This document shows, piece by piece, positions 1 to 49,164 of a DNA stretch of 49,164 nt. The first letter of the stretch is position 1; each line of letters starts with the position of its first letter. The DNA is from Paludibacteraceae bacterium (GTDB lineage: Bacteria; Bacteroidota; Bacteroidia; Bacteroidales; Paludibacteraceae), in contig JAKSLB010000022.1 of NCBI GenBank assembly GCA_024401435.1, positions 1-49,164 of the forward strand, given 5' to 3'. Under the pieces are notes generated by a model that saw only the letters and a program-made list of their open reading frames with translations, had not been told where the DNA came from and did no database searches. The position numbers and the translations under genes are program-made.

Positions 1-1
1 T

Positions 2-121
2 TGGGGTAAGAATTCAAAGGCTGCTTATGAAAGATACCAAAGAGAAAAGGAACAAGGTAGTAAAATGCAAGGATATAACCCAGTAAATGCTTACAATTCA
101 TATAGAGGTAGAAGTAGGTAG
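2..121 (+). CDS. C-terminal fragment of an upstream gene
   Basis: Open reading frame running in from the left edge and ending at TAG 119-121. The visible 39 residues are basic and polar, rich in K, R, Y and N, and end NSYRGRSR. The next gene starts 5 bases later, so the two are probably co-transcribed. Too little is visible to assign a family. Confidence 0.55.
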   Translation, partial: WGKNSKAAYERYQREKEQGSKMQGYNPVNAYNSYRGRSR

Positions 122-126
122 TTAAT

Positions 127-354
127 ATGTGTCCAATGTGTGCAAATTATATGGCTAAATATGGTTTCTTTCCAAAGGTGGGTATGCATATCTATACATC
201 ATCTGAAAAGAATTGTTGTCCAGATAGGGGTGTTGTTTCTTTTGTAAATAATAGATTGGTAAAGTATATCGTTGATGGTGTTGAGAAGGAAAAGAAACTT
301 TCAGACTTTATGAAATCATCTTGGGTTGACAAAGTAGCCGAATATAATAGATAA
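127..354 (+). CDS. Small cysteine-containing phage protein
   Basis: A 75-residue protein starting MCPMCANYMAKYG. It has a CPMC pair at residues 2-5 and a CC pair near residue 30, which could form a small metal site, although no named fold is recognised. It lies 5 bases after the preceding gene and 3 bases before the 478-residue gene, in one operon. No good Shine-Dalgarno sequence is visible. Function unknown. Confidence 0.6.
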   Translation: MCPMCANYMAKYGFFPKVGMHIYTSSEKNCCPDRGVVSFVNNRLVKYIVDGVEKEKKLSDFMKSSWVDKVAEYNR

Positions 355-357
355 TAT

Positions 358-1794
358 ATGAAGGAATTATACTTTTCATCTTGGGGTCAAGAAAAAACTT
401 ATGTTCCAAATAGATGGAACAAGTTAAATCTTATTAGTGAAGATATAAACTATTATCTCACGGCATTGTTGGAAAACGACAAGTATCTTAACAATACCCT
501 AAATGAAGATTCCATATACATCCCATATATAACGGATTTATCCGCTAGTGCCAATGATGACTTTTCTATTGACACAAGCACACTAAAATATGTTGATATT
601 GAAAAGGCTTATGACCTAGAAACAAAGAATGACATACTATATGTAAATAACGAACCATTCGGTCAAAAGTTCTCATCCTATTCACATGTATGCTATAATT
701 CCTCTACAAATTGCTATAATGACAATGAATACATATCGGCAGTAAATTGCATATATGACCCACATACATATAACAAGATAAGCATCTATTCAAGAAACGC
801 ATGGTATTCTAGGACATTAAGTCTAACTGGAAACAATAAAGAAGCACTTTTGTTTAGTCCTACAACAGTAATCACAAGAATGAATGGTGTTAATAGACAA
901 GATGGTTGTGTAAATACTTCATTAGCTAGACCTCAATATCCTAATGAATATAATGGAGCTGGAACTCCAGAAGGAAGATTCTTCTTTGACTATTGGGTAA
1001 ATCGTGGAATAAAAGGATGTTGTGATAGACTATCAGCATCATATTGTCAAGAGTTTGAAGATGTCGTAAATGAAATACCAATGGTAGATGGTACTGCTCA
1101 TGTATCAATTGAAGTTATTCCAGAGGATTGCACATTCCATTACTATGGTGATGTGTTCTTATACAACTCTAATGAATCTGATGAATATAAAACAGTTAGT
1201 GCATTGGATGCAAATAGAAACATAAGAAACGATGTGTTCGTAGAAACAACAATGAACCAAACAATACCTTTGTATTTTGACCTATGCCTTAAAATGGATA
1301 TGGGTAATTATTCTTATGCAGAAGGTGGTGTATCACATACACCAATGTCAGCCATTGAAGAAATACCTATAGTTGTTCAAAGTGGTATAACCATAACACA
1401 AAGTGAATATTCTTTACCATCATTACATATTGACTTCGCCTTGGAAAACAAGCCGATTACATTTTCCGCATATAGCTCTTGGACGGATAACGATGGTAGT
1501 CACAAGGAACTACATACTTGGACAGCCAAGCCTTGCAATATAGGTTTCGTATATCTATTGAAATTGACTGGTTGTTATATAAGTGCAAAAGGTGAAAATG
1601 ATGAAACTATTTGGAACTATGTCACCGCTACGAACGACTTACCATTCATAGATATGGCGAACACTGGTTCAAACATTCAAATAGCATCCGCATATAGTCA
1701 CAACAATCCAACATATATAGTTGAAAACATAGAGTGCGATATATACTTCAAGCCTGATAATAATGTCTTAACCTACTACACTGGAGAACAATAA
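358..1794 (+). CDS. Large uncharacterised protein, probably virion-associated
   Basis: A 478-residue protein with no catalytic motif that I recognise. It is rich in Asn, Tyr, Ser and Thr and beta-prone, like baseplate or tail accessory proteins. Its start (LYFSSWGQEKTYVPNRWNKL) resembles the start of the next gene (IYFSAFGEKNIPDTI), so the two may share an N-terminal domain. The ATG is preceded by TAGATAAT and then two bases, a variant of the start-adjacent motif seen at other virion-type genes here, and there is no Shine-Dalgarno sequence. It overlaps the next gene by one base (TAATG). A structural role is inferred from composition and context only. Confidence 0.6.
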   Translation: MKELYFSSWGQEKTYVPNRWNKLNLISEDINYYLTALLENDKYLNNTLNEDSIYIPYITDLSASANDDFSIDTSTLKYVDIEKAYDLETKNDILYVNNEPFGQKFSSYSHVCYNSSTNCYNDNEYISAVNCIYDPHTYNKISIYSRNAWYSRTLSLTGNNKEALLFSPTTVITRMNGVNRQDGCVNTSLARPQYPNEYNGAGTPEGRFFFDYWVNRGIKGCCDRLSASYCQEFEDVVNEIPMVDGTAHVSIEVIPEDCTFHYYGDVFLYNSNESDEYKTVSALDANRNIRNDVFVETTMNQTIPLYFDLCLKMDMGNYSYAEGGVSHTPMSAIEEIPIVVQSGITITQSEYSLPSLHIDFALENKPITFSAYSSWTDNDGSHKELHTWTAKPCNIGFVYLLKLTGCYISAKGENDETIWNYVTATNDLPFIDMANTGSNIQIASAYSHNNPTYIVENIECDIYFKPDNNVLTYYTGEQ

Positions 1795-2546
1795 TGATTT
1801 ATTTTAGTGCGTTCGGTGAGAAAAACATACCAGATACAATAGTTTCAGTCAACAAGGTAAATGCGGAAACAATAAGCAAGCAAATCTTTGGTCTTGAACT
1901 TAATGATGGGTTGATTAAGACACAATCCGTATATGAAGATAATGTAGGTGTAAATACATATAACATAGGTGGCGGTTCACAAACGGCTTCATTGTGTGGT
2001 GTAGTATATGGTCTTGAAAACAAAAATGATGTAATCAATCAATTGAGTACATACACAAATGCAATATCATATGTAAAGAAATACACAAAGAATAATATGA
2101 CATATCAAACTACAACTAGCGGTGATGACTATTACCTAATTACCATTGAAATGCCAGAAGGTAGTTCATATGTTGATTTAAGAATTTGGGGTAGGATAGA
2201 ATTGACAGAAGAATATTGGAATAGTCAAGAATCATTACATGAAATTATTCCAAATGTAAAACAAATGGGCACTCAAATAAGAGTGAATGGTGAAATAACA
2301 GTAGAACATACGGATGAAAGTGGTATAAAATCTTATAGTATGAAAAAAGACCATATAGCATATTCAATAGAATTCTTGAATGGTGTAGCCATCTTCAATC
2401 ATAAGATTACAAACATAGTAGAATTTACAGTCGGTTCTGGTGTTAACTGTGCTATAGGTGAATGGAACAAGGATTGGTCTAAAAAGGAAAACATCAAGGA
2501 CATTGAAATATATGTTGAGATTATCCCTAGACCACCAAAGATTTAA
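1794..2546 (+). CDS. Uncharacterised protein sharing an N-terminal motif with its upstream neighbour
   Basis: A 250-residue protein whose ATG overlaps the upstream stop codon (TAATG), so it is probably translationally coupled. The N-terminus IYFSAFGEKN matches the YFSxxGxEK pattern of the upstream 478-residue protein. The rest is beta-rich, with no signal peptide or membrane segment. Its end overlaps the end of the convergent 699-residue gene by 4 bases, with no terminator hairpin between them. It is likely a structural partner of its neighbour; exact role unknown. Confidence 0.6.
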   Translation: MIYFSAFGEKNIPDTIVSVNKVNAETISKQIFGLELNDGLIKTQSVYEDNVGVNTYNIGGGSQTASLCGVVYGLENKNDVINQLSTYTNAISYVKKYTKNNMTYQTTTSGDDYYLITIEMPEGSSYVDLRIWGRIELTEEYWNSQESLHEIIPNVKQMGTQIRVNGEITVEHTDESGIKSYSMKKDHIAYSIEFLNGVAIFNHKITNIVEFTVGSGVNCAIGEWNKDWSKKENIKDIEIYVEIIPRPPKI

Positions 2547-4642
2547 GGCTTTTGTTGACAAAACTCAACAAATACCCTACCATCCACTTGCAAGTCAACA
2601 CCATTGAATGTTAACTTTATAGTATCCGTATTCTTTATAGGTGCTTCCATATAGAAGTCAAAGTATATGTTGAAATCGGTATAGCTAGGGCCGTATGACA
2701 CATTATATGTGTTGTAATAAATCTTTTGATACACCAACTTGTCATTATAGAAAGCCTTCAACAATCCATTACTATTAAATCCGTGAACAGTTGTATATAC
2801 TTGACAACGGATATATCCCTCCGTAAATGACTTGAAATTGCTTGGCAATGTGATTGTCAATGAATTGAAATTCTTGAAATACTTTGGCATTGCCCTACTT
2901 ACATATGTCATATCAAGATGACCTTTTCCACTACAAAATGCCGTTTCTTGGGTTGTGTTATTTACTGTGTTGTAATAGTCATAGAAACTATTTGTACTTG
3001 TATATGAACCACCATACATTAGTGCATAGGAACTAGCTTGCGGATAACTATTGCCATCCTTGTCCTTCGTATTCCTCTCATAGCCTTGACCATTGTATAT
3101 CAATGTGTCAATTGGTCTAAATGTCTTGTTCCAATTGCATAACATTCCGTGTTGTCCACTCAATGGTGGAATTGCATTGTATGTTTGATATGAAGAATAT
3201 CCGTAATATGATAAATCCTTTATAGTTTCACTACCTACGAAATAACCATAGCAATTGTTTGTAATACTTTTTTCATCTTCATACACACAAGTCTTTTTTA
3301 CATAGTTGCATTGACCATCACCGTCCTTTTTGGCATTCTTCAAGTCATTTTCAAGAAGTTCATCAAACTTCCTTTCCAACTTATCACTTGCTTCACTTAT
3401 GTAATCTTCACTATTAAGCAACAATTGTCCTTCGGTGGGTTCAATTATAGTATTACTATCAAGGTTTTCATTTTTATTTGGGAACATATGTTTATCAAAC
3501 CTTTTAAACACATCATCCCTCAATATGAACCAATAATTGTCTGGTACAATGTCATCATTATATGTGCTACCAAGAGATATATTACCTTTATGATAGCATT
3601 CGCCACATATGGCTATGTAACTATCATTCACAACAGCCTTATGAAGTTCTCTAGCAACCAAAGCCCAAATAAATTTTGCAAATTGATATCTATACTTCTT
3701 CAACAATTCCGTATCAGAAAAAACTGCTGCATTTTGATATGTTGGATAAATAAACAAATCATCTAGATAATTTGTATATAGATTTCCACCATCCTTATTA
3801 AATGCCAATTTCAACAAGTCATATTTATTATTGATTTTTTTATTGTAAATCGGTTCGCCACCTGTAAGACCACCCAAACCAAGACCAGTACAATAATTAT
3901 TTTCATTTTCCGTAGGGTCGTTACATAAGCTAAATTGGTAGTTATTTTTGATGTATGGTTCTATAACAAACCTACATTCATAACCATTCATATTATATGT
4001 TTCATTGACCTCATATTCCTCATATGTAAAGTACATACCTAGATTGTACTTGGTAATGAAATATTCAATCCAAGCATTGAAATCACTAGGACAATAATTG
4101 TAGATGTTGTTTTCATTATTCAAAGCACATAGGGTATTATTTTTAAGGTCATTGTACTTTATTCCATACTTTGCGTAATCATCCTTGTAATCCTCTGGAT
4201 TGTTATTTATGAACTCTTTCAACCTACCATTGAATGTACAAATATTTTCAGAAAAACCACAATTGTTTCCTGCTATGCAATTCATTTCCTCATATTTAGG
4301 TTGTCTTTCAAACTTCTTTATATAAGCCAACAAGAACACAAGAATCATCATATCTTGTATGACCCTATTGTACTTTGATTCATAGCTATAAGCACCTGGC
4401 AAGAAAGAGAAAATCTTGTTTACTATGGTATTTGAATAATATTCATTATAATCACTGATATTGAACATATCCACCAATGTATAATAGAATGTCCCATAAT
4501 CAGAAAATGGGTCACAATCCGTTATAGCACTTAAAAACACATCACAGAAATAGTATTCATCCTTTTCGGTTTCACCTACCTTGAATGTGCGTTCCTTTAA
4601 ATTGAGATGGTATATCTTATAGACTTCATTCTTTTTTGCCAT
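2543..4642 (-). CDS. Large Asn/Tyr-rich protein, probably structural
   Basis: A 699-residue protein rich in Asn, Tyr and Asp with many cysteines in its middle part (for example NCYGYF and ETAFCSGKG). No enzymatic motif, signal peptide or membrane segment is recognised. The start has no Shine-Dalgarno sequence but carries TACATAAT two bases before the ATG, the motif shared with other virion-type genes in this window. The gene lies downstream of the acidic 141-residue gene and is separated from it by a terminator hairpin. Size and composition suggest a baseplate, tail or decoration protein; this is an inference. Confidence 0.6.
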   Translation of the reverse strand: MAKKNEVYKIYHLNLKERTFKVGETEKDEYYFCDVFLSAITDCDPFSDYGTFYYTLVDMFNISDYNEYYSNTIVNKIFSFLPGAYSYESKYNRVIQDMMILVFLLAYIKKFERQPKYEEMNCIAGNNCGFSENICTFNGRLKEFINNNPEDYKDDYAKYGIKYNDLKNNTLCALNNENNIYNYCPSDFNAWIEYFITKYNLGMYFTYEEYEVNETYNMNGYECRFVIEPYIKNNYQFSLCNDPTENENNYCTGLGLGGLTGGEPIYNKKINNKYDLLKLAFNKDGGNLYTNYLDDLFIYPTYQNAAVFSDTELLKKYRYQFAKFIWALVARELHKAVVNDSYIAICGECYHKGNISLGSTYNDDIVPDNYWFILRDDVFKRFDKHMFPNKNENLDSNTIIEPTEGQLLLNSEDYISEASDKLERKFDELLENDLKNAKKDGDGQCNYVKKTCVYEDEKSITNNCYGYFVGSETIKDLSYYGYSSYQTYNAIPPLSGQHGMLCNWNKTFRPIDTLIYNGQGYERNTKDKDGNSYPQASSYALMYGGSYTSTNSFYDYYNTVNNTTQETAFCSGKGHLDMTYVSRAMPKYFKNFNSLTITLPSNFKSFTEGYIRCQVYTTVHGFNSNGLLKAFYNDKLVYQKIYYNTYNVSYGPSYTDFNIYFDFYMEAPIKNTDTIKLTFNGVDLQVDGRVFVEFCQQKP

Positions 4643-4652
4643 ATATTATGTA
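4643..4652 (-). promoter_or_regulatory. Start-adjacent late-promoter-like motif
   Basis: On the minus strand, TACATAAT then AT then the ATG of the 699-residue gene. It is one of nine good matches with the same two-base spacing in this window and lies just downstream of a terminator. It may be a late promoter box or a translation-start element. Confidence 0.5.
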
Positions 4653-4658
4653 TATGAA

Positions 4659-4689
4659 AAATGCCTTGTGGAAAACCCACAAGGCATTT
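4659..4689 (-). terminator. Rho-independent terminator
   Basis: Arms 4661-4671 and 4677-4687 (ATGCCTTGTGG and its complement) form an 11-bp stem with a 5-base loop. On the minus strand a T-run follows. It lies just 3' of the acidic 141-residue gene. Confidence 0.8.
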
Positions 4690-4718
4690 CTATAGAAATT
4701 TTTTAGAAATGGAAGATA

Positions 4719-5144
4719 TTATGCTTCTTCGCCTTCTTCACCTTCAATGGCTTCATCACCATCTTCGGTGTTTTCAAGTTCATCTTCACCTTCGCCTTCA
4801 TCAAAGAGGAAAGTGTAGAGACCTTCAACAAGTGCGGAAACAATTTCTTGGTCAATTTCATATTCACTAGAAACATTTTCAACTAGTTCATCAAGGTCAA
4901 CTTCAATGTCTTCTTCTTCTGCGGTTTCAATTGCAGCGGAGAAGTAGTCAACAACGGACTTTAGAACATCCATTCTAGTTGCTTCACCTTCACCTTCGGT
5001 AGCACCTTCGGTATCACCTTCGGTAGGTTCTTCAACGGTTTCAATAGTTTCTTCGGTTTCGGCATCTTCACGGAGTAGCTTCTTGTTTAGTTCTTCCTTG
5101 GATTCCTTAATAACCTTTTCATTATGAGTCTTTAGTACAATCAT
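4719..5144 (-). CDS. Highly acidic protein, candidate prohead core or scaffold component
   Basis: A 141-residue protein with a basic N-terminal 25 residues followed by a very acidic body full of Glu, Asp, Gly and Thr (TEGDTEGATEGEGEA). L24-R25-E26 at the junction fits the L/I-x-E pattern cut by T4-type prohead proteases, with a basic targeting peptide before it. T4 head-core proteins such as gp67 are similarly small and acidic, but no homology is claimed. It begins MIVL, like the 290-residue protein at 43.9 kb. TTATAAAGG lies upstream and a terminator follows. A role inside the head is inference. Confidence 0.6.
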   Translation of the reverse strand: MIVLKTHNEKVIKESKEELNKKLLREDAETEETIETVEEPTEGDTEGATEGEGEATRMDVLKSVVDYFSAAIETAEEEDIEVDLDELVENVSSEYEIDQEIVSALVEGLYTFLFDEGEGEDELENTEDGDEAIEGEEGEEA

Positions 5145-5375
5145 CGTATTACCTTTATAAAGATTTTTTTTGAACTTTTACCACGGAATTGTGGTCTTAA
5201 ACCAAGTTTAGGATGGTTTACCCGTTCAAGGGAGCATCAACCTATATACCTTATATATTATTTATGACAATAGTGGAAAGAAAAATCAACCACTAAAAGA
5301 TGGTTGATATAAATTTCCGCTAAAATTAAAATTTTCCATAACTTAAAATATAAATAATATATAGATTATTGGAAT

Positions 5376-5470
5376 GGGCAAGATTCTAATGATAGGAAAT
5401 AAGTTTTTTTAAAGCTAGAAATGGCTATATCCTATTGGTACTTGCCCTACTAATAGGATATTTTGTTTGT
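5376..5470 (+). ncRNA. Structured leader RNA upstream of tnpB (copy 1)
   Basis: GGGCAAG (5376-5382) can pair with CTTGCCC (5441-5447). Inside lies a GAAA-loop hairpin (5413-5426). CCTATT (5431-5436) can pair with AATAGG (5452-5457), crossing the first helix as in a pseudoknot. In copy 2 the first helix becomes GGACTGG/CCAGTCC, with paired changes that preserve pairing. The CCTATT/AATAGG hairpin ends in a T-rich stretch just before the tnpB ATG, so attenuation is possible. Structured RNAs ahead of IS605 orfB genes have been described before; I cannot tell whether this belongs to that class. Confidence 0.6.
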
Positions 5471-6742
5471 ATGAAGAAAGGATTAGAAATACGATTATAC
5501 CCAAGCAAGGAACAAAGAGTTCTAATAGATAGAACTTTAGGTTGTTCTAGGTTCGTATATAATCATATTCTAGCCTTGAAAAAAGAATTGTGGGAAGATT
5601 ATAAGTCATCATTCAATCCTAATCTAAAATCCTTTAAAGAAGAATGGAAGTTCTTAACTAAAGTTCCAAGTCAAGCACTAGCTAACTCTTATATGGACTG
5701 TTTACAAGCATACAACAATTTCTTTAATTCCATAAAGAAAAAGACAAAGCAAGACATAAAATATCCTAAATTTCATAAGAAAGGACAAAAGGATTCATTT
5801 AGAATTGCTTGTACTTATAGTAAAAAAGGCATTGGTGACATAAGAATTGAAGATAAAGAACACATTAAAGTTCCTAAACTTGGAAATGTTAAATTCAAGA
5901 ACTACAAAGATGTTGATTGGTCTCAAGTTCATATCTACAATATTACTATCAAGAAAACACCAACTGATAAGTATTTTGCTAGTATTTGCTGTGAATTATC
6001 TGAAAAAGAATACATTGAACCTAAATTTTATTCTTGTGGGTTTGATTTGGGATTAAAAGATTTCTGTATTTTTGACTCAGGTCAAGTTATTGAAAATCCA
6101 AAGTATTTTAGAACTTCACAAATAAAGTTAGCAAAAGAACAAAGAAAATTAAATCATTGTACAAAAGGTTCTTCTAATTACAAGAAACAAAAGTTAAAAG
6201 TAGCTTTAATACACGAAAAGATAAAGAATCAAAGAAAAGACTTTCAGCATAAATGGTCAAGGCAAATAGTGAACGAAAACCAAGTCATTATAAGCGAAGA
6301 CTTAAATGTTAGAGGTATGTTAAAAAATCATAAATTGGCTAAAAGTATAGCTGATGCTAGTTTCTCTAGTTTCTGTGATATGATTGAATACAAATCTAAA
6401 GAAATGAATAGAACTTACATAAAGATAAGCACATTCTATCCAAGTAGTAAGTTATGTCATTGTTGTGGTTACAAAAATACTACACTCAAATTAGCAGATA
6501 GAGAATGGACTTGTCCTAATTGCCATACATATTTAGATAGAGACAATAATGCAGCTTTGAACATACTTCAAGAAGGTCTTAAAATTTTAAAATGTAGAAA
6601 TACCGTGGGAATAAGCACGGGAAGTGATAAATCACTAAAGCCTGTTGATACTGGTTACAAAAGTAATCTTGAGCAGGAACCAGTCATAGCAAGTGGTTTT
6701 ACCACTTGCCACGCTGGAAAATCAACTGTCTTTAGCAGTTGA
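5471..6742 (+). CDS. tnpB: TnpB (IS605 OrfB-type) RNA-guided nuclease, copy 1
   Basis: A 423-residue protein of the usual TnpB size. It opens MKKGLEIRLYPSKEQ, the typical N-terminal helix-turn-helix region. RuvC residues are intact: Asp in GFDLGLKDF, Glu in IISEDLNV and Asp in LDRDNNAALNI. The zinc finger is CHCCGY...CPNC. ATG 5471 is chosen because copy 2 starts at the same residue; a longer frame from 5435 would run through the structured leader. TnpB nucleases use an omegaRNA from the 3' part of the element to cut DNA beside a target-adjacent motif. The last 45 or so codons overlap that RNA region. Both copies look functional. Confidence 0.92.
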   Translation: MKKGLEIRLYPSKEQRVLIDRTLGCSRFVYNHILALKKELWEDYKSSFNPNLKSFKEEWKFLTKVPSQALANSYMDCLQAYNNFFNSIKKKTKQDIKYPKFHKKGQKDSFRIACTYSKKGIGDIRIEDKEHIKVPKLGNVKFKNYKDVDWSQVHIYNITIKKTPTDKYFASICCELSEKEYIEPKFYSCGFDLGLKDFCIFDSGQVIENPKYFRTSQIKLAKEQRKLNHCTKGSSNYKKQKLKVALIHEKIKNQRKDFQHKWSRQIVNENQVIISEDLNVRGMLKNHKLAKSIADASFSSFCDMIEYKSKEMNRTYIKISTFYPSSKLCHCCGYKNTTLKLADREWTCPNCHTYLDRDNNAALNILQEGLKILKCRNTVGISTGSDKSLKPVDTGYKSNLEQEPVIASGFTTCHAGKSTVFSS

Positions 6743-6751
6743 TTGCTTCAT
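6595..6751 (+). ncRNA. Putative omegaRNA of TnpB copy 1
   Basis: The region overlaps the tnpB 3' end and runs to the element end. It has successive hairpins: CCGTG/CACGG, AGTGAT/ATCACT, ACTGGTT/AACCAGT, AAGTGG/CCACTT and ATCAACTG/CAGTTGAT. In copy 2 the second becomes AACGAT/ATCGTT, a compensatory change. By analogy with known TnpB systems the guide would be the sequence just past 6751, which is antisense to the end of the sigma-factor gene. The 5' limit is approximate. Confidence 0.6.
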
Positions 6752-7554
6752 GCGTATGTATTTTTGTACCTAGGTATAAAGCCACCACAATCCTTTTGTG
6801 ATTGCTTTTCCCTAAAAATCAAGAATTTATTGTAGATATTGACCTTAATCTTGTTAAATGCGGTGTTTTCGGTGGTTTTCTTTGTATTTTGTATGCCCTC
6901 ATTGGCATTCTTCATCATTTTACGGAAAAGCAACTGCTCACTTGTCTTTAAGGTCTTCATAAATTGGTTTAGGAGTTCTATGGTCTCAATTTCCTCACTA
7001 TACTCCATACTACCCATATCACCGATACATTCACCTATTGTCCTATTGCCATCCCCAGACTTTTCATCATCAACAGGTTTGTCTAGACTTACTCCGTGAA
7101 TGTCCAATTCTTCAACTTGTTCATAGTTTCCAAGTTTCACTTGCACTGGTATCCAAGTCTTTTCCAACATAGCATTTTGTATGCTTGTATGTCTCCAATG
7201 CATAGCTGCGTATGATTCAAACTTGCATTGGTTGATTAGTGAAATCTTGTAGTTACGGATGGCATATTCAAATGCCGTATACATATATCCGTAAATGTAT
7301 TGTAGATTGATGTTGTTGTTCTTGAATGCTTGCCTATCCTTGAAGAACAACTTGATACAAGAACCGAAAAATAGTATATCCCTTGCCCTATATTTCTTCT
7401 TGTCTATTGGATATGTCAAATCCTTATCCAACTTGGCATAGATTATGATTGAACTATATAATCCGTTCTTGTAGAACCACTTGTATATGGATTCATAACT
7501 TGCCAACATTTGTTTGCTTATGTCTGATGTACATTCTATTCTTTCTGTTTGCAT
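6748..7554 (-). CDS. Phage RNA polymerase sigma factor (gp55-like)
   Basis: A 268-residue protein. Residues about 82-140 look like sigma region 2: a helical stretch, then CKFESYAAMHWRHTSIQNAM and ending IPVQ, matching the FxSYAxxxIRxxI...IPV signature. Residues about 195-255 (KTSEQLLFRKMM...TENTAFNKIKVNIYNKF) could be a region 4-like helix-turn-helix. T4 gp55 is shorter and directs host polymerase to late promoters; a similar role is inferred. The start has a good AAGGAA site. The stop codon TGA lies inside the GCTTCAT right end of the TnpB element, so the C-terminus was probably changed by the insertion. Confidence 0.7.
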   Translation of the reverse strand: MQTERIECTSDISKQMLASYESIYKWFYKNGLYSSIIIYAKLDKDLTYPIDKKKYRARDILFFGSCIKLFFKDRQAFKNNNINLQYIYGYMYTAFEYAIRNYKISLINQCKFESYAAMHWRHTSIQNAMLEKTWIPVQVKLGNYEQVEELDIHGVSLDKPVDDEKSGDGNRTIGECIGDMGSMEYSEEIETIELLNQFMKTLKTSEQLLFRKMMKNANEGIQNTKKTTENTAFNKIKVNIYNKFLIFREKQSQKDCGGFIPRYKNTYA

Positions 7555-7743
7555 CGTTCCTTCTCTTGAAACATTGGTTAAAATTTAGGTTTTTATTATG
7601 CTATTGGCAACTTTTTTGTGTGTCTTTCACCAAGATTTTTCGGTAATTTTTTGTATGCATTTCTAATGCCTAAAACATTATCAGGTAAGGTTTTCACATA
7701 CTTCGTAGCGAATAAAGCAATAGGTTAAAATATATAAAGACTA

Positions 7744-7772
7744 TTGACATTTTTTCCTACTTTTTATATTTT
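7744..7772 (+). promoter_or_regulatory. Sigma70-like promoter for the small RNA
   Basis: TTGACA 7744-7749, a 17-base spacer, then TATTTT 7767-7772; TATATT at 7765-7770 is an alternative with a 15-base spacer. Expected initiation is near 7779. No open reading frame of credible length follows before the terminator at 7919. Confidence 0.6.
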
Positions 7773-7778
7773 TGTCAT

Positions 7779-7919
7779 AGGTTCAACAAACCAAGTATGA
7801 CCTAATGATTACTTGGTGCTTTCATTAAAAACAAAAAGATGAAACAAAAGACTTAAAAACACCTAACCAAAACACCCACCGTTGAACCTAGAACCACTTG
7901 TCCAAGGTGGTTCTTTTTT
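7779..7919 (+). ncRNA. Putative structured small RNA of about 140 nt
   Basis: Bounded by a TTGACA/TATTTT promoter and a terminator, in a 377-base gene-free stretch. GGTTCAAC (7780-7787) pairs with GTTGAACC (7881-7888) to close the molecule. Inside, ACCAAGTA (7790-7797) pairs with TACTTGGT (7810-7817), and TTTCAT with ATGAAA forms another hairpin. The first internal loop carries GTATGACCTAATGATTAC, which recurs with one change in the terminator loop at 8796-8813. Function unknown; it could be a regulatory RNA or a protein-binding decoy. Confidence 0.6.
7889..7919 (+). terminator. Terminator of the small RNA
   Basis: GAACCACTTG (7891-7900) pairs with CAAGGTGGTTC (7903-7913) with one bulge, followed by TTTTTT. 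The next gene's start-adjacent motif begins only a few bases later. Confidence 0.8.
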
Positions 7920-7921
7920 CA

Positions 7922-7931
7922 TACATAAGGT
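7922..7931 (+). promoter_or_regulatory. Start-adjacent late-promoter-like motif
   Basis: TACATAAG, then GT, then ATG 7932. The gap between the terminator T-run (7919) and the ATG is only 12 bases, and no Shine-Dalgarno sequence fits. If this gene has its own promoter, the mRNA must begin at or very near the ATG. Confidence 0.55.
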
Positions 7932-8750
7932 ATGAGCTACCTTCAAAATGAATTCAATAGGATGTTTGGCAATGGATGTTCCGTAAAAGACTATGACTGG
8001 AACAAACCAAGGTTCTTTGACACCAACAACCCTTGCTATGCAGCGGAAGCTGCACTTATGAGTTCATTGACTTCAGAAGCGTTCAACAACTTTGGATATG
8101 AGGTTGACTACTATTGCAAGATGATTTCTACGCATAGGGATGAAATACTTGGCGAAGACCAATTACATAACATTGAAAGAAGGTTTAGACTATCCGTGTA
8201 TATGGAAAACACCCCCACAATGCAAAAGAACTATGAAATCCAAGGCATTGACTATGAGGAACTAATACATCTACAAGCAACTGTTGAACATTTCCAAGAG
8301 GCTTCAAGGTACAACTATGACAAGACCGCCATATCATTTGATGTGTATTATCCAAAGATTGGTGATATAATGTACCTTGAATGGTGCGACAAGTATTACG
8401 AAATCATAAATGTGAAGACATTCTCTCCAAACTCAACATTCCTAGCCGAACCAATGACCTATGAGTTCATATTGAAGATTTGGAGAAACAACCACGAAGA
8501 TGTCAACCTTTTCGGCACAGGTGATAGTGATATGCCGATTGAGGAATTCACTTCCCTTTCTGAAACATTCAATGTTGAAGCCGAAACAGGTTATGTTGAT
8601 TCAACATCTGACATATTCTCAATAAATGATGACATTGAAGAAAACAAGAAGGAATTTGATACCCCAGTTTCAAAGATTTCTCCTACAAATCCAACAAACT
8701 ACACAAAGAACAACAACAATTTTGATGATGATGTGTTTGGTGGTTGGTAG
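7932..8750 (+). CDS. T4 gp14-like neck protein, paralogue A
   Basis: A 272-residue protein, close to T4 gp14 (256). The order of features matches the gp14 family: an early E(A)ALMSSLTSEAF helix, GYEVDYYCK, then ILGEDQLHNIERRF, an aromatic YMENTPTMQKNYEIQG stretch, and the GDIMYLEWCDKYYEI strand pair. T4 gp14 acts with gp13 at the head-tail neck. The window has a second copy at 37754-38491 sharing ILGEDQLxxIERxF and the PTMxKxY motif, so one may have diverged in role. A terminator follows at 8786. Confidence 0.7.
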   Translation: MSYLQNEFNRMFGNGCSVKDYDWNKPRFFDTNNPCYAAEAALMSSLTSEAFNNFGYEVDYYCKMISTHRDEILGEDQLHNIERRFRLSVYMENTPTMQKNYEIQGIDYEELIHLQATVEHFQEASRYNYDKTAISFDVYYPKIGDIMYLEWCDKYYEIINVKTFSPNSTFLAEPMTYEFILKIWRNNHEDVNLFGTGDSDMPIEEFTSLSETFNVEAETGYVDSTSDIFSINDDIEENKKEFDTPVSKISPTNPTNYTKNNNNFDDDVFGGW

Positions 8751-8785
8751 AATTTAATATATTTACCATATTCAAAATGCGAATA

Positions 8786-8833
8786 GACCTTGGATGTATG
8801 ACCAAATGATTACCTCCAAGGTCAAATTTTTTT
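8786..8833 (+). terminator. Terminator with a conserved 18-base loop motif
   Basis: GACCTTGG (8786-8793) pairs with CCAAGGTC (8816-8823), then a T-run follows. The long loop holds GTATGACCAAATGATTAC (8796-8813), which differs by one base from the loop of the small RNA at 7795-7812. It lies 35 bases after the gp14-like gene. Confidence 0.75.
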
Positions 8834-8859
8834 CCCATACACCTAGTATTTTGGATAAT

Positions 8860-8891
8860 AAAAGAACGGCAAGACCCAATGTCTTGCCGTT
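8860..8891 (-). terminator. Terminator of the coiled-coil gene
   Basis: AACGGCAAGAC (8865-8875) and its complement (8881-8891) form an 11-bp stem with a 5-base loop. T-rich tracts lie on both sides, so it can act in both directions. The minus-strand coiled-coil gene ends at 8915. Confidence 0.75.
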
Positions 8892-8914
8892 TTCCTCTTT
8901 TTTGCAAAATCTAC

Positions 8915-9379
8915 TTATTTCGTTTGTTGGCTTTGCCTTTCCAATGCTGCACCCTTTATTTCACCCTTTAGTTCAGCAATTTGGTTTGAAATTCTCATAC
9001 TAACTTCGTTTTGTGTCTTGATATTGGATTGAAGTTCATTGTAAATCCTTTCGTAAGACATATTCTGCCTTTCCGCTAGGTTCTTAATCTCGGTGCTCAA
9101 TTCGGTCTTGACTTCCTTGATTTCATCACTAACATCCTTCTTGAATTCCTTCATATCCATTTGCATTTCATTGACTTCCTCTGTCAAGTGTTTGTTTTCA
9201 TTCTTTAGATTAATAATTTCAACATCTTGGTTGTCAAATCGTTCATCTCTTTGGTGTGCGGTATTCTTACGGGCGGTCTCTATCTTGGTCTTATCCGTTT
9301 GTGATTTGACCCAAGTAGTGATTGCACCAATCAATGCAATTAAGGATGTTATCAAAGCAGCGAGGGAGGCATTTTCCAT
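8915..9379 (-). CDS. Membrane-anchored coiled-coil protein
   Basis: A 154-residue protein. Residues about 4-24 (SLAALITSLIALIGAITTWV) form one membrane segment. The remainder is a long charged coiled coil (EEVNEMQMDMKEFKKDV and similar heptads) with a Gln/Lys-rich tail. Small membrane coiled-coil proteins are common in phages, including lysis-related ones, but nothing here proves such a role. The start lacks a Shine-Dalgarno sequence and has TATATAAG two bases before the ATG. It is divergent from the methyltransferase gene, with 38 bases between the starts. Confidence 0.65.
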   Translation of the reverse strand: MENASLAALITSLIALIGAITTWVKSQTDKTKIETARKNTAHQRDERFDNQDVEIINLKNENKHLTEEVNEMQMDMKEFKKDVSDEIKEVKTELSTEIKNLAERQNMSYERIYNELQSNIKTQNEVSMRISNQIAELKGEIKGAALERQSQQTK

Positions 9380-9389
9380 ATCTTATATA
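9380..9389 (-). promoter_or_regulatory. Start-adjacent late-promoter-like motif
   Basis: Minus strand: TATATAAG, then AT, then the ATG of the coiled-coil gene. Same box and spacing as at 31004 and 28975. Confidence 0.5.
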
Positions 9390-9417
9390 TATTTTTCTTA
9401 TTACGGAAAGTGAAAAA

Positions 9418-10011
9418 ATGTATCGGTACGAAATCATCAACAAATTCATTGAAAAATACAATCTAACCTCTTATCTTGAAATAGGTACAAGGCATAGAGA
9501 GAACTTTGACAAGATAGTTTGCAAGGAAAAAATTTGCGTTGACCCGTACCCTCCAGAAGGCGTTTCGGTTGATTTCAAGATGACTTCTGATGAGTTCTTC
9601 AAGGTATGTGGCAAGCAATTTGATTGCGTATTTATTGACGGATTACACGAAGCACACCAAGTATATCGTGATATACTAAATTCATTGAAATTGCTTAAAA
9701 AGGGAGGTGTGATAATTTGCCACGATTGTATGCCTTCAAGTTCCGTAGCACAAAAAGAATTTGAAAGCTATAATGGAATTGAGGATTGGAATGGTGATGG
9801 TTGGAAGGCTTTCGCTAAATATAGGTTTTCTTCCACATACTATTGCTATACAATAACGGAGGATTGCGGTTGTGGAATAATAGACACCAACAAGGAAAGT
9901 GATATAGGTGATGAAAACAAGATGTCGTTAAACATCAATGAGTTGTGTTGGGAAGCCTTTGATAAGTTTTATACCATTATGATTAATCCCAAACCAGACA
10001 TTGTAGAATAA
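9418..10011 (+). CDS. Class I SAM-dependent methyltransferase-like protein
   Basis: A 197-residue protein. YLEIGTRHRENF at residues 19-30 is the glycine-containing SAM-binding loop (motif I, E-I-G-T). FDCVFIDGLHEAHQVYRDI followed by LLKKGGVIICHDC matches the Methyltransferase_24-like layout, with Asp/His near the active site. The substrate is unknown; glycan or small-molecule targets are typical of this group. ATG 9418 is chosen because GGAAAG lies upstream and motif I then sits at the usual distance from the N-terminus. A bidirectional terminator follows. Confidence 0.72.
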   Translation: MYRYEIINKFIEKYNLTSYLEIGTRHRENFDKIVCKEKICVDPYPPEGVSVDFKMTSDEFFKVCGKQFDCVFIDGLHEAHQVYRDILNSLKLLKKGGVIICHDCMPSSSVAQKEFESYNGIEDWNGDGWKAFAKYRFSSTYYCYTITEDCGCGIIDTNKESDIGDENKMSLNINELCWEAFDKFYTIMINPKPDIVE

Positions 10012-10012
10012 G

Positions 10013-10042
10013 AAAACCGACCTAAATGGTCGGTTTTTCTTT
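10013..10042. terminator. Bidirectional terminator between convergent genes
   Basis: AAAACCGACC (10013-10022) and GGTCGGTTTT (10028-10037) form a perfect 10-bp stem with a 5-base loop and T-runs on both strands. It serves the methyltransferase gene and the convergent 731-residue gene. Confidence 0.85.
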
Positions 10043-12237
10043 TATTTCAATTTGTCCTTCAATACCTTCAAGACATCGTTTATGCTTGGGTCTATATGTC
10101 CTAACAACATATTTGGCACTTTATCACTTGATAGTCTTGCAAATATGAAGCCTTCTCCATAATCTGGCATAGGATTTGTACCGTTATGTTCCTTGAAGTC
10201 ATTCAATTTAGTCAAGAACGCATCATAGTAATCATTTTTGAAACCATTGTCATTCTTGAAATTAGCAAATGCGTTAATCTTGTCGGTAACTTCAACCTTT
10301 GTTTCTATTTCTATGCCCTTATCCGCACATTTTTTCCACATAGAAGTGAAATAATCGCATACATTCATCAAAGAATTAAGACTATTTCCCTTATTTACAC
10401 CATACTTGTTGCATAGACCCTCTATGTTCTTTGCAACATCACCATTTGGCTTGAACATCATTATGGGTTTGGTGTTTTCAACAAAGTTCTTCTTGTACCA
10501 AGCCTTGTATTCATCTGACACACCGCCCTCATTCTTCTTTTCTTCTTCCGCTTCATTCAACGATGACTTGTAGAAATCCATAAGTGCATTGGATATTGTG
10601 TTCTCAACCACATCACCACTATCAATCTTCTCTTGTCTATCATTCACAGCCTTTTCTGCGTTGTCGGCTTCTTCCTTGTTCAACACACCTTCAACAATTA
10701 GAGCATTGAATAGTGAACTTTTCTTTCTTGTTGATAGTTTCAACTTATGCTCATCATCTATGGTATTCTCACAAATCTTACCATATTCATCAACATTCAA
10801 GTCATTGAACATATCATTGAATGTGTTCAAGAAAGCATTGTATTCATTTTCAAATACCTGTTTGATTTGTTTCTTTATGTCATCCTTGTTGACCTTTGGC
10901 TTTTCCTCTTGTGGTTGTTCACCATCGGCTTCCATAAGCAATGAATTGACAAAATCCGTCACAAATGTCGCTTCCTTGATGTTATCCAACTTGGTGAATA
11001 GGTCATCCAAGGTCTTTTTAGCACCATCCCTCTTGACCTTTTCTTCAACAGGTTCATCTTCTTCAAGACCCTTCTTGCTATCAGCCATAATGGACTTGTA
11101 TTCATTGGAAACCCAATCCTTTACCGTCTTTGCACCAGAAGCAATCTTTTGGAGTGCTCCAGACTTGTAAATCTTCGCCATAACCTTGAAGGCACAATTG
11201 AACAAGTTCCAAGGTTCTTTGTCAAGCCAATCCGCAACCGCATTAGCACCATCCTTCATCATCTCACTTATTCCATATAGATAGCCTTGTCTCTTGCCAC
11301 CGCTAACTGTCTTGTCTTGGACTTCCTTCTTCCGTTCTTCCTCAAAGGTATTCTCTTGTCCATTCACAAAGGAATTGTTCAATCTAATCTTCGCATCCTC
11401 TGGTGGATTGTTGCCTTGTGCCTTCAAATCCTCAATAGCAAGCTCAATAATCTTGTCTATGTTAGTACCCTTCTTGAAATAATCCTTGTTTGAATCACCC
11501 CTAGAAGACTTTACCGCATTCTCAAGCATTTCCTTGTTCAATACCTTATCCTTGGCATCGTACTTGACATTTCCCTTCTTTGTCAATGGATTGTTGCTAT
11601 TTGCCCTATATAGGGCATAATTCCGTGCCAACATCTCCTTTGCATACTTTTGACCCAAGGAATAGAAATAATCCTCCTTTTCATCCAAGGTAGCACCGCC
11701 AGTCATATTTGACAATGAACGCAAATACTTCATTGACTTGTCATCCATTACATCATCGTTAAAGTATTTCTGCATTTCTATGTCCGTACCATCAAAAAAT
11801 TCCTTCAACTTGGCTATTTCCTTACTCTCTACAACCTTTTTGAATGCATCCGTAGTCTTTCCATCTTTGACCATTGAAGAATCCCAAGTCTTGTTCTTCC
11901 TATAAAAGAACTTCTTACCCTTCATCTCATCACTACTCAAATCCAAAGGGTTCTCTATCGCATTTGTTTTCTTACCTTCCTTGTCAGCTACGAATATCTT
12001 ACCTTCCTCACGCAACTTGTCAACCTCACTTGCGGTCAACTTTCGTTCCTTACCATTCTCCCTATAAAAGATTGATGGTTCATTTGAGTTCACATCACCT
12101 TCTTCACCATATAATTGATAATCGGTAGAACCAAGCAACTCATTTGGCTTTTCCGTCTTTAGGAACACATTGCTCAACACATCAAATAGATTGTCATTAT
12201 TTAAGGTCTTGATATTCTGGAATTCTTCTTTAGTCAT
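10042..12237 (-). CDS. Large charged protein, probable internal virion or head-core protein
   Basis: A 731-residue, Lys/Glu/Asp/Asn-rich, mostly helical protein with no recognised enzyme motif. Two L-x-E|A sites occur in acidic linkers: SLLMEADGE near residue 435 and SSLNEAEEE near residue 557. They resemble T4 prohead-protease sites and would split the protein into large pieces if used. A short amphipathic stretch near residue 335 (WLDKEPWNLFNCAFKVM) is the only strongly hydrophobic segment. The start has TACATAAG two bases before the ATG and no Shine-Dalgarno sequence. A head-interior or ejected protein is an inference. Confidence 0.6.
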   Translation of the reverse strand: MTKEEFQNIKTLNNDNLFDVLSNVFLKTEKPNELLGSTDYQLYGEEGDVNSNEPSIFYRENGKERKLTASEVDKLREEGKIFVADKEGKKTNAIENPLDLSSDEMKGKKFFYRKNKTWDSSMVKDGKTTDAFKKVVESKEIAKLKEFFDGTDIEMQKYFNDDVMDDKSMKYLRSLSNMTGGATLDEKEDYFYSLGQKYAKEMLARNYALYRANSNNPLTKKGNVKYDAKDKVLNKEMLENAVKSSRGDSNKDYFKKGTNIDKIIELAIEDLKAQGNNPPEDAKIRLNNSFVNGQENTFEEERKKEVQDKTVSGGKRQGYLYGISEMMKDGANAVADWLDKEPWNLFNCAFKVMAKIYKSGALQKIASGAKTVKDWVSNEYKSIMADSKKGLEEDEPVEEKVKRDGAKKTLDDLFTKLDNIKEATFVTDFVNSLLMEADGEQPQEEKPKVNKDDIKKQIKQVFENEYNAFLNTFNDMFNDLNVDEYGKICENTIDDEHKLKLSTRKKSSLFNALIVEGVLNKEEADNAEKAVNDRQEKIDSGDVVENTISNALMDFYKSSLNEAEEEKKNEGGVSDEYKAWYKKNFVENTKPIMMFKPNGDVAKNIEGLCNKYGVNKGNSLNSLMNVCDYFTSMWKKCADKGIEIETKVEVTDKINAFANFKNDNGFKNDYYDAFLTKLNDFKEHNGTNPMPDYGEGFIFARLSSDKVPNMLLGHIDPSINDVLKVLKDKLK

Positions 12238-12247
12238 ATCTTATGTA
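12238..12247 (-). promoter_or_regulatory. Start-adjacent late-promoter-like motif
   Basis: Minus strand: TACATAAG, then AT, then the ATG of the 731-residue gene. Box and spacing match those at 7922. Confidence 0.5.
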
Positions 12248-12269
12248 TTTTCCCCCATTAAAGTGCCAA

Positions 12270-12374
12270 AAGTGTAGAAAAGTGCCAAATTAGGATGATG
12301 GTTTCTCTTAACGGAAGGGATTATGGACGGAACTAAAGTTTAAAACTCTAATCTAATTTGGCACTTTTTGAAAA
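12270..12374 (+). ncRNA. Hairpin element, copy 1 of 3
   Basis: AAAAGTGCCAAATTAG (12278-12293) pairs perfectly with 12353-12368, a 16-bp stem followed by TTTTT. The 59-base apical part holds GATGGTTTCTCTTAACGG, conserved in all copies, and a small hairpin around AGTTTAAAACT. It looks like a self-terminating structured RNA. The plus orientation is chosen for the longer T-run, but the minus strand also has a T-run. Confidence 0.65.
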
Positions 12375-12497
12375 GTTGATTAAAGTATGTGTTAGTGTAT
12401 GAATAGCCTATGATATACAAATCATATCATATACAAAATCATATAAGAATATAATATGTGAGTACATATATGTGTTTTATATGGAAAAGAACAATAA

Positions 12498-12602
12498 AGT
12501 ATAGAAAAGTGCCAAATTAGAATGATGGTTTCTCTTAACGGAAGGGAATATGTGCGGAACTAAAGTTTAAAACTCTAATCTAATTTGGCACTTTTTTGAA
12601 AA
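12498..12602 (+). ncRNA. Hairpin element, copy 2 of 3
   Basis: The stem 12505-12520 with 12580-12595 is identical to copy 1 and is followed by a T-run. The apical domain is nearly identical to copy 1, with the same GATGGTTTCTCTTAACGG motif. The sequence between copies is unrelated AT-rich DNA, which implies selection on the element itself. Confidence 0.65.
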
Positions 12603-12717
12603 GTAAAAGTATATGTTACAAAGAGTAATCAATAGTACATAGACAATAACGAACAGTATGTTATGATTGAATCAATTGATATGAAAAAAAAACAAATCAT
12701 ATGATGTATGTAATGTA

Positions 12718-12829
12718 ATATTTGAAATTAGGCTCATAAAGGCACATTCTAGTGTTTATTTGTATAAGGGTATGTAAGTATACCCTTGATGTATGAAAAT
12801 GGCTAGAATATGTGTTTCTGTTCAAATAT
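12718..12829. ncRNA. Long nested inverted-repeat element
   Basis: Three nested stems along one arm: ATATTTGAA (12718-12726) with 12821-12829; CACATTCTAG (12743-12752) with 12803-12814, which has a two-base bulge; and AAGGGTAT (12766-12773) with ATACCCTT (12780-12787). Different from the neighbouring triple element. No T-run follows directly. It could be a folded RNA or a DNA cruciform site. Confidence 0.5.
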
Positions 12830-12889
12830 GAATAGTACACATTGGAATGTATTATACATCAATGATTATATGATTGAATAAAGTACAAA

Positions 12890-12994
12890 AATACTAGAAA
12901 AGTGCCAAATTAGGATGATGGTTTCTCTTAACGGAAGGATAGATGCGGACTCCTAGAGCGTAAATATCACATCTAATTTGGCACTTTTTGAAAA
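12890..12994 (+). ncRNA. Hairpin element, copy 3 of 3
   Basis: Same 16-bp stem (12898-12913 with 12973-12988) and same GATGGTTTCTCTTAACGG motif as copies 1 and 2. The 3' apical part differs, GACTCCTAGAGC instead of the AACTAAAGTTTAAAACTC region, yet it can still form a small hairpin (CTC/GAG). Change of sequence with retained pairing supports a structured RNA. Confidence 0.65.
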
Positions 12995-13277
12995 TGGTGT
13001 AATGCATTGACACTTTTATGTAAATCATAGAAGATAACTATCAGATAAGAAATAATATGTGTAAATGCAAATATTATGATATGAAACGATGTATAATATG
13101 TGTATATGCAATTGTTATAAATTCATACAAATATTATGAATTAACGAATTATATGTCATTATGTGACACAAATCGTATGATTTAAAGAATTGTATATGTG
13201 TATAATATGGTGTATATGATGTTGATAAATTGTTGATAGTATAAGATTGATGATTGAGAGAAATATGAAAGTTGTAG

Positions 13278-13306
13278 TTGACAAACCTATAACTTTTTGT
13301 TAAATT
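13278..13306 (+). promoter_or_regulatory. Early-type promoter of the LRR cluster
   Basis: TTGACA 13278-13283, a 17-base spacer, then TAAATT 13301-13306. ATG 13315 lies only 8 bases after the -10 box and no Shine-Dalgarno sequence is present, so the first LRR gene would have a very short leader or none. Confidence 0.55.
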
Positions 13307-13314
13307 ATATAAAA

Positions 13315-13776
13315 ATGGATGAAGAAATCATAACGATAGACCGATTGGATAGGAGTAATTACAAGGAATATTTGGGCAAGACCCTAAATGTTCGTAAGAA
13401 TGTATTTTTATCCAATATAGACATTGATGTATTACCAATCAAGTTCAATGTTGTTGGTCGTGACTTCAATGTATACAACAATAGATTGACTACATTGGAA
13501 TGGAGTCCTAGGTATGTCGGTGGAGATTTCGTATGTTCCAGTAATTGTTTGAAGGATTTAAGTCATTCACCGATATATGTGCGAGGGGATTTTATATGTA
13601 GTTACAATTCTATAAAGACATTGGAATATCATCCAGAGTATGTGGGTGGTATATTTAGCTATTTTGGGAATAGTTTCAATGAAACTGTTATAAATCTTTT
13701 TACAATGCGTATGGTTAAGGTCAAGGCATTTAAGAAAGATACTGATTACGATGAGTATTTCAAGGTTTTGTTATGA
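13315..13776 (+). CDS. Leucine-rich-repeat protein 1 (short)
   Basis: A 153-residue protein with an N-terminal cap (IDRLDRSNYKEYLGKTLNV) shared by all four members, then about three 21-residue repeats of the form LxxLxxxPxYVGGDFxCSxN. The C-terminal tail is charged. The repeats should form a short beta-solenoid, typical of protein-binding LRRs. ATG 13315 is used; a TTG at 13297 would overlap the promoter. The stop overlaps the next start (ATGA), so translation is coupled. No signal peptide, so the protein is cytoplasmic. Partner unknown. Confidence 0.7.
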   Translation: MDEEIITIDRLDRSNYKEYLGKTLNVRKNVFLSNIDIDVLPIKFNVVGRDFNVYNNRLTTLEWSPRYVGGDFVCSSNCLKDLSHSPIYVRGDFICSYNSIKTLEYHPEYVGGIFSYFGNSFNETVINLFTMRMVKVKAFKKDTDYDEYFKVLL

Positions 13777-14342
13777 TAGTTGTGAGAGATAACATAAATG
13801 GGATTAACTACAAGGCATTTATAGGCAAGACCATAGATGTGGTTATGGGTGATGTATATCTTTCTCACTTGAAATTGAAGGAGTTGCCGTTCCGTGTATT
13901 GAAGGTTGAGGGTGATTTCCATTGTGACAATAATGAGTTGACAAGTCTATATGGATGTCCAGAGTATGTAGGCGGTGGGTTTGATTGTAGTTGCAATGAG
14001 TTGACAAGTCTTGGTGATGTGCCTATGGAGATTGGCGGTTACTACAACATATCACACAACCATATTCAAGAATTGCATAACATACCTAAAGTAATAAATG
14101 GATACTTTGATTGTTCTCATAATATGTTGAGAACATTGAAGGGTTCTCCTAGTAGGGTCGGTGGATTTTATAGCATAGCATACAACAAACTTGAAACATT
14201 GGAGGGTGCTACATCTGACATAGGTGGTCAATTGTACATTGATTCAAACAATGTTGACTTGCATGAGTTGTATTTGTATAAGGAAAGGATTCGCAAGGTT
14301 AGGATGATTAGGAGTAAATATGAAGAAAAACATAAAAAGTGA
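13773..14342 (+). CDS. Leucine-rich-repeat protein 2
   Basis: A 189-residue protein: the shared cap (NINGINYKAFIGKTIDV, then GDVYLSHL) followed by five 21-residue repeats such as LTSLYGCPEYVGGGFDCSCN. The later repeats are more degenerate, and cysteine is replaced by I or Y in some strands. The C-terminus is basic. It overlaps the preceding gene by 4 bases and the following 52-residue gene by 23 bases, in one operon. Phage and bacterial proteins with this repeat are known, but their roles are largely unassigned. Confidence 0.7.
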   Translation: MIVVRDNINGINYKAFIGKTIDVVMGDVYLSHLKLKELPFRVLKVEGDFHCDNNELTSLYGCPEYVGGGFDCSCNELTSLGDVPMEIGGYYNISHNHIQELHNIPKVINGYFDCSHNMLRTLKGSPSRVGGFYSIAYNKLETLEGATSDIGGQLYIDSNNVDLHELYLYKERIRKVRMIRSKYEEKHKK

Positions 14343-14478
14343 GATAAATTACAAGCGTAATAGAATGCTTGGTGTGTTGAAGAACGGAGAAAGGATTTAC
14401 AAGTTGTATGACATATTAAGTATTGACAAAGACAAGTTACTCAAAATGTGTAGGAATGGTGAATTACATATCAAATAG
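14320..14478 (+). CDS. Small basic protein
   Basis: A 52-residue reading frame beginning MKKNIKSEINYKRNRMLG, with a good GGAG site 8 bases before ATG 14320. It overlaps the 3' end of LRR protein 2 by 23 bases and ends 9 bases before the next gene. The middle part (GVLKNGERIYKLYDILSID) looks like a folded small domain rather than random sequence. It may be a DNA- or protein-binding peptide; function unknown. Confidence 0.5.
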   Translation: MKKNIKSEINYKRNRMLGVLKNGERIYKLYDILSIDKDKLLKMCRNGELHIK

Positions 14479-14487
14479 GGAAAAGAA

Positions 14488-14961
14488 ATGACTATTGAAG
14501 AACAAATAAAAGTTATGGAGGCTTACACTGAAGGTAAGCAGATTCAAAGTAAACCTCTATTTATTTTTGGTCATTGGAGTGATGATGCTCCTAGTTGGAA
14601 TTGGCATAACTTTAAATACCGTGTTAAGCCAGAAATTCCATCAAAGCAGATTGATAAGTCATCCTTGTACAACAAGTTTGTTAGAGTGAATAGTGACTTA
14701 ACGCATATTCGCATTGAAGACATTGAATATGTTACTGTAAATGACGATGCTAATAGTGTTAACATTTATATGAAAAGTGGTAATATCATTGAGCCAAATA
14801 ATGTGACTTTCTACGATGAAAATGGAAATGAAGTTGAGTTTGTTACTCGTTGTTATAATGATTCTCCTGACAAAGGCGTAGAAAGAATTAAGACTATCAA
14901 TAAAGTATGTGCCGATATTAGTAATGAGTTGCTTATTAGAATGCTATCTTTGGAGAAATAA
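14488..14961 (+). CDS. Phage protein with a YTEGKxIQ...WNWxxFKYRVK domain, copy 1
   Basis: A 157-residue protein. The N-terminal 50 residues (IKVMEAYTEGKQIQSK... then APSWNWHNFKYRVKPE) form a compact domain seen in many phage proteins of unknown role: a short helix, a glycine turn, W-x-D and a WxW...YR(V/I)K end. The paralogue directly downstream has the same domain (VMKAYTKGEPIECK, PSWDWLNYEYRIKSE). The C-terminal 100 residues differ between the two. The pair is interleaved with the LRR genes. Confidence 0.65.
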   Translation: MTIEEQIKVMEAYTEGKQIQSKPLFIFGHWSDDAPSWNWHNFKYRVKPEIPSKQIDKSSLYNKFVRVNSDLTHIRIEDIEYVTVNDDANSVNIYMKSGNIIEPNNVTFYDENGNEVEFVTRCYNDSPDKGVERIKTINKVCADISNELLIRMLSLEK

Positions 14962-14962
14962 T

Positions 14963-15400
14963 ATGACTACTGAAAAAATGATTGAAGTGATGAAGGCTTA
15001 CACTAAAGGAGAGCCAATAGAATGTAAAATGATACTTGGAGAAGATAATTGGGGTGATGTTATTGATAATCCTAGTTGGGATTGGCTTAACTATGAATAT
15101 CGTATCAAGTCAGAAAATAAAGAACCGACTTATAGACCATATAAGAACATTGAAGAAATGTATGAAGATATTAAGAAACGACTTGATGAAAACTATGGTG
15201 GAATGCAACATCCAGTATTTTCAGGTATGTGGCTAAAACAAAAGGATTATGATATGATGACACAGATTACTGGAACTCTCAATGATAGTAGTCTTGACCA
15301 CCAAGAGATTTTATTGGGTCAGGTATGGATTAGATTAGAGAAAGCCTTTAATGATTATACTTTTCTTGACGGAACGCCATTTGGTATAAAGGTGGAATAG
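14963..15400 (+). CDS. Phage protein with a YTKGEPIE...WDWLNYEYRIK domain, copy 2
   Basis: A 145-residue protein, paralogue of the preceding one over the first 50 residues. The second half (NIEEMYEDIKKRLDENYGG) is helical and unrelated to copy 1. ATG 14963 is chosen because it aligns with the start of copy 1 and follows TTGGAG; a longer frame from 14909 lies inside the upstream gene. The stop directly abuts the ATG of LRR protein 3. Confidence 0.65.
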   Translation: MTTEKMIEVMKAYTKGEPIECKMILGEDNWGDVIDNPSWDWLNYEYRIKSENKEPTYRPYKNIEEMYEDIKKRLDENYGGMQHPVFSGMWLKQKDYDMMTQITGTLNDSSLDHQEILLGQVWIRLEKAFNDYTFLDGTPFGIKVE

Positions 15401-16024
15401 ATGTCAAGAGATGATGCCATATACAATGTTAAAAGGATTGACAAGAGCAATTACCGACAATACATAGGCAAGAAGGTCAATGTTGAAGGTAGTGTAGACA
15501 TATCATTTATGGGATTGAAACATATAGGTGTTATTTTCCTAAATGTCGGTGGTACTTTTAGTTGTTCCCACAATGAATTGACTTCATTGAGAAATTGTCC
15601 TATAAGTGTAGGTAGTCATTTTTCTTGTAGTAATAACAAGTTGAGAAGTTTAAAGCATTCTCCAAGGACGGTAGGTGGTGCGTTTGTTTGTTCATACAAC
15701 TTGCTTCAATCCTTGGTGGGTTCTCCAACAAGTGTAGGGTCTGATTTAATGTGCAACAACAATAGACTTCGTACACTTGAAGGTTGTCCAAGAAAGGTAA
15801 ATGATTTCATTTGCAATAGAAATCTTTTGAGAAATCTTAAACATTGTCCAGACATTGTTGATGGTTGCTTTGTTTGTGATAGGAACAATCTAATGACATT
15901 GGAGTATGTTCCTAGCTATGTTAAATCTGGGCTTTATTGCTTAACATATAGGAAGGATAAGGTTATTGAAATTGAAATGGTGAATAGAAGATATAAGATG
16001 TTGAAAAAGATTAAGGATATGTAG
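15401..16024 (+). CDS. Leucine-rich-repeat protein 3
   Basis: A 207-residue protein with the shared cap (RIDKSNYRQYIGKKVNV, then GSVDIS) and about six repeats of 20-21 residues, for example LTSLRNCPISVGSHFSCSNN and LRSLKHSPRTVGGAFVCSYN. Cysteine recurs at the same strand position in nearly every repeat, forming a ladder. The C-terminus is basic. A good AAAGGTGG site precedes the ATG. Cytoplasmic; binding partner unknown. Confidence 0.7.
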   Translation: MSRDDAIYNVKRIDKSNYRQYIGKKVNVEGSVDISFMGLKHIGVIFLNVGGTFSCSHNELTSLRNCPISVGSHFSCSNNKLRSLKHSPRTVGGAFVCSYNLLQSLVGSPTSVGSDLMCNNNRLRTLEGCPRKVNDFICNRNLLRNLKHCPDIVDGCFVCDRNNLMTLEYVPSYVKSGLYCLTYRKDKVIEIEMVNRRYKMLKKIKDM

Positions 16025-16058
16025 TATTACTTTCATAGACATTGATAGAATACGCAAT

Positions 16059-17069
16059 GTGAAGGATATTGATGTGATTATAGTAGATTGTATAGATAAA
16101 GAAAATTATAAAGACTACATAGGGAAGACAATATCTGTTAAAGGTGATGTTGATATAAGTGGTATGTATTTGGATAGAATCAATATTAATTTTGTTAATG
16201 TTGATGGTGATTTTGATTGTTCTTGGAATAACTTTACAAGTCTATACGGAGCACCACAAAAAGTAGGTGGTTCATTTCATTGCGATGTCAATATGTTGAC
16301 AAATCTAAAGGGAGCACCAAAGGAAGTTGGTGGTGATTTTAGTTGTAAACGAAATAAGTTGATAGTTCTAGAAGGATGTCCAGAAAAAGTAGGTGGGGCA
16401 TTTTATTGTAGTTATAATGTATTGACAAATTTAAAAGGTTGCCCACAAGAAGTCGGTAGCGGATTTTGTTGCGATAATAATAATTTGACAAGTCTAGAGG
16501 GGGCACTTAAATTTGTAAGAGGAAATTTTTATTGTTGTTATAATAATTTGACAAGTCTAAAAGGAGCACCTAAATTCGTAGGCGGTTCTTTTTATTGCCA
16601 TCATAATGAATTAACAAGTCTAGAAGGGTGTCCAAAAAAAGTATGTGTGAATTTTGATTGTGCTACCAATAAGTTGGAAAGTCTAGAAGGAGCACCGAAG
16701 GATGTAGGTGGTGAATTTAATTGTGGTTTTAATGAGTTGAGAAGTTTAGAAGGTTGTCCAAATGTGATACATGATTCTTTTTGGTGTAATTGTAATAAGT
16801 TGACAATTTTAAATTATGCACCAAAGTATGTAGGTGGTGATTTTTGGTGTTCTAACAACAATTTGACAAATCTAGAAGGGTGTCCAGAAAAAGTAGGTGG
16901 AAATTTTGAATGTAGTTATAATGAGTTGAGAAGTCTAGAAGGAGCACCAAAGTATGTAGGTGGTAATTTTGATTGTAGTAAAAATTACATAGAAAACATA
17001 AAAGGTGATATGTTAAACGAACGATATAGAAAGTTAAGGCTTTTTAATTACTTGACACTTGTTATATAA
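16059..17069 (+). CDS. Leucine-rich-repeat protein 4 (expanded, 12 repeats)
   Basis: A 336-residue protein: the shared cap (CIDKENYKDYIGKTISV, GDVDISGM) and twelve nearly perfect 21-residue repeats (LTSLEGCPxKVGGxFxCxxN), each about 63 bases at DNA level. Repeats this similar at DNA level should vary in number by recombination. The GTG start at 16059 is tentative; the frame is open upstream through FIDIDRIRNVKDI, which resembles part of the gene at 18552. The final codons overlap an early-type promoter that abuts TnpB copy 2. Confidence 0.68.
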   Translation: MKDIDVIIVDCIDKENYKDYIGKTISVKGDVDISGMYLDRININFVNVDGDFDCSWNNFTSLYGAPQKVGGSFHCDVNMLTNLKGAPKEVGGDFSCKRNKLIVLEGCPEKVGGAFYCSYNVLTNLKGCPQEVGSGFCCDNNNLTSLEGALKFVRGNFYCCYNNLTSLKGAPKFVGGSFYCHHNELTSLEGCPKKVCVNFDCATNKLESLEGAPKDVGGEFNCGFNELRSLEGCPNVIHDSFWCNCNKLTILNYAPKYVGGDFWCSNNNLTNLEGCPEKVGGNFECSYNELRSLEGAPKYVGGNFDCSKNYIENIKGDMLNERYRKLRLFNYLTLVI

Positions 17070-17080
17070 TTTTATAAATA
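17052..17080 (+). promoter_or_regulatory. Early-type promoter directly left of TnpB copy 2
   Basis: TTGACA 17052-17057, a 17-base spacer containing TTATATAAT, then TAAATA 17075-17080. The element's left end begins 5 bases later. The promoter probably once served the gene now on the far side of the element (18552). Confidence 0.6.
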
Positions 17081-17184
17081 TTGCGGAAAGAAAAATCAAC
17101 CATCTTTAGTGGTTGATATGAATTTCCGCTAAAATTAAAGTTTTTCATAACTTAAAATATAAATAATATATAGATTATTGGATT

Positions 17185-17277
17185 GGACTGGAATCTGATA
17201 ATAGGAAATAAGAATTTAAAAGCTAGAAATAGCTTCATCCTATTAGTACCAGTCCTACTAATAGGATTTTTGTTTGT
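17185..17277 (+). ncRNA. Structured leader RNA upstream of tnpB (copy 2)
   Basis: GGACTGG (17185-17191) pairs with CCAGTCC (17249-17255), AGCTA-GAAA-TAGCT (17221-17234) forms a tetraloop hairpin, and CCTATT (17239-17244) pairs with AATAGG (17260-17265) in a crossing helix. Against copy 1 the first helix shows three compensated base-pair changes, and the hairpin stem changes from a G-U to an A-U pair. This is evidence for RNA structure, from two sequences only. Confidence 0.6.
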
Positions 17278-18519
17278 ATGAAGAAAGGATTAGAAATACG
17301 ATTATATCCAAGTAAAGAACAAAGAGTTCTAATAGATAGGACTCTAGGTTGTTCTAGGTTCGTATATAATCATATTCTTGCCTTGAAGAAAGAACTTTGG
17401 GAAGACTATAAATTTAACTTTAATCCTAATTTGAAAAGTTTCAAAGAAGAATGGAAGTTCTTAACTAAAGTCCCAAGTCAAGCATTAGCTAACTCTTATA
17501 TGGATTGTCTACAAGCATACAACAATTTCTTTAATTCACTAAAGAAAAATTCAAAGCAGAAAGCAAAATATCCAAAGTTCCACAAGAAAGGGCAGAAGGA
17601 TTCTTTTAGAATTGCTTGTACTTATAGTAAAAAAGGCATTGGTGACATAAGAATTGAAGACTATCAACATATTAAAGTTCCTAAATTAGGAAATGTTAAA
17701 TTCAAGAACTACAAAGATGTTGATTGGACTAAAGTTCATATCTACAATATAACAATTAAGAAAACACCAACTAATAAGTATTTTGCTAGTATTTGCTGTG
17801 AATTATCTGAAAAAGAATACATTGAACCTAAATTTTATTCTTGTGGGTTTGATTTGGGATTAAAAGATTTCTGTATTTTTGACTCAGGTCAAGTTATTGA
17901 AAATCCAAAGTATTTTAGAACTTCACAAATAAAATTAGCAAAAGAACAGATAAAACTTTCTCATTGTACTGAAGGTTCACAAAACTATAAGAAACAAAAA
18001 CTTAAAGTTGCTTTAGTACATGAGAAAATAAAGAGCCAAAGAAAAGATTTTCAACATAAATGGTCTCGTAAAATCGTTAACGAAAACCAAGTTATCGTGA
18101 GCGAAGACTTAAATGTTAGAGGTATGTTAAAAAATCATAAATTAGCAAAATCTATCCAAGATGCTAGTTTCTCTAGTTTCTGTAATATGATTGAATATAA
18201 ATCTAAAGAAATGAATAGAACTTATATTAGGATAAATACATTCTATCCAAGTTCTAAACTTTGTCATTGTTGTGGTTATAAGAATACAACACTCACATTA
18301 GCAAAAAGGGAATGGATTTGTCCTAACTGTAATACACTTTTAGATAGGGACAACAATGCTGCTATTAACATACTTCAAGAAGGTCTTAAAATTTTAAAAT
18401 GTAGAAATACCGTGGGAAGCACGGAAAACGATAAATCGTTTAAGCCTGTTGAGCAGGAACCAGTCATAGCTTGTGATAGCAAATCACATAGCCACGCTGG
18501 GAAAATCAACTTTCTTTAG
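17278..18519 (+). CDS. tnpB: TnpB (IS605 OrfB-type) RNA-guided nuclease, copy 2
   Basis: A 413-residue protein, nearly identical to copy 1 over the catalytic core. RuvC residues are intact (GFDLGLKDF, IVSEDLNV, LDRDNNAAINI), as is the zinc finger (CHCCGY...CPNC). The C-terminal tail is shorter than in copy 1 because the overlapping omegaRNA region has a small deletion. No Shine-Dalgarno sequence; the ATG follows the AATAGG helix by 12 bases. Expected activity: RNA-guided double-strand DNA cleavage, aiding retention of the element. Confidence 0.92.
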   Translation: MKKGLEIRLYPSKEQRVLIDRTLGCSRFVYNHILALKKELWEDYKFNFNPNLKSFKEEWKFLTKVPSQALANSYMDCLQAYNNFFNSLKKNSKQKAKYPKFHKKGQKDSFRIACTYSKKGIGDIRIEDYQHIKVPKLGNVKFKNYKDVDWTKVHIYNITIKKTPTNKYFASICCELSEKEYIEPKFYSCGFDLGLKDFCIFDSGQVIENPKYFRTSQIKLAKEQIKLSHCTEGSQNYKKQKLKVALVHEKIKSQRKDFQHKWSRKIVNENQVIVSEDLNVRGMLKNHKLAKSIQDASFSSFCNMIEYKSKEMNRTYIRINTFYPSSKLCHCCGYKNTTLTLAKREWICPNCNTLLDRDNNAAINILQEGLKILKCRNTVGSTENDKSFKPVEQEPVIACDSKSHSHAGKINFL

Positions 18520-18535
18520 CAGTTGATTGCTTCAT
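18403..18535 (+). ncRNA. Putative omegaRNA of TnpB copy 2
   Basis: Hairpins CCGTG/CACGG, AACGAT/ATCGTT, CCTG/CAGG, TGTGAT/ATCACA and AATCAACT.../AGTTGATT in the same order as copy 1, with compensatory differences. The predicted guide starts after 18535 (AGACCTTGAGAATACATTGA). The 5' end is approximate. Confidence 0.6.
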
Positions 18536-18551
18536 AGACCTTGAGAATACA

Positions 18552-18980
18552 TTGATAGAGGATTGGGATTCAATGATTCCAATGTTTGACAACATACGCA
18601 AGGTGAAGGATATGTTGGGTTCTTGTGAATGTATCAATATATTCTCTTGGGCTATCTTTAACGATAACGATGTGGAAACATTCAACAAGCATCTCCGTGG
18701 TCTCATTGAGGATTCCTTGGGTGTAAAGGTTAAAGATGTCATAACGATGGAAAAGGTGAAGGATGTCCTAGGCAAGTCATACGGATTCAAGATTGAGGAT
18801 GAGGACTTCACGACATTCATCAACAAGGAAACGGCATTTGAGAGATACATCCTTCAACTTGTGGAATGTGGAGAAGTTGTTGATAGTGTGAATATGTTGA
18901 TTGATGATACAGTAAAGGACAAGAGGGTTTCCATTGTCAGAGAAGGCAAAGAGATAAATATTGAATTTGTCAAAATTTAA
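18552..18980 (+). CDS. Uncharacterised protein, 5' end probably altered by TnpB insertion
   Basis: A 142-residue frame opening with TTG at 18552; ATG 18573 with AGAGGA upstream is an alternative start. The frame stays open leftwards into the element's right end, so the original start may have been lost when the element inserted between the promoter at 17052 and this gene. The protein is acidic and helical (NIRKVKDMLG, DVITMEKVKDVLGKS). The IRKVKD segment resembles IRNVKD encoded just before LRR protein 4. Function unknown. Confidence 0.5.
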   Translation: MIEDWDSMIPMFDNIRKVKDMLGSCECINIFSWAIFNDNDVETFNKHLRGLIEDSLGVKVKDVITMEKVKDVLGKSYGFKIEDEDFTTFINKETAFERYILQLVECGEVVDSVNMLIDDTVKDKRVSIVREGKEINIEFVKI

Positions 18981-18983
18981 ATC

Positions 18984-19012
18984 TTGACAAGTCTTATATA
19001 ATTTGCTATATT
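18984..19012 (+). promoter_or_regulatory. Early-type promoter
   Basis: TTGACA 18984-18989, a 17-base spacer with TTATATAAT, then TATATT 19007-19012, followed by AAAGGAG and ATG 19035. It drives the 19035-21045 gene set. Confidence 0.75.
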
Positions 19013-19034
19013 TATATTGAAAGGAGAAAGAATT

Positions 19035-19217
19035 ATGGTAAGGAATTACAATTATAAAATCATCATGGATTGCGAAGCATACTATGTGAAGATTTCAAAT
19101 CAATGGCTTGATTCCAATGGTATGTTGACAAACAGAATTTCAAATGCTAATAGTTTCAAAACATTGTCCAAAGCGGAGGATGGTGTGTACAACTATATGG
19201 TCAAGCATAACCACTAA
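19035..19217 (+). CDS. Small uncharacterised protein
   Basis: A 60-residue protein beginning MVRNYNYKIIMDCEAYYVK. ATG 19035 is chosen for the strong AAAGGAG site 7 bases upstream. The sequence alternates hydrophobic and polar residues like a small beta sheet and ends in a basic helix. It is first in an early-type transcription unit with the next three genes. The sequence at its end, AAGCATAACCACTAAAAAA with GGAAAA, is nearly repeated after the next gene. Function unknown. Confidence 0.6.
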   Translation: MVRNYNYKIIMDCEAYYVKISNQWLDSNGMLTNRISNANSFKTLSKAEDGVYNYMVKHNH

Positions 19218-19233
19218 AAAAAGGAAAAATGAT

Positions 19234-19719
19234 ATGGATTTAAAGTTTAATCTCCGTGAAGATGAGATGGTTACAGGTTTTATGGACTTGATGTCAAAGC
19301 ATTTGAATGAGGATGTTGAAGAGCCGAAGGTTGGAATTTTTTGGTATTCACCAACCTATGGTTGTTTTGGTGTTGATTACCGATACTATTCTGAAGCCCC
19401 TTTTGAAGCCACAGAGTTTTTCAATCAGCGTGCAAATATGGGAAAATGGATTCATCAAAACTATTGGACATATTTGAAGCGGAAGGGTAAACTACCTAGG
19501 GAATATAGTATGATTACGGACTATACACAGATTCCAAGGGGTAGGGTTTTCGGTTTGGAAGATGGTACATTCCGTGTTATGCATGGTCATTGGATTGATA
19601 ATTATCCAAATGCAAAGGAAGCCATATTGAATGAGTTTGATTTGCCTAAAGACAAGACAACATTTGTCTATGATTGTCATTGGGATGTCGGTCATGGTTG
19701 GGATGAAGAAAGAGGTTAA
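19234..19719 (+). CDS. Uncharacterised phage protein
   Basis: A 161-residue protein rich in aromatic residues (VGIFWYSPTYGCFGVDYRYY, QNYWTYLKRKGKLPREYSM, GHWIDNYPNAKEAI). ATG 19234 is chosen for AAAAAAAGGAAAAA upstream and because the longer frame overlaps the previous gene. No catalytic motif is recognised, although conserved-looking His, Asp and Trp residues in the C-terminal third (CHWDVGHGWDEE) could be functional. It is transcribed with its neighbours from the promoter at 18984. Confidence 0.6.
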   Translation: MDLKFNLREDEMVTGFMDLMSKHLNEDVEEPKVGIFWYSPTYGCFGVDYRYYSEAPFEATEFFNQRANMGKWIHQNYWTYLKRKGKLPREYSMITDYTQIPRGRVFGLEDGTFRVMHGHWIDNYPNAKEAILNEFDLPKDKTTFVYDCHWDVGHGWDEERG

Positions 19720-19747
19720 GCATAACCACTAAAAAAGGAAAACAAAA

Positions 19748-20287
19748 ATGAAAAACTTTATCATTGTTACTTGTGTAATCGTTGCCTTGGTTCTTTTGGC
19801 AATCGGCTTGCCTGCAAGTTCATACAACAAGGCGGTAGGTCTTGGTGAACAGTTGAAGGAAAGTTGGAGTTCAATTGATGTCCAACAGAAGCGAAGGGTA
19901 GACCTTCTGTACAACCTTGTTGATTGTGTGAAGGAATATGACAAGCACGAAAGTGAAACCCTCCGTGCGGTTGTTGCCGAACGAGGGAAGTCTATGAGTG
20001 CAAACGATGTTAATACGATGATTGGAGCTATCCGTGAAGCATATCCACAGCTTCAATCCCAAAATAACTATAATCGTTTAATGACAGAGATTGCGATGAC
20101 GGAGAACAAGATTGCAAGTGTCCGTGACCATTACAATTCTACATTGAAGGAATATCAGCGGTATATCAAGAAGTTTCCCACAAGCATTTTCTTGGGTATG
20201 ATGGGGTATGTTGAGGAAAAGTATGAATACCTAAAGTACGATGCCCCTATTGATGCACCCCAGAATCTTTTCAATAGAAACAAGTAA
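19748..20287 (+). CDS. LemA-family protein
   Basis: A 179-residue protein with one N-terminal membrane segment (residues 3-22) and a helical body. The LemA pattern is clear: YNKAVGLGEQLKESWSSIDV, then RRVDLLYNLVDCVKEY, E...R, YPQLQSQNNYNRLM, IAMTENKIASVRDHYN and an IKKFP end. LemA proteins are membrane-anchored helical bundles of uncertain function. Its stop overlaps the start of the two-membrane-span gene that follows (TAATG), suggesting that the products act together at the host inner membrane. Confidence 0.85.
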   Translation: MKNFIIVTCVIVALVLLAIGLPASSYNKAVGLGEQLKESWSSIDVQQKRRVDLLYNLVDCVKEYDKHESETLRAVVAERGKSMSANDVNTMIGAIREAYPQLQSQNNYNRLMTEIAMTENKIASVRDHYNSTLKEYQRYIKKFPTSIFLGMMGYVEEKYEYLKYDAPIDAPQNLFNRNK

Positions 20288-21045
20288 TGTATAGCAATTA
20301 CTACAATCATAACGGAAGTGAATGGACTACAAGGGAAATCCTTGTTGCCATATTCTTTTCCGTTATTTTTATTTTGATTGGGTTGTGGATAAGCGGTAAA
20401 ATCATTGACTATGTTAATGATACCAACATCAAGTATGAAACGGCAGTAAAGATTGACAACAACCACGATGAGTTCTCATACGCATTGAAGACAAATTATG
20501 GTCATACATTGACCTATGGTTCTCTTAAATCTGTTGATAGGGTTGACATTGATGGTTATGGTGGAATATCCGTTGAAAGGGTTCTAGAGGAATATACAAA
20601 GCACTACAAAGAGGTGTGTGAGGAATGCGGTACTAGTGAACATCCAAAGGAATGTTGCCACGAAGAAGAATATTGGACTTGGGATTATGTTAATTCAATT
20701 TCCAAGGAAAGTATGTGGGTTTCTTTTTGTGAGGAAAAGATACCAACTAGTTGGTTTCCATTGCCACACCAAAGTTATGTAGCAACAAAGAGTGCTGGAT
20801 TTCACAAAAGACATCAATACTATGTCGTAGGAGACCTATACCAAGGTACTCTATATAGCAACATTTACAATCATAGGTTGAATGATTCAAGGTTCATCGT
20901 AGGGGTACATATAAATGAAGCCGTGGAAAGGTTCAAGATAAGCCAAAATGTAAAGTATGTATTTTGGATTCCTTGGATTATAATGATTGTGGTAATTTTC
21001 GCAATCTTTTGCAATGCGGAAAATGATTGGTTAAACCGAAACTAG
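20287..21045 (+). CDS. Two-span membrane protein, LemA neighbour
   Basis: A 252-residue protein with a hydrophobic segment at about 19-40 (LVAIFFSVIFILIGLWI), a large soluble central domain, and a second segment near the C-terminus (VFWIPWIIMIVVIFAIFC). The central domain contains a cysteine cluster (CEECGTSEHPKECCHEE) that may bind metal or form disulphides. It is translationally coupled to LemA. The topology suggests a periplasmic or cytoplasmic loop held by two membrane anchors. No family name recognised. Confidence 0.65.
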   Translation: MYSNYYNHNGSEWTTREILVAIFFSVIFILIGLWISGKIIDYVNDTNIKYETAVKIDNNHDEFSYALKTNYGHTLTYGSLKSVDRVDIDGYGGISVERVLEEYTKHYKEVCEECGTSEHPKECCHEEEYWTWDYVNSISKESMWVSFCEEKIPTSWFPLPHQSYVATKSAGFHKRHQYYVVGDLYQGTLYSNIYNHRLNDSRFIVGVHINEAVERFKISQNVKYVFWIPWIIMIVVIFAIFCNAENDWLNRN

Positions 21046-21056
21046 GTGGTATAACA

Positions 21057-21356
21057 ATGTACAAGTTCAAGGAAGAACTCACATTTGAGAAGAACCTTAA
21101 ATTCTTCTTCTTCCAAGGTATTGTTGGAGATGTCAACAATGTAACTGTAAGGAAGAATCCAAGTGAACTAAACAAGACATATAGTGTTGCGATTGACCAC
21201 AATATTAGACCGACATTGGTTGAAAACCAAGTAAAGACACTTATGTGTTCTTTGCCTTTGACTTACCGAATGAAGACTTTTTCTGTTGATTCTTGGAGTC
21301 ATCAATACTCAACTGTTCTTTATATTGATTCCAATACAACATCATCAACTCTATGA
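21057..21356 (+). CDS. Small protein overlapping the HNH gene end
   Basis: A 99-residue frame. ATG 21057 follows AGGTGG and sits 11 bases after the previous stop, so translation is likely. The first 60 residues (KEELTFEKNLKFFFFQGI, VRKNPSELNKTYSVAIDHN) look like a real domain. The last 38 or so codons are antisense to the 3' end of the convergent HNH gene, a 116-base overlap, and may be read-through sequence after loss of an earlier stop. Function unknown. Confidence 0.45.
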   Translation: MYKFKEELTFEKNLKFFFFQGIVGDVNNVTVRKNPSELNKTYSVAIDHNIRPTLVENQVKTLMCSLPLTYRMKTFSVDSWSHQYSTVLYIDSNTTSSTL

Positions 21357-21645
21357 CCTCTTTCAATCTATCAAGAACATTAGGGTCTTCACGATATCGG
21401 TCAAATATCCAATGCACTACTTCGTGTGAGTTCCTATTCAACGGAAGAAACTTTTCAAATGAAAGGTCGGCATAGTTCTTGGGGTTTAAGTCAATGTGGT
21501 GGCAATTGAAGTTTTCTTCAAGTGGCTTGTGTGAAAGAAAATCAACCTTGTGTTCATCTCTCAATTTATCCTTTAGCCGTTGCCATTCCTTTGTACTACG
21601 AATCTTGTGCTTATCCTTTTGATTAAGTTTCTTGTGTAGTTGCAT
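21241..21645 (-). CDS. HNH-type nuclease domain protein
   Basis: A 134-residue protein. Residues 48-78 (NCHHIDLNPKNYADL, LPLNRNSHEVVH) carry an HNH-type core: a His pair, Asn and the final His. The Lys/Arg-rich N-terminus could bind DNA. It is small for a homing endonuclease, and free-standing phage HNH proteins are common. TATAAATA, the T4 late consensus, occurs upstream on the minus strand (21652-21659). The C-terminal tail is low-complexity and basic (KNQQKKSSFGKSKAKN). Confidence 0.65.
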   Translation of the reverse strand: MQLHKKLNQKDKHKIRSTKEWQRLKDKLRDEHKVDFLSHKPLEENFNCHHIDLNPKNYADLSFEKFLPLNRNSHEVVHWIFDRYREDPNVLDRLKEVIELMMLYWNQYKEQLSIDDSKNQQKKSSFGKSKAKNT

Positions 21646-21651
21646 ATACTT

Positions 21652-21675
21652 TATTTATATTGTTAAAAACAATAT
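21652..21675. promoter_or_regulatory. Divergent regulatory region with palindrome
   Basis: ATATTGTT (21657-21664) and AACAATAT (21668-21675) form an 8-bp inverted repeat between the HNH gene and the divergent 229-residue gene. On the minus strand TATAAATA overlaps it. It could be an operator serving both genes. Confidence 0.4.
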
Positions 21676-21696
21676 AATCTCATTATAGGAGAATGT

Positions 21697-22386
21697 ATGG
21701 AAAATTCAACAAAAACATATGAAGAAATGAAGAATGAAGTCATTGATGTATTTAGACACATTAATGGACTTGCCTCTAGAGTTATTGATGCAAATGGAGA
21801 GGGCTTGATTTTTTCTGGTTGCTTGAGTTCAAGTCAATTTAATCCAGAATGGGCAATTGAATTCAAACTATCAAAAGTTATTTCAAGTGAAAATCTTCCA
21901 AGACCTTTGATTATTTGTGATGATTATAGGAGAAAGATTTTAAGGGCGGTTGACATCTTCAATCCACATTTTGATGGTCAACTTGGATTCATAGAAATGA
22001 CTGATGATTTTTGGGATACATTCAAGAATTGTGTCAAGGGAATCTATCATAAGTATTTCTTCAATGGTCTTGGAAGTGTTTCCAATGATGAAAAAATTAG
22101 TCCAGAATTCGTTGAGCAATTCATTGATGAAGTGTATAGCAAAGAATGCGATAGGATGATTGAATACTTTGAAAAACATAAGAATCATTTTGGACATATC
22201 ATCATTTCAATTTCAAATCCAGAATTTAATGAATATATGAGTAAAAGGTTTACGGATGCTGGATATTCCGTTGAAATCAGTAAGGATGGCTATTATATAT
22301 GGGTGGTCATCAACAATGCGTTAGAAATTCTCTACAAACCTATGGATGAAATGTTGAACCATAACTTTGGACACAATGACCGATGA
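21697..22386 (+). CDS. Uncharacterised protein
   Basis: A 229-residue protein. A strong AGGAGAATGT site precedes ATG 21697. The C-terminal third (FGHIIISISNPEFNEYMSKRFTDAGYSVEIS) looks like an alpha/beta domain, and the middle is helical. No catalytic motif is recognised. It overlaps the next small membrane gene by 4 bases (ATGA). Function unknown. Confidence 0.6.
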   Translation: MENSTKTYEEMKNEVIDVFRHINGLASRVIDANGEGLIFSGCLSSSQFNPEWAIEFKLSKVISSENLPRPLIICDDYRRKILRAVDIFNPHFDGQLGFIEMTDDFWDTFKNCVKGIYHKYFFNGLGSVSNDEKISPEFVEQFIDEVYSKECDRMIEYFEKHKNHFGHIIISISNPEFNEYMSKRFTDAGYSVEISKDGYYIWVVINNALEILYKPMDEMLNHNFGHNDR

Positions 22387-22571
22387 AAAAGGACATATTT
22401 CTATTCATTAGCATTTTGGTGATGATATTGTATTCAATATATCCGTTCTTGAAAGATGATTTCAAATACAAAAGATTGTATAAATTATATCATTACTTGC
22501 GTTCTTTTCTTTTGCTTTCATTTAAAAAAATCATCTTTTTTCATACCATACCATTGACAACCCTTATATAA
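22383..22571 (+). CDS. Small membrane protein
   Basis: A 62-residue protein with one or two hydrophobic segments (DIFLFISILVMILYSIYPF near the N-terminus). The start overlaps the upstream stop as ATGA, which favours real translation. The last codons run into the early-type promoter of the beta-barrel gene, so the C-terminus may be shorter in relatives. Function unknown. Confidence 0.45.
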   Translation: MKKDIFLFISILVMILYSIYPFLKDDFKYKRLYKLYHYLRSFLLLSFKKIIFFHTIPLTTLI

Positions 22572-22582
22572 TTTTATATATT
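22554..22582 (+). promoter_or_regulatory. Early-type promoter (cassette copy a)
   Basis: TTGACA 22554-22559, spacer with TTATATAAT, TATATT 22577-22582. A region of about 65 bases around it is almost identical to that at 24791-24847, so the whole promoter cassette is duplicated. Confidence 0.8.
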
Positions 22583-22619
22583 GTGTATAACAAAGTAAAT
22601 GTTATATGGAGTTTCAAGT

Positions 22620-24374
22620 ATGAAAAAAATTTTTATTATCATCTTGGTTCTTGTCAATTGTGTGTTTGCAATAAACACATTAAAGTATAATGGTAAAACC
22701 GATGCTTGGTCTGGAAAGTGGCAGATGAAAGCGGTATATGATTATAAAGTTAAGTATTCTGCGTGGTCTGGTGAAGAAACTGGATATTTTGTTAAAAAAA
22801 CAAAATGTGAAGTTGTCATTACTGTTTTTGGCGAAGAAAATTTAGTTGATGATTCTGAAACGACATTTAAGATGTCTTATAGTCATTGTCCTCATATGGA
22901 TAGTGCCGTTGTTAGTGCGTATGACGGAAATACTTGGATAGGTGATTTTCATAGAACTAAAGCAGAAGAAACTTCTTATACGAATGTAACAACTTCATAT
23001 TTTGGCATTAAGATGTTAAAGAATATCACTAGATTAACTCTTTATCCAAAAGTAGATAATGAAAGACATACTTATGAAAGCGTTGGTTTACATTGCAACG
23101 ATGGATATGAACCATCTAAAGGAAGTTGGGAGAAAGATTATTATTGTCTAAATTCAGATTCATTACTTGAATATAAATGCAATTCTAAAAAAGGTATGAA
23201 GTGGTATAATGGTTCTTGTGTAAATGAATTTTATTGTGAAGATGGAGAGTATTACGATTCTATTTGTGTGACTTTGCCAAGCAACGCCACTAGAAATAAA
23301 AAATATGGATATACTTGCAATAGTGGATATGTTGAAAATGCTGATGAACATGAATGTGTTAAATTGTGTAATGAAAATGAGGTAGTTTATAAGTATGATG
23401 TAAGTGAATGTGTTGAAATTCCCTCTAATAGTCACAAACTAAATCTAAAATATTGGGAATGTGATAGCGGTTATGTTGATGTGCATGGTTCTTGCGAATT
23501 AATGAAGAATTGTTCAAATACTCAATATTATGATTCAAGTGATAATGCATGTTATGAGAGAACTAAACCTCTTTACTCTACTTGGAATGATACTGACCAC
23601 ACAAGTTGGACTTGTGATGATTCATATTTTGAATACGAAGGTGATTGTTATTTAAAATGTAGAGACGCTATTGATGAAAAAGAAGTAGTATACTTTGATT
23701 ATGACACAAAGACTTGCGTTTCTTATACCAAAAATAACAACGAAGAAGATGTTTCCAATGAAGCCGTTGAAGAAAATGCTTCCAATGAAACCGAAAAAGT
23801 AGAAGATAAGTGTGGTGAGGGATATTTTGAATATAGTGGTGGTTGTTATCTAAAATCAAGTAATTATGGTTCAAAGGGTATTGATTTTTCTTTTGTGAAG
23901 AATAAAAGTCATCTTTATTTTGATTTGGATATGGGTGCTAGTTATGGTTATAGTAAGTATTATGAAACTTCCACTGGTATCGGTTTTGGTATAACATTAG
24001 GATATAATTTTGTTGCCGAACTAGTAAATGGTTTTCAGATTGGTTTTAATGCCAATGCAACATTAATTTATGATGAATGGGAAGTTGAAAAGCAAACTAC
24101 ATCTTATTATTATGAGGGTGAAAATAATGACGATTATGGTGCGTTGACCATTGGTGGTGGTGTTTATGTGAAATTGTTTAATTTCCTTTCTTATACTGGC
24201 TATCTAATGCTTCCTTTAATAGATAATGATTTTGATGATGGTTATGTTAACATTAAAGGTATGATTGGAAATAAATTCGCTATTGAGGGAGAACATAATT
24301 CAATTTATTTCAAATATGTCTATGGAGATAAGTATTTAAGTTATAAGAGCATCGGTTGGTCTTTTAGGTGGTAA
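22620..24374 (+). CDS. Secreted cysteine-rich protein with C-terminal outer-membrane beta-barrel
   Basis: A 584-residue protein. The signal peptide is MKKIFIIILVLVNCVFA. Residues about 30-160 form a beta-rich domain. Residues about 165-400 hold repeated Cys-x(n)-CNSGYV...C modules, probably disulphide-bonded and EGF-like in spacing. A Glu/Asn linker follows, then a C-terminal part with alternating aromatic and glycine strands (SYGYSKYYETSTGIGFGITL) ending in FRW, as outer-membrane barrels do. ATG 22620 is chosen for the signal peptide and GGAG upstream. Display of the cysteine-rich domain on the host surface is inferred; the role may be exclusion or adhesion. Confidence 0.72.
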   Translation: MKKIFIIILVLVNCVFAINTLKYNGKTDAWSGKWQMKAVYDYKVKYSAWSGEETGYFVKKTKCEVVITVFGEENLVDDSETTFKMSYSHCPHMDSAVVSAYDGNTWIGDFHRTKAEETSYTNVTTSYFGIKMLKNITRLTLYPKVDNERHTYESVGLHCNDGYEPSKGSWEKDYYCLNSDSLLEYKCNSKKGMKWYNGSCVNEFYCEDGEYYDSICVTLPSNATRNKKYGYTCNSGYVENADEHECVKLCNENEVVYKYDVSECVEIPSNSHKLNLKYWECDSGYVDVHGSCELMKNCSNTQYYDSSDNACYERTKPLYSTWNDTDHTSWTCDDSYFEYEGDCYLKCRDAIDEKEVVYFDYDTKTCVSYTKNNNEEDVSNEAVEENASNETEKVEDKCGEGYFEYSGGCYLKSSNYGSKGIDFSFVKNKSHLYFDLDMGASYGYSKYYETSTGIGFGITLGYNFVAELVNGFQIGFNANATLIYDEWEVEKQTTSYYYEGENNDDYGALTIGGGVYVKLFNFLSYTGYLMLPLIDNDFDDGYVNIKGMIGNKFAIEGEHNSIYFKYVYGDKYLSYKSIGWSFRW

Positions 24375-24376
24375 TT

Positions 24377-24784
24377 ATGAAAACGCTATTTATTGCTATT
24401 TTTAGCTTGGTTCTTTTTGGTTGTGCGGAAGTTTCTTATCCAACATATGTTTCAGATAGCGTACAAGAAAATAATTCAATAGAAAATAATTCTATTGACA
24501 ACTCAAATTGTAAGTTAGAGGTTGTGGATATATTACCAGCACATAGTTCTTATAGTTCACCAGAGATTGTGTTTAATAATACAAGTGGTTCATATAAAAC
24601 AGCTTCATACTATTTGTCATGTGGTACATATCGTGATTATAATGATTGGTCCTATATTGATACAGGTAGGAATAAAAAAACTATATATGGTTCTACATAT
24701 TGTAAAGGTGATGATATTTGTGTAGAAATTGAACCAGTAGCTGGATGTGGTAGGCGTAAATATTGTTTAAGCCAATTTAATTAA
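24377..24784 (+). CDS. Putative lipoprotein
   Basis: A 135-residue protein with a lipoprotein signal: MKTLFIAIFSLVLFGC, where LFGC is the lipobox with the lipid-bearing Cys at residue 16. The mature part begins with an Asn/Ser-rich tether and contains four or more cysteines, likely disulphide-bonded in the periplasm. It starts 2 bases after the beta-barrel gene's stop, with AGGTGG upstream, so the two are co-expressed and may act together at the outer membrane. Confidence 0.72.
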   Translation: MKTLFIAIFSLVLFGCAEVSYPTYVSDSVQENNSIENNSIDNSNCKLEVVDILPAHSSYSSPEIVFNNTSGSYKTASYYLSCGTYRDYNDWSYIDTGRNKKTIYGSTYCKGDDICVEIEPVAGCGRRKYCLSQFN

Positions 24785-24810
24785 AAATCAACTTTTTTCA
24801 TACCAGACCA

Positions 24811-24839
24811 TTGACAACCCTTATATAATTTTATATATT
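24811..24839 (+). promoter_or_regulatory. Early-type promoter (cassette copy b)
   Basis: TTGACA 24811-24816, spacer with TTATATAAT, TATATT 24834-24839. Nearly identical to copy a at 22554, including the CTTTTTTCATACCA sequence upstream and the bases just downstream. Confidence 0.8.
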
Positions 24840-24869
24840 GTGTATGACAAAACAACAAAGGAGTACGAT

Positions 24870-25034
24870 ATGAAGAATGTAATTGAAACCATCATCACCA
24901 AGATTGACAACTTTGGTAAGAAGAATGGCATTGACCATCTTGTTGAAGGTGTAATCGGTGTTGCTCTCGCACTTCCTTTCTTGAAGGTCTTTTGCTTCTT
25001 GATGACTTTGGCTAACATTGCCGATAATATGTAA
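24870..25034 (+). CDS. Small membrane-associated peptide
   Basis: A 54-residue protein, MKNVIETIITKIDNFGKKNG followed by a hydrophobic stretch (VIGVALALPFLKVFCFLMTL). A strong AAAGGAG site precedes ATG 24870, and an early-type promoter lies just upstream. It has one membrane span with an amphipathic N-terminal helix. The size fits small host-membrane effectors; the function is not known. The metallopeptidase gene follows after 12 bases. Confidence 0.6.
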   Translation: MKNVIETIITKIDNFGKKNGIDHLVEGVIGVALALPFLKVFCFLMTLANIADNM

Positions 25035-25046
25035 TGAGGTATTACA

Positions 25047-25853
25047 ATGGAAATTGATAACTATTCCCTAGATACGGAACGCATTAAGGACTTGAAGTTC
25101 GTATTCCCTACGGACAAGAGAAATGAAAATCACAATGTTGAAGGAATCAAGGCATTCTTCAACAAGTTCATTAATGACCTTTTGAACCAAATGTTCCACC
25201 GAATCATCTTCAAGGACTTGAAGTCCATCGGTACTGGTGGCTTTTATACCGAAATGAAGTATGTGAACATTGTTTGTTTTGACAAGAGTCTTTTTGACAT
25301 CAAGACAAACACTATCACATTCCCAGATTGGGGTGAGGTAGCCATTACCATCCACGAAATGTGCCATTTCTACCATCTTTGCGTAAGTGGCGGTATGTTT
25401 ACCGCAAGTAGAAGCATTGACAAGCCAGAAATGAAAAGTCTAAAGACATATCAATCTAACAACCAAGTTAAGTTTGATGTGGAATATGAAGCCTATCATC
25501 TTTCAAAGGTGAACAACCGCATCTACAAGATGGGTATGGAAAAGGAAATTGAAAGAGAGAACAAGAACAATCTCTTGAATGTCCTTCTTATCAATGGTCT
25601 TGTTGCGGGTAGACCTGAATTGACTATGGATTCCTTGAAGGATGTTACAACAAAGAAGGAATTGAAGAAGATTGTAAAGGCAACCCAAAGTGAATTGAAG
25701 AAGTTCCAAAACTTTTTCTACAAGTCCAAGGGTAAGGACAAGGGACATATCCGTGATGAAATCCTTAATGGTTTGACCATTGATGAAATCATCTATGATG
25801 GCGAACCTATTGACCTTATGGGTCTTGTGATAGACAAGGGCATCAAGGAATAG
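25047..25853 (+). CDS. Putative zinc metallopeptidase (HExxH)
   Basis: A 268-residue protein. HEMCHFYHL at residues 103-111 supplies the HExxH zinc motif, and Glu/His residues around 146-151 (VEYEAYHLS) could give the third ligand, a SprT/gluzincin-like layout. No signal peptide, so it acts in the cytoplasm unless exported otherwise. It has a GAGGT site and lies in the same unit as the preceding small membrane peptide. Target unknown. A bidirectional terminator follows. Confidence 0.65.
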   Translation: MEIDNYSLDTERIKDLKFVFPTDKRNENHNVEGIKAFFNKFINDLLNQMFHRIIFKDLKSIGTGGFYTEMKYVNIVCFDKSLFDIKTNTITFPDWGEVAITIHEMCHFYHLCVSGGMFTASRSIDKPEMKSLKTYQSNNQVKFDVEYEAYHLSKVNNRIYKMGMEKEIERENKNNLLNVLLINGLVAGRPELTMDSLKDVTTKKELKKIVKATQSELKKFQNFFYKSKGKDKGHIRDEILNGLTIDEIIYDGEPIDLMGLVIDKGIKE

Positions 25854-25889
25854 AAAAAGAACCCACCATTCATTGGTGGGTTTTCTTTT
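25854..25889. terminator. Bidirectional terminator
   Basis: AACCCACCA (25860-25868) pairs with TGGTGGGTT (25874-25882), with A-rich and T-rich flanks. It separates the metallopeptidase gene from the convergent glycosyltransferase-like gene. Confidence 0.85.
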
Positions 25890-26877
25890 AGAAATCAATC
25901 AAGAACCAATTCTTGTTTATTATCTTTTCAAGTACACTTGTATTAACAGAACCTGCGTATATGAAATCTATCTTGCACTTGTAGGAGTTCTCTAGGAATG
26001 TCTTGAACATTACAAGTTGTACTTGATTCCAATCCTCAACGATTGCGGTGGTGTTTCTAATATAGATGTTGTCCGTAACCTTGTTGATTATATCATTGAA
26101 AATCTTTTCATTCTCATACAACTTGTTGCTCCTATTTTCATTGTAGGTAATCCATTTTCCTTCTTCAAGCATCAAGTCATTTTCCATAGAATCGTTGATT
26201 ACTCTAGTCGGTAGGAATACCATACTACTTATAGGTTGTTCCTTTCCTTCCTCAACATTGATTTTACTATTTTCATAATTCTCATATAGGATTATGAGTT
26301 CATCATCATCAAGGTTGTTCTTCTTTTGCCATTCAAGGTCTAGTAGTTTTGAGTTCTTTAGATATTTCGGTGGTGCTAACCACATACAACAATTAGGACA
26401 GAATATACCACTTACCTCCGTTATCCCAAAGAACACTGGATGATAAGGAATCACTATGATTCCCAAGTGATTTCGTTTCAACATTCTATATGAATCTAGG
26501 AATATCGGCTTGTTTTGGAAGAAACCGAACGCCTTGATGAAGTCATAGAACTTTTGTTCTGTGTATTTTCTATCATCATCCAAGTGCATAGTATAGTTGT
26601 CATAGCCATATTTATTGCAATATGGTATGTACTTGTTCATTAGCCTATACTTGGAATCCCCTTCAATGATTTCAATCTTGTGATTATAGATTTTAAGGTG
26701 TTCATAGTCCTTTATATTCCTTCCGTTTAAATTGTTAGGAATGATGACTATCCTATTTATGAAATCATTGATGTTTATGATGGCAGTCAATAGGGAAGGC
26801 ATACAATATTCCGTGAACATCTTATACCTATCACCTTGCGTTGCGATAACTATGTCAAACTTGAAATCAAAAGCCAT
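25888..26877 (-). CDS. Glycosyltransferase-like protein (GT-A type)
   Basis: A 329-residue protein. The N-terminus FDIVIATQGDRYKMFTEYC with SLLTAI fits the first Rossmann-like strand and helix of GT-A enzymes, and MHLDDDRKYTE near residue 97 supplies a DxD-like metal and nucleotide-sugar motif. A pair of cysteines (CPNCCMW) lies in the middle. Acceptor and donor are unknown. Other sugar genes in the window (UDP-galactopyranose mutase, two glycosyltransferase-like genes) suggest modification of virion, DNA or host glycans. The start has only a weak version of the start-adjacent motif. Confidence 0.55.
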   Translation of the reverse strand: MAFDFKFDIVIATQGDRYKMFTEYCMPSLLTAIININDFINRIVIIPNNLNGRNIKDYEHLKIYNHKIEIIEGDSKYRLMNKYIPYCNKYGYDNYTMHLDDDRKYTEQKFYDFIKAFGFFQNKPIFLDSYRMLKRNHLGIIVIPYHPVFFGITEVSGIFCPNCCMWLAPPKYLKNSKLLDLEWQKKNNLDDDELIILYENYENSKINVEEGKEQPISSMVFLPTRVINDSMENDLMLEEGKWITYNENRSNKLYENEKIFNDIINKVTDNIYIRNTTAIVEDWNQVQLVMFKTFLENSYKCKIDFIYAGSVNTSVLEKIINKNWFLIDF

Positions 26878-26944
26878 ATCTAGTCCATATCAAAATGGTG
26901 TGTACCGAAGCACACACCATTTAAATATAAAAAAGTAGGTCAAT

Positions 26945-28972
26945 TTACTTGTTCATCAATATCTCATACCAACTTTTATGATATTGTACACTATTAATTA
27001 CATCATTAAGGATGATACCTTCAGAGGTGAGGATTACTGACCTTACTATTTCACTATCATCTTTACTATTCAAGGATATGAGTTCAACGCCATGTGCTAA
27101 TGAAGCATATTCATCTGATTCAGCTATTCCTTGTTCAACGGAAACTATACGGAGTCCGTTTCTTCTATTTATTTTAGTATCACTAAAGTATTCACCAGTA
27201 CCGAAGATGGAATAAATCTTCTTTAGTTGCACCTTTTCACCTGCATATGAAGAGAGGTCTTCACTATAATCGGCATCGTTTTCAACACTATTGTTCAAGC
27301 CACCGAAGAATGATAGATATGTACTTCTAGTTTTATCTCTTTTTGGATTCCAAGTTTCAAGTGACAACTTACCACCAAATGAGTAAACATTGTCATCTAT
27401 ATCACCATCATTGTCTGCTATTCTTGTGTTCATTTCACCAACAATAACGGAGTTTTTAAGACCGTTCAAAAACATATTTGAAGTACCGATTTCATTGGTT
27501 GAATAAGTACCTATAACAATAGTATTGTCAAGGTTCTTCAAGTACATATCACTAGAACCTATCAATATGCTTGACTGAACCTTTTTGAACGAATTGGCTC
27601 TTCCACCGACAACCACATTGTCAAAGAATGATTCTAGAATTTGGTTTTTATGTGCCCCATTGTCATAGATACCCTTCAAATGAATGAAAGTGTTGTCATA
27701 TGTCGTTGCGTTGTTATCAATTAGGTGGGAGTCAATCAATGTATTGTTGCTAAATAGGTTTGGTCCCTTATCACCATCAATTGAATGTGTAAAGTTTGTG
27801 TTTATGAATATGTTTGAATCAGACTTGTCATTCCAATGTATGTTATTATCAGATTCAATGAATACACCTCTAGTGGTTTCATTGTCATTTGAATGGATTG
27901 CTTGTACAAGAGAACCCTTGTTGTTGTTTGAATGTACAAGGAATGAATTAGTATTTATGTCATTGCCTCTACTATTCACTACAATGCTACAAGTATCTAT
28001 ACCGACTGGTTCAATTTCAAGTATGCCCTTATTGTCAATTTCACTATCATCATTGCGATATGACATAGCAACACCATCCCAATAGGTGTATGTGTTCCTT
28101 TCATCGGTATAACTTTGGGATAGTAGCATTTGTCTAGTATAGTCATTGTCCTTCTTCTTTGAGTTCAAGTGAAGTCTTGCTGGACTTTGGAAACCATAGG
28201 TGACATTGTTTGTCTTTATATCTTCCGCAACAACTACCTTTGAAATTGTTGCGATAACACCTTCTCTACCATTTATATGGTCAAATTCACCAAGACCTGG
28301 AACACCTTCAACATTGACGGAATTATCTTTTATCACCATACCTTTGTTAGAGCCAAGACCATCATCAACAAGTTCAAATGCTCTAAATTGATTTGGAATG
28401 TCATCACTAACTAGATTTTCGTTGTCCTTGTCAGACATTGATAGGTTTATTACTATTTCACGGACACAACCATCAATGACTTCATTGTATAGTGTAGTTT
28501 CATCATTGTTATCAAATTCAACCTCAATGAAGGGTACAATGGTTCTAAAATCAAGGAATGTCAAGGAATCTTGGTCTTTGTTCTTTACATATTGGCTATC
28601 ATCAAGTCTATATCCATATACAACAATCTTATTTACTGTTATACCATAGTCAATCTCAATGTTAGGGAATGTATTGTTGTCTAGTCTTAATTTTAGTATA
28701 CCTTTATGCCAACTTGTATATGTTGTACCCTCTTCGGTTTCATCTTCCGTATAGTTGTGGGAGGGCATATATACAATTTCATATAGAGAATCTTGTGTTA
28801 CTTCTCCATTTTCATTTGCATTGACCAATTCATATCCGTTTTGCTTGACTTCATTGTTCCTATGCACCTCTACACCATTTATAGTTGGTAGAAATCCTAG
28901 GAAATTTAATCCCATTTCAAGTTTTTGGTCAACAATAGCCTTCTTTCCGTCTTCTGTGAATGTAATTTTCAT
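26945..28972 (-). CDS. Fibre or adhesin-like virion protein
   Basis: A 675-residue protein. The N-terminal 200 residues form a beta-rich attachment-type domain (LEMGLNFLGFLPTINGVEV). Residues about 330-560 consist of repeated short Asn/Asp/Ser/His strands (NSFLVHSNNNKGSLVQAIHS), consistent with a beta-helix shaft. The C-terminus ends in VILTSEGIILNDVINSV and YHKSWYEILMNK. This organisation is typical of tail-fibre or head-fibre proteins that bind the host. TATATAAG lies two bases before the ATG and there is no Shine-Dalgarno sequence. The fibre role is inferred from composition. Confidence 0.6.
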   Translation of the reverse strand: MKITFTEDGKKAIVDQKLEMGLNFLGFLPTINGVEVHRNNEVKQNGYELVNANENGEVTQDSLYEIVYMPSHNYTEDETEEGTTYTSWHKGILKLRLDNNTFPNIEIDYGITVNKIVVYGYRLDDSQYVKNKDQDSLTFLDFRTIVPFIEVEFDNNDETTLYNEVIDGCVREIVINLSMSDKDNENLVSDDIPNQFRAFELVDDGLGSNKGMVIKDNSVNVEGVPGLGEFDHINGREGVIATISKVVVAEDIKTNNVTYGFQSPARLHLNSKKKDNDYTRQMLLSQSYTDERNTYTYWDGVAMSYRNDDSEIDNKGILEIEPVGIDTCSIVVNSRGNDINTNSFLVHSNNNKGSLVQAIHSNDNETTRGVFIESDNNIHWNDKSDSNIFINTNFTHSIDGDKGPNLFSNNTLIDSHLIDNNATTYDNTFIHLKGIYDNGAHKNQILESFFDNVVVGGRANSFKKVQSSILIGSSDMYLKNLDNTIVIGTYSTNEIGTSNMFLNGLKNSVIVGEMNTRIADNDGDIDDNVYSFGGKLSLETWNPKRDKTRSTYLSFFGGLNNSVENDADYSEDLSSYAGEKVQLKKIYSIFGTGEYFSDTKINRRNGLRIVSVEQGIAESDEYASLAHGVELISLNSKDDSEIVRSVILTSEGIILNDVINSVQYHKSWYEILMNK

Positions 28973-28982
28973 ATCTTATATA
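28973..28982 (-). promoter_or_regulatory. Start-adjacent late-promoter-like motif
   Basis: Minus strand: TATATAAG, then AT, then the ATG of the fibre-like gene. Identical to the motif at 31004. Confidence 0.55.
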
Positions 28983-29041
28983 TTGTAATGTATCATTGTG
29001 GTACATTAAAAACCTTTAAAGAAATATATAATCAATGCAAT

Positions 29042-29079
29042 TTGTGTCGTTTGACACAATAAGTTAAAAAATGTATATT
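29042..29079 (+). promoter_or_regulatory. Early-type promoter with overlapping palindrome
   Basis: TTGACA 29051-29056, a 17-base spacer, then TATATT 29074-29079. The palindrome TTGTGTC/GACACAA (29042-29048, 29053-29059) overlaps the -35 box and could be an operator. Unlike other copies, the spacer lacks TTATATAAT. Confidence 0.6.
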
Positions 29080-29108
29080 TTACACCGATGAAATGTGGAG
29101 ATTCAACT

Positions 29109-30020
29109 ATGAAGTTGGTATACTTGTTTGATAAACAACAAATCATTAACTTGGAGAATGCTATATGGGATATATGCCAATTGGCATATGAACCAATTGG
29201 TGGTTTTAAAAGTCTACGAAACAAGAGGGATATAAGGACTTGTAAGTTGGTCAAGATTGTGTGGACTAATGATGAATATGGTAATTCCATCATTGGTGCT
29301 TGTGCTTTATATAGACAAAGACCAGGAGAGGAGGGTTATCGTGGTATTGGATATGCTGGCAATATTAATGTGAATGATTATAGAGAATGTGTTCAAGAAA
29401 TAATAAAGGATGATATTGCCAATTTTGATAAATGGTTTTATGTTGAGGCAAGTCGTGCGATTGAACACTATTTTGAGAAGCATGACGGATATGCTATTCC
29501 AAATGTATATGTTCCAGAAATTCTAGGGAAAGACATACCAAAGGAATGTCTTTTAGATGATGGGTTTAAATATATGACAACTATCGGACCAAATGAAAAT
29601 TCTTCAACTGAAGTTAAACAAATGTTTGGATTCAAAAATAAAGCTATTTTTGATAAACTTATGGATATATATGGAAGTTTAGATGATTTTAGTAGGTACA
29701 TCAAGGAACTTAAACTAGGAATAAAAAATGAAGATAGCCGTATTTTTAATAATATACCTATGGATGATATCAATATAGTCACAACATTTGTATATAACTT
29801 TGATGATTGTGTCTTGGAATATGACTTGAATGAAGTACCAAGTGAATGGATAGACCTTCTAGATTATGCCATAAATGTTTTGGAATCAAAAAAGACTATT
29901 AATAATAAAACAATTCAAGGTGTCCTAGATATTGCATATAATTTGAAAGGTATTGTTTCTCCTATATATTTAGGCGTTATACATGCCGAAAAACCGATTC
30001 CACATAGTACATATCATTAA
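29109..30020 (+). CDS. GNAT acetyltransferase-like protein (tentative)
   Basis: A 303-residue protein. The N-terminal 150 residues resemble phage GNAT-type acetyltransferases: a helix, then LVKIVWTNDEYGNSIIGACALY strands, YRGIGYAGN and WFYVEASRAIEHYFEKH. A classical acetyl-CoA R/QxxGxG/A loop is not obvious, so the call is tentative. The C-terminal half is helical and unassigned. ATG 29109 follows GTGGAG. The gene has its own early-type promoter with a palindrome over the -35 box, and a terminator at its end. Confidence 0.45.
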   Translation: MKLVYLFDKQQIINLENAIWDICQLAYEPIGGFKSLRNKRDIRTCKLVKIVWTNDEYGNSIIGACALYRQRPGEEGYRGIGYAGNINVNDYRECVQEIIKDDIANFDKWFYVEASRAIEHYFEKHDGYAIPNVYVPEILGKDIPKECLLDDGFKYMTTIGPNENSSTEVKQMFGFKNKAIFDKLMDIYGSLDDFSRYIKELKLGIKNEDSRIFNNIPMDDINIVTTFVYNFDDCVLEYDLNEVPSEWIDLLDYAINVLESKKTINNKTIQGVLDIAYNLKGIVSPIYLGVIHAEKPIPHSTYH

Positions 30021-30025
30021 AAATT

Positions 30026-30057
30026 AACCACGGACATTAAAAATCCGTGGTTTTTGT
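30026..30057 (+). terminator. Rho-independent terminator
   Basis: AACCACGGA (30026-30034) pairs with TCCGTGGTT (30044-30052), followed by TTTTTG. It ends the GNAT-like gene. Confidence 0.85.
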
Positions 30058-30120
30058 TTAAAAAAATGCTAGTTATTCTCAAAAATTTAAATAAAATCCT
30101 AAATGAAAAAATGTAAAATA

Positions 30121-30128
30121 TATATAAG
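30121..30128 (+). promoter_or_regulatory. Late-promoter-like box with a conventional leader
   Basis: TATATAAG lies 28 bases before ATG 30156, with AAAAGG in between. It is the same box as the start-adjacent set but here allows a normal leader and ribosome site, which supports reading the box as a promoter. Confidence 0.5.
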
Positions 30129-30155
30129 TTATAAGAGAAAAGGTTTATAAGACTT

Positions 30156-30947
30156 ATGAAAAACATTGATAAAGAATTTAAGCAGTGGAAGATGAAGAAA
30201 CTAAATGAAGGTTTCCTTGATAATTCCCCAGAAACTACCCCAAGTGCGGAAAATACTGAATCCATTGTTCAGTCTTATGAAGCACCCGAAGAAACTACCG
30301 ATGCCGAAGAATTGGTTAACACCACCGTTGAAGAAGGTGATGATATTACCCAATCCCCAGTTGAGGAACAACCAGAGGAAAATACCGAAGAATTGAAGAA
30401 CACCGATGCCGAAGAAAAGACCGAAGGCGAAGATGTCAAGACCGAGATTTCCTCCATCAAGGATGCTATTGCAGCCCTAGCCTCCCAAATTCAAACCTTG
30501 GTTGACCAAAAGGCTCAAGAAGAAGCACCTGCCGAACAAACCACCGAAGAAATGTCTGAACCCACCGAAGGTTCTAGCGAAGGTGAATCCACCGAAGGCT
30601 CTACCGAAGGTTCTAGTGAAGGTTCTAGCGAAGGTGAATCTACCGAAGGTTCTAGCGAAGGCTCTACCGAAGGTGAATCTACCGAAGGCTCTAGCGAAGG
30701 TGAAGGTGAAGGTGATAGCATTGTTCAATCCCCAGAAGATGAAAGCGATGAAACCAAGTCTGAAGCATACAACCTAAATATGAAGGCTGGTCGTTTGCTA
30801 AACTCCAAGTCCAACTCTATCATCTCAAAGGTTGCTCACCAAAGACTATGGGAACTAGATGAAAGAATTATGTCTGTTATTGAATCCAAGATTCGTGTCA
30901 AGATTAACGAAGCAAAGAAGGAACTCAAGAACAGAATTGTAAAGTAA
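30156..30947 (+). CDS. Acidic Ser/Glu/Gly repeat protein, candidate prohead core protein
   Basis: A 263-residue protein. The N-terminal 15 residues are basic (MKNIDKEFKQWKMKK), followed by L16-N17-E18|G19, a good match to the T4 prohead-protease consensus. The centre is low-complexity acidic (TEGSSEGESTEGS repeats) and the C-terminal 70 residues are a charged coiled helix. This layout of targeting peptide, cleavage site and acidic core resembles T4 head-core and internal proteins. It is expressed from a TATATAAG box with a leader. A terminator follows. Confidence 0.6.
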   Translation: MKNIDKEFKQWKMKKLNEGFLDNSPETTPSAENTESIVQSYEAPEETTDAEELVNTTVEEGDDITQSPVEEQPEENTEELKNTDAEEKTEGEDVKTEISSIKDAIAALASQIQTLVDQKAQEEAPAEQTTEEMSEPTEGSSEGESTEGSTEGSSEGSSEGESTEGSSEGSTEGESTEGSSEGEGEGDSIVQSPEDESDETKSEAYNLNMKAGRLLNSKSNSIISKVAHQRLWELDERIMSVIESKIRVKINEAKKELKNRIVK

Positions 30948-30970
30948 AGTTTACAATGTTCAAGTAAGTT

Positions 30971-31001
30971 AAAAAATCACCTCCTATGGGGGTGATTTTT
31001 T
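30971..31001 (+). terminator. Rho-independent terminator
   Basis: AAAAAATCACC and GGTGATTTTTT flank a CTCC...GGG loop-closing region and end in a T-run. It lies only 12 bases before the next ATG. Confidence 0.85.
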
Positions 31002-31003
31002 GA

Positions 31004-31013
31004 TATATAAGAT
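31004..31013 (+). promoter_or_regulatory. Start-adjacent late-promoter-like motif
   Basis: TATATAAG, then AT, then ATG 31014, squeezed between the preceding terminator and the start codon. This is the tightest case for a promoter that gives a leaderless or nearly leaderless message. Confidence 0.55.
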
Positions 31014-31484
31014 ATGAGAAGATTTACATTCAAGGATTTTTATGAAAGGTCAAAGTCATTATTGACTGAAAAGGTGACTTTGAGCAATATGATTAATGAC
31101 TTTAAGAAGTTGTTCAAGCATTCATTTACAGACCTAGCCGTTGGCTATTCTAAAGAAAAGAACCAAGGTCTTTCTATGATATGTACCGCACAAGTTGAAA
31201 GCGAAAAGGGCGGTAAGTCATATTCCGTATCCGTACAAATGCATAGAAAGACACAAGAAGAACCTTATACAATAAAATCACCTTGTGAAGTTAAATGCTC
31301 TTGCAAGGCTTTCCAATATTATACTTCATATCAATTATATGCAAACAAGAACCTTTATGGAAAACCTTCAAGATGGAACAAGACACCAAATCAAGAAAGA
31401 AATACCAAAAACATACCAACAGTTTGTAAACATCTTTATTCATATATCCGTTACTTGGTTCAAAAGGGCGTAATTAGACAATAA
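31014..31484 (+). CDS. SWIM zinc-finger protein with a prohead-type N-terminus
   Basis: A 156-residue protein. The N-terminus MRRFTFKDFYERSKSLLTEK carries L17-T18-E19, an LxE motif after a basic amphipathic helix, as in T4 capsid-targeting peptides. C95-S-C97 and C138-K-H140 form the CxC...CxH signature of SWIM zinc fingers, which bind DNA or protein. The region between them includes a basic loop (NLYGKPSRWNKTPNQE). No Shine-Dalgarno sequence. A nucleic-acid-binding protein packaged in the head is a reasonable inference. Confidence 0.65.
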   Translation: MRRFTFKDFYERSKSLLTEKVTLSNMINDFKKLFKHSFTDLAVGYSKEKNQGLSMICTAQVESEKGGKSYSVSVQMHRKTQEEPYTIKSPCEVKCSCKAFQYYTSYQLYANKNLYGKPSRWNKTPNQERNTKNIPTVCKHLYSYIRYLVQKGVIRQ

Positions 31485-31509
31485 CCTAAAGTTTTTTTCA
31501 TAATACCTA

Positions 31510-31538
31510 TTGACAAGCCTTATATAATTTTGTATATT
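31510..31538 (+). promoter_or_regulatory. Early-type promoter
   Basis: TTGACA 31510-31515, a 17-base spacer with TTATATAAT, then TATATT 31533-31538, followed by TGTCATAG and an AGAGG site. It drives the lipoprotein gene at 31557. Confidence 0.8.
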
Positions 31539-31556
31539 TGTCATAGAGGTTAACAA

Positions 31557-31892
31557 ATGAAGATACTTTTACTTACATTGTTGATGATGGTGTTTACTGG
31601 TTGTTATTTCAATCCTACAAGCCGTTTTAGTGATGCCTATATGGGTATGGATAGACATCAAGTTGATGCTCCTTGTGGTAGAGGTGTTGCGGAAGGTACT
31701 TGTATGCAATTGGCTACACAATATTCATTGGAAGTTTGCCCTAATGGTTTTGATGTAATGCGTACAATTGACTTTAGCGAAAAGCGAAGTGACCCAGTAT
31801 ATCACTATGACCAATGGGGAAATAGGATGTTGTATCGTGTTGACCACTATACCTATACTCATTTTGTTCTTAACATTGTTTGCTTGGAGTAG
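31557..31892 (+). CDS. Putative lipoprotein
   Basis: A 111-residue protein with a lipoprotein signal MKILLLTLLMMVFTGC; FTGC is the lipobox, with the modified Cys at residue 16. The mature part has further cysteines (CGRGVAEGTC, VCPNGF, IVCLE). It has its own early-type promoter and an AGAGG site. The next gene starts 3 bases after its stop. Location in the periplasm or at the outer membrane of a Gram-negative host is expected; superinfection exclusion is one possible role. Confidence 0.72.
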   Translation: MKILLLTLLMMVFTGCYFNPTSRFSDAYMGMDRHQVDAPCGRGVAEGTCMQLATQYSLEVCPNGFDVMRTIDFSEKRSDPVYHYDQWGNRMLYRVDHYTYTHFVLNIVCLE

Positions 31893-31895
31893 CTT

Positions 31896-32372
31896 ATGAA
31901 TGATGTAACTTACTATGTTCAACAAGAAAGGGCTAGAAAGAAGCAGTTGTTCTTCAAGCAGAAGTTGGTGTACATTTTCCAAGAAATCTATGAATATTGC
32001 CAAGATTTTAGGTTCATTATAAGTAGGATGAATAGCTCAAACACATCCATATATGTTGCTTGTGGTAGTTATGTCATATTAAGTGCATATAATGAAAAGC
32101 TAGATTTCTCATTTGATGGACAAACTTATATGATGAGTTGGTTTGAAAATCCAAAGGTAGTTGAACACATAAAGAATAAGATTTCAGAAATCCATAGCGA
32201 AAAGCAAGCCGAAATGATATGCAATGTATTCAAACCCCAAGAAAGGGTTTGCATTGATGGTGATGTAGGCACACTTCAAGTTGTTGATATGCTTGGAGTT
32301 ATGCTAAAAATGGACAACAATGTGCTAAAGAAATACGACCCATTGAAAATCAAGGACATCAAGTGTGTATGA
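31896..32372 (+). CDS. Uncharacterised protein
   Basis: A 158-residue protein beginning MNDVTYYVQQERARKKQLFF, with TTGGAG upstream and co-transcribed with the lipoprotein gene. A helical N-terminus precedes an alpha/beta region (CGSYVILSAYNEKLDFSFDG). No catalytic motif or signal peptide. A terminator directly follows. Function unknown. Confidence 0.55.
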   Translation: MNDVTYYVQQERARKKQLFFKQKLVYIFQEIYEYCQDFRFIISRMNSSNTSIYVACGSYVILSAYNEKLDFSFDGQTYMMSWFENPKVVEHIKNKISEIHSEKQAEMICNVFKPQERVCIDGDVGTLQVVDMLGVMLKMDNNVLKKYDPLKIKDIKCV

Positions 32373-32373
32373 A

Positions 32374-32404
32374 TGAAAGCCACCTTTATGGTGGCTTTTT
32401 CATT
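32374..32404 (+). terminator. Rho-independent terminator
   Basis: AAAGCCACC (32376-32384) pairs with GGTGGCTTT (32390-32398), followed by a T-run. Confidence 0.85.
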
Positions 32405-32430
32405 TAGTATATATATATATTCATAGAGAT

Positions 32431-33549
32431 ATGAAACAATATGATTATTTAATAGTAGGATGCGGACTTTTCGGTGCGGTGTTTGCAAATGAGATGCGTA
32501 GCATTGGCAAGAAGGTCTTGATTATTGACAAGAGAAACCATATAGGTGGAAATGTATACACCGAGGATGTTGACGGAATAAAGGTTCATAAGTATGGGGC
32601 ACATATTTTCCATACAAACAACAAGAGCACTTGGGAATATGTAAACCAATTTGGTGAAATGAATAGGTTCACTAATTCACCAATAGCCAATTACAAGGGT
32701 GAATTGTACTCACTTCCATTCAATATGTACACCTTTAACAAGATGTGGGGTGTGAATACTCCACAAGAGGCTATGGCGAAGATTGAGGAACAGAGAAAGG
32801 AAATCACAAGTGAGCCTAGAAACCTTGAAGAACAAGCAATTTCATTGGTCGGTAGGGATGTCTATGAAAAGCTAATCAAGGAATATACAGAAAAGCAATG
32901 GGGTAGGGAATGTAAGGACTTGCCTTCATTCATAATAAAAAGATTACCTGTAAGATTTACATTTGATAACAACTATTTCAACGCAAAGTATCAAGGAATC
33001 CCAGTAAACGGATATACCGCAATCATTGAAAATATGATTAAGGGCGTTGATGTAAAACTTGGTGTTGATTATCTAGAAGATAGGGAACATTGGAATGGTC
33101 TTGCAAACAAGGTCATTTATACGGGTGCCATTGATGCATACTATGACTATTGCTTTGGTGAACTACAATATAGGTCGGTAAGATTTGAAACTGAAACCTT
33201 GGATGTTCCCAACTATCAAGGTAATGCCGTAGTCAACTATACTTCAAAGGATGAACCATATACAAGAATCATTGAACATAAGTGGTTTGACATTGTTAAT
33301 GATAGTCCAAAGACCATCATAAGCAAGGAATATAGCCAAGAATGGAAGAAGGGTGATGAACCATACTATCCAGTAAATGATGATGTCAATGGTGCTCTAT
33401 ATGCAAGATATAAGGAACTTGCCGACAAGGAAACCAATATAGTGTTCGGTGGTAGACTTGGTGAATACAAGTATTACGATATGGATAAGGTCATTGAATC
33501 TTCACTTGAATTGGTTAGAAAGGAAATCAAACTTGCTTGTAAGAAATGA
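32431..33549 (+). CDS. glf: UDP-galactopyranose mutase
   Basis: A 372-residue flavoprotein of normal length for the family. The FAD-binding Rossmann motif is at the N-terminus (YLIVGCGLFGAVFANE), followed by IIDKRNHIGGNVYTED and KYGAHIFHTNN, all hallmark UGM sequences. The C-terminal part has the GGRLGEYKYYDMD segment. It converts UDP-galactopyranose to UDP-galactofuranose in the cytoplasm. A terminator lies just upstream, and a degenerate start-adjacent motif (TCATAGAG) sits two bases before the ATG. A phage-made galactofuranose donor could feed the glycosyltransferase-like genes at 35-37 kb. Confidence 0.93.
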   Translation: MKQYDYLIVGCGLFGAVFANEMRSIGKKVLIIDKRNHIGGNVYTEDVDGIKVHKYGAHIFHTNNKSTWEYVNQFGEMNRFTNSPIANYKGELYSLPFNMYTFNKMWGVNTPQEAMAKIEEQRKEITSEPRNLEEQAISLVGRDVYEKLIKEYTEKQWGRECKDLPSFIIKRLPVRFTFDNNYFNAKYQGIPVNGYTAIIENMIKGVDVKLGVDYLEDREHWNGLANKVIYTGAIDAYYDYCFGELQYRSVRFETETLDVPNYQGNAVVNYTSKDEPYTRIIEHKWFDIVNDSPKTIISKEYSQEWKKGDEPYYPVNDDVNGALYARYKELADKETNIVFGGRLGEYKYYDMDKVIESSLELVRKEIKLACKK

Positions 33550-33585
33550 TATATAATATATCAAGAGGTTTTTTATAATTGTTGT

Positions 33586-33860
33586 GGAAAGAAAAAATAA
33601 ACCATATTTAGTGGTTGGTATGAATTTCTACCGCTAAAATTTATATATATATATTTAATATAAAGGTTTTCAAAAGTATATTTTAAGTATGCAGTACCTA
33701 CGGAAGTAGGGAAGGGTTCGCCTAAAAAAACCCATAGCCTCGGAAACTGATAGCAAAGGTTTAAAGCCTTTGAAGGATTAAAGGAATCAGTCATAGCAAG
33801 TGGTTCTAACACTTGCCACGCTGGGAAAAATCAACTGTCTTTAACAGTTGATTGCTTCAT
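33586..33860 (+). mobile_element. TnpB-less element keeping both TnpB-type ends (copy 3)
   Basis: A 275-base element. The left end starts GGAAAG and holds the hairpin AAACCA...TGGTT and TTTCTACCGCTAAAAT, like copies 1 and 2. The right end has AGTCATAGCAAGTGG, GCCACGCTGG, ATCAACTG...CAGTTGAT and GATTGCTTCAT. No tnpB reading frame. The internal 190 bases are unrelated to tnpB but shared with copy 4 (38866-39076), so it is not a simple degraded tnpB copy. Confidence 0.7.
33655..33860 (+). ncRNA. Putative omegaRNA-like RNA of copy 3
   Basis: Conserved with copy 4. Predicted hairpins: CCTAC-GGAA-GTAGG, GGGTT/AACCC, CAAAGG/CCTTTG, ACTGAT/ATCAGT, AAGTG/CACTT, and ATCAACTG/CAGTTGAT at the end. The stem before AGTCATAGC is ACTGAT/ATCAGT here and ACTGGTT/AACCAGT in TnpB copy 1, a compensated difference. 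It may act as a guide RNA for TnpB supplied in trans. The 5' limit is approximate. Confidence 0.5.
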
Positions 33861-33918
33861 GAAGAAGGTTCTATTGACTAAAAGCGAATATCGCAAAGTT
33901 GCTAGTTTATGGACATAA
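33859..33918 (+). pseudogene. Micro-ORF matching the start of the 127-residue gene
   Basis: ATG 33859 is formed by the last AT of the element plus flanking G. The 19-residue product MKKVLLTKSEYRKVASLWT matches the N-terminus of the convergent gene at 34328 (MKKVLLTENEYLKVCEIL) and then stops. It is best read as a duplicated gene fragment beside the element. A bidirectional terminator follows at once. Confidence 0.5.
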
Positions 33919-33947
33919 AAGGGCGGTCTAAATGACCGCCTTTTTTA
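33917..33947. terminator. Bidirectional terminator
   Basis: GGCGGTC (33922-33928) pairs with GACCGCC (33934-33940), with A-run and T-run flanks. The minus-strand gene's stop codon lies within its flank. Confidence 0.85.
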
Positions 33948-34328
33948 ATTGAAATGAATTGTTATATCGTACCGAGAGAACATATCATCCATCGTACCTG
34001 CTGCGTGGCAATTTAGGATACCAGATAGGATTGTCTTTTCCCCATTGTAAATGTTGAAATTATATTCCTTCCAATGGGCGGTATTATCACGATTGCTACG
34101 ATACCCACCATTGTCACACCAAATGTCAACTTGGCAATCTTCAAAGGTTTCTTGTAGCTTGTTCTTGATTACAAGGATAGTGTTCCAATCATCATCTCTA
34201 TGTATCTTGGAAAGGTAAGGGTCTAATGCCTTGTAAACCTTTCTAATCAATTGTTGCTTGTTCATGGATTCTCCTAGGATTTCACAAACCTTGAGGTATT
34301 CATTTTCGGTCAATAAAACTTTCTTCAT
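33945..34328 (-). CDS. Uncharacterised protein
   Basis: A 127-residue protein starting MKKVLLTENEYLKVCEILGE. The first half is helical (KQQLIRKVYKALDPYLSKIH), the second half beta-rich (DCQVDIWCDNGGYRSN). The minus-strand TACATAAT two bases before the ATG places it with the start-adjacent-motif genes; no Shine-Dalgarno sequence. A short duplicate of its N-terminus lies beside element copy 3, 350 bases away. Function unknown. Confidence 0.6.
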   Translation of the reverse strand: MKKVLLTENEYLKVCEILGESMNKQQLIRKVYKALDPYLSKIHRDDDWNTILVIKNKLQETFEDCQVDIWCDNGGYRSNRDNTAHWKEYNFNIYNGEKTILSGILNCHAAGTMDDMFSRYDITIHFN

Positions 34329-34338
34329 AGATTATGTA
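34329..34338 (-). promoter_or_regulatory. Start-adjacent late-promoter-like motif
   Basis: Minus strand: TACATAAT, then CT, then the ATG of the 127-residue gene. A terminator lies immediately upstream (34341-34368). Confidence 0.5.
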
Positions 34339-34340
34339 TG

Positions 34341-34368
34341 AAGGAAACCACCAATAGGTGGCTTCTTC
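34341..34368 (-). terminator. Rho-independent terminator
   Basis: Minus strand: AAGCCACC, TATT loop, GGTGGTTT, then a T-rich stretch. It ends the 152-residue gene. Confidence 0.75.
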
Positions 34369-34370
34369 AT

Positions 34371-34829
34371 TTAATCTACCAGAGTTTCATTTTCCTTTAG
34401 TACATAGTCCTTGGGAACAATGTACTTGAATGTATAGGCATCATAGTGGCGTTCAATGATATTACAACCTTCCGCAAGTTTACGGAAGTACAACTTTGCG
34501 TATGCTTCTGCATCCAAAATCAAGTCATCAAGTGTAGTGTTTTTTCCATTGACATCAATTAAGTCGGTATAGCATCTTAACTTATTGGAATCTTTGGACA
34601 TCTTGATTTCCAAGTCCTTTTTACCATTCTTGATGTCTTCAATTGATGCGGTAAATCTCAATTGAAGTTCAAAAGAAATAATGGTTTCATGGCAAAGACC
34701 ATTTTCCAATTCGGTTTTAACCTCAATCGTAGGATGAAGAGTGGCAATTTCGCTATCATACATATAAGCACCGCAAGTTTGACAATGATTGATTTTTGCT
34801 ACATTGTTGATGTTGATTTTTACTTCCAT
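34371..34829 (-). CDS. Uncharacterised protein with a CxxC motif
   Basis: A 152-residue protein beginning MEVKININNVAKINHCQTCG. The HCQTCGAYM element near residue 16 could bind zinc. The rest is a beta-rich domain (CHETIISFELQLRFTASIED) and a C-terminal helix with AYAKLYFRKLAEGC. ATG at 34829 is chosen for the strong GAGGTGAT site; the longer frame runs into the promoter. It has an early-type promoter and a terminator of its own. Function unknown. Confidence 0.6.
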   Translation of the reverse strand: MEVKININNVAKINHCQTCGAYMYDSEIATLHPTIEVKTELENGLCHETIISFELQLRFTASIEDIKNGKKDLEIKMSKDSNKLRCYTDLIDVNGKNTTLDDLILDAEAYAKLYFRKLAEGCNIIERHYDAYTFKYIVPKDYVLKENETLVD

Positions 34830-34850
34830 TGTATCACCTCTTTTTTTACA

Positions 34851-34879
34851 AAGATATAAAATTATATAATGTTTGTCAA
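34851..34879 (-). promoter_or_regulatory. Early-type promoter (minus strand)
   Basis: Minus strand: TTGACA (34879-34874), a 17-base spacer with TTATATAAT, then TATCTT (34856-34851), then a GAGGTG ribosome site before the 152-residue gene. Confidence 0.75.
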
Positions 34880-34939
34880 GAGGTAGGCACAAAATATATC
34901 AAGAAATTTTCAACAAGAATGTAAAAATTCATTTACAAA

Positions 34940-35017
34940 ATGAAATATTATATATTTTCCTATAGGAATAAAGGTAATAGTGTTTTTGAAGGACACGAAC
35001 CAACCGAAGAATGGTAA
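34940..35017 (+). pseudogene. Short ORF in frame with the downstream glycosyltransferase-like gene
   Basis: MKYYIFSYRNKGNSVFEGHE and five more residues, then TAA at 35015-35017. After the stop the same frame stays open (VHRYKVVYGNEEIYCRFSQL...) straight into ATG 35093. The sequence on both sides of the TAA looks protein-like, so this may be a small gene with a nonsense mutation, or rarely read through. It could also be an ordinary 25-residue peptide. Confidence 0.35.
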
Positions 35018-35092
35018 GTCCATAGATACAAAGTTGTCTATGGAAATGAGGAAATCTATTGTAGGTTTTCTCAACTTCTTTTTAGGAAAAAT

Positions 35093-36298
35093 ATGTTGAA
35101 AGTTAATAACGATGATGGCAAAAATCTAGTCCTAGTTTATGTGTGTGACAATAGTGGTTGTTCACATGTTAGAATTAGATACTTTGCGGAATATATGAAC
35201 GGCTTGAATAATGGTTTGTCATTTGTAATACTCCCTTGTATCACATTTGACCCTCAATTATTGGCACACGCAAAGTGCATTTGGTTTCAAAAGCCAGTTT
35301 CTGATATGCACCTAGAAGTTGTGTCTAGATATAAGTCATTGCAGACCAAGTATGGCTATAAGTTGGTATTTGAGCTAGATGACCTATTCTTCAATTGTGG
35401 TCTTGATGACAAGTACATTGATGGTGTACCTGATTACAACCCTTCAACACTCCATAGAAATGAGGAAGCCGAAAAGCATACCGAAGAACTAATCCATAAG
35501 ATTGTTCCTATGTTTGATAGTATTGTATGTTCTACCGACTATTTGAGAATGGTTATGCAGAAGAAGTTCAATATCGGTACGGCAGTTACAATCAAGAACA
35601 ATGTGCCTCGTTTCCTTTGGAATTTCCCTATCCGTGGTGATATTAGCAATGACTTGGATAAGCCCACCGTCCTTTATAGCGGTTCTCCTACCCATTATAT
35701 CAATCCAGTTCCAAAGAGAGAACCTTCCCCACAAGAACCTAACGGATTCCCTGGTATTGAAGGTAAGAAGGGTGACTGGGACAATGCTTGGTGCGATTGG
35801 GTTATTAAGAATGTTAAGGAAGACAAGATTAATTTTGTAGTTATGGGTGCTCTACCATTCTTCTTTGAAGAAATCAAGGATAAGATTAAGTTCATTCCTT
35901 GGCACAATTCCCATAGTTATCCTCGTTTCGTTATGCAGGAATATGCGGATTTTCAGATTGCACCTCTTGTATGCAATCATTTCAATATGAGTAAGAGTGC
36001 ATTGCGTTTCTATGAATCTTGTGCTGTCGGTACTGTTCTTCTAGGTACAGTGTTTGAAGGCAACAACTTCTCACCATATGAAGAAATCAACAATGAATGT
36101 AAGGTAAAGCATACCGCTACTGTTGAGGATATTGACAAGGTATTTTGGCCCTTGTGCAAGAAGGACAAGTTCAATGAAATCCGTAGATGGCAATATAACT
36201 ATATTAACCAATCTGGTCTTTGGCTTGAATCTGATGAAAACATCAACAAGTATTTAACGGCTATGGACAATATGAACAACAACTTTGATATTGTTTAA
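35093..36298 (+). CDS. Glycosyltransferase-like protein (GT-B type)
   Basis: A 401-residue protein with two Rossmann-like halves. The N-terminal half has LVYVCDNSGCSHVRIRYFAE, a strand plus basic loop typical of GT-B enzymes, then LVFELDDLFF, where the DD pair is common in this group. The C-terminal half has PTVLYSGSPTHY and FQIAPLVCNHFNMSKSALRF, like the donor-binding EAxACG-type region. ATG 35093 follows TAGGAAAA. It is upstream of a second glycosyltransferase-like gene and 1.5 kb from glf, suggesting a shared sugar-modification pathway. Substrate unknown. Confidence 0.65.
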   Translation: MLKVNNDDGKNLVLVYVCDNSGCSHVRIRYFAEYMNGLNNGLSFVILPCITFDPQLLAHAKCIWFQKPVSDMHLEVVSRYKSLQTKYGYKLVFELDDLFFNCGLDDKYIDGVPDYNPSTLHRNEEAEKHTEELIHKIVPMFDSIVCSTDYLRMVMQKKFNIGTAVTIKNNVPRFLWNFPIRGDISNDLDKPTVLYSGSPTHYINPVPKREPSPQEPNGFPGIEGKKGDWDNAWCDWVIKNVKEDKINFVVMGALPFFFEEIKDKIKFIPWHNSHSYPRFVMQEYADFQIAPLVCNHFNMSKSALRFYESCAVGTVLLGTVFEGNNFSPYEEINNECKVKHTATVEDIDKVFWPLCKKDKFNEIRRWQYNYINQSGLWLESDENINKYLTAMDNMNNNFDIV

Positions 36299-36308
36299 TG
36301 GAGGGTAT

Positions 36309-36632
36309 ATGAATAAGAAATTACAAATTCAAATATCGTGGATATCAAAGACTTGTAACAAGATGGCTGATGATAGGGAAAAGTTAAAGACCATAGCATT
36401 GTTTGTATTGGAACACATCAAGAGAACCAAGAAATATGATTTTATGGGATATAAAATTGATACTGTGGAAGACCAAGTACAAAGACAAATAGCATTCTTG
36501 AATTTCAAGTTGGATTATTTCAAGAATACCGATGAAGTTTTCATTTCAACAATTGAAAGGGAAGTAAGTAAGGCTATCAAGGATGCATATGGCTATTCTC
36601 TAGATGTTAGGGGGTATGTTAAGGTATGCTAG
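36309..36632 (+). CDS. Small helical protein between two glycosyltransferase-like genes
   Basis: A 107-residue, basic, helical protein (MNKKLQIQISWISKTCNKMA, DQVQRQIAFLNFKLDYFKN). ATG 36309 has a GGAGGG site; the longer frame overlaps the upstream gene. Its stop overlaps the next start by 7 bases, so the three genes form one operon. No enzymatic motif; perhaps an accessory subunit. Confidence 0.55.
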   Translation: MNKKLQIQISWISKTCNKMADDREKLKTIALFVLEHIKRTKKYDFMGYKIDTVEDQVQRQIAFLNFKLDYFKNTDEVFISTIEREVSKAIKDAYGYSLDVRGYVKVC

Positions 36633-37342
36633 AAGTTATTCCAGTTATTAAGAAACCTCAATCAAAAATGGTTAACGGCATAGAAATCGGCAATCCAAAC
36701 ATTATCTATGTTGACAATGATTGTGGTGATAGTATGACAAAGAAATATAACTATGCAATCTCCCAAATCAATCTTGATGAAAATGAAGATGAATTTGTTT
36801 GTTTCCGTCATGATGATATGGTAATAAACACACCATTTGATGTCATTGAGAAGAAGCTATCACTATTCCCAAAGAATGTCGGTGTTGTTGGTATGATTGG
36901 CACTTATAACATTGAAAAGAGTTTCCATTGGTGGGTCCCTTTCCGTGAAGTGAATGGTGCTGGTTATATTAAACAGGTTAAACTAGATGATGACAAGAAG
37001 CCAGTTGAACCATTTGAAACTTATGAAATGAGTGATTGGGCTGGTGAACATCTAGGTCTTGCTTCCGTTGATGGTTGTTGTATGTTCATTAGAAAGAAGT
37101 GCTTGAAGGAAGTCAAGTTTGATGAAAATATCAAGAACTACCATTTCTATGATGTTGACTATTGCCTTGAGGCTATGGCACATCGTTGGGACATTGCAAC
37201 TACCCATATTGATGGTCACCACTATTCCTATGGTGGTATGAGACCAGAGATTAATGAACTACGAAATGTGATGTTTGAAAAGTGGAAGAATAGGATTACC
37301 GCTTTCCCAATCAATAAATACACAATCAACAAGGTTGTATAA
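36626..37342 (+). CDS. Glycosyltransferase-like protein (GT-A, family 2-like)
   Basis: A 238-residue protein. KYNYAISQI near residue 35 followed by EDEFVCFRHDDMVINTPFDV is the GT-A layout in which the HDD pair takes the place of DxD. Further on come VDGCCMFIRKKCLKEVKFDE and FYDVDYCLEAMAHRWDIATT, matching the acceptor-site ED/D region of family 2-like enzymes. It is translationally coupled to the gene upstream. Donor and acceptor unknown. A bidirectional terminator follows. Confidence 0.7.
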   Translation: MLEVIPVIKKPQSKMVNGIEIGNPNIIYVDNDCGDSMTKKYNYAISQINLDENEDEFVCFRHDDMVINTPFDVIEKKLSLFPKNVGVVGMIGTYNIEKSFHWWVPFREVNGAGYIKQVKLDDDKKPVEPFETYEMSDWAGEHLGLASVDGCCMFIRKKCLKEVKFDENIKNYHFYDVDYCLEAMAHRWDIATTHIDGHHYSYGGMRPEINELRNVMFEKWKNRITAFPINKYTINKVV

Positions 37343-37380
37343 AAAAAGAAAGTCCGTGAATTTCACGGACTTTTTCTTTT
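37343..37380. terminator. Bidirectional terminator
   Basis: AAGTCCGTGA (37350-37359) and TCACGGACTT (37363-37372) with A-run and T-run flanks, between convergent genes. Confidence 0.85.
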
Positions 37381-37750
37381 AGAATTTTTCAATTTGTTCT
37401 TTCAATACATTCGTAAACCATTTCATAGAATCCTCAACAATGTAGTTGTTTACATCATTAGCATCCTCATATATTGAAATGGAGAAAATGACATTTGTTT
37501 TGTATATGTCAACATTTATAGTATAATCATCTTCATAGTAATGTAGTTTCTTTACGATTTCAATTGCGATTTCATTTTTCATATCAACATTGACAATGAA
37601 TTCACAATATTCATTGATACCATAAGCACCATCGTCACCGAAACCAACATGTAGAGTTGATAAATCAAATAGGTCTTCAGCAATAGAACCTTTCAATTCA
37701 TTCATAATTGTTTCTTTAGCTAAAATGTTAAATTCTTTGTAGTCTTTCAT
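37379..37750 (-). CDS. Uncharacterised small protein
   Basis: A 123-residue acidic protein (MKDYKEFNILAKETIMNELK at the start; IVEDSMKWFTNVLKEQIEKF at the end) with a central beta-rich part. It starts 3 bases after the gp14-like gene's stop. TATATAAC lies two bases before its ATG, inside the upstream gene's last codons. Function unknown. Confidence 0.55.
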   Translation of the reverse strand: MKDYKEFNILAKETIMNELKGSIAEDLFDLSTLHVGFGDDGAYGINEYCEFIVNVDMKNEIAIEIVKKLHYYEDDYTINVDIYKTNVIFSISIYEDANDVNNYIVEDSMKWFTNVLKEQIEKF

Positions 37751-37760
37751 AAGTTATATA
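37751..37760 (-). promoter_or_regulatory. Start-adjacent late-promoter-like motif
   Basis: Minus strand: TATATAAC, then TT, then the ATG of the 123-residue gene. It overlaps the stop region of the gp14-like gene. Confidence 0.4.
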
Positions 37761-38491
37761 TTATTTCCTTTAACTTTTCTAGAAACATAGTCAAATTCAT
37801 TAACATTTCCACTTGTAGAAAGTCTACGGAAATTGTCATTTAGTTTCAATGGGTCATCAAAGTTCTTATCACTTTCCAATGGATATGTAGTTACGGCAAA
37901 TATAGGGTCATCCTTTGGAATTGTGTCATTGTCTAGTATTGTAGCCTTTGTATCCTTCCAAACCCTTAAAGTAAGGGTATATGAATGTGATTTAAGATTG
38001 AATGCTTCCGTATAATACTTGACATCAATTATTTCATAGAAAATTCCGTTCTTTTCAAGGTACATCAAGTCACCAATCCTAGGTTCTTTAAGAAAATCAT
38101 AGGTTTCTGGTACATTTCTTGTTGATGTTCCGTATGTTGAGAAATATTGGAATGTCTTTGGAACAAATACCTGTAATATATCTTGATTCCATATACCTTG
38201 CATTTGGTATGACTTGACCATAGTAGGCATTTGTTCCATATAGCCAGTCATATAGAACGCCCTTTCTATGTATTGTAGTTGGTCTTCACCAAGAATCTTA
38301 TCCCTTATGACATCTTTTGACATTACATAATATGTCCACTTGAATGAGGACATATTTTGCATACCTGTTGTCAAGTCATCAACCAAATCGGTGAAATTGC
38401 CATCACCCAAAGATACATTGGATGGTGGACAATAATCAGCCCTATTCATTGTTGAGCAAAGCCAAGGATATTTTTCATTAAGCGTTGACAT
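37754..38491 (-). CDS. T4 gp14-like neck protein, paralogue B
   Basis: A 245-residue protein sharing with paralogue A (7932-8750) an N-terminal helix, RDKILGEDQLQYIERAFYMT, EQMPTMVKSYQMQGI and GDLMYLEKNGIFYEIIDVKY, in the order seen in T4 gp14. T4 gp14 joins head and tail with gp13. The overlap of 14 bases with the upstream acidic gene implies coupled translation. Which paralogue is the true neck protein cannot be decided here; B lies closer to the baseplate genes. Confidence 0.7.
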   Translation of the reverse strand: MSTLNEKYPWLCSTMNRADYCPPSNVSLGDGNFTDLVDDLTTGMQNMSSFKWTYYVMSKDVIRDKILGEDQLQYIERAFYMTGYMEQMPTMVKSYQMQGIWNQDILQVFVPKTFQYFSTYGTSTRNVPETYDFLKEPRIGDLMYLEKNGIFYEIIDVKYYTEAFNLKSHSYTLTLRVWKDTKATILDNDTIPKDDPIFAVTTYPLESDKNFDDPLKLNDNFRRLSTSGNVNEFDYVSRKVKGNNI

Positions 38492-38804
38492 TGAGTTTGT
38501 CTCTTAAACTAACTCTCTTTTTCTTTGGGGTTTCTTCAATTTCATCAACCGAAGTTTCTTCTACGACCTCTTGTGTGTCGGTGATGGGTTCTACATATTC
38601 TTCAACTACTTGTAGAGGTTCTTCAACAACATTTACAGGTTTAGATTCTTCTTCATCATCATCTATGGAAAATTCTTCTTCACGGACTTCAATAGGCTTG
38701 ATTAGGCTCAAATCGGTATCGTAGTCTATACGGAATTCCTTCGTTTCAAATGAGGCTTCTTTTTTAGGCTTTGGATTCTTAATTTTATGTCTAATTCTTA
38801 TCAT
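38478..38804 (-). CDS. Small protein with acidic middle and basic ends
   Basis: A 108-residue protein: basic N-terminus (MIRIRHKIKNPKPKKEASFE), a long Glu/Val-rich acidic part, and a basic end (KKKRVSLRDKLNVNA). Probably disordered. The ATG has TATATAAT two bases upstream and no Shine-Dalgarno sequence. It overlaps the gp14-like gene by 14 bases. It may be a small virion or assembly factor; this is inference. Confidence 0.5.
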   Translation of the reverse strand: MIRIRHKIKNPKPKKEASFETKEFRIDYDTDLSLIKPIEVREEEFSIDDDEEESKPVNVVEEPLQVVEEYVEPITDTQEVVEETSVDEIEETPKKKRVSLRDKLNVNA

Positions 38805-38814
38805 ATATTATATA
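38805..38814 (-). promoter_or_regulatory. Start-adjacent late-promoter-like motif
   Basis: Minus strand: TATATAAT, then AT, then the ATG of the 108-residue gene, at the head of a three-gene minus-strand operon. Confidence 0.5.
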
Positions 38815-38865
38815 TGAAAAAATTTTAATTATTTTGGTACACTTTTTCAATCATACTTTTTATGT

Positions 38866-39076
38866 TTATTTAATATAAAGGTTTTCAAAAGCATATCTTG
38901 AGTATGTAGTACCTACGGAAGGTAGGGAAGGGTTCGCCTTAAAAAACCCATAGCCTTGGAAACTGATAGCAAAGGTTTAAAAATCTTTGAAGGATTAAAG
39001 GAATCAGTCATAGCAAGTGATTTTTTCACTTGCCACGCTGGGAAAATCAACTGCTAAAGACAGTTGATTGCTTCAT
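38866..39076 (+). mobile_element. TnpB-less element, left end missing (copy 4)
   Basis: The internal 190 bases and right end match copy 3 (33586-33860) at high identity, ending GATTGCTTCAT at 39076. The GGAAAG left-end hairpin is absent, so the element is 5'-truncated. It lies between the divergent 108-residue gene and the SSB gene. The strong conservation of the internal part in a truncated copy points to a conserved RNA. Confidence 0.65.
38870..39076 (+). ncRNA. Putative omegaRNA-like RNA of copy 4
   Basis: Same hairpin series as in copy 3: CCTAC...GTAGG, GGGTT/AACCC, CAAAG/CTTTG (one G-C pair replaced by G-T), ACTGAT/ATCAGT, AAGTGA/TCACTT and CAACTG/CAGTTG. AAGTGG...CACTT in copy 3 becomes AAGTGA...TCACTT here. 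The predicted guide after 39076 is AGTATGCAAAGGTCATTGGA. Confidence 0.5.
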
Positions 39077-39165
39077 AGTATGCAAAGGTCATTGGACTTG
39101 CAATCAAGTAAGGGAATAATCTTTGTATTTTTTAGCCGATTAAATTAAGCCGAAGGAGGCACATT

Positions 39166-40098
39166 ATGGCAAATGAATTTGGTTTTGATATGGGTGCAAT
39201 TACCGCCCAGCTCAAGGAAGATATGAACAAGAAGAATCGTAGTGGCGAAAAGAAGTCATTTGCGGTTGAGAATGAATTTAAGCCCGCCCCAGAATGCACT
39301 GTGGTGATGCGTTTCGTTCCCTCTTCTGATTCCTACCCCTACATCAAGAACGCAACCCACTGGGTTCGTGAAAATGGTGTTGTGATGGGTTATGATTGTC
39401 TTCGTGGTGTTGAAGGTAAGGAATGCCCTATCTGCAAGTATAACCAAGAAGTATGGAAGTTGTATGGTGGTAATTCCACCGAACAAAGAACCGCATATAG
39501 AGCAAAGGCTCTTGCAAGAGCACAGGAAAAGTATTGGACTATCGTTTACATTGTCCGCAATGAAAGTCAGCCCGATACCGAAGGCAAGTTCTTCCGTTTC
39601 CTTATTGGCAATCAAATCTATGATATGATTTGCAATGAAAACAAGGAAACTGTTGACCCTATCACCAACGAAACCAAGAATGGTGTAAATGTTCTTGACC
39701 CTATCAATGGTAAGGATTTCGTTTACATCCGTAAGAAGGGTGTTAATGGTGGTTTTGCTAATGTGGATTCTAGTTACTTTGATTCTACCGTCCGTCCAAT
39801 CCACGATAAGAACCAGAAGGCTCTTACCGCAGATGAAATTAGGGCTAATAACCTTACTCTCGGTGAATTGAAGAAGACTGCCGACAATACTATGACCGAA
39901 GAATTTATCATCAAGAACTACGCAATGAAGTTCAACAAGGACATTAGATTGAGTTCCCTCAATGGTTCTGCTTCTACGCCTGTTCCTTCCGCACAGACCG
40001 CTCCAAGTGCTCCCGCTCCTAGCGTAGCACCTACCGCTTCTAGCGAAAAGGTAAGTTCCAATCAAGATTTCCTAAAGTCTCTTGACTTGGAATTCTAA
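39166..40098 (+). CDS. Single-stranded DNA-binding protein (T4 gp32-like)
   Basis: A 310-residue protein, near T4 gp32 (301). H65, C78, C87 and C90 reproduce the gp32 zinc site (H64, C77, C87, C90) with the same order and nearly the same spacing. The N-terminus is basic, as needed for cooperative binding. The C-terminus is a Ser/Pro/Ala linker ending in a short acidic tail (DFLKSLDLEF), fitting the gp32 partner-binding tail. A strong GAAGGAGG site precedes the ATG. It coats single-stranded DNA in replication and recombination. A bidirectional terminator follows. Confidence 0.85.
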   Translation: MANEFGFDMGAITAQLKEDMNKKNRSGEKKSFAVENEFKPAPECTVVMRFVPSSDSYPYIKNATHWVRENGVVMGYDCLRGVEGKECPICKYNQEVWKLYGGNSTEQRTAYRAKALARAQEKYWTIVYIVRNESQPDTEGKFFRFLIGNQIYDMICNENKETVDPITNETKNGVNVLDPINGKDFVYIRKKGVNGGFANVDSSYFDSTVRPIHDKNQKALTADEIRANNLTLGELKKTADNTMTEEFIIKNYAMKFNKDIRLSSLNGSASTPVPSAQTAPSAPAPSVAPTASSEKVSSNQDFLKSLDLEF

Positions 40099-40117
40099 TA
40101 ATTCCGTCTAGGTATTA

Positions 40118-40150
40118 AGAAACCCTTGGAGAAATCCAAGGGTTTTTCAT
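40118..40150. terminator. Bidirectional terminator
   Basis: AACCCTTGGA (40121-40130) and TCCAAGGGTT (40135-40144) with a T-run, between the SSB gene and the convergent baseplate operon. Confidence 0.85.
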
Positions 40151-40692
40151 TATTTAAGATATTTTTCCAAGTCAAGGTCTTCTTTTACAAATATCAATTC
40201 AGGTGTTGAATCGTTTGACTTGTAATGTGCCATTACATCAGCCATATTGCTTGCATCATATATGAACTTATGTTCGCCTATCGTTATGATATATGTACTA
40301 TTCATTTTTGACATTTGAAAGTCTGGATGGTTCTCCTTCAACCTATGTATGATTGGATTTATTTTCAATGTCTTTGATAATGTGTTCTTCTTCTTTTCGG
40401 CTATTTTCATCAAGTCTATTTTCTTGCTCAATGCGTCATTCATTTCACAAAAATTGTCATAGTCTTCAGCCTTTTGCATAATTTCTTGTAAATCCTCTTT
40501 CAATGAGGTCTTGTACAATAATATCCTTTCTGGGTCAGACTTTACAAATCCCAAAGATACAAAGGGTTCAAATATCCTAGTATTGCTATCGTTGATTTTA
40601 AGGTAAAAGAAAGACCTATGTAAATATAGAGTGCATTTGATATAAACGCACTCCAAGAAATCTTTATGCTTTATTGTTTTAGGCACGGACAT
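40150..40692 (-). CDS. Uncharacterised protein of the baseplate operon
   Basis: A 180-residue protein (MSVPKTIKHKDFLECVYIKC at the start) with a beta-rich N-terminal half and a helical charged second half. It overlaps the gp5-like gene by 14 bases and so is made with the baseplate proteins. No recognised family. Its position suggests a baseplate component or assembly factor. Confidence 0.55.
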   Translation of the reverse strand: MSVPKTIKHKDFLECVYIKCTLYLHRSFFYLKINDSNTRIFEPFVSLGFVKSDPERILLYKTSLKEDLQEIMQKAEDYDNFCEMNDALSKKIDLMKIAEKKKNTLSKTLKINPIIHRLKENHPDFQMSKMNSTYIITIGEHKFIYDASNMADVMAHYKSNDSTPELIFVKEDLDLEKYLK

Positions 40693-41524
40693 TTGTATTC
40701 AAACCATTCAATGGAACACCCGTTACTGGACATACTTGCAATGTAGCAACTAATTGACCAGCTTTTCCGTTTCTACCAAGATATACATTTCCAGCAGTTG
40801 AATTGATGGATATGTCCTTTAATGCGGTAATGCTAACACTTTTTAATGTGGTTATGCTACAATCACCAGCAATGGTAATGTTCATTTTTCCTTTACCCGT
40901 CAAAGTGTTATCCAATTTGATATCACCTAGTGAAGAAATTGTGAAAGTTGTACCATTGCTATGTGAGAATTTCATAACGCCAGTCTTTCTATTGAAAGTA
41001 AGTACATCACCTTTATCCGTTGAGAACAATACCATAGTATATGGATAGTCAATGTTGAAATCTGTATACTTTAGGAAGTTCTTTGGCAATAGTGAAGAAC
41101 CAGCCGCATTTACAAGACCTGCGGTAGCCGAAGCCTTATATACGGCAGCGGTAGCTATTGCGTTGGATGCGTTTGGTTGCGTAACGATGTTTGATACCAT
41201 ACCATAATACACAGGTTTCATTTCATCATCGTTGTCAAAGTATCCTCTAACGATGGAATACTTTTCAGGTACTATTATTTGACCTACTGTAGAACCAAGG
41301 TATGTTGTTTCTGGAATAGCCCAAGGAAGGTCTATTGTGTTAGTTATGTTATCATAATAACCATATATCATTATTTGACATCTTCCTAATTGGGAAGGGT
41401 CTAGGTTATTCATTACGATACCATTCCAACGCTTTTTTCCGTTGTTAACCAATTGGTCTTTTAGAGCAAGTTTTTGTAACTCAGGTTCAAAAGCCCTATA
41501 AACATCATTTAGGTTCATTTCCAT
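40679..41524 (-). CDS. Baseplate central spike protein (gp5-like, no lysozyme)
   Basis: A 281-residue protein. Residues about 30-110 (GIVMNNLDPSQLGRCQIMIY, LPWAIPETTYL, QIIVPEKYSIVRGYFDNDD) form the OB-fold found in T4 gp5 and other spike proteins. The C-terminal 100 residues (GVMKFSHSNGTTFTISSLGD, then short KLDNTL, SITTLKSVSI repeats) fit a trimeric beta-helix spike. The lysozyme domain that lies between these in T4 gp5 is absent. ATG 41524 is preferred to TTG 41548. It lies 13 bases after the gp25-like gene. Confidence 0.75.
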   Translation of the reverse strand: MEMNLNDVYRAFEPELQKLALKDQLVNNGKKRWNGIVMNNLDPSQLGRCQIMIYGYYDNITNTIDLPWAIPETTYLGSTVGQIIVPEKYSIVRGYFDNDDEMKPVYYGMVSNIVTQPNASNAIATAAVYKASATAGLVNAAGSSLLPKNFLKYTDFNIDYPYTMVLFSTDKGDVLTFNRKTGVMKFSHSNGTTFTISSLGDIKLDNTLTGKGKMNITIAGDCSITTLKSVSITALKDISINSTAGNVYLGRNGKAGQLVATLQVCPVTGVPLNGLNTNVRA

Positions 41525-41537
41525 AAGACTAAATATA

Positions 41538-41939
41538 TTATTTTCCAACCACTCTATTGAATGTGTGGGGTCTATTGTATTCAGAAATCGTATATACTAT
41601 TTGAAATGATATAGAATACGCATCTAGTTTCTTTACATTTGAAGAACTTCTATCTATGCTAACAGGAACATACATTTCAATCTTGTCATATATCTTGTCA
41701 ACTATTTCATCAATGTTATTGAATTGCTTGAACAAAATTTCATACACTGGTGAATAAAAGTTTGGTTCAAAGTATCTTTCAAATGGTTCGGTCAATAAAA
41801 GGTTTTCAATTGCAGCATCCAAGGCATCAAAACCAAGAACCTCAACCTTATTGCCATAAAGGTCAATGTCATAATACGGAATTGACGCATTTATGGTATC
41901 AAGGGTCTTGAAGTCTGATGTATTGTTTATGTCAAACAT
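41538..41939 (-). CDS. Baseplate wedge protein (T4 gp25-like)
   Basis: A 133-residue protein, matching T4 gp25 (132). The diagnostic segment is AIENLLLTEPFERYFEPNFY followed by SPVYEILF, equivalent to the LLxTxPGERxxxPxFGxxLxxLLF motif of gp25/lysozyme-like wedge proteins. It joins the sheath to the baseplate. A TATATAAA box lies four bases before the ATG. It is first in an operon with the spike gene and the 180-residue gene. Confidence 0.85.
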   Translation of the reverse strand: MFDINNTSDFKTLDTINASIPYYDIDLYGNKVEVLGFDALDAAIENLLLTEPFERYFEPNFYSPVYEILFKQFNNIDEIVDKIYDKIEMYVPVSIDRSSSNVKKLDAYSISFQIVYTISEYNRPHTFNRVVGK

Positions 41940-42041
41940 ATACTTTATATATGAACTACTTCATATATGTTTTAATCCTTTTTATTTTTATATTTGTTAT
42001 TGAGATTTCTTTATACTGAATGTAACAAAAGGATTTTCTAT

Positions 42042-42887
42042 ATGAAATCGTTGATTATTGATTTGAACAATATGATTATGCGTTGCTTGTGGTCTACAGA
42101 CCCAAAGCCATATGAAAAGGAATTCAAGGAATTCAAGACTACATTTATAATTTCGTTCTTGAAGGAACTTGAAAGATTTTCTCCAGATGAGGTCATTGTT
42201 GCACAAGAGGGCGGTAATTGTTGGAGATATGACTATTTCCAAGAATATAAGGCTTGCCGTAAGGATAGGGATGAAACCAAGTTGGATTGGAATCAATTCT
42301 TCCTAGTATGCAACCAGTTCGTTGAGGACATAAAGACTTGCTTCACGAATATTAAGTTTGTAAAGGAAGCAAGTGCCGAAGCGGATGATGTCATTGGCGT
42401 ACTTGTAAAGGAACTTTCACCAAATAGGGATGAAATCATTGTAATTTCTACGGATAGGGATTTCTATCAATTGCTAAAATATCCCAATTACAAGCAATGG
42501 CATCCTATGAAGAAGGAGTTCATTACTGTTACTGACCCCAAGAGATACTTAATTGAAAAGGTCATTGTGGGTGATAAGAATGATGGCGTTCCACCATTGA
42601 AGTTCCGTGTCGGTGTAAAGACCGCTGCGAAGATTGTTGATAATGGTCTTGAAGAATGGTTAAAGGAAAATGACCTTCAATCGGCATATGATAGAAACTA
42701 TACTCTTATAGCATTTGACTCCATTCCACAAAAGGTTCAAAGTGATATTGTAAAGAAATATGAGCAATACACACTTGAAAAGTATGACATTAGAAATATG
42801 TACAAGTTCTTGAATGATGAGAAACTTATGCACCTATTTGATAGAATGGATAATTTCAACAATGTGCTAATCAAGATAGCTGTTTAA
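42042..42887 (+). CDS. RNase H (T4-type 5' nuclease)
   Basis: A 281-residue protein (T4 RNase H is 305). Acidic active-site motifs of the FEN-1/5' nuclease family are present: LIIDLNN near the start, AEADDVIG, ISTDRDFYQL and GDKNDGVPP, followed by the helix-hairpin-helix VGVKTAAKIVD. It removes RNA primers and flaps from lagging-strand DNA, working with the gp32-like SSB. ATG 42042 is chosen for AAAAGGA upstream and because LIIDLNN then lies at the N-terminus. It forms an operon with the next two genes. Confidence 0.88.
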   Translation: MKSLIIDLNNMIMRCLWSTDPKPYEKEFKEFKTTFIISFLKELERFSPDEVIVAQEGGNCWRYDYFQEYKACRKDRDETKLDWNQFFLVCNQFVEDIKTCFTNIKFVKEASAEADDVIGVLVKELSPNRDEIIVISTDRDFYQLLKYPNYKQWHPMKKEFITVTDPKRYLIEKVIVGDKNDGVPPLKFRVGVKTAAKIVDNGLEEWLKENDLQSAYDRNYTLIAFDSIPQKVQSDIVKKYEQYTLEKYDIRNMYKFLNDEKLMHLFDRMDNFNNVLIKIAV

Positions 42888-42923
42888 AAGATTATATATT
42901 TTAAAAATCAAGAGGAATAAAAA

Positions 42924-43412
42924 ATGAAAATTACATTCCAAGGTACACTAGAAAAGTACGATACTTACAATAAGGAAAACATCATCTTTAGCAAGATTGT
43001 AATCAAGACCAAGGAAAATGGTCAGTTGCGTAGACTACTAAAGGATTTCCGTGAATATGATTCCAATATTCCAGCACTTATGGAAAGCGATAATTGGAAT
43101 AAGATGAACATCCCAGTTGATGACTATGGTATTCACCTCAATGTAATCTTTGATGCGGAAACCTTTGAAGCCGACCTTGATTCCATCTCTATGAGTGCAA
43201 AGCGAACCAAGAAGGATGAATATATCACTGAATACGCATTTACAATGCATAAGGAATATGATGGTAAAGATGAACGATTTGTGATTCCTTACCTAAAGGC
43301 TACTAGGGAAGAAGAATTGGATTTGAGCAATCCAAAGAACGCAAACAAGAAGCCAAAGATGATTCCCGTTAATTTTGAAATTGAATTGAACGATGATAAG
43401 GAAGGTGCATAA
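42924..43412 (+). CDS. Uncharacterised protein of the RNase H operon
   Basis: A 162-residue protein (MKITFQGTLEKYDTYNKENI) with a beta-rich fold and an acidic end (FEIELNDDKEGA). An AGAGGAATAA site precedes the ATG. It is between the RNase H gene and the membrane protein gene and overlaps the latter by one base (TAATG). A role in replication is suggested only by its neighbours. Confidence 0.6.
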   Translation: MKITFQGTLEKYDTYNKENIIFSKIVIKTKENGQLRRLLKDFREYDSNIPALMESDNWNKMNIPVDDYGIHLNVIFDAETFEADLDSISMSAKRTKKDEYITEYAFTMHKEYDGKDERFVIPYLKATREEELDLSNPKNANKKPKMIPVNFEIELNDDKEGA

Positions 43413-43804
43413 TGGCAGCTAAAAATAAGAATACAGAAAATGTTGTTGAAAAGGTTGTTGAAACTACCGAAAAGCCAAAGGCAAAGAAGGCTACAAAGGC
43501 AAAGAAGTTGACTGAACAAGAAACTATCAATTATCTTCTCGGTGATGTCAAGGAAATGAACCTTGAAACCATTAAGAAGTCTATGGATGACAATTTCAAC
43601 AATTGCAATGATAACTTCGCTACTTGCTTGGCTACCGCACAAGCAAACGGAATTGACCTTGAAAACATCAAGACCATTGTAACCGAAAATGCGAAGGACA
43701 TCAAGAAGAACTACAAGATGATTTTCGTAACTATGATTATTATGATGATTCTTGTTGGTTCTCAATTCGGTATGGTTCTAGCACTAACTCTTGGTGCAAA
43801 GTAA
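43412..43804 (+). CDS. Tail-anchored membrane protein
   Basis: A 130-residue protein: Lys-rich, probably disordered N-terminus (VVETTEKPKAKKATKAKK), a helical middle, and a C-terminal membrane segment (MIFVTMIIMMILVGSQFGMV). The start overlaps the upstream stop by one base. The layout suggests the soluble part faces the cytoplasm, perhaps tethering a partner to the membrane. A terminator follows. Confidence 0.62.
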   Translation: MAAKNKNTENVVEKVVETTEKPKAKKATKAKKLTEQETINYLLGDVKEMNLETIKKSMDDNFNNCNDNFATCLATAQANGIDLENIKTIVTENAKDIKKNYKMIFVTMIIMMILVGSQFGMVLALTLGAK

Positions 43805-43825
43805 TCAATCCGCATTTTTAAAAAA

Positions 43826-43859
43826 CAAAAACCCTCCCAAATGGGAGGGTTTCTTTTTT
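43826..43859. terminator. Bidirectional terminator
   Basis: AAACCCTCCCA (43829-43839) and TGGGAGGGTTT (43842-43852), with T-runs on both strands. It ends the RNase H operon and the convergent 290-residue gene. Confidence 0.88.
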
Positions 43860-43877
43860 GTTAATAAATTTTAACAA

Positions 43878-44750
43878 TTAGACATAATCATCAAGGATTG
43901 CGTTAACAGTCTTGAGGTCTTCAATCTGTTCTTCAACGGAATCATTTAGACCAAGGAACTTGTTCACAAAGTTCTTAATCTTGGAGAATATACCCTTGAA
44001 GAAAGAACCAACGCCTTCGTTCATTGGCTTGCGGAACTTCTTCCAAGTGAAGGATTCCTTATAAGCAACCTTGTAACCATCACCATCCTTGGTATAAAGA
44101 CCATTGTTCTTCTTTAGGGTAGTGGTGTCACGGAGGTCATCCATTTCATCCAAGAGAGCTGGTAGGGAATCTTGGCAAAGAGTTACAAGTTCCTTGAATG
44201 CTTCAATGTTCATATTGCCTTCCTTGATGGACTTTGCAATGATACGGAAAACATCTTCGGCAGGGAACTTACGCTTCTTGATAAGAGCACCGATTTCGGC
44301 AGGAGAGGAAACTTCAGAAATGATGGCATATAGCTTATCACTTGCTTCAACAGTTTCATCAAGGACTAGAGCAACATTCTGCTTTGCCATACCGACTTTT
44401 TCAAGGAGTTCCTTAACGGCATCGGTAGGAATGCGTTCCTTAATCTGGCTATCGTAATCCTTCTTTTCGGCATCAGCCTTTCTACGGAGTTCCATCTTCT
44501 TTAGGGTGGACTTTAGGTTAGAAGTGAACTTTTCACCAGTTGCAGCTTCAACCATGTGCATTAGAGATTCAACTTCTTCCTTAATCTTGGAATATTCGGT
44601 GGACTGCTGGTCTAGGGCATCAATATATGCTTGAGCCTTTTCAAGTAGTTCAGAAGGGGTAAGAACGGTGGTATTGGTGTCATCAATTGCTGAGGACTTT
44701 CTACCAGTTGCCTTATTGGTTAGGGGCTTTGCTTCATTTAGTACAATCAT
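43878..44750 (-). CDS. Helical protein with an N-terminal LNE|A site, candidate internal head protein
   Basis: A 290-residue helical protein. It starts MIVLNEAKPL; L4-N5-E6|A7 matches the T4 prohead-protease consensus, and MIVL is shared with the acidic protein at 4719-5144. The body is charged coiled helix (KIKEEVESLMHMVEAATGEK) with an amphipathic segment near the end (VGSFFKGIFSKIKNFVNKFL). The start has an AAAAGGAATAA site. A TATATAAT box lies about 40 bases upstream. A head-interior role is inference. Confidence 0.58.
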   Translation of the reverse strand: MIVLNEAKPLTNKATGRKSSAIDDTNTTVLTPSELLEKAQAYIDALDQQSTEYSKIKEEVESLMHMVEAATGEKFTSNLKSTLKKMELRRKADAEKKDYDSQIKERIPTDAVKELLEKVGMAKQNVALVLDETVEASDKLYAIISEVSSPAEIGALIKKRKFPAEDVFRIIAKSIKEGNMNIEAFKELVTLCQDSLPALLDEMDDLRDTTTLKKNNGLYTKDGDGYKVAYKESFTWKKFRKPMNEGVGSFFKGIFSKIKNFVNKFLGLNDSVEEQIEDLKTVNAILDDYV

Positions 44751-44809
44751 TGTATTTATTCCTTTTAAAAGTTTATTATACATTATATATATTTAATGGA
44801 GTAGCAACA

Positions 44810-44818
44810 TATATAAAG
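44810..44818 (+). promoter_or_regulatory. Late-promoter-like box with a leader
   Basis: TATATAAAG lies 20 bases before ATG 44838, with AAAAAAGG between. Divergent from the 290-residue gene. Confidence 0.45.
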
Positions 44819-44837
44819 AAAAAAGGTTTGTTATTAT

Positions 44838-46004
44838 ATGAACAATGATTTAGAATTTGACTTTAAAGCCTATTTGAGAAAGAAAGAACAAGAAAAAATG
44901 GCTAAAGAAAACCCTCAAATGGTTGAAGAACACATTGAAGTTTGCCCAGAATGTGGTGAACCAATTGAAGATTGCGTTTGCGATGATGAAAATGAGGAAG
45001 AAGTTGTCTATACTAGACCCTCTAGACGCAATGAAACTAGACACGGAGAAAGCCGTAGAATCAGTCATCGTTTTGAAGAAGAAGATGATGATGAATACGA
45101 ACTCCCTAGAACTAGATATAGGGATATCCAAGAAAGAAGAATGCAACGCTTCAATGATAGAATGGATGAAAAATTCCTTGAAGAAGAAGAAACAAAGCAA
45201 CAAGTACAACAACCACAGGTTGTAGTCCTTCAACAACCACAAGTTGAAGAAGTTGAGTCTGAAAATGACAAGATTATGAAGGAAATTGAAAAATCCAAGA
45301 ATGAACTAAAGAAGTACATTGATGTCATTTTCTGCCAATATGGTAGCACTGGTCTAAAGAGACTAGAAGCACTAATGAAGAAGGACTTGTCAACATATTT
45401 CTCTACTGGTGTTAATCCAGAAGAAAAGGTTGAAAAGGAAGAAGTTGTTGCCAAGGAAGAACCCATTGAAACTCCAAAGGTTGAACAAGAAGAAGTTGTT
45501 GAACAACAACCACAGCCAATGAAGAAGAAAGTTATGCCTTTCAATGCGGTTAAACCACAACCACAAGTTGAGGAAGAAGTTGAGGAAGAACAAGAGGTAA
45601 GTGATGAGGACGCTCTTATGGCTTCCCTTTGCGATACGGAATCAAGTGTTAGTACAGTTAACCAAGTGAGCCAAGAACCACAACAAGTTCCACAACCACA
45701 ATATGCACAACAACAAGACTACAACAATTCCAATGAAGAATTGAGTGATGACCTTATGTCTGACTTGATTGGTTTTGAATCAAATTATCATCCAAATTCA
45801 ACACCAAATAACGCACCAATCAATCCTATGCAAAATAACCCTATGGCACAAACATACAACCCAACTCAAACAAACAATACACCAGTTGGATATGCTCAAC
45901 CACAGGAAGAACCACAAGAACCAAATGTGGAACAACAAGTTGAACAACCCACCGCTCCACAAAAGGTTACAAAGGTAAAGAGAACAAAGAAAAAGGTTCA
46001 ATAA
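44838..46004 (+). CDS. Gln/Glu/Pro-rich protein with N-terminal zinc-ribbon motif
   Basis: A 388-residue protein. Residues about 36-49 (VCPECGEPIEDCVCDDE) carry CPEC...CVC, a likely zinc knuckle. The remainder is largely disordered, with Arg-rich, Glu-rich and Gln/Pro/Asn-rich blocks (PQQVPQPQYAQQQD) and a basic end (KVTKVKRTKKKVQ). A short ordered helix around residue 160 (ELKKYIDVIFCQYGSTGLKR) is the only folded-looking part. The gene is flanked by a late-type box and a terminator. Function unknown; a virion or nucleic-acid-binding role is possible. Confidence 0.6.
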   Translation: MNNDLEFDFKAYLRKKEQEKMAKENPQMVEEHIEVCPECGEPIEDCVCDDENEEEVVYTRPSRRNETRHGESRRISHRFEEEDDDEYELPRTRYRDIQERRMQRFNDRMDEKFLEEEETKQQVQQPQVVVLQQPQVEEVESENDKIMKEIEKSKNELKKYIDVIFCQYGSTGLKRLEALMKKDLSTYFSTGVNPEEKVEKEEVVAKEEPIETPKVEQEEVVEQQPQPMKKKVMPFNAVKPQPQVEEEVEEEQEVSDEDALMASLCDTESSVSTVNQVSQEPQQVPQPQYAQQQDYNNSNEELSDDLMSDLIGFESNYHPNSTPNNAPINPMQNNPMAQTYNPTQTNNTPVGYAQPQEEPQEPNVEQQVEQPTAPQKVTKVKRTKKKVQ

Positions 46005-46020
46005 ATTTCAAATTCTAATC

Positions 46021-46057
46021 AAAAAACCCTTGGAAATTTCCAAGGGTTTTCTTTTTT
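46021..46057. terminator. Bidirectional terminator
   Basis: AAAACCCTTGGAAA and TTTCCAAGGGTTTT form a nearly loopless 14-bp palindrome (46023-46050) with T-rich flanks, between convergent genes. Confidence 0.85.
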
Positions 46058-46058
46058 G

Positions 46059-46256
46059 CTATTTCTTTAAAGATTTGATAGCACTAAAAATCATACAAAA
46101 AATAATCACAATATATACAAATGCAACAAAAATCCATATAGGGCTAATTATCCACACCCAAGACCAATCTATGACATTAAATAGTTTCAATGCTATGAAT
46201 ATGGCGGTGGTTATGACACATAATACAGGAAGAATGACATCAAGTATCTTGTCCAT
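46059..46256 (-). CDS. Small two-span membrane protein
   Basis: A 65-residue protein with two membrane segments (LDVILPVLCVITTAIFIALK and WVWIISPIWIFVAFVYIVII) and a basic end. It overlaps the upstream gene's 3' end by 17 bases, so translation is probably coupled. The size fits small phage membrane proteins, including holin-like ones, but no lysis partner is visible nearby. Confidence 0.58.
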   Translation of the reverse strand: MDKILDVILPVLCVITTAIFIALKLFNVIDWSWVWIISPIWIFVAFVYIVIIFCMIFSAIKSLKK

Positions 46257-46863
46257 TGTTGACCAACTCCTTCAACATCTTCAATTCTTCCTCCATCTTG
46301 AAAATCTTGAATAGAATTTCTTCCTTGTATGGATTTTCGTTGATGTTTTCAATGGGATTGCTTACAATGTTCAAGGGTTTCTCAACAACTACATTTAGCT
46401 TCTTGTAATCACTCAATGAAGGCATTTCCTTGAATTGCTTGTATGCAATCTGTCTTTTGTTGAGTTCTTGTCTCCGCTTCTTGTTGTGTGAAAAGTCAAA
46501 CCACCATACATTTGGAGTTCTTGTGTTTGAATGGCTTGATTTCTTTTTCTTGAAGGAAACATTCAACAAGTGTAGAAGATAGTCTAGGACATATTTGTAG
46601 CCTTCACCTTCATAAATATGGCTATAGTTGTTTGCGTTGAAGAACTTGTTGAGTGTAAGGATGTTCTTTAGTATGACTTCCTTACGGCTTTCAGCCTTGT
46701 TGAATGCCTCGGTTTCAAGATTGCAAGAATATACATTTGGCAATCTCCAAGTGCTTCCGTCTTCATTCTTCAAGATAGCGAATGTTATAGCCATCTTGAA
46801 TCCTTGTTGTTTTTCTACCGCATAGTAGAATTTTATTGTACATTTTGTTTGTGGAATTTTCAT
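46240..46863 (-). CDS. Uncharacterised protein
   Basis: A 207-residue protein starting MKIPQTKCTIKFYYAVEKQQ. ATG at 46863 is chosen for the AGGAAAAC site; a longer frame extends into the promoter region. It has a beta-rich N-terminus (MAITFAILKNEDGSTWRLP), a basic middle (SFKKKKSSHSNTRTPNVWWF) and a C-terminal coiled helix (KIFKMEEELKMLKELV). Possibly nucleic-acid binding. It is followed by the overlapping membrane-protein gene. Confidence 0.6.
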   Translation of the reverse strand: MKIPQTKCTIKFYYAVEKQQGFKMAITFAILKNEDGSTWRLPNVYSCNLETEAFNKAESRKEVILKNILTLNKFFNANNYSHIYEGEGYKYVLDYLLHLLNVSFKKKKSSHSNTRTPNVWWFDFSHNKKRRQELNKRQIAYKQFKEMPSLSDYKKLNVVVEKPLNIVSNPIENINENPYKEEILFKIFKMEEELKMLKELVNNGQDT

Positions 46864-46947
46864 ATGTTTTCCTATTTTTGATTTTAAAGGCTTCAATGAG
46901 ATTATTGCAAAGCCATATTCTAAATATATAAATTGTGAGGTGTTTTT

Positions 46948-47193
46948 ATGGAGAATAAAGTTGAAGGGTGGTTTGTCCCATATAGCGAAATTAGAAAAAA
47001 GAAGTTTATGGCAGACCAAATAAAGTATATGCAAGACATAAAATGGTTTCGTGGCGAAGAAATCAATGCCGACCCAACGGATAAGTTCTTGCTTGATTGG
47101 ATTGCTAGTGGCGGTGCTGCCGAATTTCGTGAAAAGTGGGAATCCAAATACGGAAAAGTTGAATCAAACGAACCCCTTCCAGAAGATACATAA
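46948..47193 (+). CDS. Small uncharacterised protein
   Basis: An 81-residue protein (MENKVEGWFVPYSEIRKKKF) with a basic helical N-terminal half and an acidic end. TATATAAA at 46925-46932 and GAGG before the ATG suggest a late-type promoter with a short leader. It is first in an operon with the winged-helix-like gene and the gp4-like gene. Function unknown. Confidence 0.6.
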   Translation: MENKVEGWFVPYSEIRKKKFMADQIKYMQDIKWFRGEEINADPTDKFLLDWIASGGAAEFREKWESKYGKVESNEPLPEDT

Positions 47194-47211
47194 CATAAAC
47201 GGAGTTTAACA

Positions 47212-47775
47212 ATGAATCCTATTGAAGATAACAAGTATACAAAATGGTTTAAGTTGCTAGAAGCAATCAATGAACTTGGTGGTAAGGCTACAATCCAAGA
47301 AATTAAAGAAAACTTTACAATGTTGAATGGCGGTATGCTACAATATGCCATTGAATGCTTGATTGATGAAGGTTATTTGTCAAAGGTGAATGGTATGTAT
47401 AAGTTGACATTCACAGGTAAAAATATGGTATTGAAGCATTCCTTACCAATACACGAAAGTCATATCATTTCTGAAAGTGTTTCGGTAAACTCATTAAAGC
47501 AAGCAATTAGAAATCTACTATTGGACTATGCTGGTGTGACTTCTCTATCTATGGATTATCTTGAATCAAGCGGTAATGTTAAGATTGAAGGCGTTGTTGA
47601 AACCTACAATAAAAGACTATTTGTAATCAAGAAGAAGATTGTTCAATTGATTTCTAAAATGTTGAAGGTTTATTCATATAACATTGAAGTTGTCTTTGAA
47701 AAGATTGAAGATGATATTGCCTATAATATGTACATTGAATTCAATACACAAGATTGTAAGGTGGAACTACTTTAA
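47212..47775 (+). CDS. Protein with N-terminal winged-helix-like domain
   Basis: A 187-residue protein. Residues about 10-70 (WFKLLEAINELGGKATIQEI, MLQYAIECLIDEGYLSKVN, GMYKLTFTGKNM) have the helix-helix-recognition-helix-wing order of a winged helix. The C-terminal half is an alpha/beta domain. An ACGGAG site precedes the ATG. It directly abuts the gp4-like gene (stop TAA, then ATG). It may be a DNA-binding regulator or a head-assembly factor; no family assigned. Confidence 0.6.
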   Translation: MNPIEDNKYTKWFKLLEAINELGGKATIQEIKENFTMLNGGMLQYAIECLIDEGYLSKVNGMYKLTFTGKNMVLKHSLPIHESHIISESVSVNSLKQAIRNLLLDYAGVTSLSMDYLESSGNVKIEGVVETYNKRLFVIKKKIVQLISKMLKVYSYNIEVVFEKIEDDIAYNMYIEFNTQDCKVELL

Positions 47776-48318
47776 ATGTCTGTTTTCGCAAAAGAATATT
47801 CACAAGGCATATTCATTCCTGAACATAAGGAAAAATGCTATAACTTTAATGGGGAAAGACCACCTAATGTAGAACCTATGTATTACATCATAGACCCAAA
47901 GCCACCTACTTATAGAAGTTCGTGGGAAAAAAAGTTTATGAACTTTTGTGACTTGAACAAGAACATATTGCGGTGGGGTAGTGAAACTATTAGAATCCCT
48001 TACTACTCACCGCTTGACGGAAAAGACCACCATTACTTTACCGACTTCATAATGATTGTCCGTGAAAAGGATAACACTATAAAGAGATATATTATTGAGG
48101 TCAAACCACAAAGTCAAGCCGAAAGACTTGATGAACACGGAAGATTGATTCTACCAGATGCACCAAAGAAGAAAACACAAAAGAACCTAATGAAGTGGAA
48201 GGAAAAGAATGATGTCATTCAAAGAAACCACGAAAAATGGACTTATGCTAGAAATTGGTGCAAGAGGTACAATTACGATTTCAAGGTTATTACGGAAAAA
48301 GAATTGAACATACATTAA
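47776..48318 (+). CDS. Head completion protein (T4 gp4-like)
   Basis: A 180-residue protein. The diagnostic middle part is YRSSWEKKFMNFCDLNKNIL, then WGSETIRIPYYSPLDGKDHH, YFTDFIMIV and RYIIEVKPQSQ, which matches T4 gp4 (RSxWERxFxxYCD, IPYxSPxDGxxHRYFPDF, IEIKP). The D...E-x-K arrangement is that of a restriction-like nuclease fold. T4 gp4 completes the packaged head before tail joining. It is last in an operon; a 310-base intergenic region follows. Confidence 0.85.
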   Translation: MSVFAKEYSQGIFIPEHKEKCYNFNGERPPNVEPMYYIIDPKPPTYRSSWEKKFMNFCDLNKNILRWGSETIRIPYYSPLDGKDHHYFTDFIMIVREKDNTIKRYIIEVKPQSQAERLDEHGRLILPDAPKKKTQKNLMKWKEKNDVIQRNHEKWTYARNWCKRYNYDFKVITEKELNIH

Positions 48319-48628
48319 AAAAATTCATTTTTTTCTAGACTATGCCTTTACAAAGTTCTTTGAAATTTTTATATTTTCCTATGTGAATGGTGTTGCTAAA
48401 CAATTTTTAGTTTGACAACCAAAGACATACTACTAGATAGATATGTGCTAATTGACAATTTGGCTTTTTTATTTCTTTCATAATTGAAAGTTGCTATTTG
48501 TGAATGTAACGATAAATCTTTATCCCCTTATTTCTTAAAGTCGTTTCGTTCACTCCGTTGTTGGTGATTGGATGTGAGAGAGATAGAAAATAGGGGAAAG
48601 TTTTTAATGACAATCAATGAAAGTTTTA
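48319..48628. other. Intergenic region ahead of the tRNA genes
   Basis: A 310-base stretch without a gene. It holds two TTGACA boxes (48412-48417 and 48452-48457), neither with a good -10 box at 17 bases, and an imperfect inverted repeat (CCCCTTATTTCT at 48524 with AGAAAATAGGGG at 48585). A tRNA-operon promoter probably lies here, but I cannot place it. Confidence 0.4.
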
Positions 48629-48996
48629 GGGCGGTTAGCTCAGTTGGATAGAGCATCTGTCTTTAACTTATAGGAGTGCTTGATTGGAAACAATCAATGT
48701 AGAACGCTTCAAAGTCGGTGAAGGCTTTAAAATGCTAATACCGAGCCAAGCAAGATGAACCATTGTAGTAGAAAATATACATGTATGCTAAACAATATAA
48801 TTACTACAATAGAATTGATACAATGATTATCAAGGCATACATAATATCTTGAAGGTGTAGAGACTAGACGGAGCGAACCTAAATCAGAAATGATATGGTT
48901 AAGGTATAGTCCAGACTACAAACAACGAAAATTGGTAGTGAAAACTATAGTGGTAAGCTAAACAGAGGGTCGCAGGTTCAAATCCTGCACCGCCTA
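48629..48996 (+). tRNA. tRNA-Arg(UCU), interrupted by a group I intron
   Basis: Exon 1 is 48629-48663 and exon 2 is 48958-48996. Acceptor GGGCGGT pairs with ACCGCCT (one G-U pair). D-arm GCTC/GAGC, anticodon stem TCTGT/ACAGA, T-arm GCAGG-TTCAAAT-CCTGC. Joining exon 1 (ending CTT) to exon 2 (starting CTAA) gives a normal 7-base loop CTTCTAA, with anticodon UCU for AGA codons. D-loop A20, C35 and discriminator A73 agree with arginine identity in bacteria. No CCA is encoded. Confidence 0.88.
48664..48957 (+). ncRNA. Group I intron in tRNA-Arg
   Basis: A 294-base intron inserted after U34. Exon 1 ends in U and the intron ends in G, as group I splicing requires. GAG at 48674-48676 can pair with the exon CUU to form P1. 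TTGATTG-GAAA-CAATCAA (48680-48697) is a tetraloop hairpin. The core shows AATACCGAGCC and GACTAGACGG, and P7 pairs GACTA (48862-48866) with TAGTC (48907-48911). No homing-endonuclease frame is present. Confidence 0.88.
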
Positions 48997-49042
48997 TTAC
49001 CTTTTTAAAATGGTTGTTAATTGATTTTCAGTGGTGCTATAT

Positions 49043-49164
49043 TGGGAACTAGCTCAGTTGGTTAGAGCGACGGTCTTTAATAGCAATTATGAGTGCTTGA
49101 TTGGAAACAGTCAATGTAGAACGCTTCAAATTCGGTGAAGGCTTAACTGCTAATACCGAGCCAA
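49043..49164 (+). tRNA. Second intron-split tRNA gene, running off the window
   Basis: Exon 1 is 49043-49077: acceptor strand TGGGAAC, then TA, D-arm GCTC/GAGC with loop AGTTGGTTA, G26, and anticodon stem ACGGT, ending CTT. From 49078 the sequence matches the 5' part of the first intron, so the break is again after U34. Exon 2 lies beyond the window; the anticodon starts with U but the amino acid cannot be told. The intron 5' helix is extended here by TAAT/ATTA. Confidence 0.8.

Follow-up and report, generated by a model that had tools for sequence, protein, structure and literature searches.

Group I introns that interrupt the anticodon loop of tRNA genes are known from cellular genomes. In cyanobacteria and plastids they lie in tRNA-Leu(UAA), where they follow U34, have a short core and end in G. 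The proteobacterial introns of Agrobacterium and Azoarcus tRNA-Arg(CCU) and tRNA-Ile(CAU) share this general design and follow U36. In T4-like phages, the td, nrdB and sunY introns occur in protein genes and belong to another subgroup.

An earlier sequence-only reading of the DNA studied here held that phage group I introns are known mostly from protein genes, a fair account of the literature in view of a 2014 review, according to which every phage intron known by that time interrupted a protein gene, although phages have many tRNA genes (Hausner and others, PMC3984707). In a 2025 study of huge phages from the gut, 2,513 group I introns are counted, and the word tRNA is absent from its text (PMC12363816). 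Our search of open-licence PMC literature, covering titles and the starts of abstracts, returned nothing on group I introns in phage tRNAs. The locus described here is a tRNA-Arg(UCU) gene with an insert in its anticodon loop, on a contig that encodes phage proteins.

The split tRNA-Arg(UCU) gene

The window (the whole 49,164-nucleotide stretch analysed) is the entire contig C120 of a 3.8-Mb assembly. The gene near its end has three parts:

48629..48663, + strand: 5' exon of tRNA-Arg(UCU), acceptor stem to U34 (ARAGORN, on the joined exons and in introns-allowed mode)
48664..48957, + strand: group I intron of 294 nt, supported by a leave-one-out covariance model, with RF00028 below gathering
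48958..48996, + strand: 3' exon of tRNA-Arg(UCU), C35 to the discriminator A (ARAGORN; identical anticodon arms in IMG/VR)

The sequence-only reading had proposed an insert between U34 and C35 whose removal rebuilds tRNA-Arg(UCU). Its coordinates proved exact, and ARAGORN accepts the joined exons as tRNA-Arg(tct), a full cloverleaf with anticodon UCU; the product is 74 nt long, instead of the 75 bases foreseen. With introns allowed, ARAGORN calls the same 74-nt tRNA-Arg(tct) directly from the genomic sequence, with an intron of 294 nt and the same borders, and without introns it reports zero tRNAs in the whole window. The introns-allowed mode called no tRNA of any kind in 200 dinucleotide-preserving shuffles of positions 48321-49164 (0/200). 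The insert is preceded by exon ...CUU, and its last bases, ...GGTAAG, include the terminal G.

The splice junction is supported by uninterrupted tRNA-Arg(UCU) genes in 18 IMG/VR contigs, in which the 27-nt anticodon arm matches that of the joined exons letter for letter. Over the whole gene, the best matches among intact IMG/VR tRNA-Arg(UCU) genes agree with the joined exons at 64/74 positions. The ORF list contains no ORF of ≥60 aa inside the insert. No record in a blastn search of the whole split gene against phages covered 80% of it among the 40 matches listed (258 further records); 21 of these 40 correspond to the intron core and 19 to the 5' exon.

Neighbouring split tRNA genes and the phage setting

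Two tRNA genes occur in tandem within the last 540 bases of the window, Arg and then Ile, the latter comprising:

49043..49077, + strand: 5' exon of a split tRNA-Ile(UAU); when bases 27-65 of contig C172 (L006) are appended, the result is tRNA-Ile(tat) with 7 acceptor pairs
49078..49164, + strand: 5' part of the tRNA-Ile intron, ending at the contig end (69.3 bits over 86 model positions from 49081, 3' side cut off)
49088-49090 and 49091-49093, + strand: guide of the tRNA-Ile intron, triplet UAU and then GAG (from the letters)

The first 26 bases of C172 correspond to the end of an intron of this kind (23 bits, E 0.0008) and are followed by a tRNA 3' half; C120 and C172 seem to adjoin, with C172 holding the rest of tRNA-Ile. 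The break between them in the assembly may have arisen from sequence common to the introns. Searches of IMG/VR with the joined tRNA-Ile arm and with the Ile 3' half had 0 matches and thus revealed no close relative of the phage.

On C172, positions 2704-3461 encode a tRNA-Leu(UAA) split after U34 by a 684-nt intron. The core of this intron, which was outside the input of the covariance model described below, scores 166.1 bits, and the end of its HNH endonuclease ORF (2766-3311; phrog_10822, E 1.3e-27) overlaps the ribozyme core. The tRNA-Leu(UAA) itself differs from ordinary tRNA-Leu in its short variable loop; comparable genes occur in several IMG/VR loci (for example, L028, L030, L073 and L075). 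By eye, C172 also has a tRNA-like 3' half downstream of two endonuclease-like stretches (~1614-2400), with a 7-base acceptor match ~770 bases upstream; this may be a further tRNA that is split or broken. The sequence-only reading overlooked the second split tRNA in the window, the third on the seemingly adjoining contig, and the fact that the family is common in environmental phage contigs.

The phage setting that it assumed is borne out by the protein families of the window contig, which include single-strand DNA binding protein, baseplate hub and wedge, exonuclease and head closure. Terminase and head maturation protease families are found on C172. The terminase and exonuclease matches are mostly in T4-like phages, and the phage is probably T4-like. 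At C172 9173-10051, the end of the terminase large subunit ORF resembles, by eye, the start of an intein. Elsewhere in the assembly, contig C128 encodes an intact tRNA-Arg(UCU) that lacks an intron, and the intron model finds matches in 4/61 genomes, its own genome included. The intron therefore fits phage, not host, ownership.

Fold and family of the intron

The signs of a group I core named in the sequence-only reading, the P7 pairing GACTA/TAGTC and other segments, are present, together with a U before the 5' splice site and the terminal G. Taken strictly, the Rfam check that it proposed fails: RF00028 scores the Arg intron at 22.7 bits, under the gathering score of 50, and no Rfam family reaches its gathering level anywhere in the window. 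That threshold is a defining score, not a defining structure. A covariance model built from 32 other tRNA introns, with the window left out, gives the Arg intron 180.4 bits (E 6.5e-44). When folded, positions 48629-48996 also exceed 100 shuffles in stability (z -3.63).

The family alignment of 33 introns has a common structure of P2, P3, P4, P5, P6, P6a, P7, P8, P9 and a P9 hairpin, in which P7 and P8 are pseudoknotted with P3. Across it, 96.1% of cells are paired and 34/47 pairs have changes on both sides. None of 500 shuffles attains any of five measures, and sliding the partners by 1-3 columns leaves ≤42.8% of cells paired. Pairing is near complete in the core helices (P3 98.0%, P4 99.5%, P6 99.0%, P7 100% and P8 99.2% of cells). 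The two helices that form the heart of the pseudoknot are located as follows:

48705..48710, + strand: P3 5' strand, CGCUUC, pairing with 48870-48875 (helix 2; both-side changes in 5/6 pairs)
48870..48875, + strand: P3 3' strand, GGAGCG (family fold)
48862..48866, + strand: P7 5' strand, GACUA, pairing with 48907-48911 (helix 7; both-side changes in 3/5 pairs, 100% of cells paired)
48907..48911, + strand: P7 3' strand, UAGUC (family fold)

From knowledge of the family, we take P7 (48862-48866/48907-48911) to be the guanosine-binding helix. The Arg intron thus has the conserved group I core (P3/P7, P4, P6 and P8) and the expected splice sites, with an exon U that can pair with a guide G and a G at its end. 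GAAA loops cap P2 and the P9 hairpin. Such loops are usual in subgroup IC3, which is at most a candidate subgroup for the Arg intron.

RF00028 has no match at E 0.1 in the tRNA-Leu(UAA) intron of the same phage, while it gives 70.5 bits to an intron that interrupts a tRNA-Trp elsewhere in the assembly, on contig C13; it thus seems to miss the branch to which the Arg intron belongs. Within the genome, RF00028 matches fall on contigs C13, C139 and C2, and none falls on the window contig. The C13 locus (G000:C13:30667-31118, L174) is a tRNA-Trp(CCA) with a 696-nt group I intron above RF00028 gathering, in which the last exon base, by eye, is C, not U (borders provisional). At G000:C139:194751-194997 is a group I intron of 80.8 bits, in a stretch where ARAGORN finds no tRNA.

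Exon reconstruction, the leave-one-out model, covariation that includes the P7 pseudoknot and the intact IMG/VR genes together uphold the central claim of the sequence-only reading, and we consider it supported, from comparative sequence analysis, that the 294-nt insert is a group I intron of a phage tRNA-Arg(UCU).

Distribution of related introns

A core pattern drawn partly from known phage tRNA introns, and thereby favouring tRNA matches, found at least 120 IMG/VR stretches, 80 of which were tabled. Among the 80 loci listed, 68/81 places lie inside an ARAGORN tRNA (introns allowed) and 13 lie outside. Two patterns aimed at non-Leu 3' splice sites matched 18 and 20 stretches, and an exact 22-base P9 pattern had no match in IMG/VR. 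Intron placement succeeded in 117 cases and failed in 2, and several low-scoring placements were wrong. The set used here has 104 introns (100 with a score of ≥6, 3 hand-placed Ile introns and that of the window), reduced to 45 non-redundant introns of <300 nt, of which 33 were aligned.

Anticodon-loop tRNA introns are not rare in phages. Anticodons of the split tRNAs in IMG/VR include UAA, UCU, UUU, UGU, UGA, UGC, UAG and UAU, and a UUG call (L167) has doubtful borders. The family site follows a U in the anticodon loop, mostly U34: 102/104 introns were placed after CUU, by a method that favours a U. In our own reading of six loci (L078, L087, L114, L156, L071 and L008), insertion occurs elsewhere, at U33 in Arg(UCU) and a CAU tRNA, U35 in Asn and U36 in Arg(CCU). 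Some phage contigs have several introns, with four to five matches over ~5 kb in L139 and three within 1.5 kb in L157.

Named phages also have such introns. They interrupt tRNA-Leu(UAA) in Agrobacterium phage Atu_ph07, the 735-kb phage LR756501 and LR756511 (700 nt), both tRNA-Lys(UUU) and tRNA-Arg(UCU) in LR756508, tRNA-Lys(UUU) in Gordonia phage Daredevil, and an annotated tRNA-Arg in Microcoleus phage My-WqHQDG. The Microcoleus record is the only one of the three annotated records to include the tRNA, and the three LR756 records are unannotated. Introns in tRNA-Arg(UCU) also occur in four bacterial contigs, two of Lysinibacillus, one of Viridibacillus and one of Marinomonas. Similar cores are also found outside tRNAs, between pieces of a replicative helicase gene beside a GIY-YIG endonuclease in crAss-like phages (L013 and L014) and between two capsid ORFs in Pelagibacter phage HTVC120P.

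Guide sequences and the anticodon

Two adjacent triplets near the 5' end of the Arg intron face the exons:

48671..48673, + strand: P10 guide triplet UAG, complementary to C35 U36 A37 of the 3' exon (family-wide tests)
48674..48676, + strand: internal guide GAG (P1), pairing with C32 U33 U34, with a U34.G wobble

GAG occupies this place in 80/99 rows of the tree described below, and the triplet before it varies. In the window, P10 is UAG facing CUA in Arg and UAU facing AUA in Ile. The four distinct Thr introns all have UAC facing GUA (4/4). Leu introns mostly have UUU (16) or AUU (13) facing AAA (29/34 together), of which AUU pairs at 35 and 36 only. The Arg introns are mixed, with UAG in 4/11, AAG in 4/11 and others in three. 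Some introns, such as L057 and L149, have a P10 that fits poorly. Full three-base pairing occurs in 34/63 distinct introns, whereas 5000 shuffles average 12.7 and never exceed 21; with the Leu introns removed, it occurs in 18/29, compared with 7.2 (kinship ignored in both counts). The P10 test omits 16/104 introns, in which the exon does not end in CUU or no GAG is near the 5' splice site. Among these is the Leu intron of the same phage, in which the triplet before the core GAG is, by eye, AAU, which would pair at 35 only.

Kinship was taken into account with a tree built without the guide columns. In 22 path-independent pairs of introns with different anticodons, 19 fit their own anticodon better, 1 fits worse and 2 tie (one-sided p 2e-5), although many of the branches used are weakly supported. 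Starred branches of this tree provide 2-4 contrasts per test, nearly all of which agree and none of which oppose, and none of these tests is significant; with the guide columns kept, the median p was as low as 0.016 in 1/5 such tests. Well-supported branches are not numerous enough by themselves to show whether P10 tracks the anticodon. Comparison across the family makes it likely, though not proved, that the P10 triplet follows the anticodon, a possibly new observation.

Relationships among the introns

The tree includes 99 introns: 98 of 122 model matches (coverage ≥0.85 and a clear tRNA label), from a model search covering the window and 98/188 loci, and the Ile intron as a composite row from two contigs, compared over 110 columns. 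Beforehand, 16 labels were corrected by hand and 3 were set to none. Bootstraps are unsettled and several branches are long in the 99-intron trees.

In the tree, the window Arg intron and the adjacent Ile intron are sisters (99/68). The Leu intron of LR756501 joins these two in a starred clade (98/89; 100/97 when the guide columns are removed), and Atu_ph07 and a fifth row come next (98/90). The C172 Leu intron of the same phage falls outside the Arg/Ile grouping. A single clade for all 20 Arg(UCU) introns is rejected (p-AU 6e-5). The 11 anticodon labels require 36 changes on the tree, between the minimum possible of 10 and the 47.4 of shuffled labels: an anticodon label is kept for a while, yet switches often. 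The placement of the Arg intron with the Ile intron beside it, and not with other Arg introns, may also be new.

A proposed mobile, self-splicing intron

The exon reconstruction, the fold and its covariation, the grouping of the Arg and Ile introns as sisters and the matching of P10 are visible in the sequence. As to splicing, the succession of events and the way in which the intron moves, we infer the following. GAG would pair with C32-U33-U34 to form P1, and the UAG before it with C35-U36-A37 to form P10. A guanosine bound in P7 would cut after U34, and the exons, guided by P1 and P10, would be ligated just after the terminal G, yielding a normal tRNA and releasing the 294-nt intron. C32-U33-U34 is common to many tRNAs, so the same P1 guide would fit them all and a copy could move from one tRNA to another, after which the P10 triplet would change to fit the new anticodon. 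A copy could spread by reverse splicing at a CUU target, with P10 changing afterwards. Alternatively, recombination in the tRNA array could be started by an endonuclease and completed by double-strand-break repair; an endonuclease ORF is absent from the Arg intron and present in the Leu intron. Both routes would be compatible with the pattern seen.

We regard this explanation as a whole, a self-splicing intron of a phage family, guided by P1 and P10 and mobile between tRNAs with P10 adapting, as highly probable. Its main competitor is that the Arg and Ile genes are duplicates of one intron-bearing tRNA whose anticodon later changed, so that the intron never moved. The genes adjoin, their introns are 87% alike over 110 shared columns, a 31-base stretch over the D arm and anticodon loop is also 87% alike, and selection for identity elements could hide a duplication elsewhere in the tRNA. 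Yet the acceptor, anticodon and T stems agree at 15/34 positions (13/34 with the Ile border corrected, and with no unrelated pair as a yardstick), whereas a 57-base stretch of the introns is 95% identical. For this reason movement of the intron is favoured over gene duplication, though unproven. Nor would one anticodon change explain L139, where, in our reading, sister introns (99/94) lie in a tRNA-Ile of class I and in a tRNA-Leu whose variable arm is long. We therefore consider duplication rather improbable.

It is less probable still that the intron is a dead remnant, with no phage tRNA made and the host tRNA-Arg(UCU) doing the work. The intact gene on C128 and the low Rfam score would suit a remnant, but decay is hard to reconcile with a core that scores 180 bits in the family model, exons that fold into a full tRNA and a P10 that fits this anticodon at all three bases. 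Removal of the insert by protein enzymes, as for archaeal and eukaryotic tRNA introns, would suit its anticodon-loop position; its 294-nt length, complete group I core, covarying P3 and P7 and terminal G speak against this, and we give it almost no credence. Returning to the self-splicing, mobile intron, we lean, with distinctly less assurance, towards its extension to the family: phage anticodon-loop introns would roam between tRNA identities, with P1 reading the shared C32-U33-U34 and P10 evolving into an anti-anticodon that co-evolves with the tRNA.

Group I introns often reside in phage tRNA genes, where they interrupt tRNAs of eight or more anticodons. It has long been asked how these introns arrive at new sites, and the question becomes directly testable with tRNA arrays that offer sister introns in different tRNAs, with uninterrupted sites in other phages and with a guide of three bases that suits the current host tRNA. 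Gene finders without an intron mode miss such tRNAs, as ARAGORN did by default in the window.

Comparison with known systems

The Arg intron itself is of a known kind, and what may be new is that such introns occur in several tRNAs with a P10 suited to each. It resembles the tRNA-Leu(UAA) introns of cyanobacteria and plastids in its site after U34, short core and terminal G, but those occur in cellular genomes and in tRNA-Leu, whereas the Arg intron is phage-borne and has a close copy in tRNA-Ile(UAU). The Agrobacterium and Azoarcus introns have the same general anticodon-loop design, but at U36 rather than U34. The td, nrdB and sunY introns of T4 come from the same broad kind of phage, but differ in subgroup and in interrupting protein genes. 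The tRNA introns of named phages (Microcoleus, Atu_ph07, LR756501/508/511 and Daredevil) share a related core and the anticodon loop, mostly in other tRNAs. The tRNA-Arg(UCU) introns of Lysinibacillus, Viridibacillus and Marinomonas match the Arg intron in tRNA, place of cutting and kind of core, and differ in lying on bacterial contigs.
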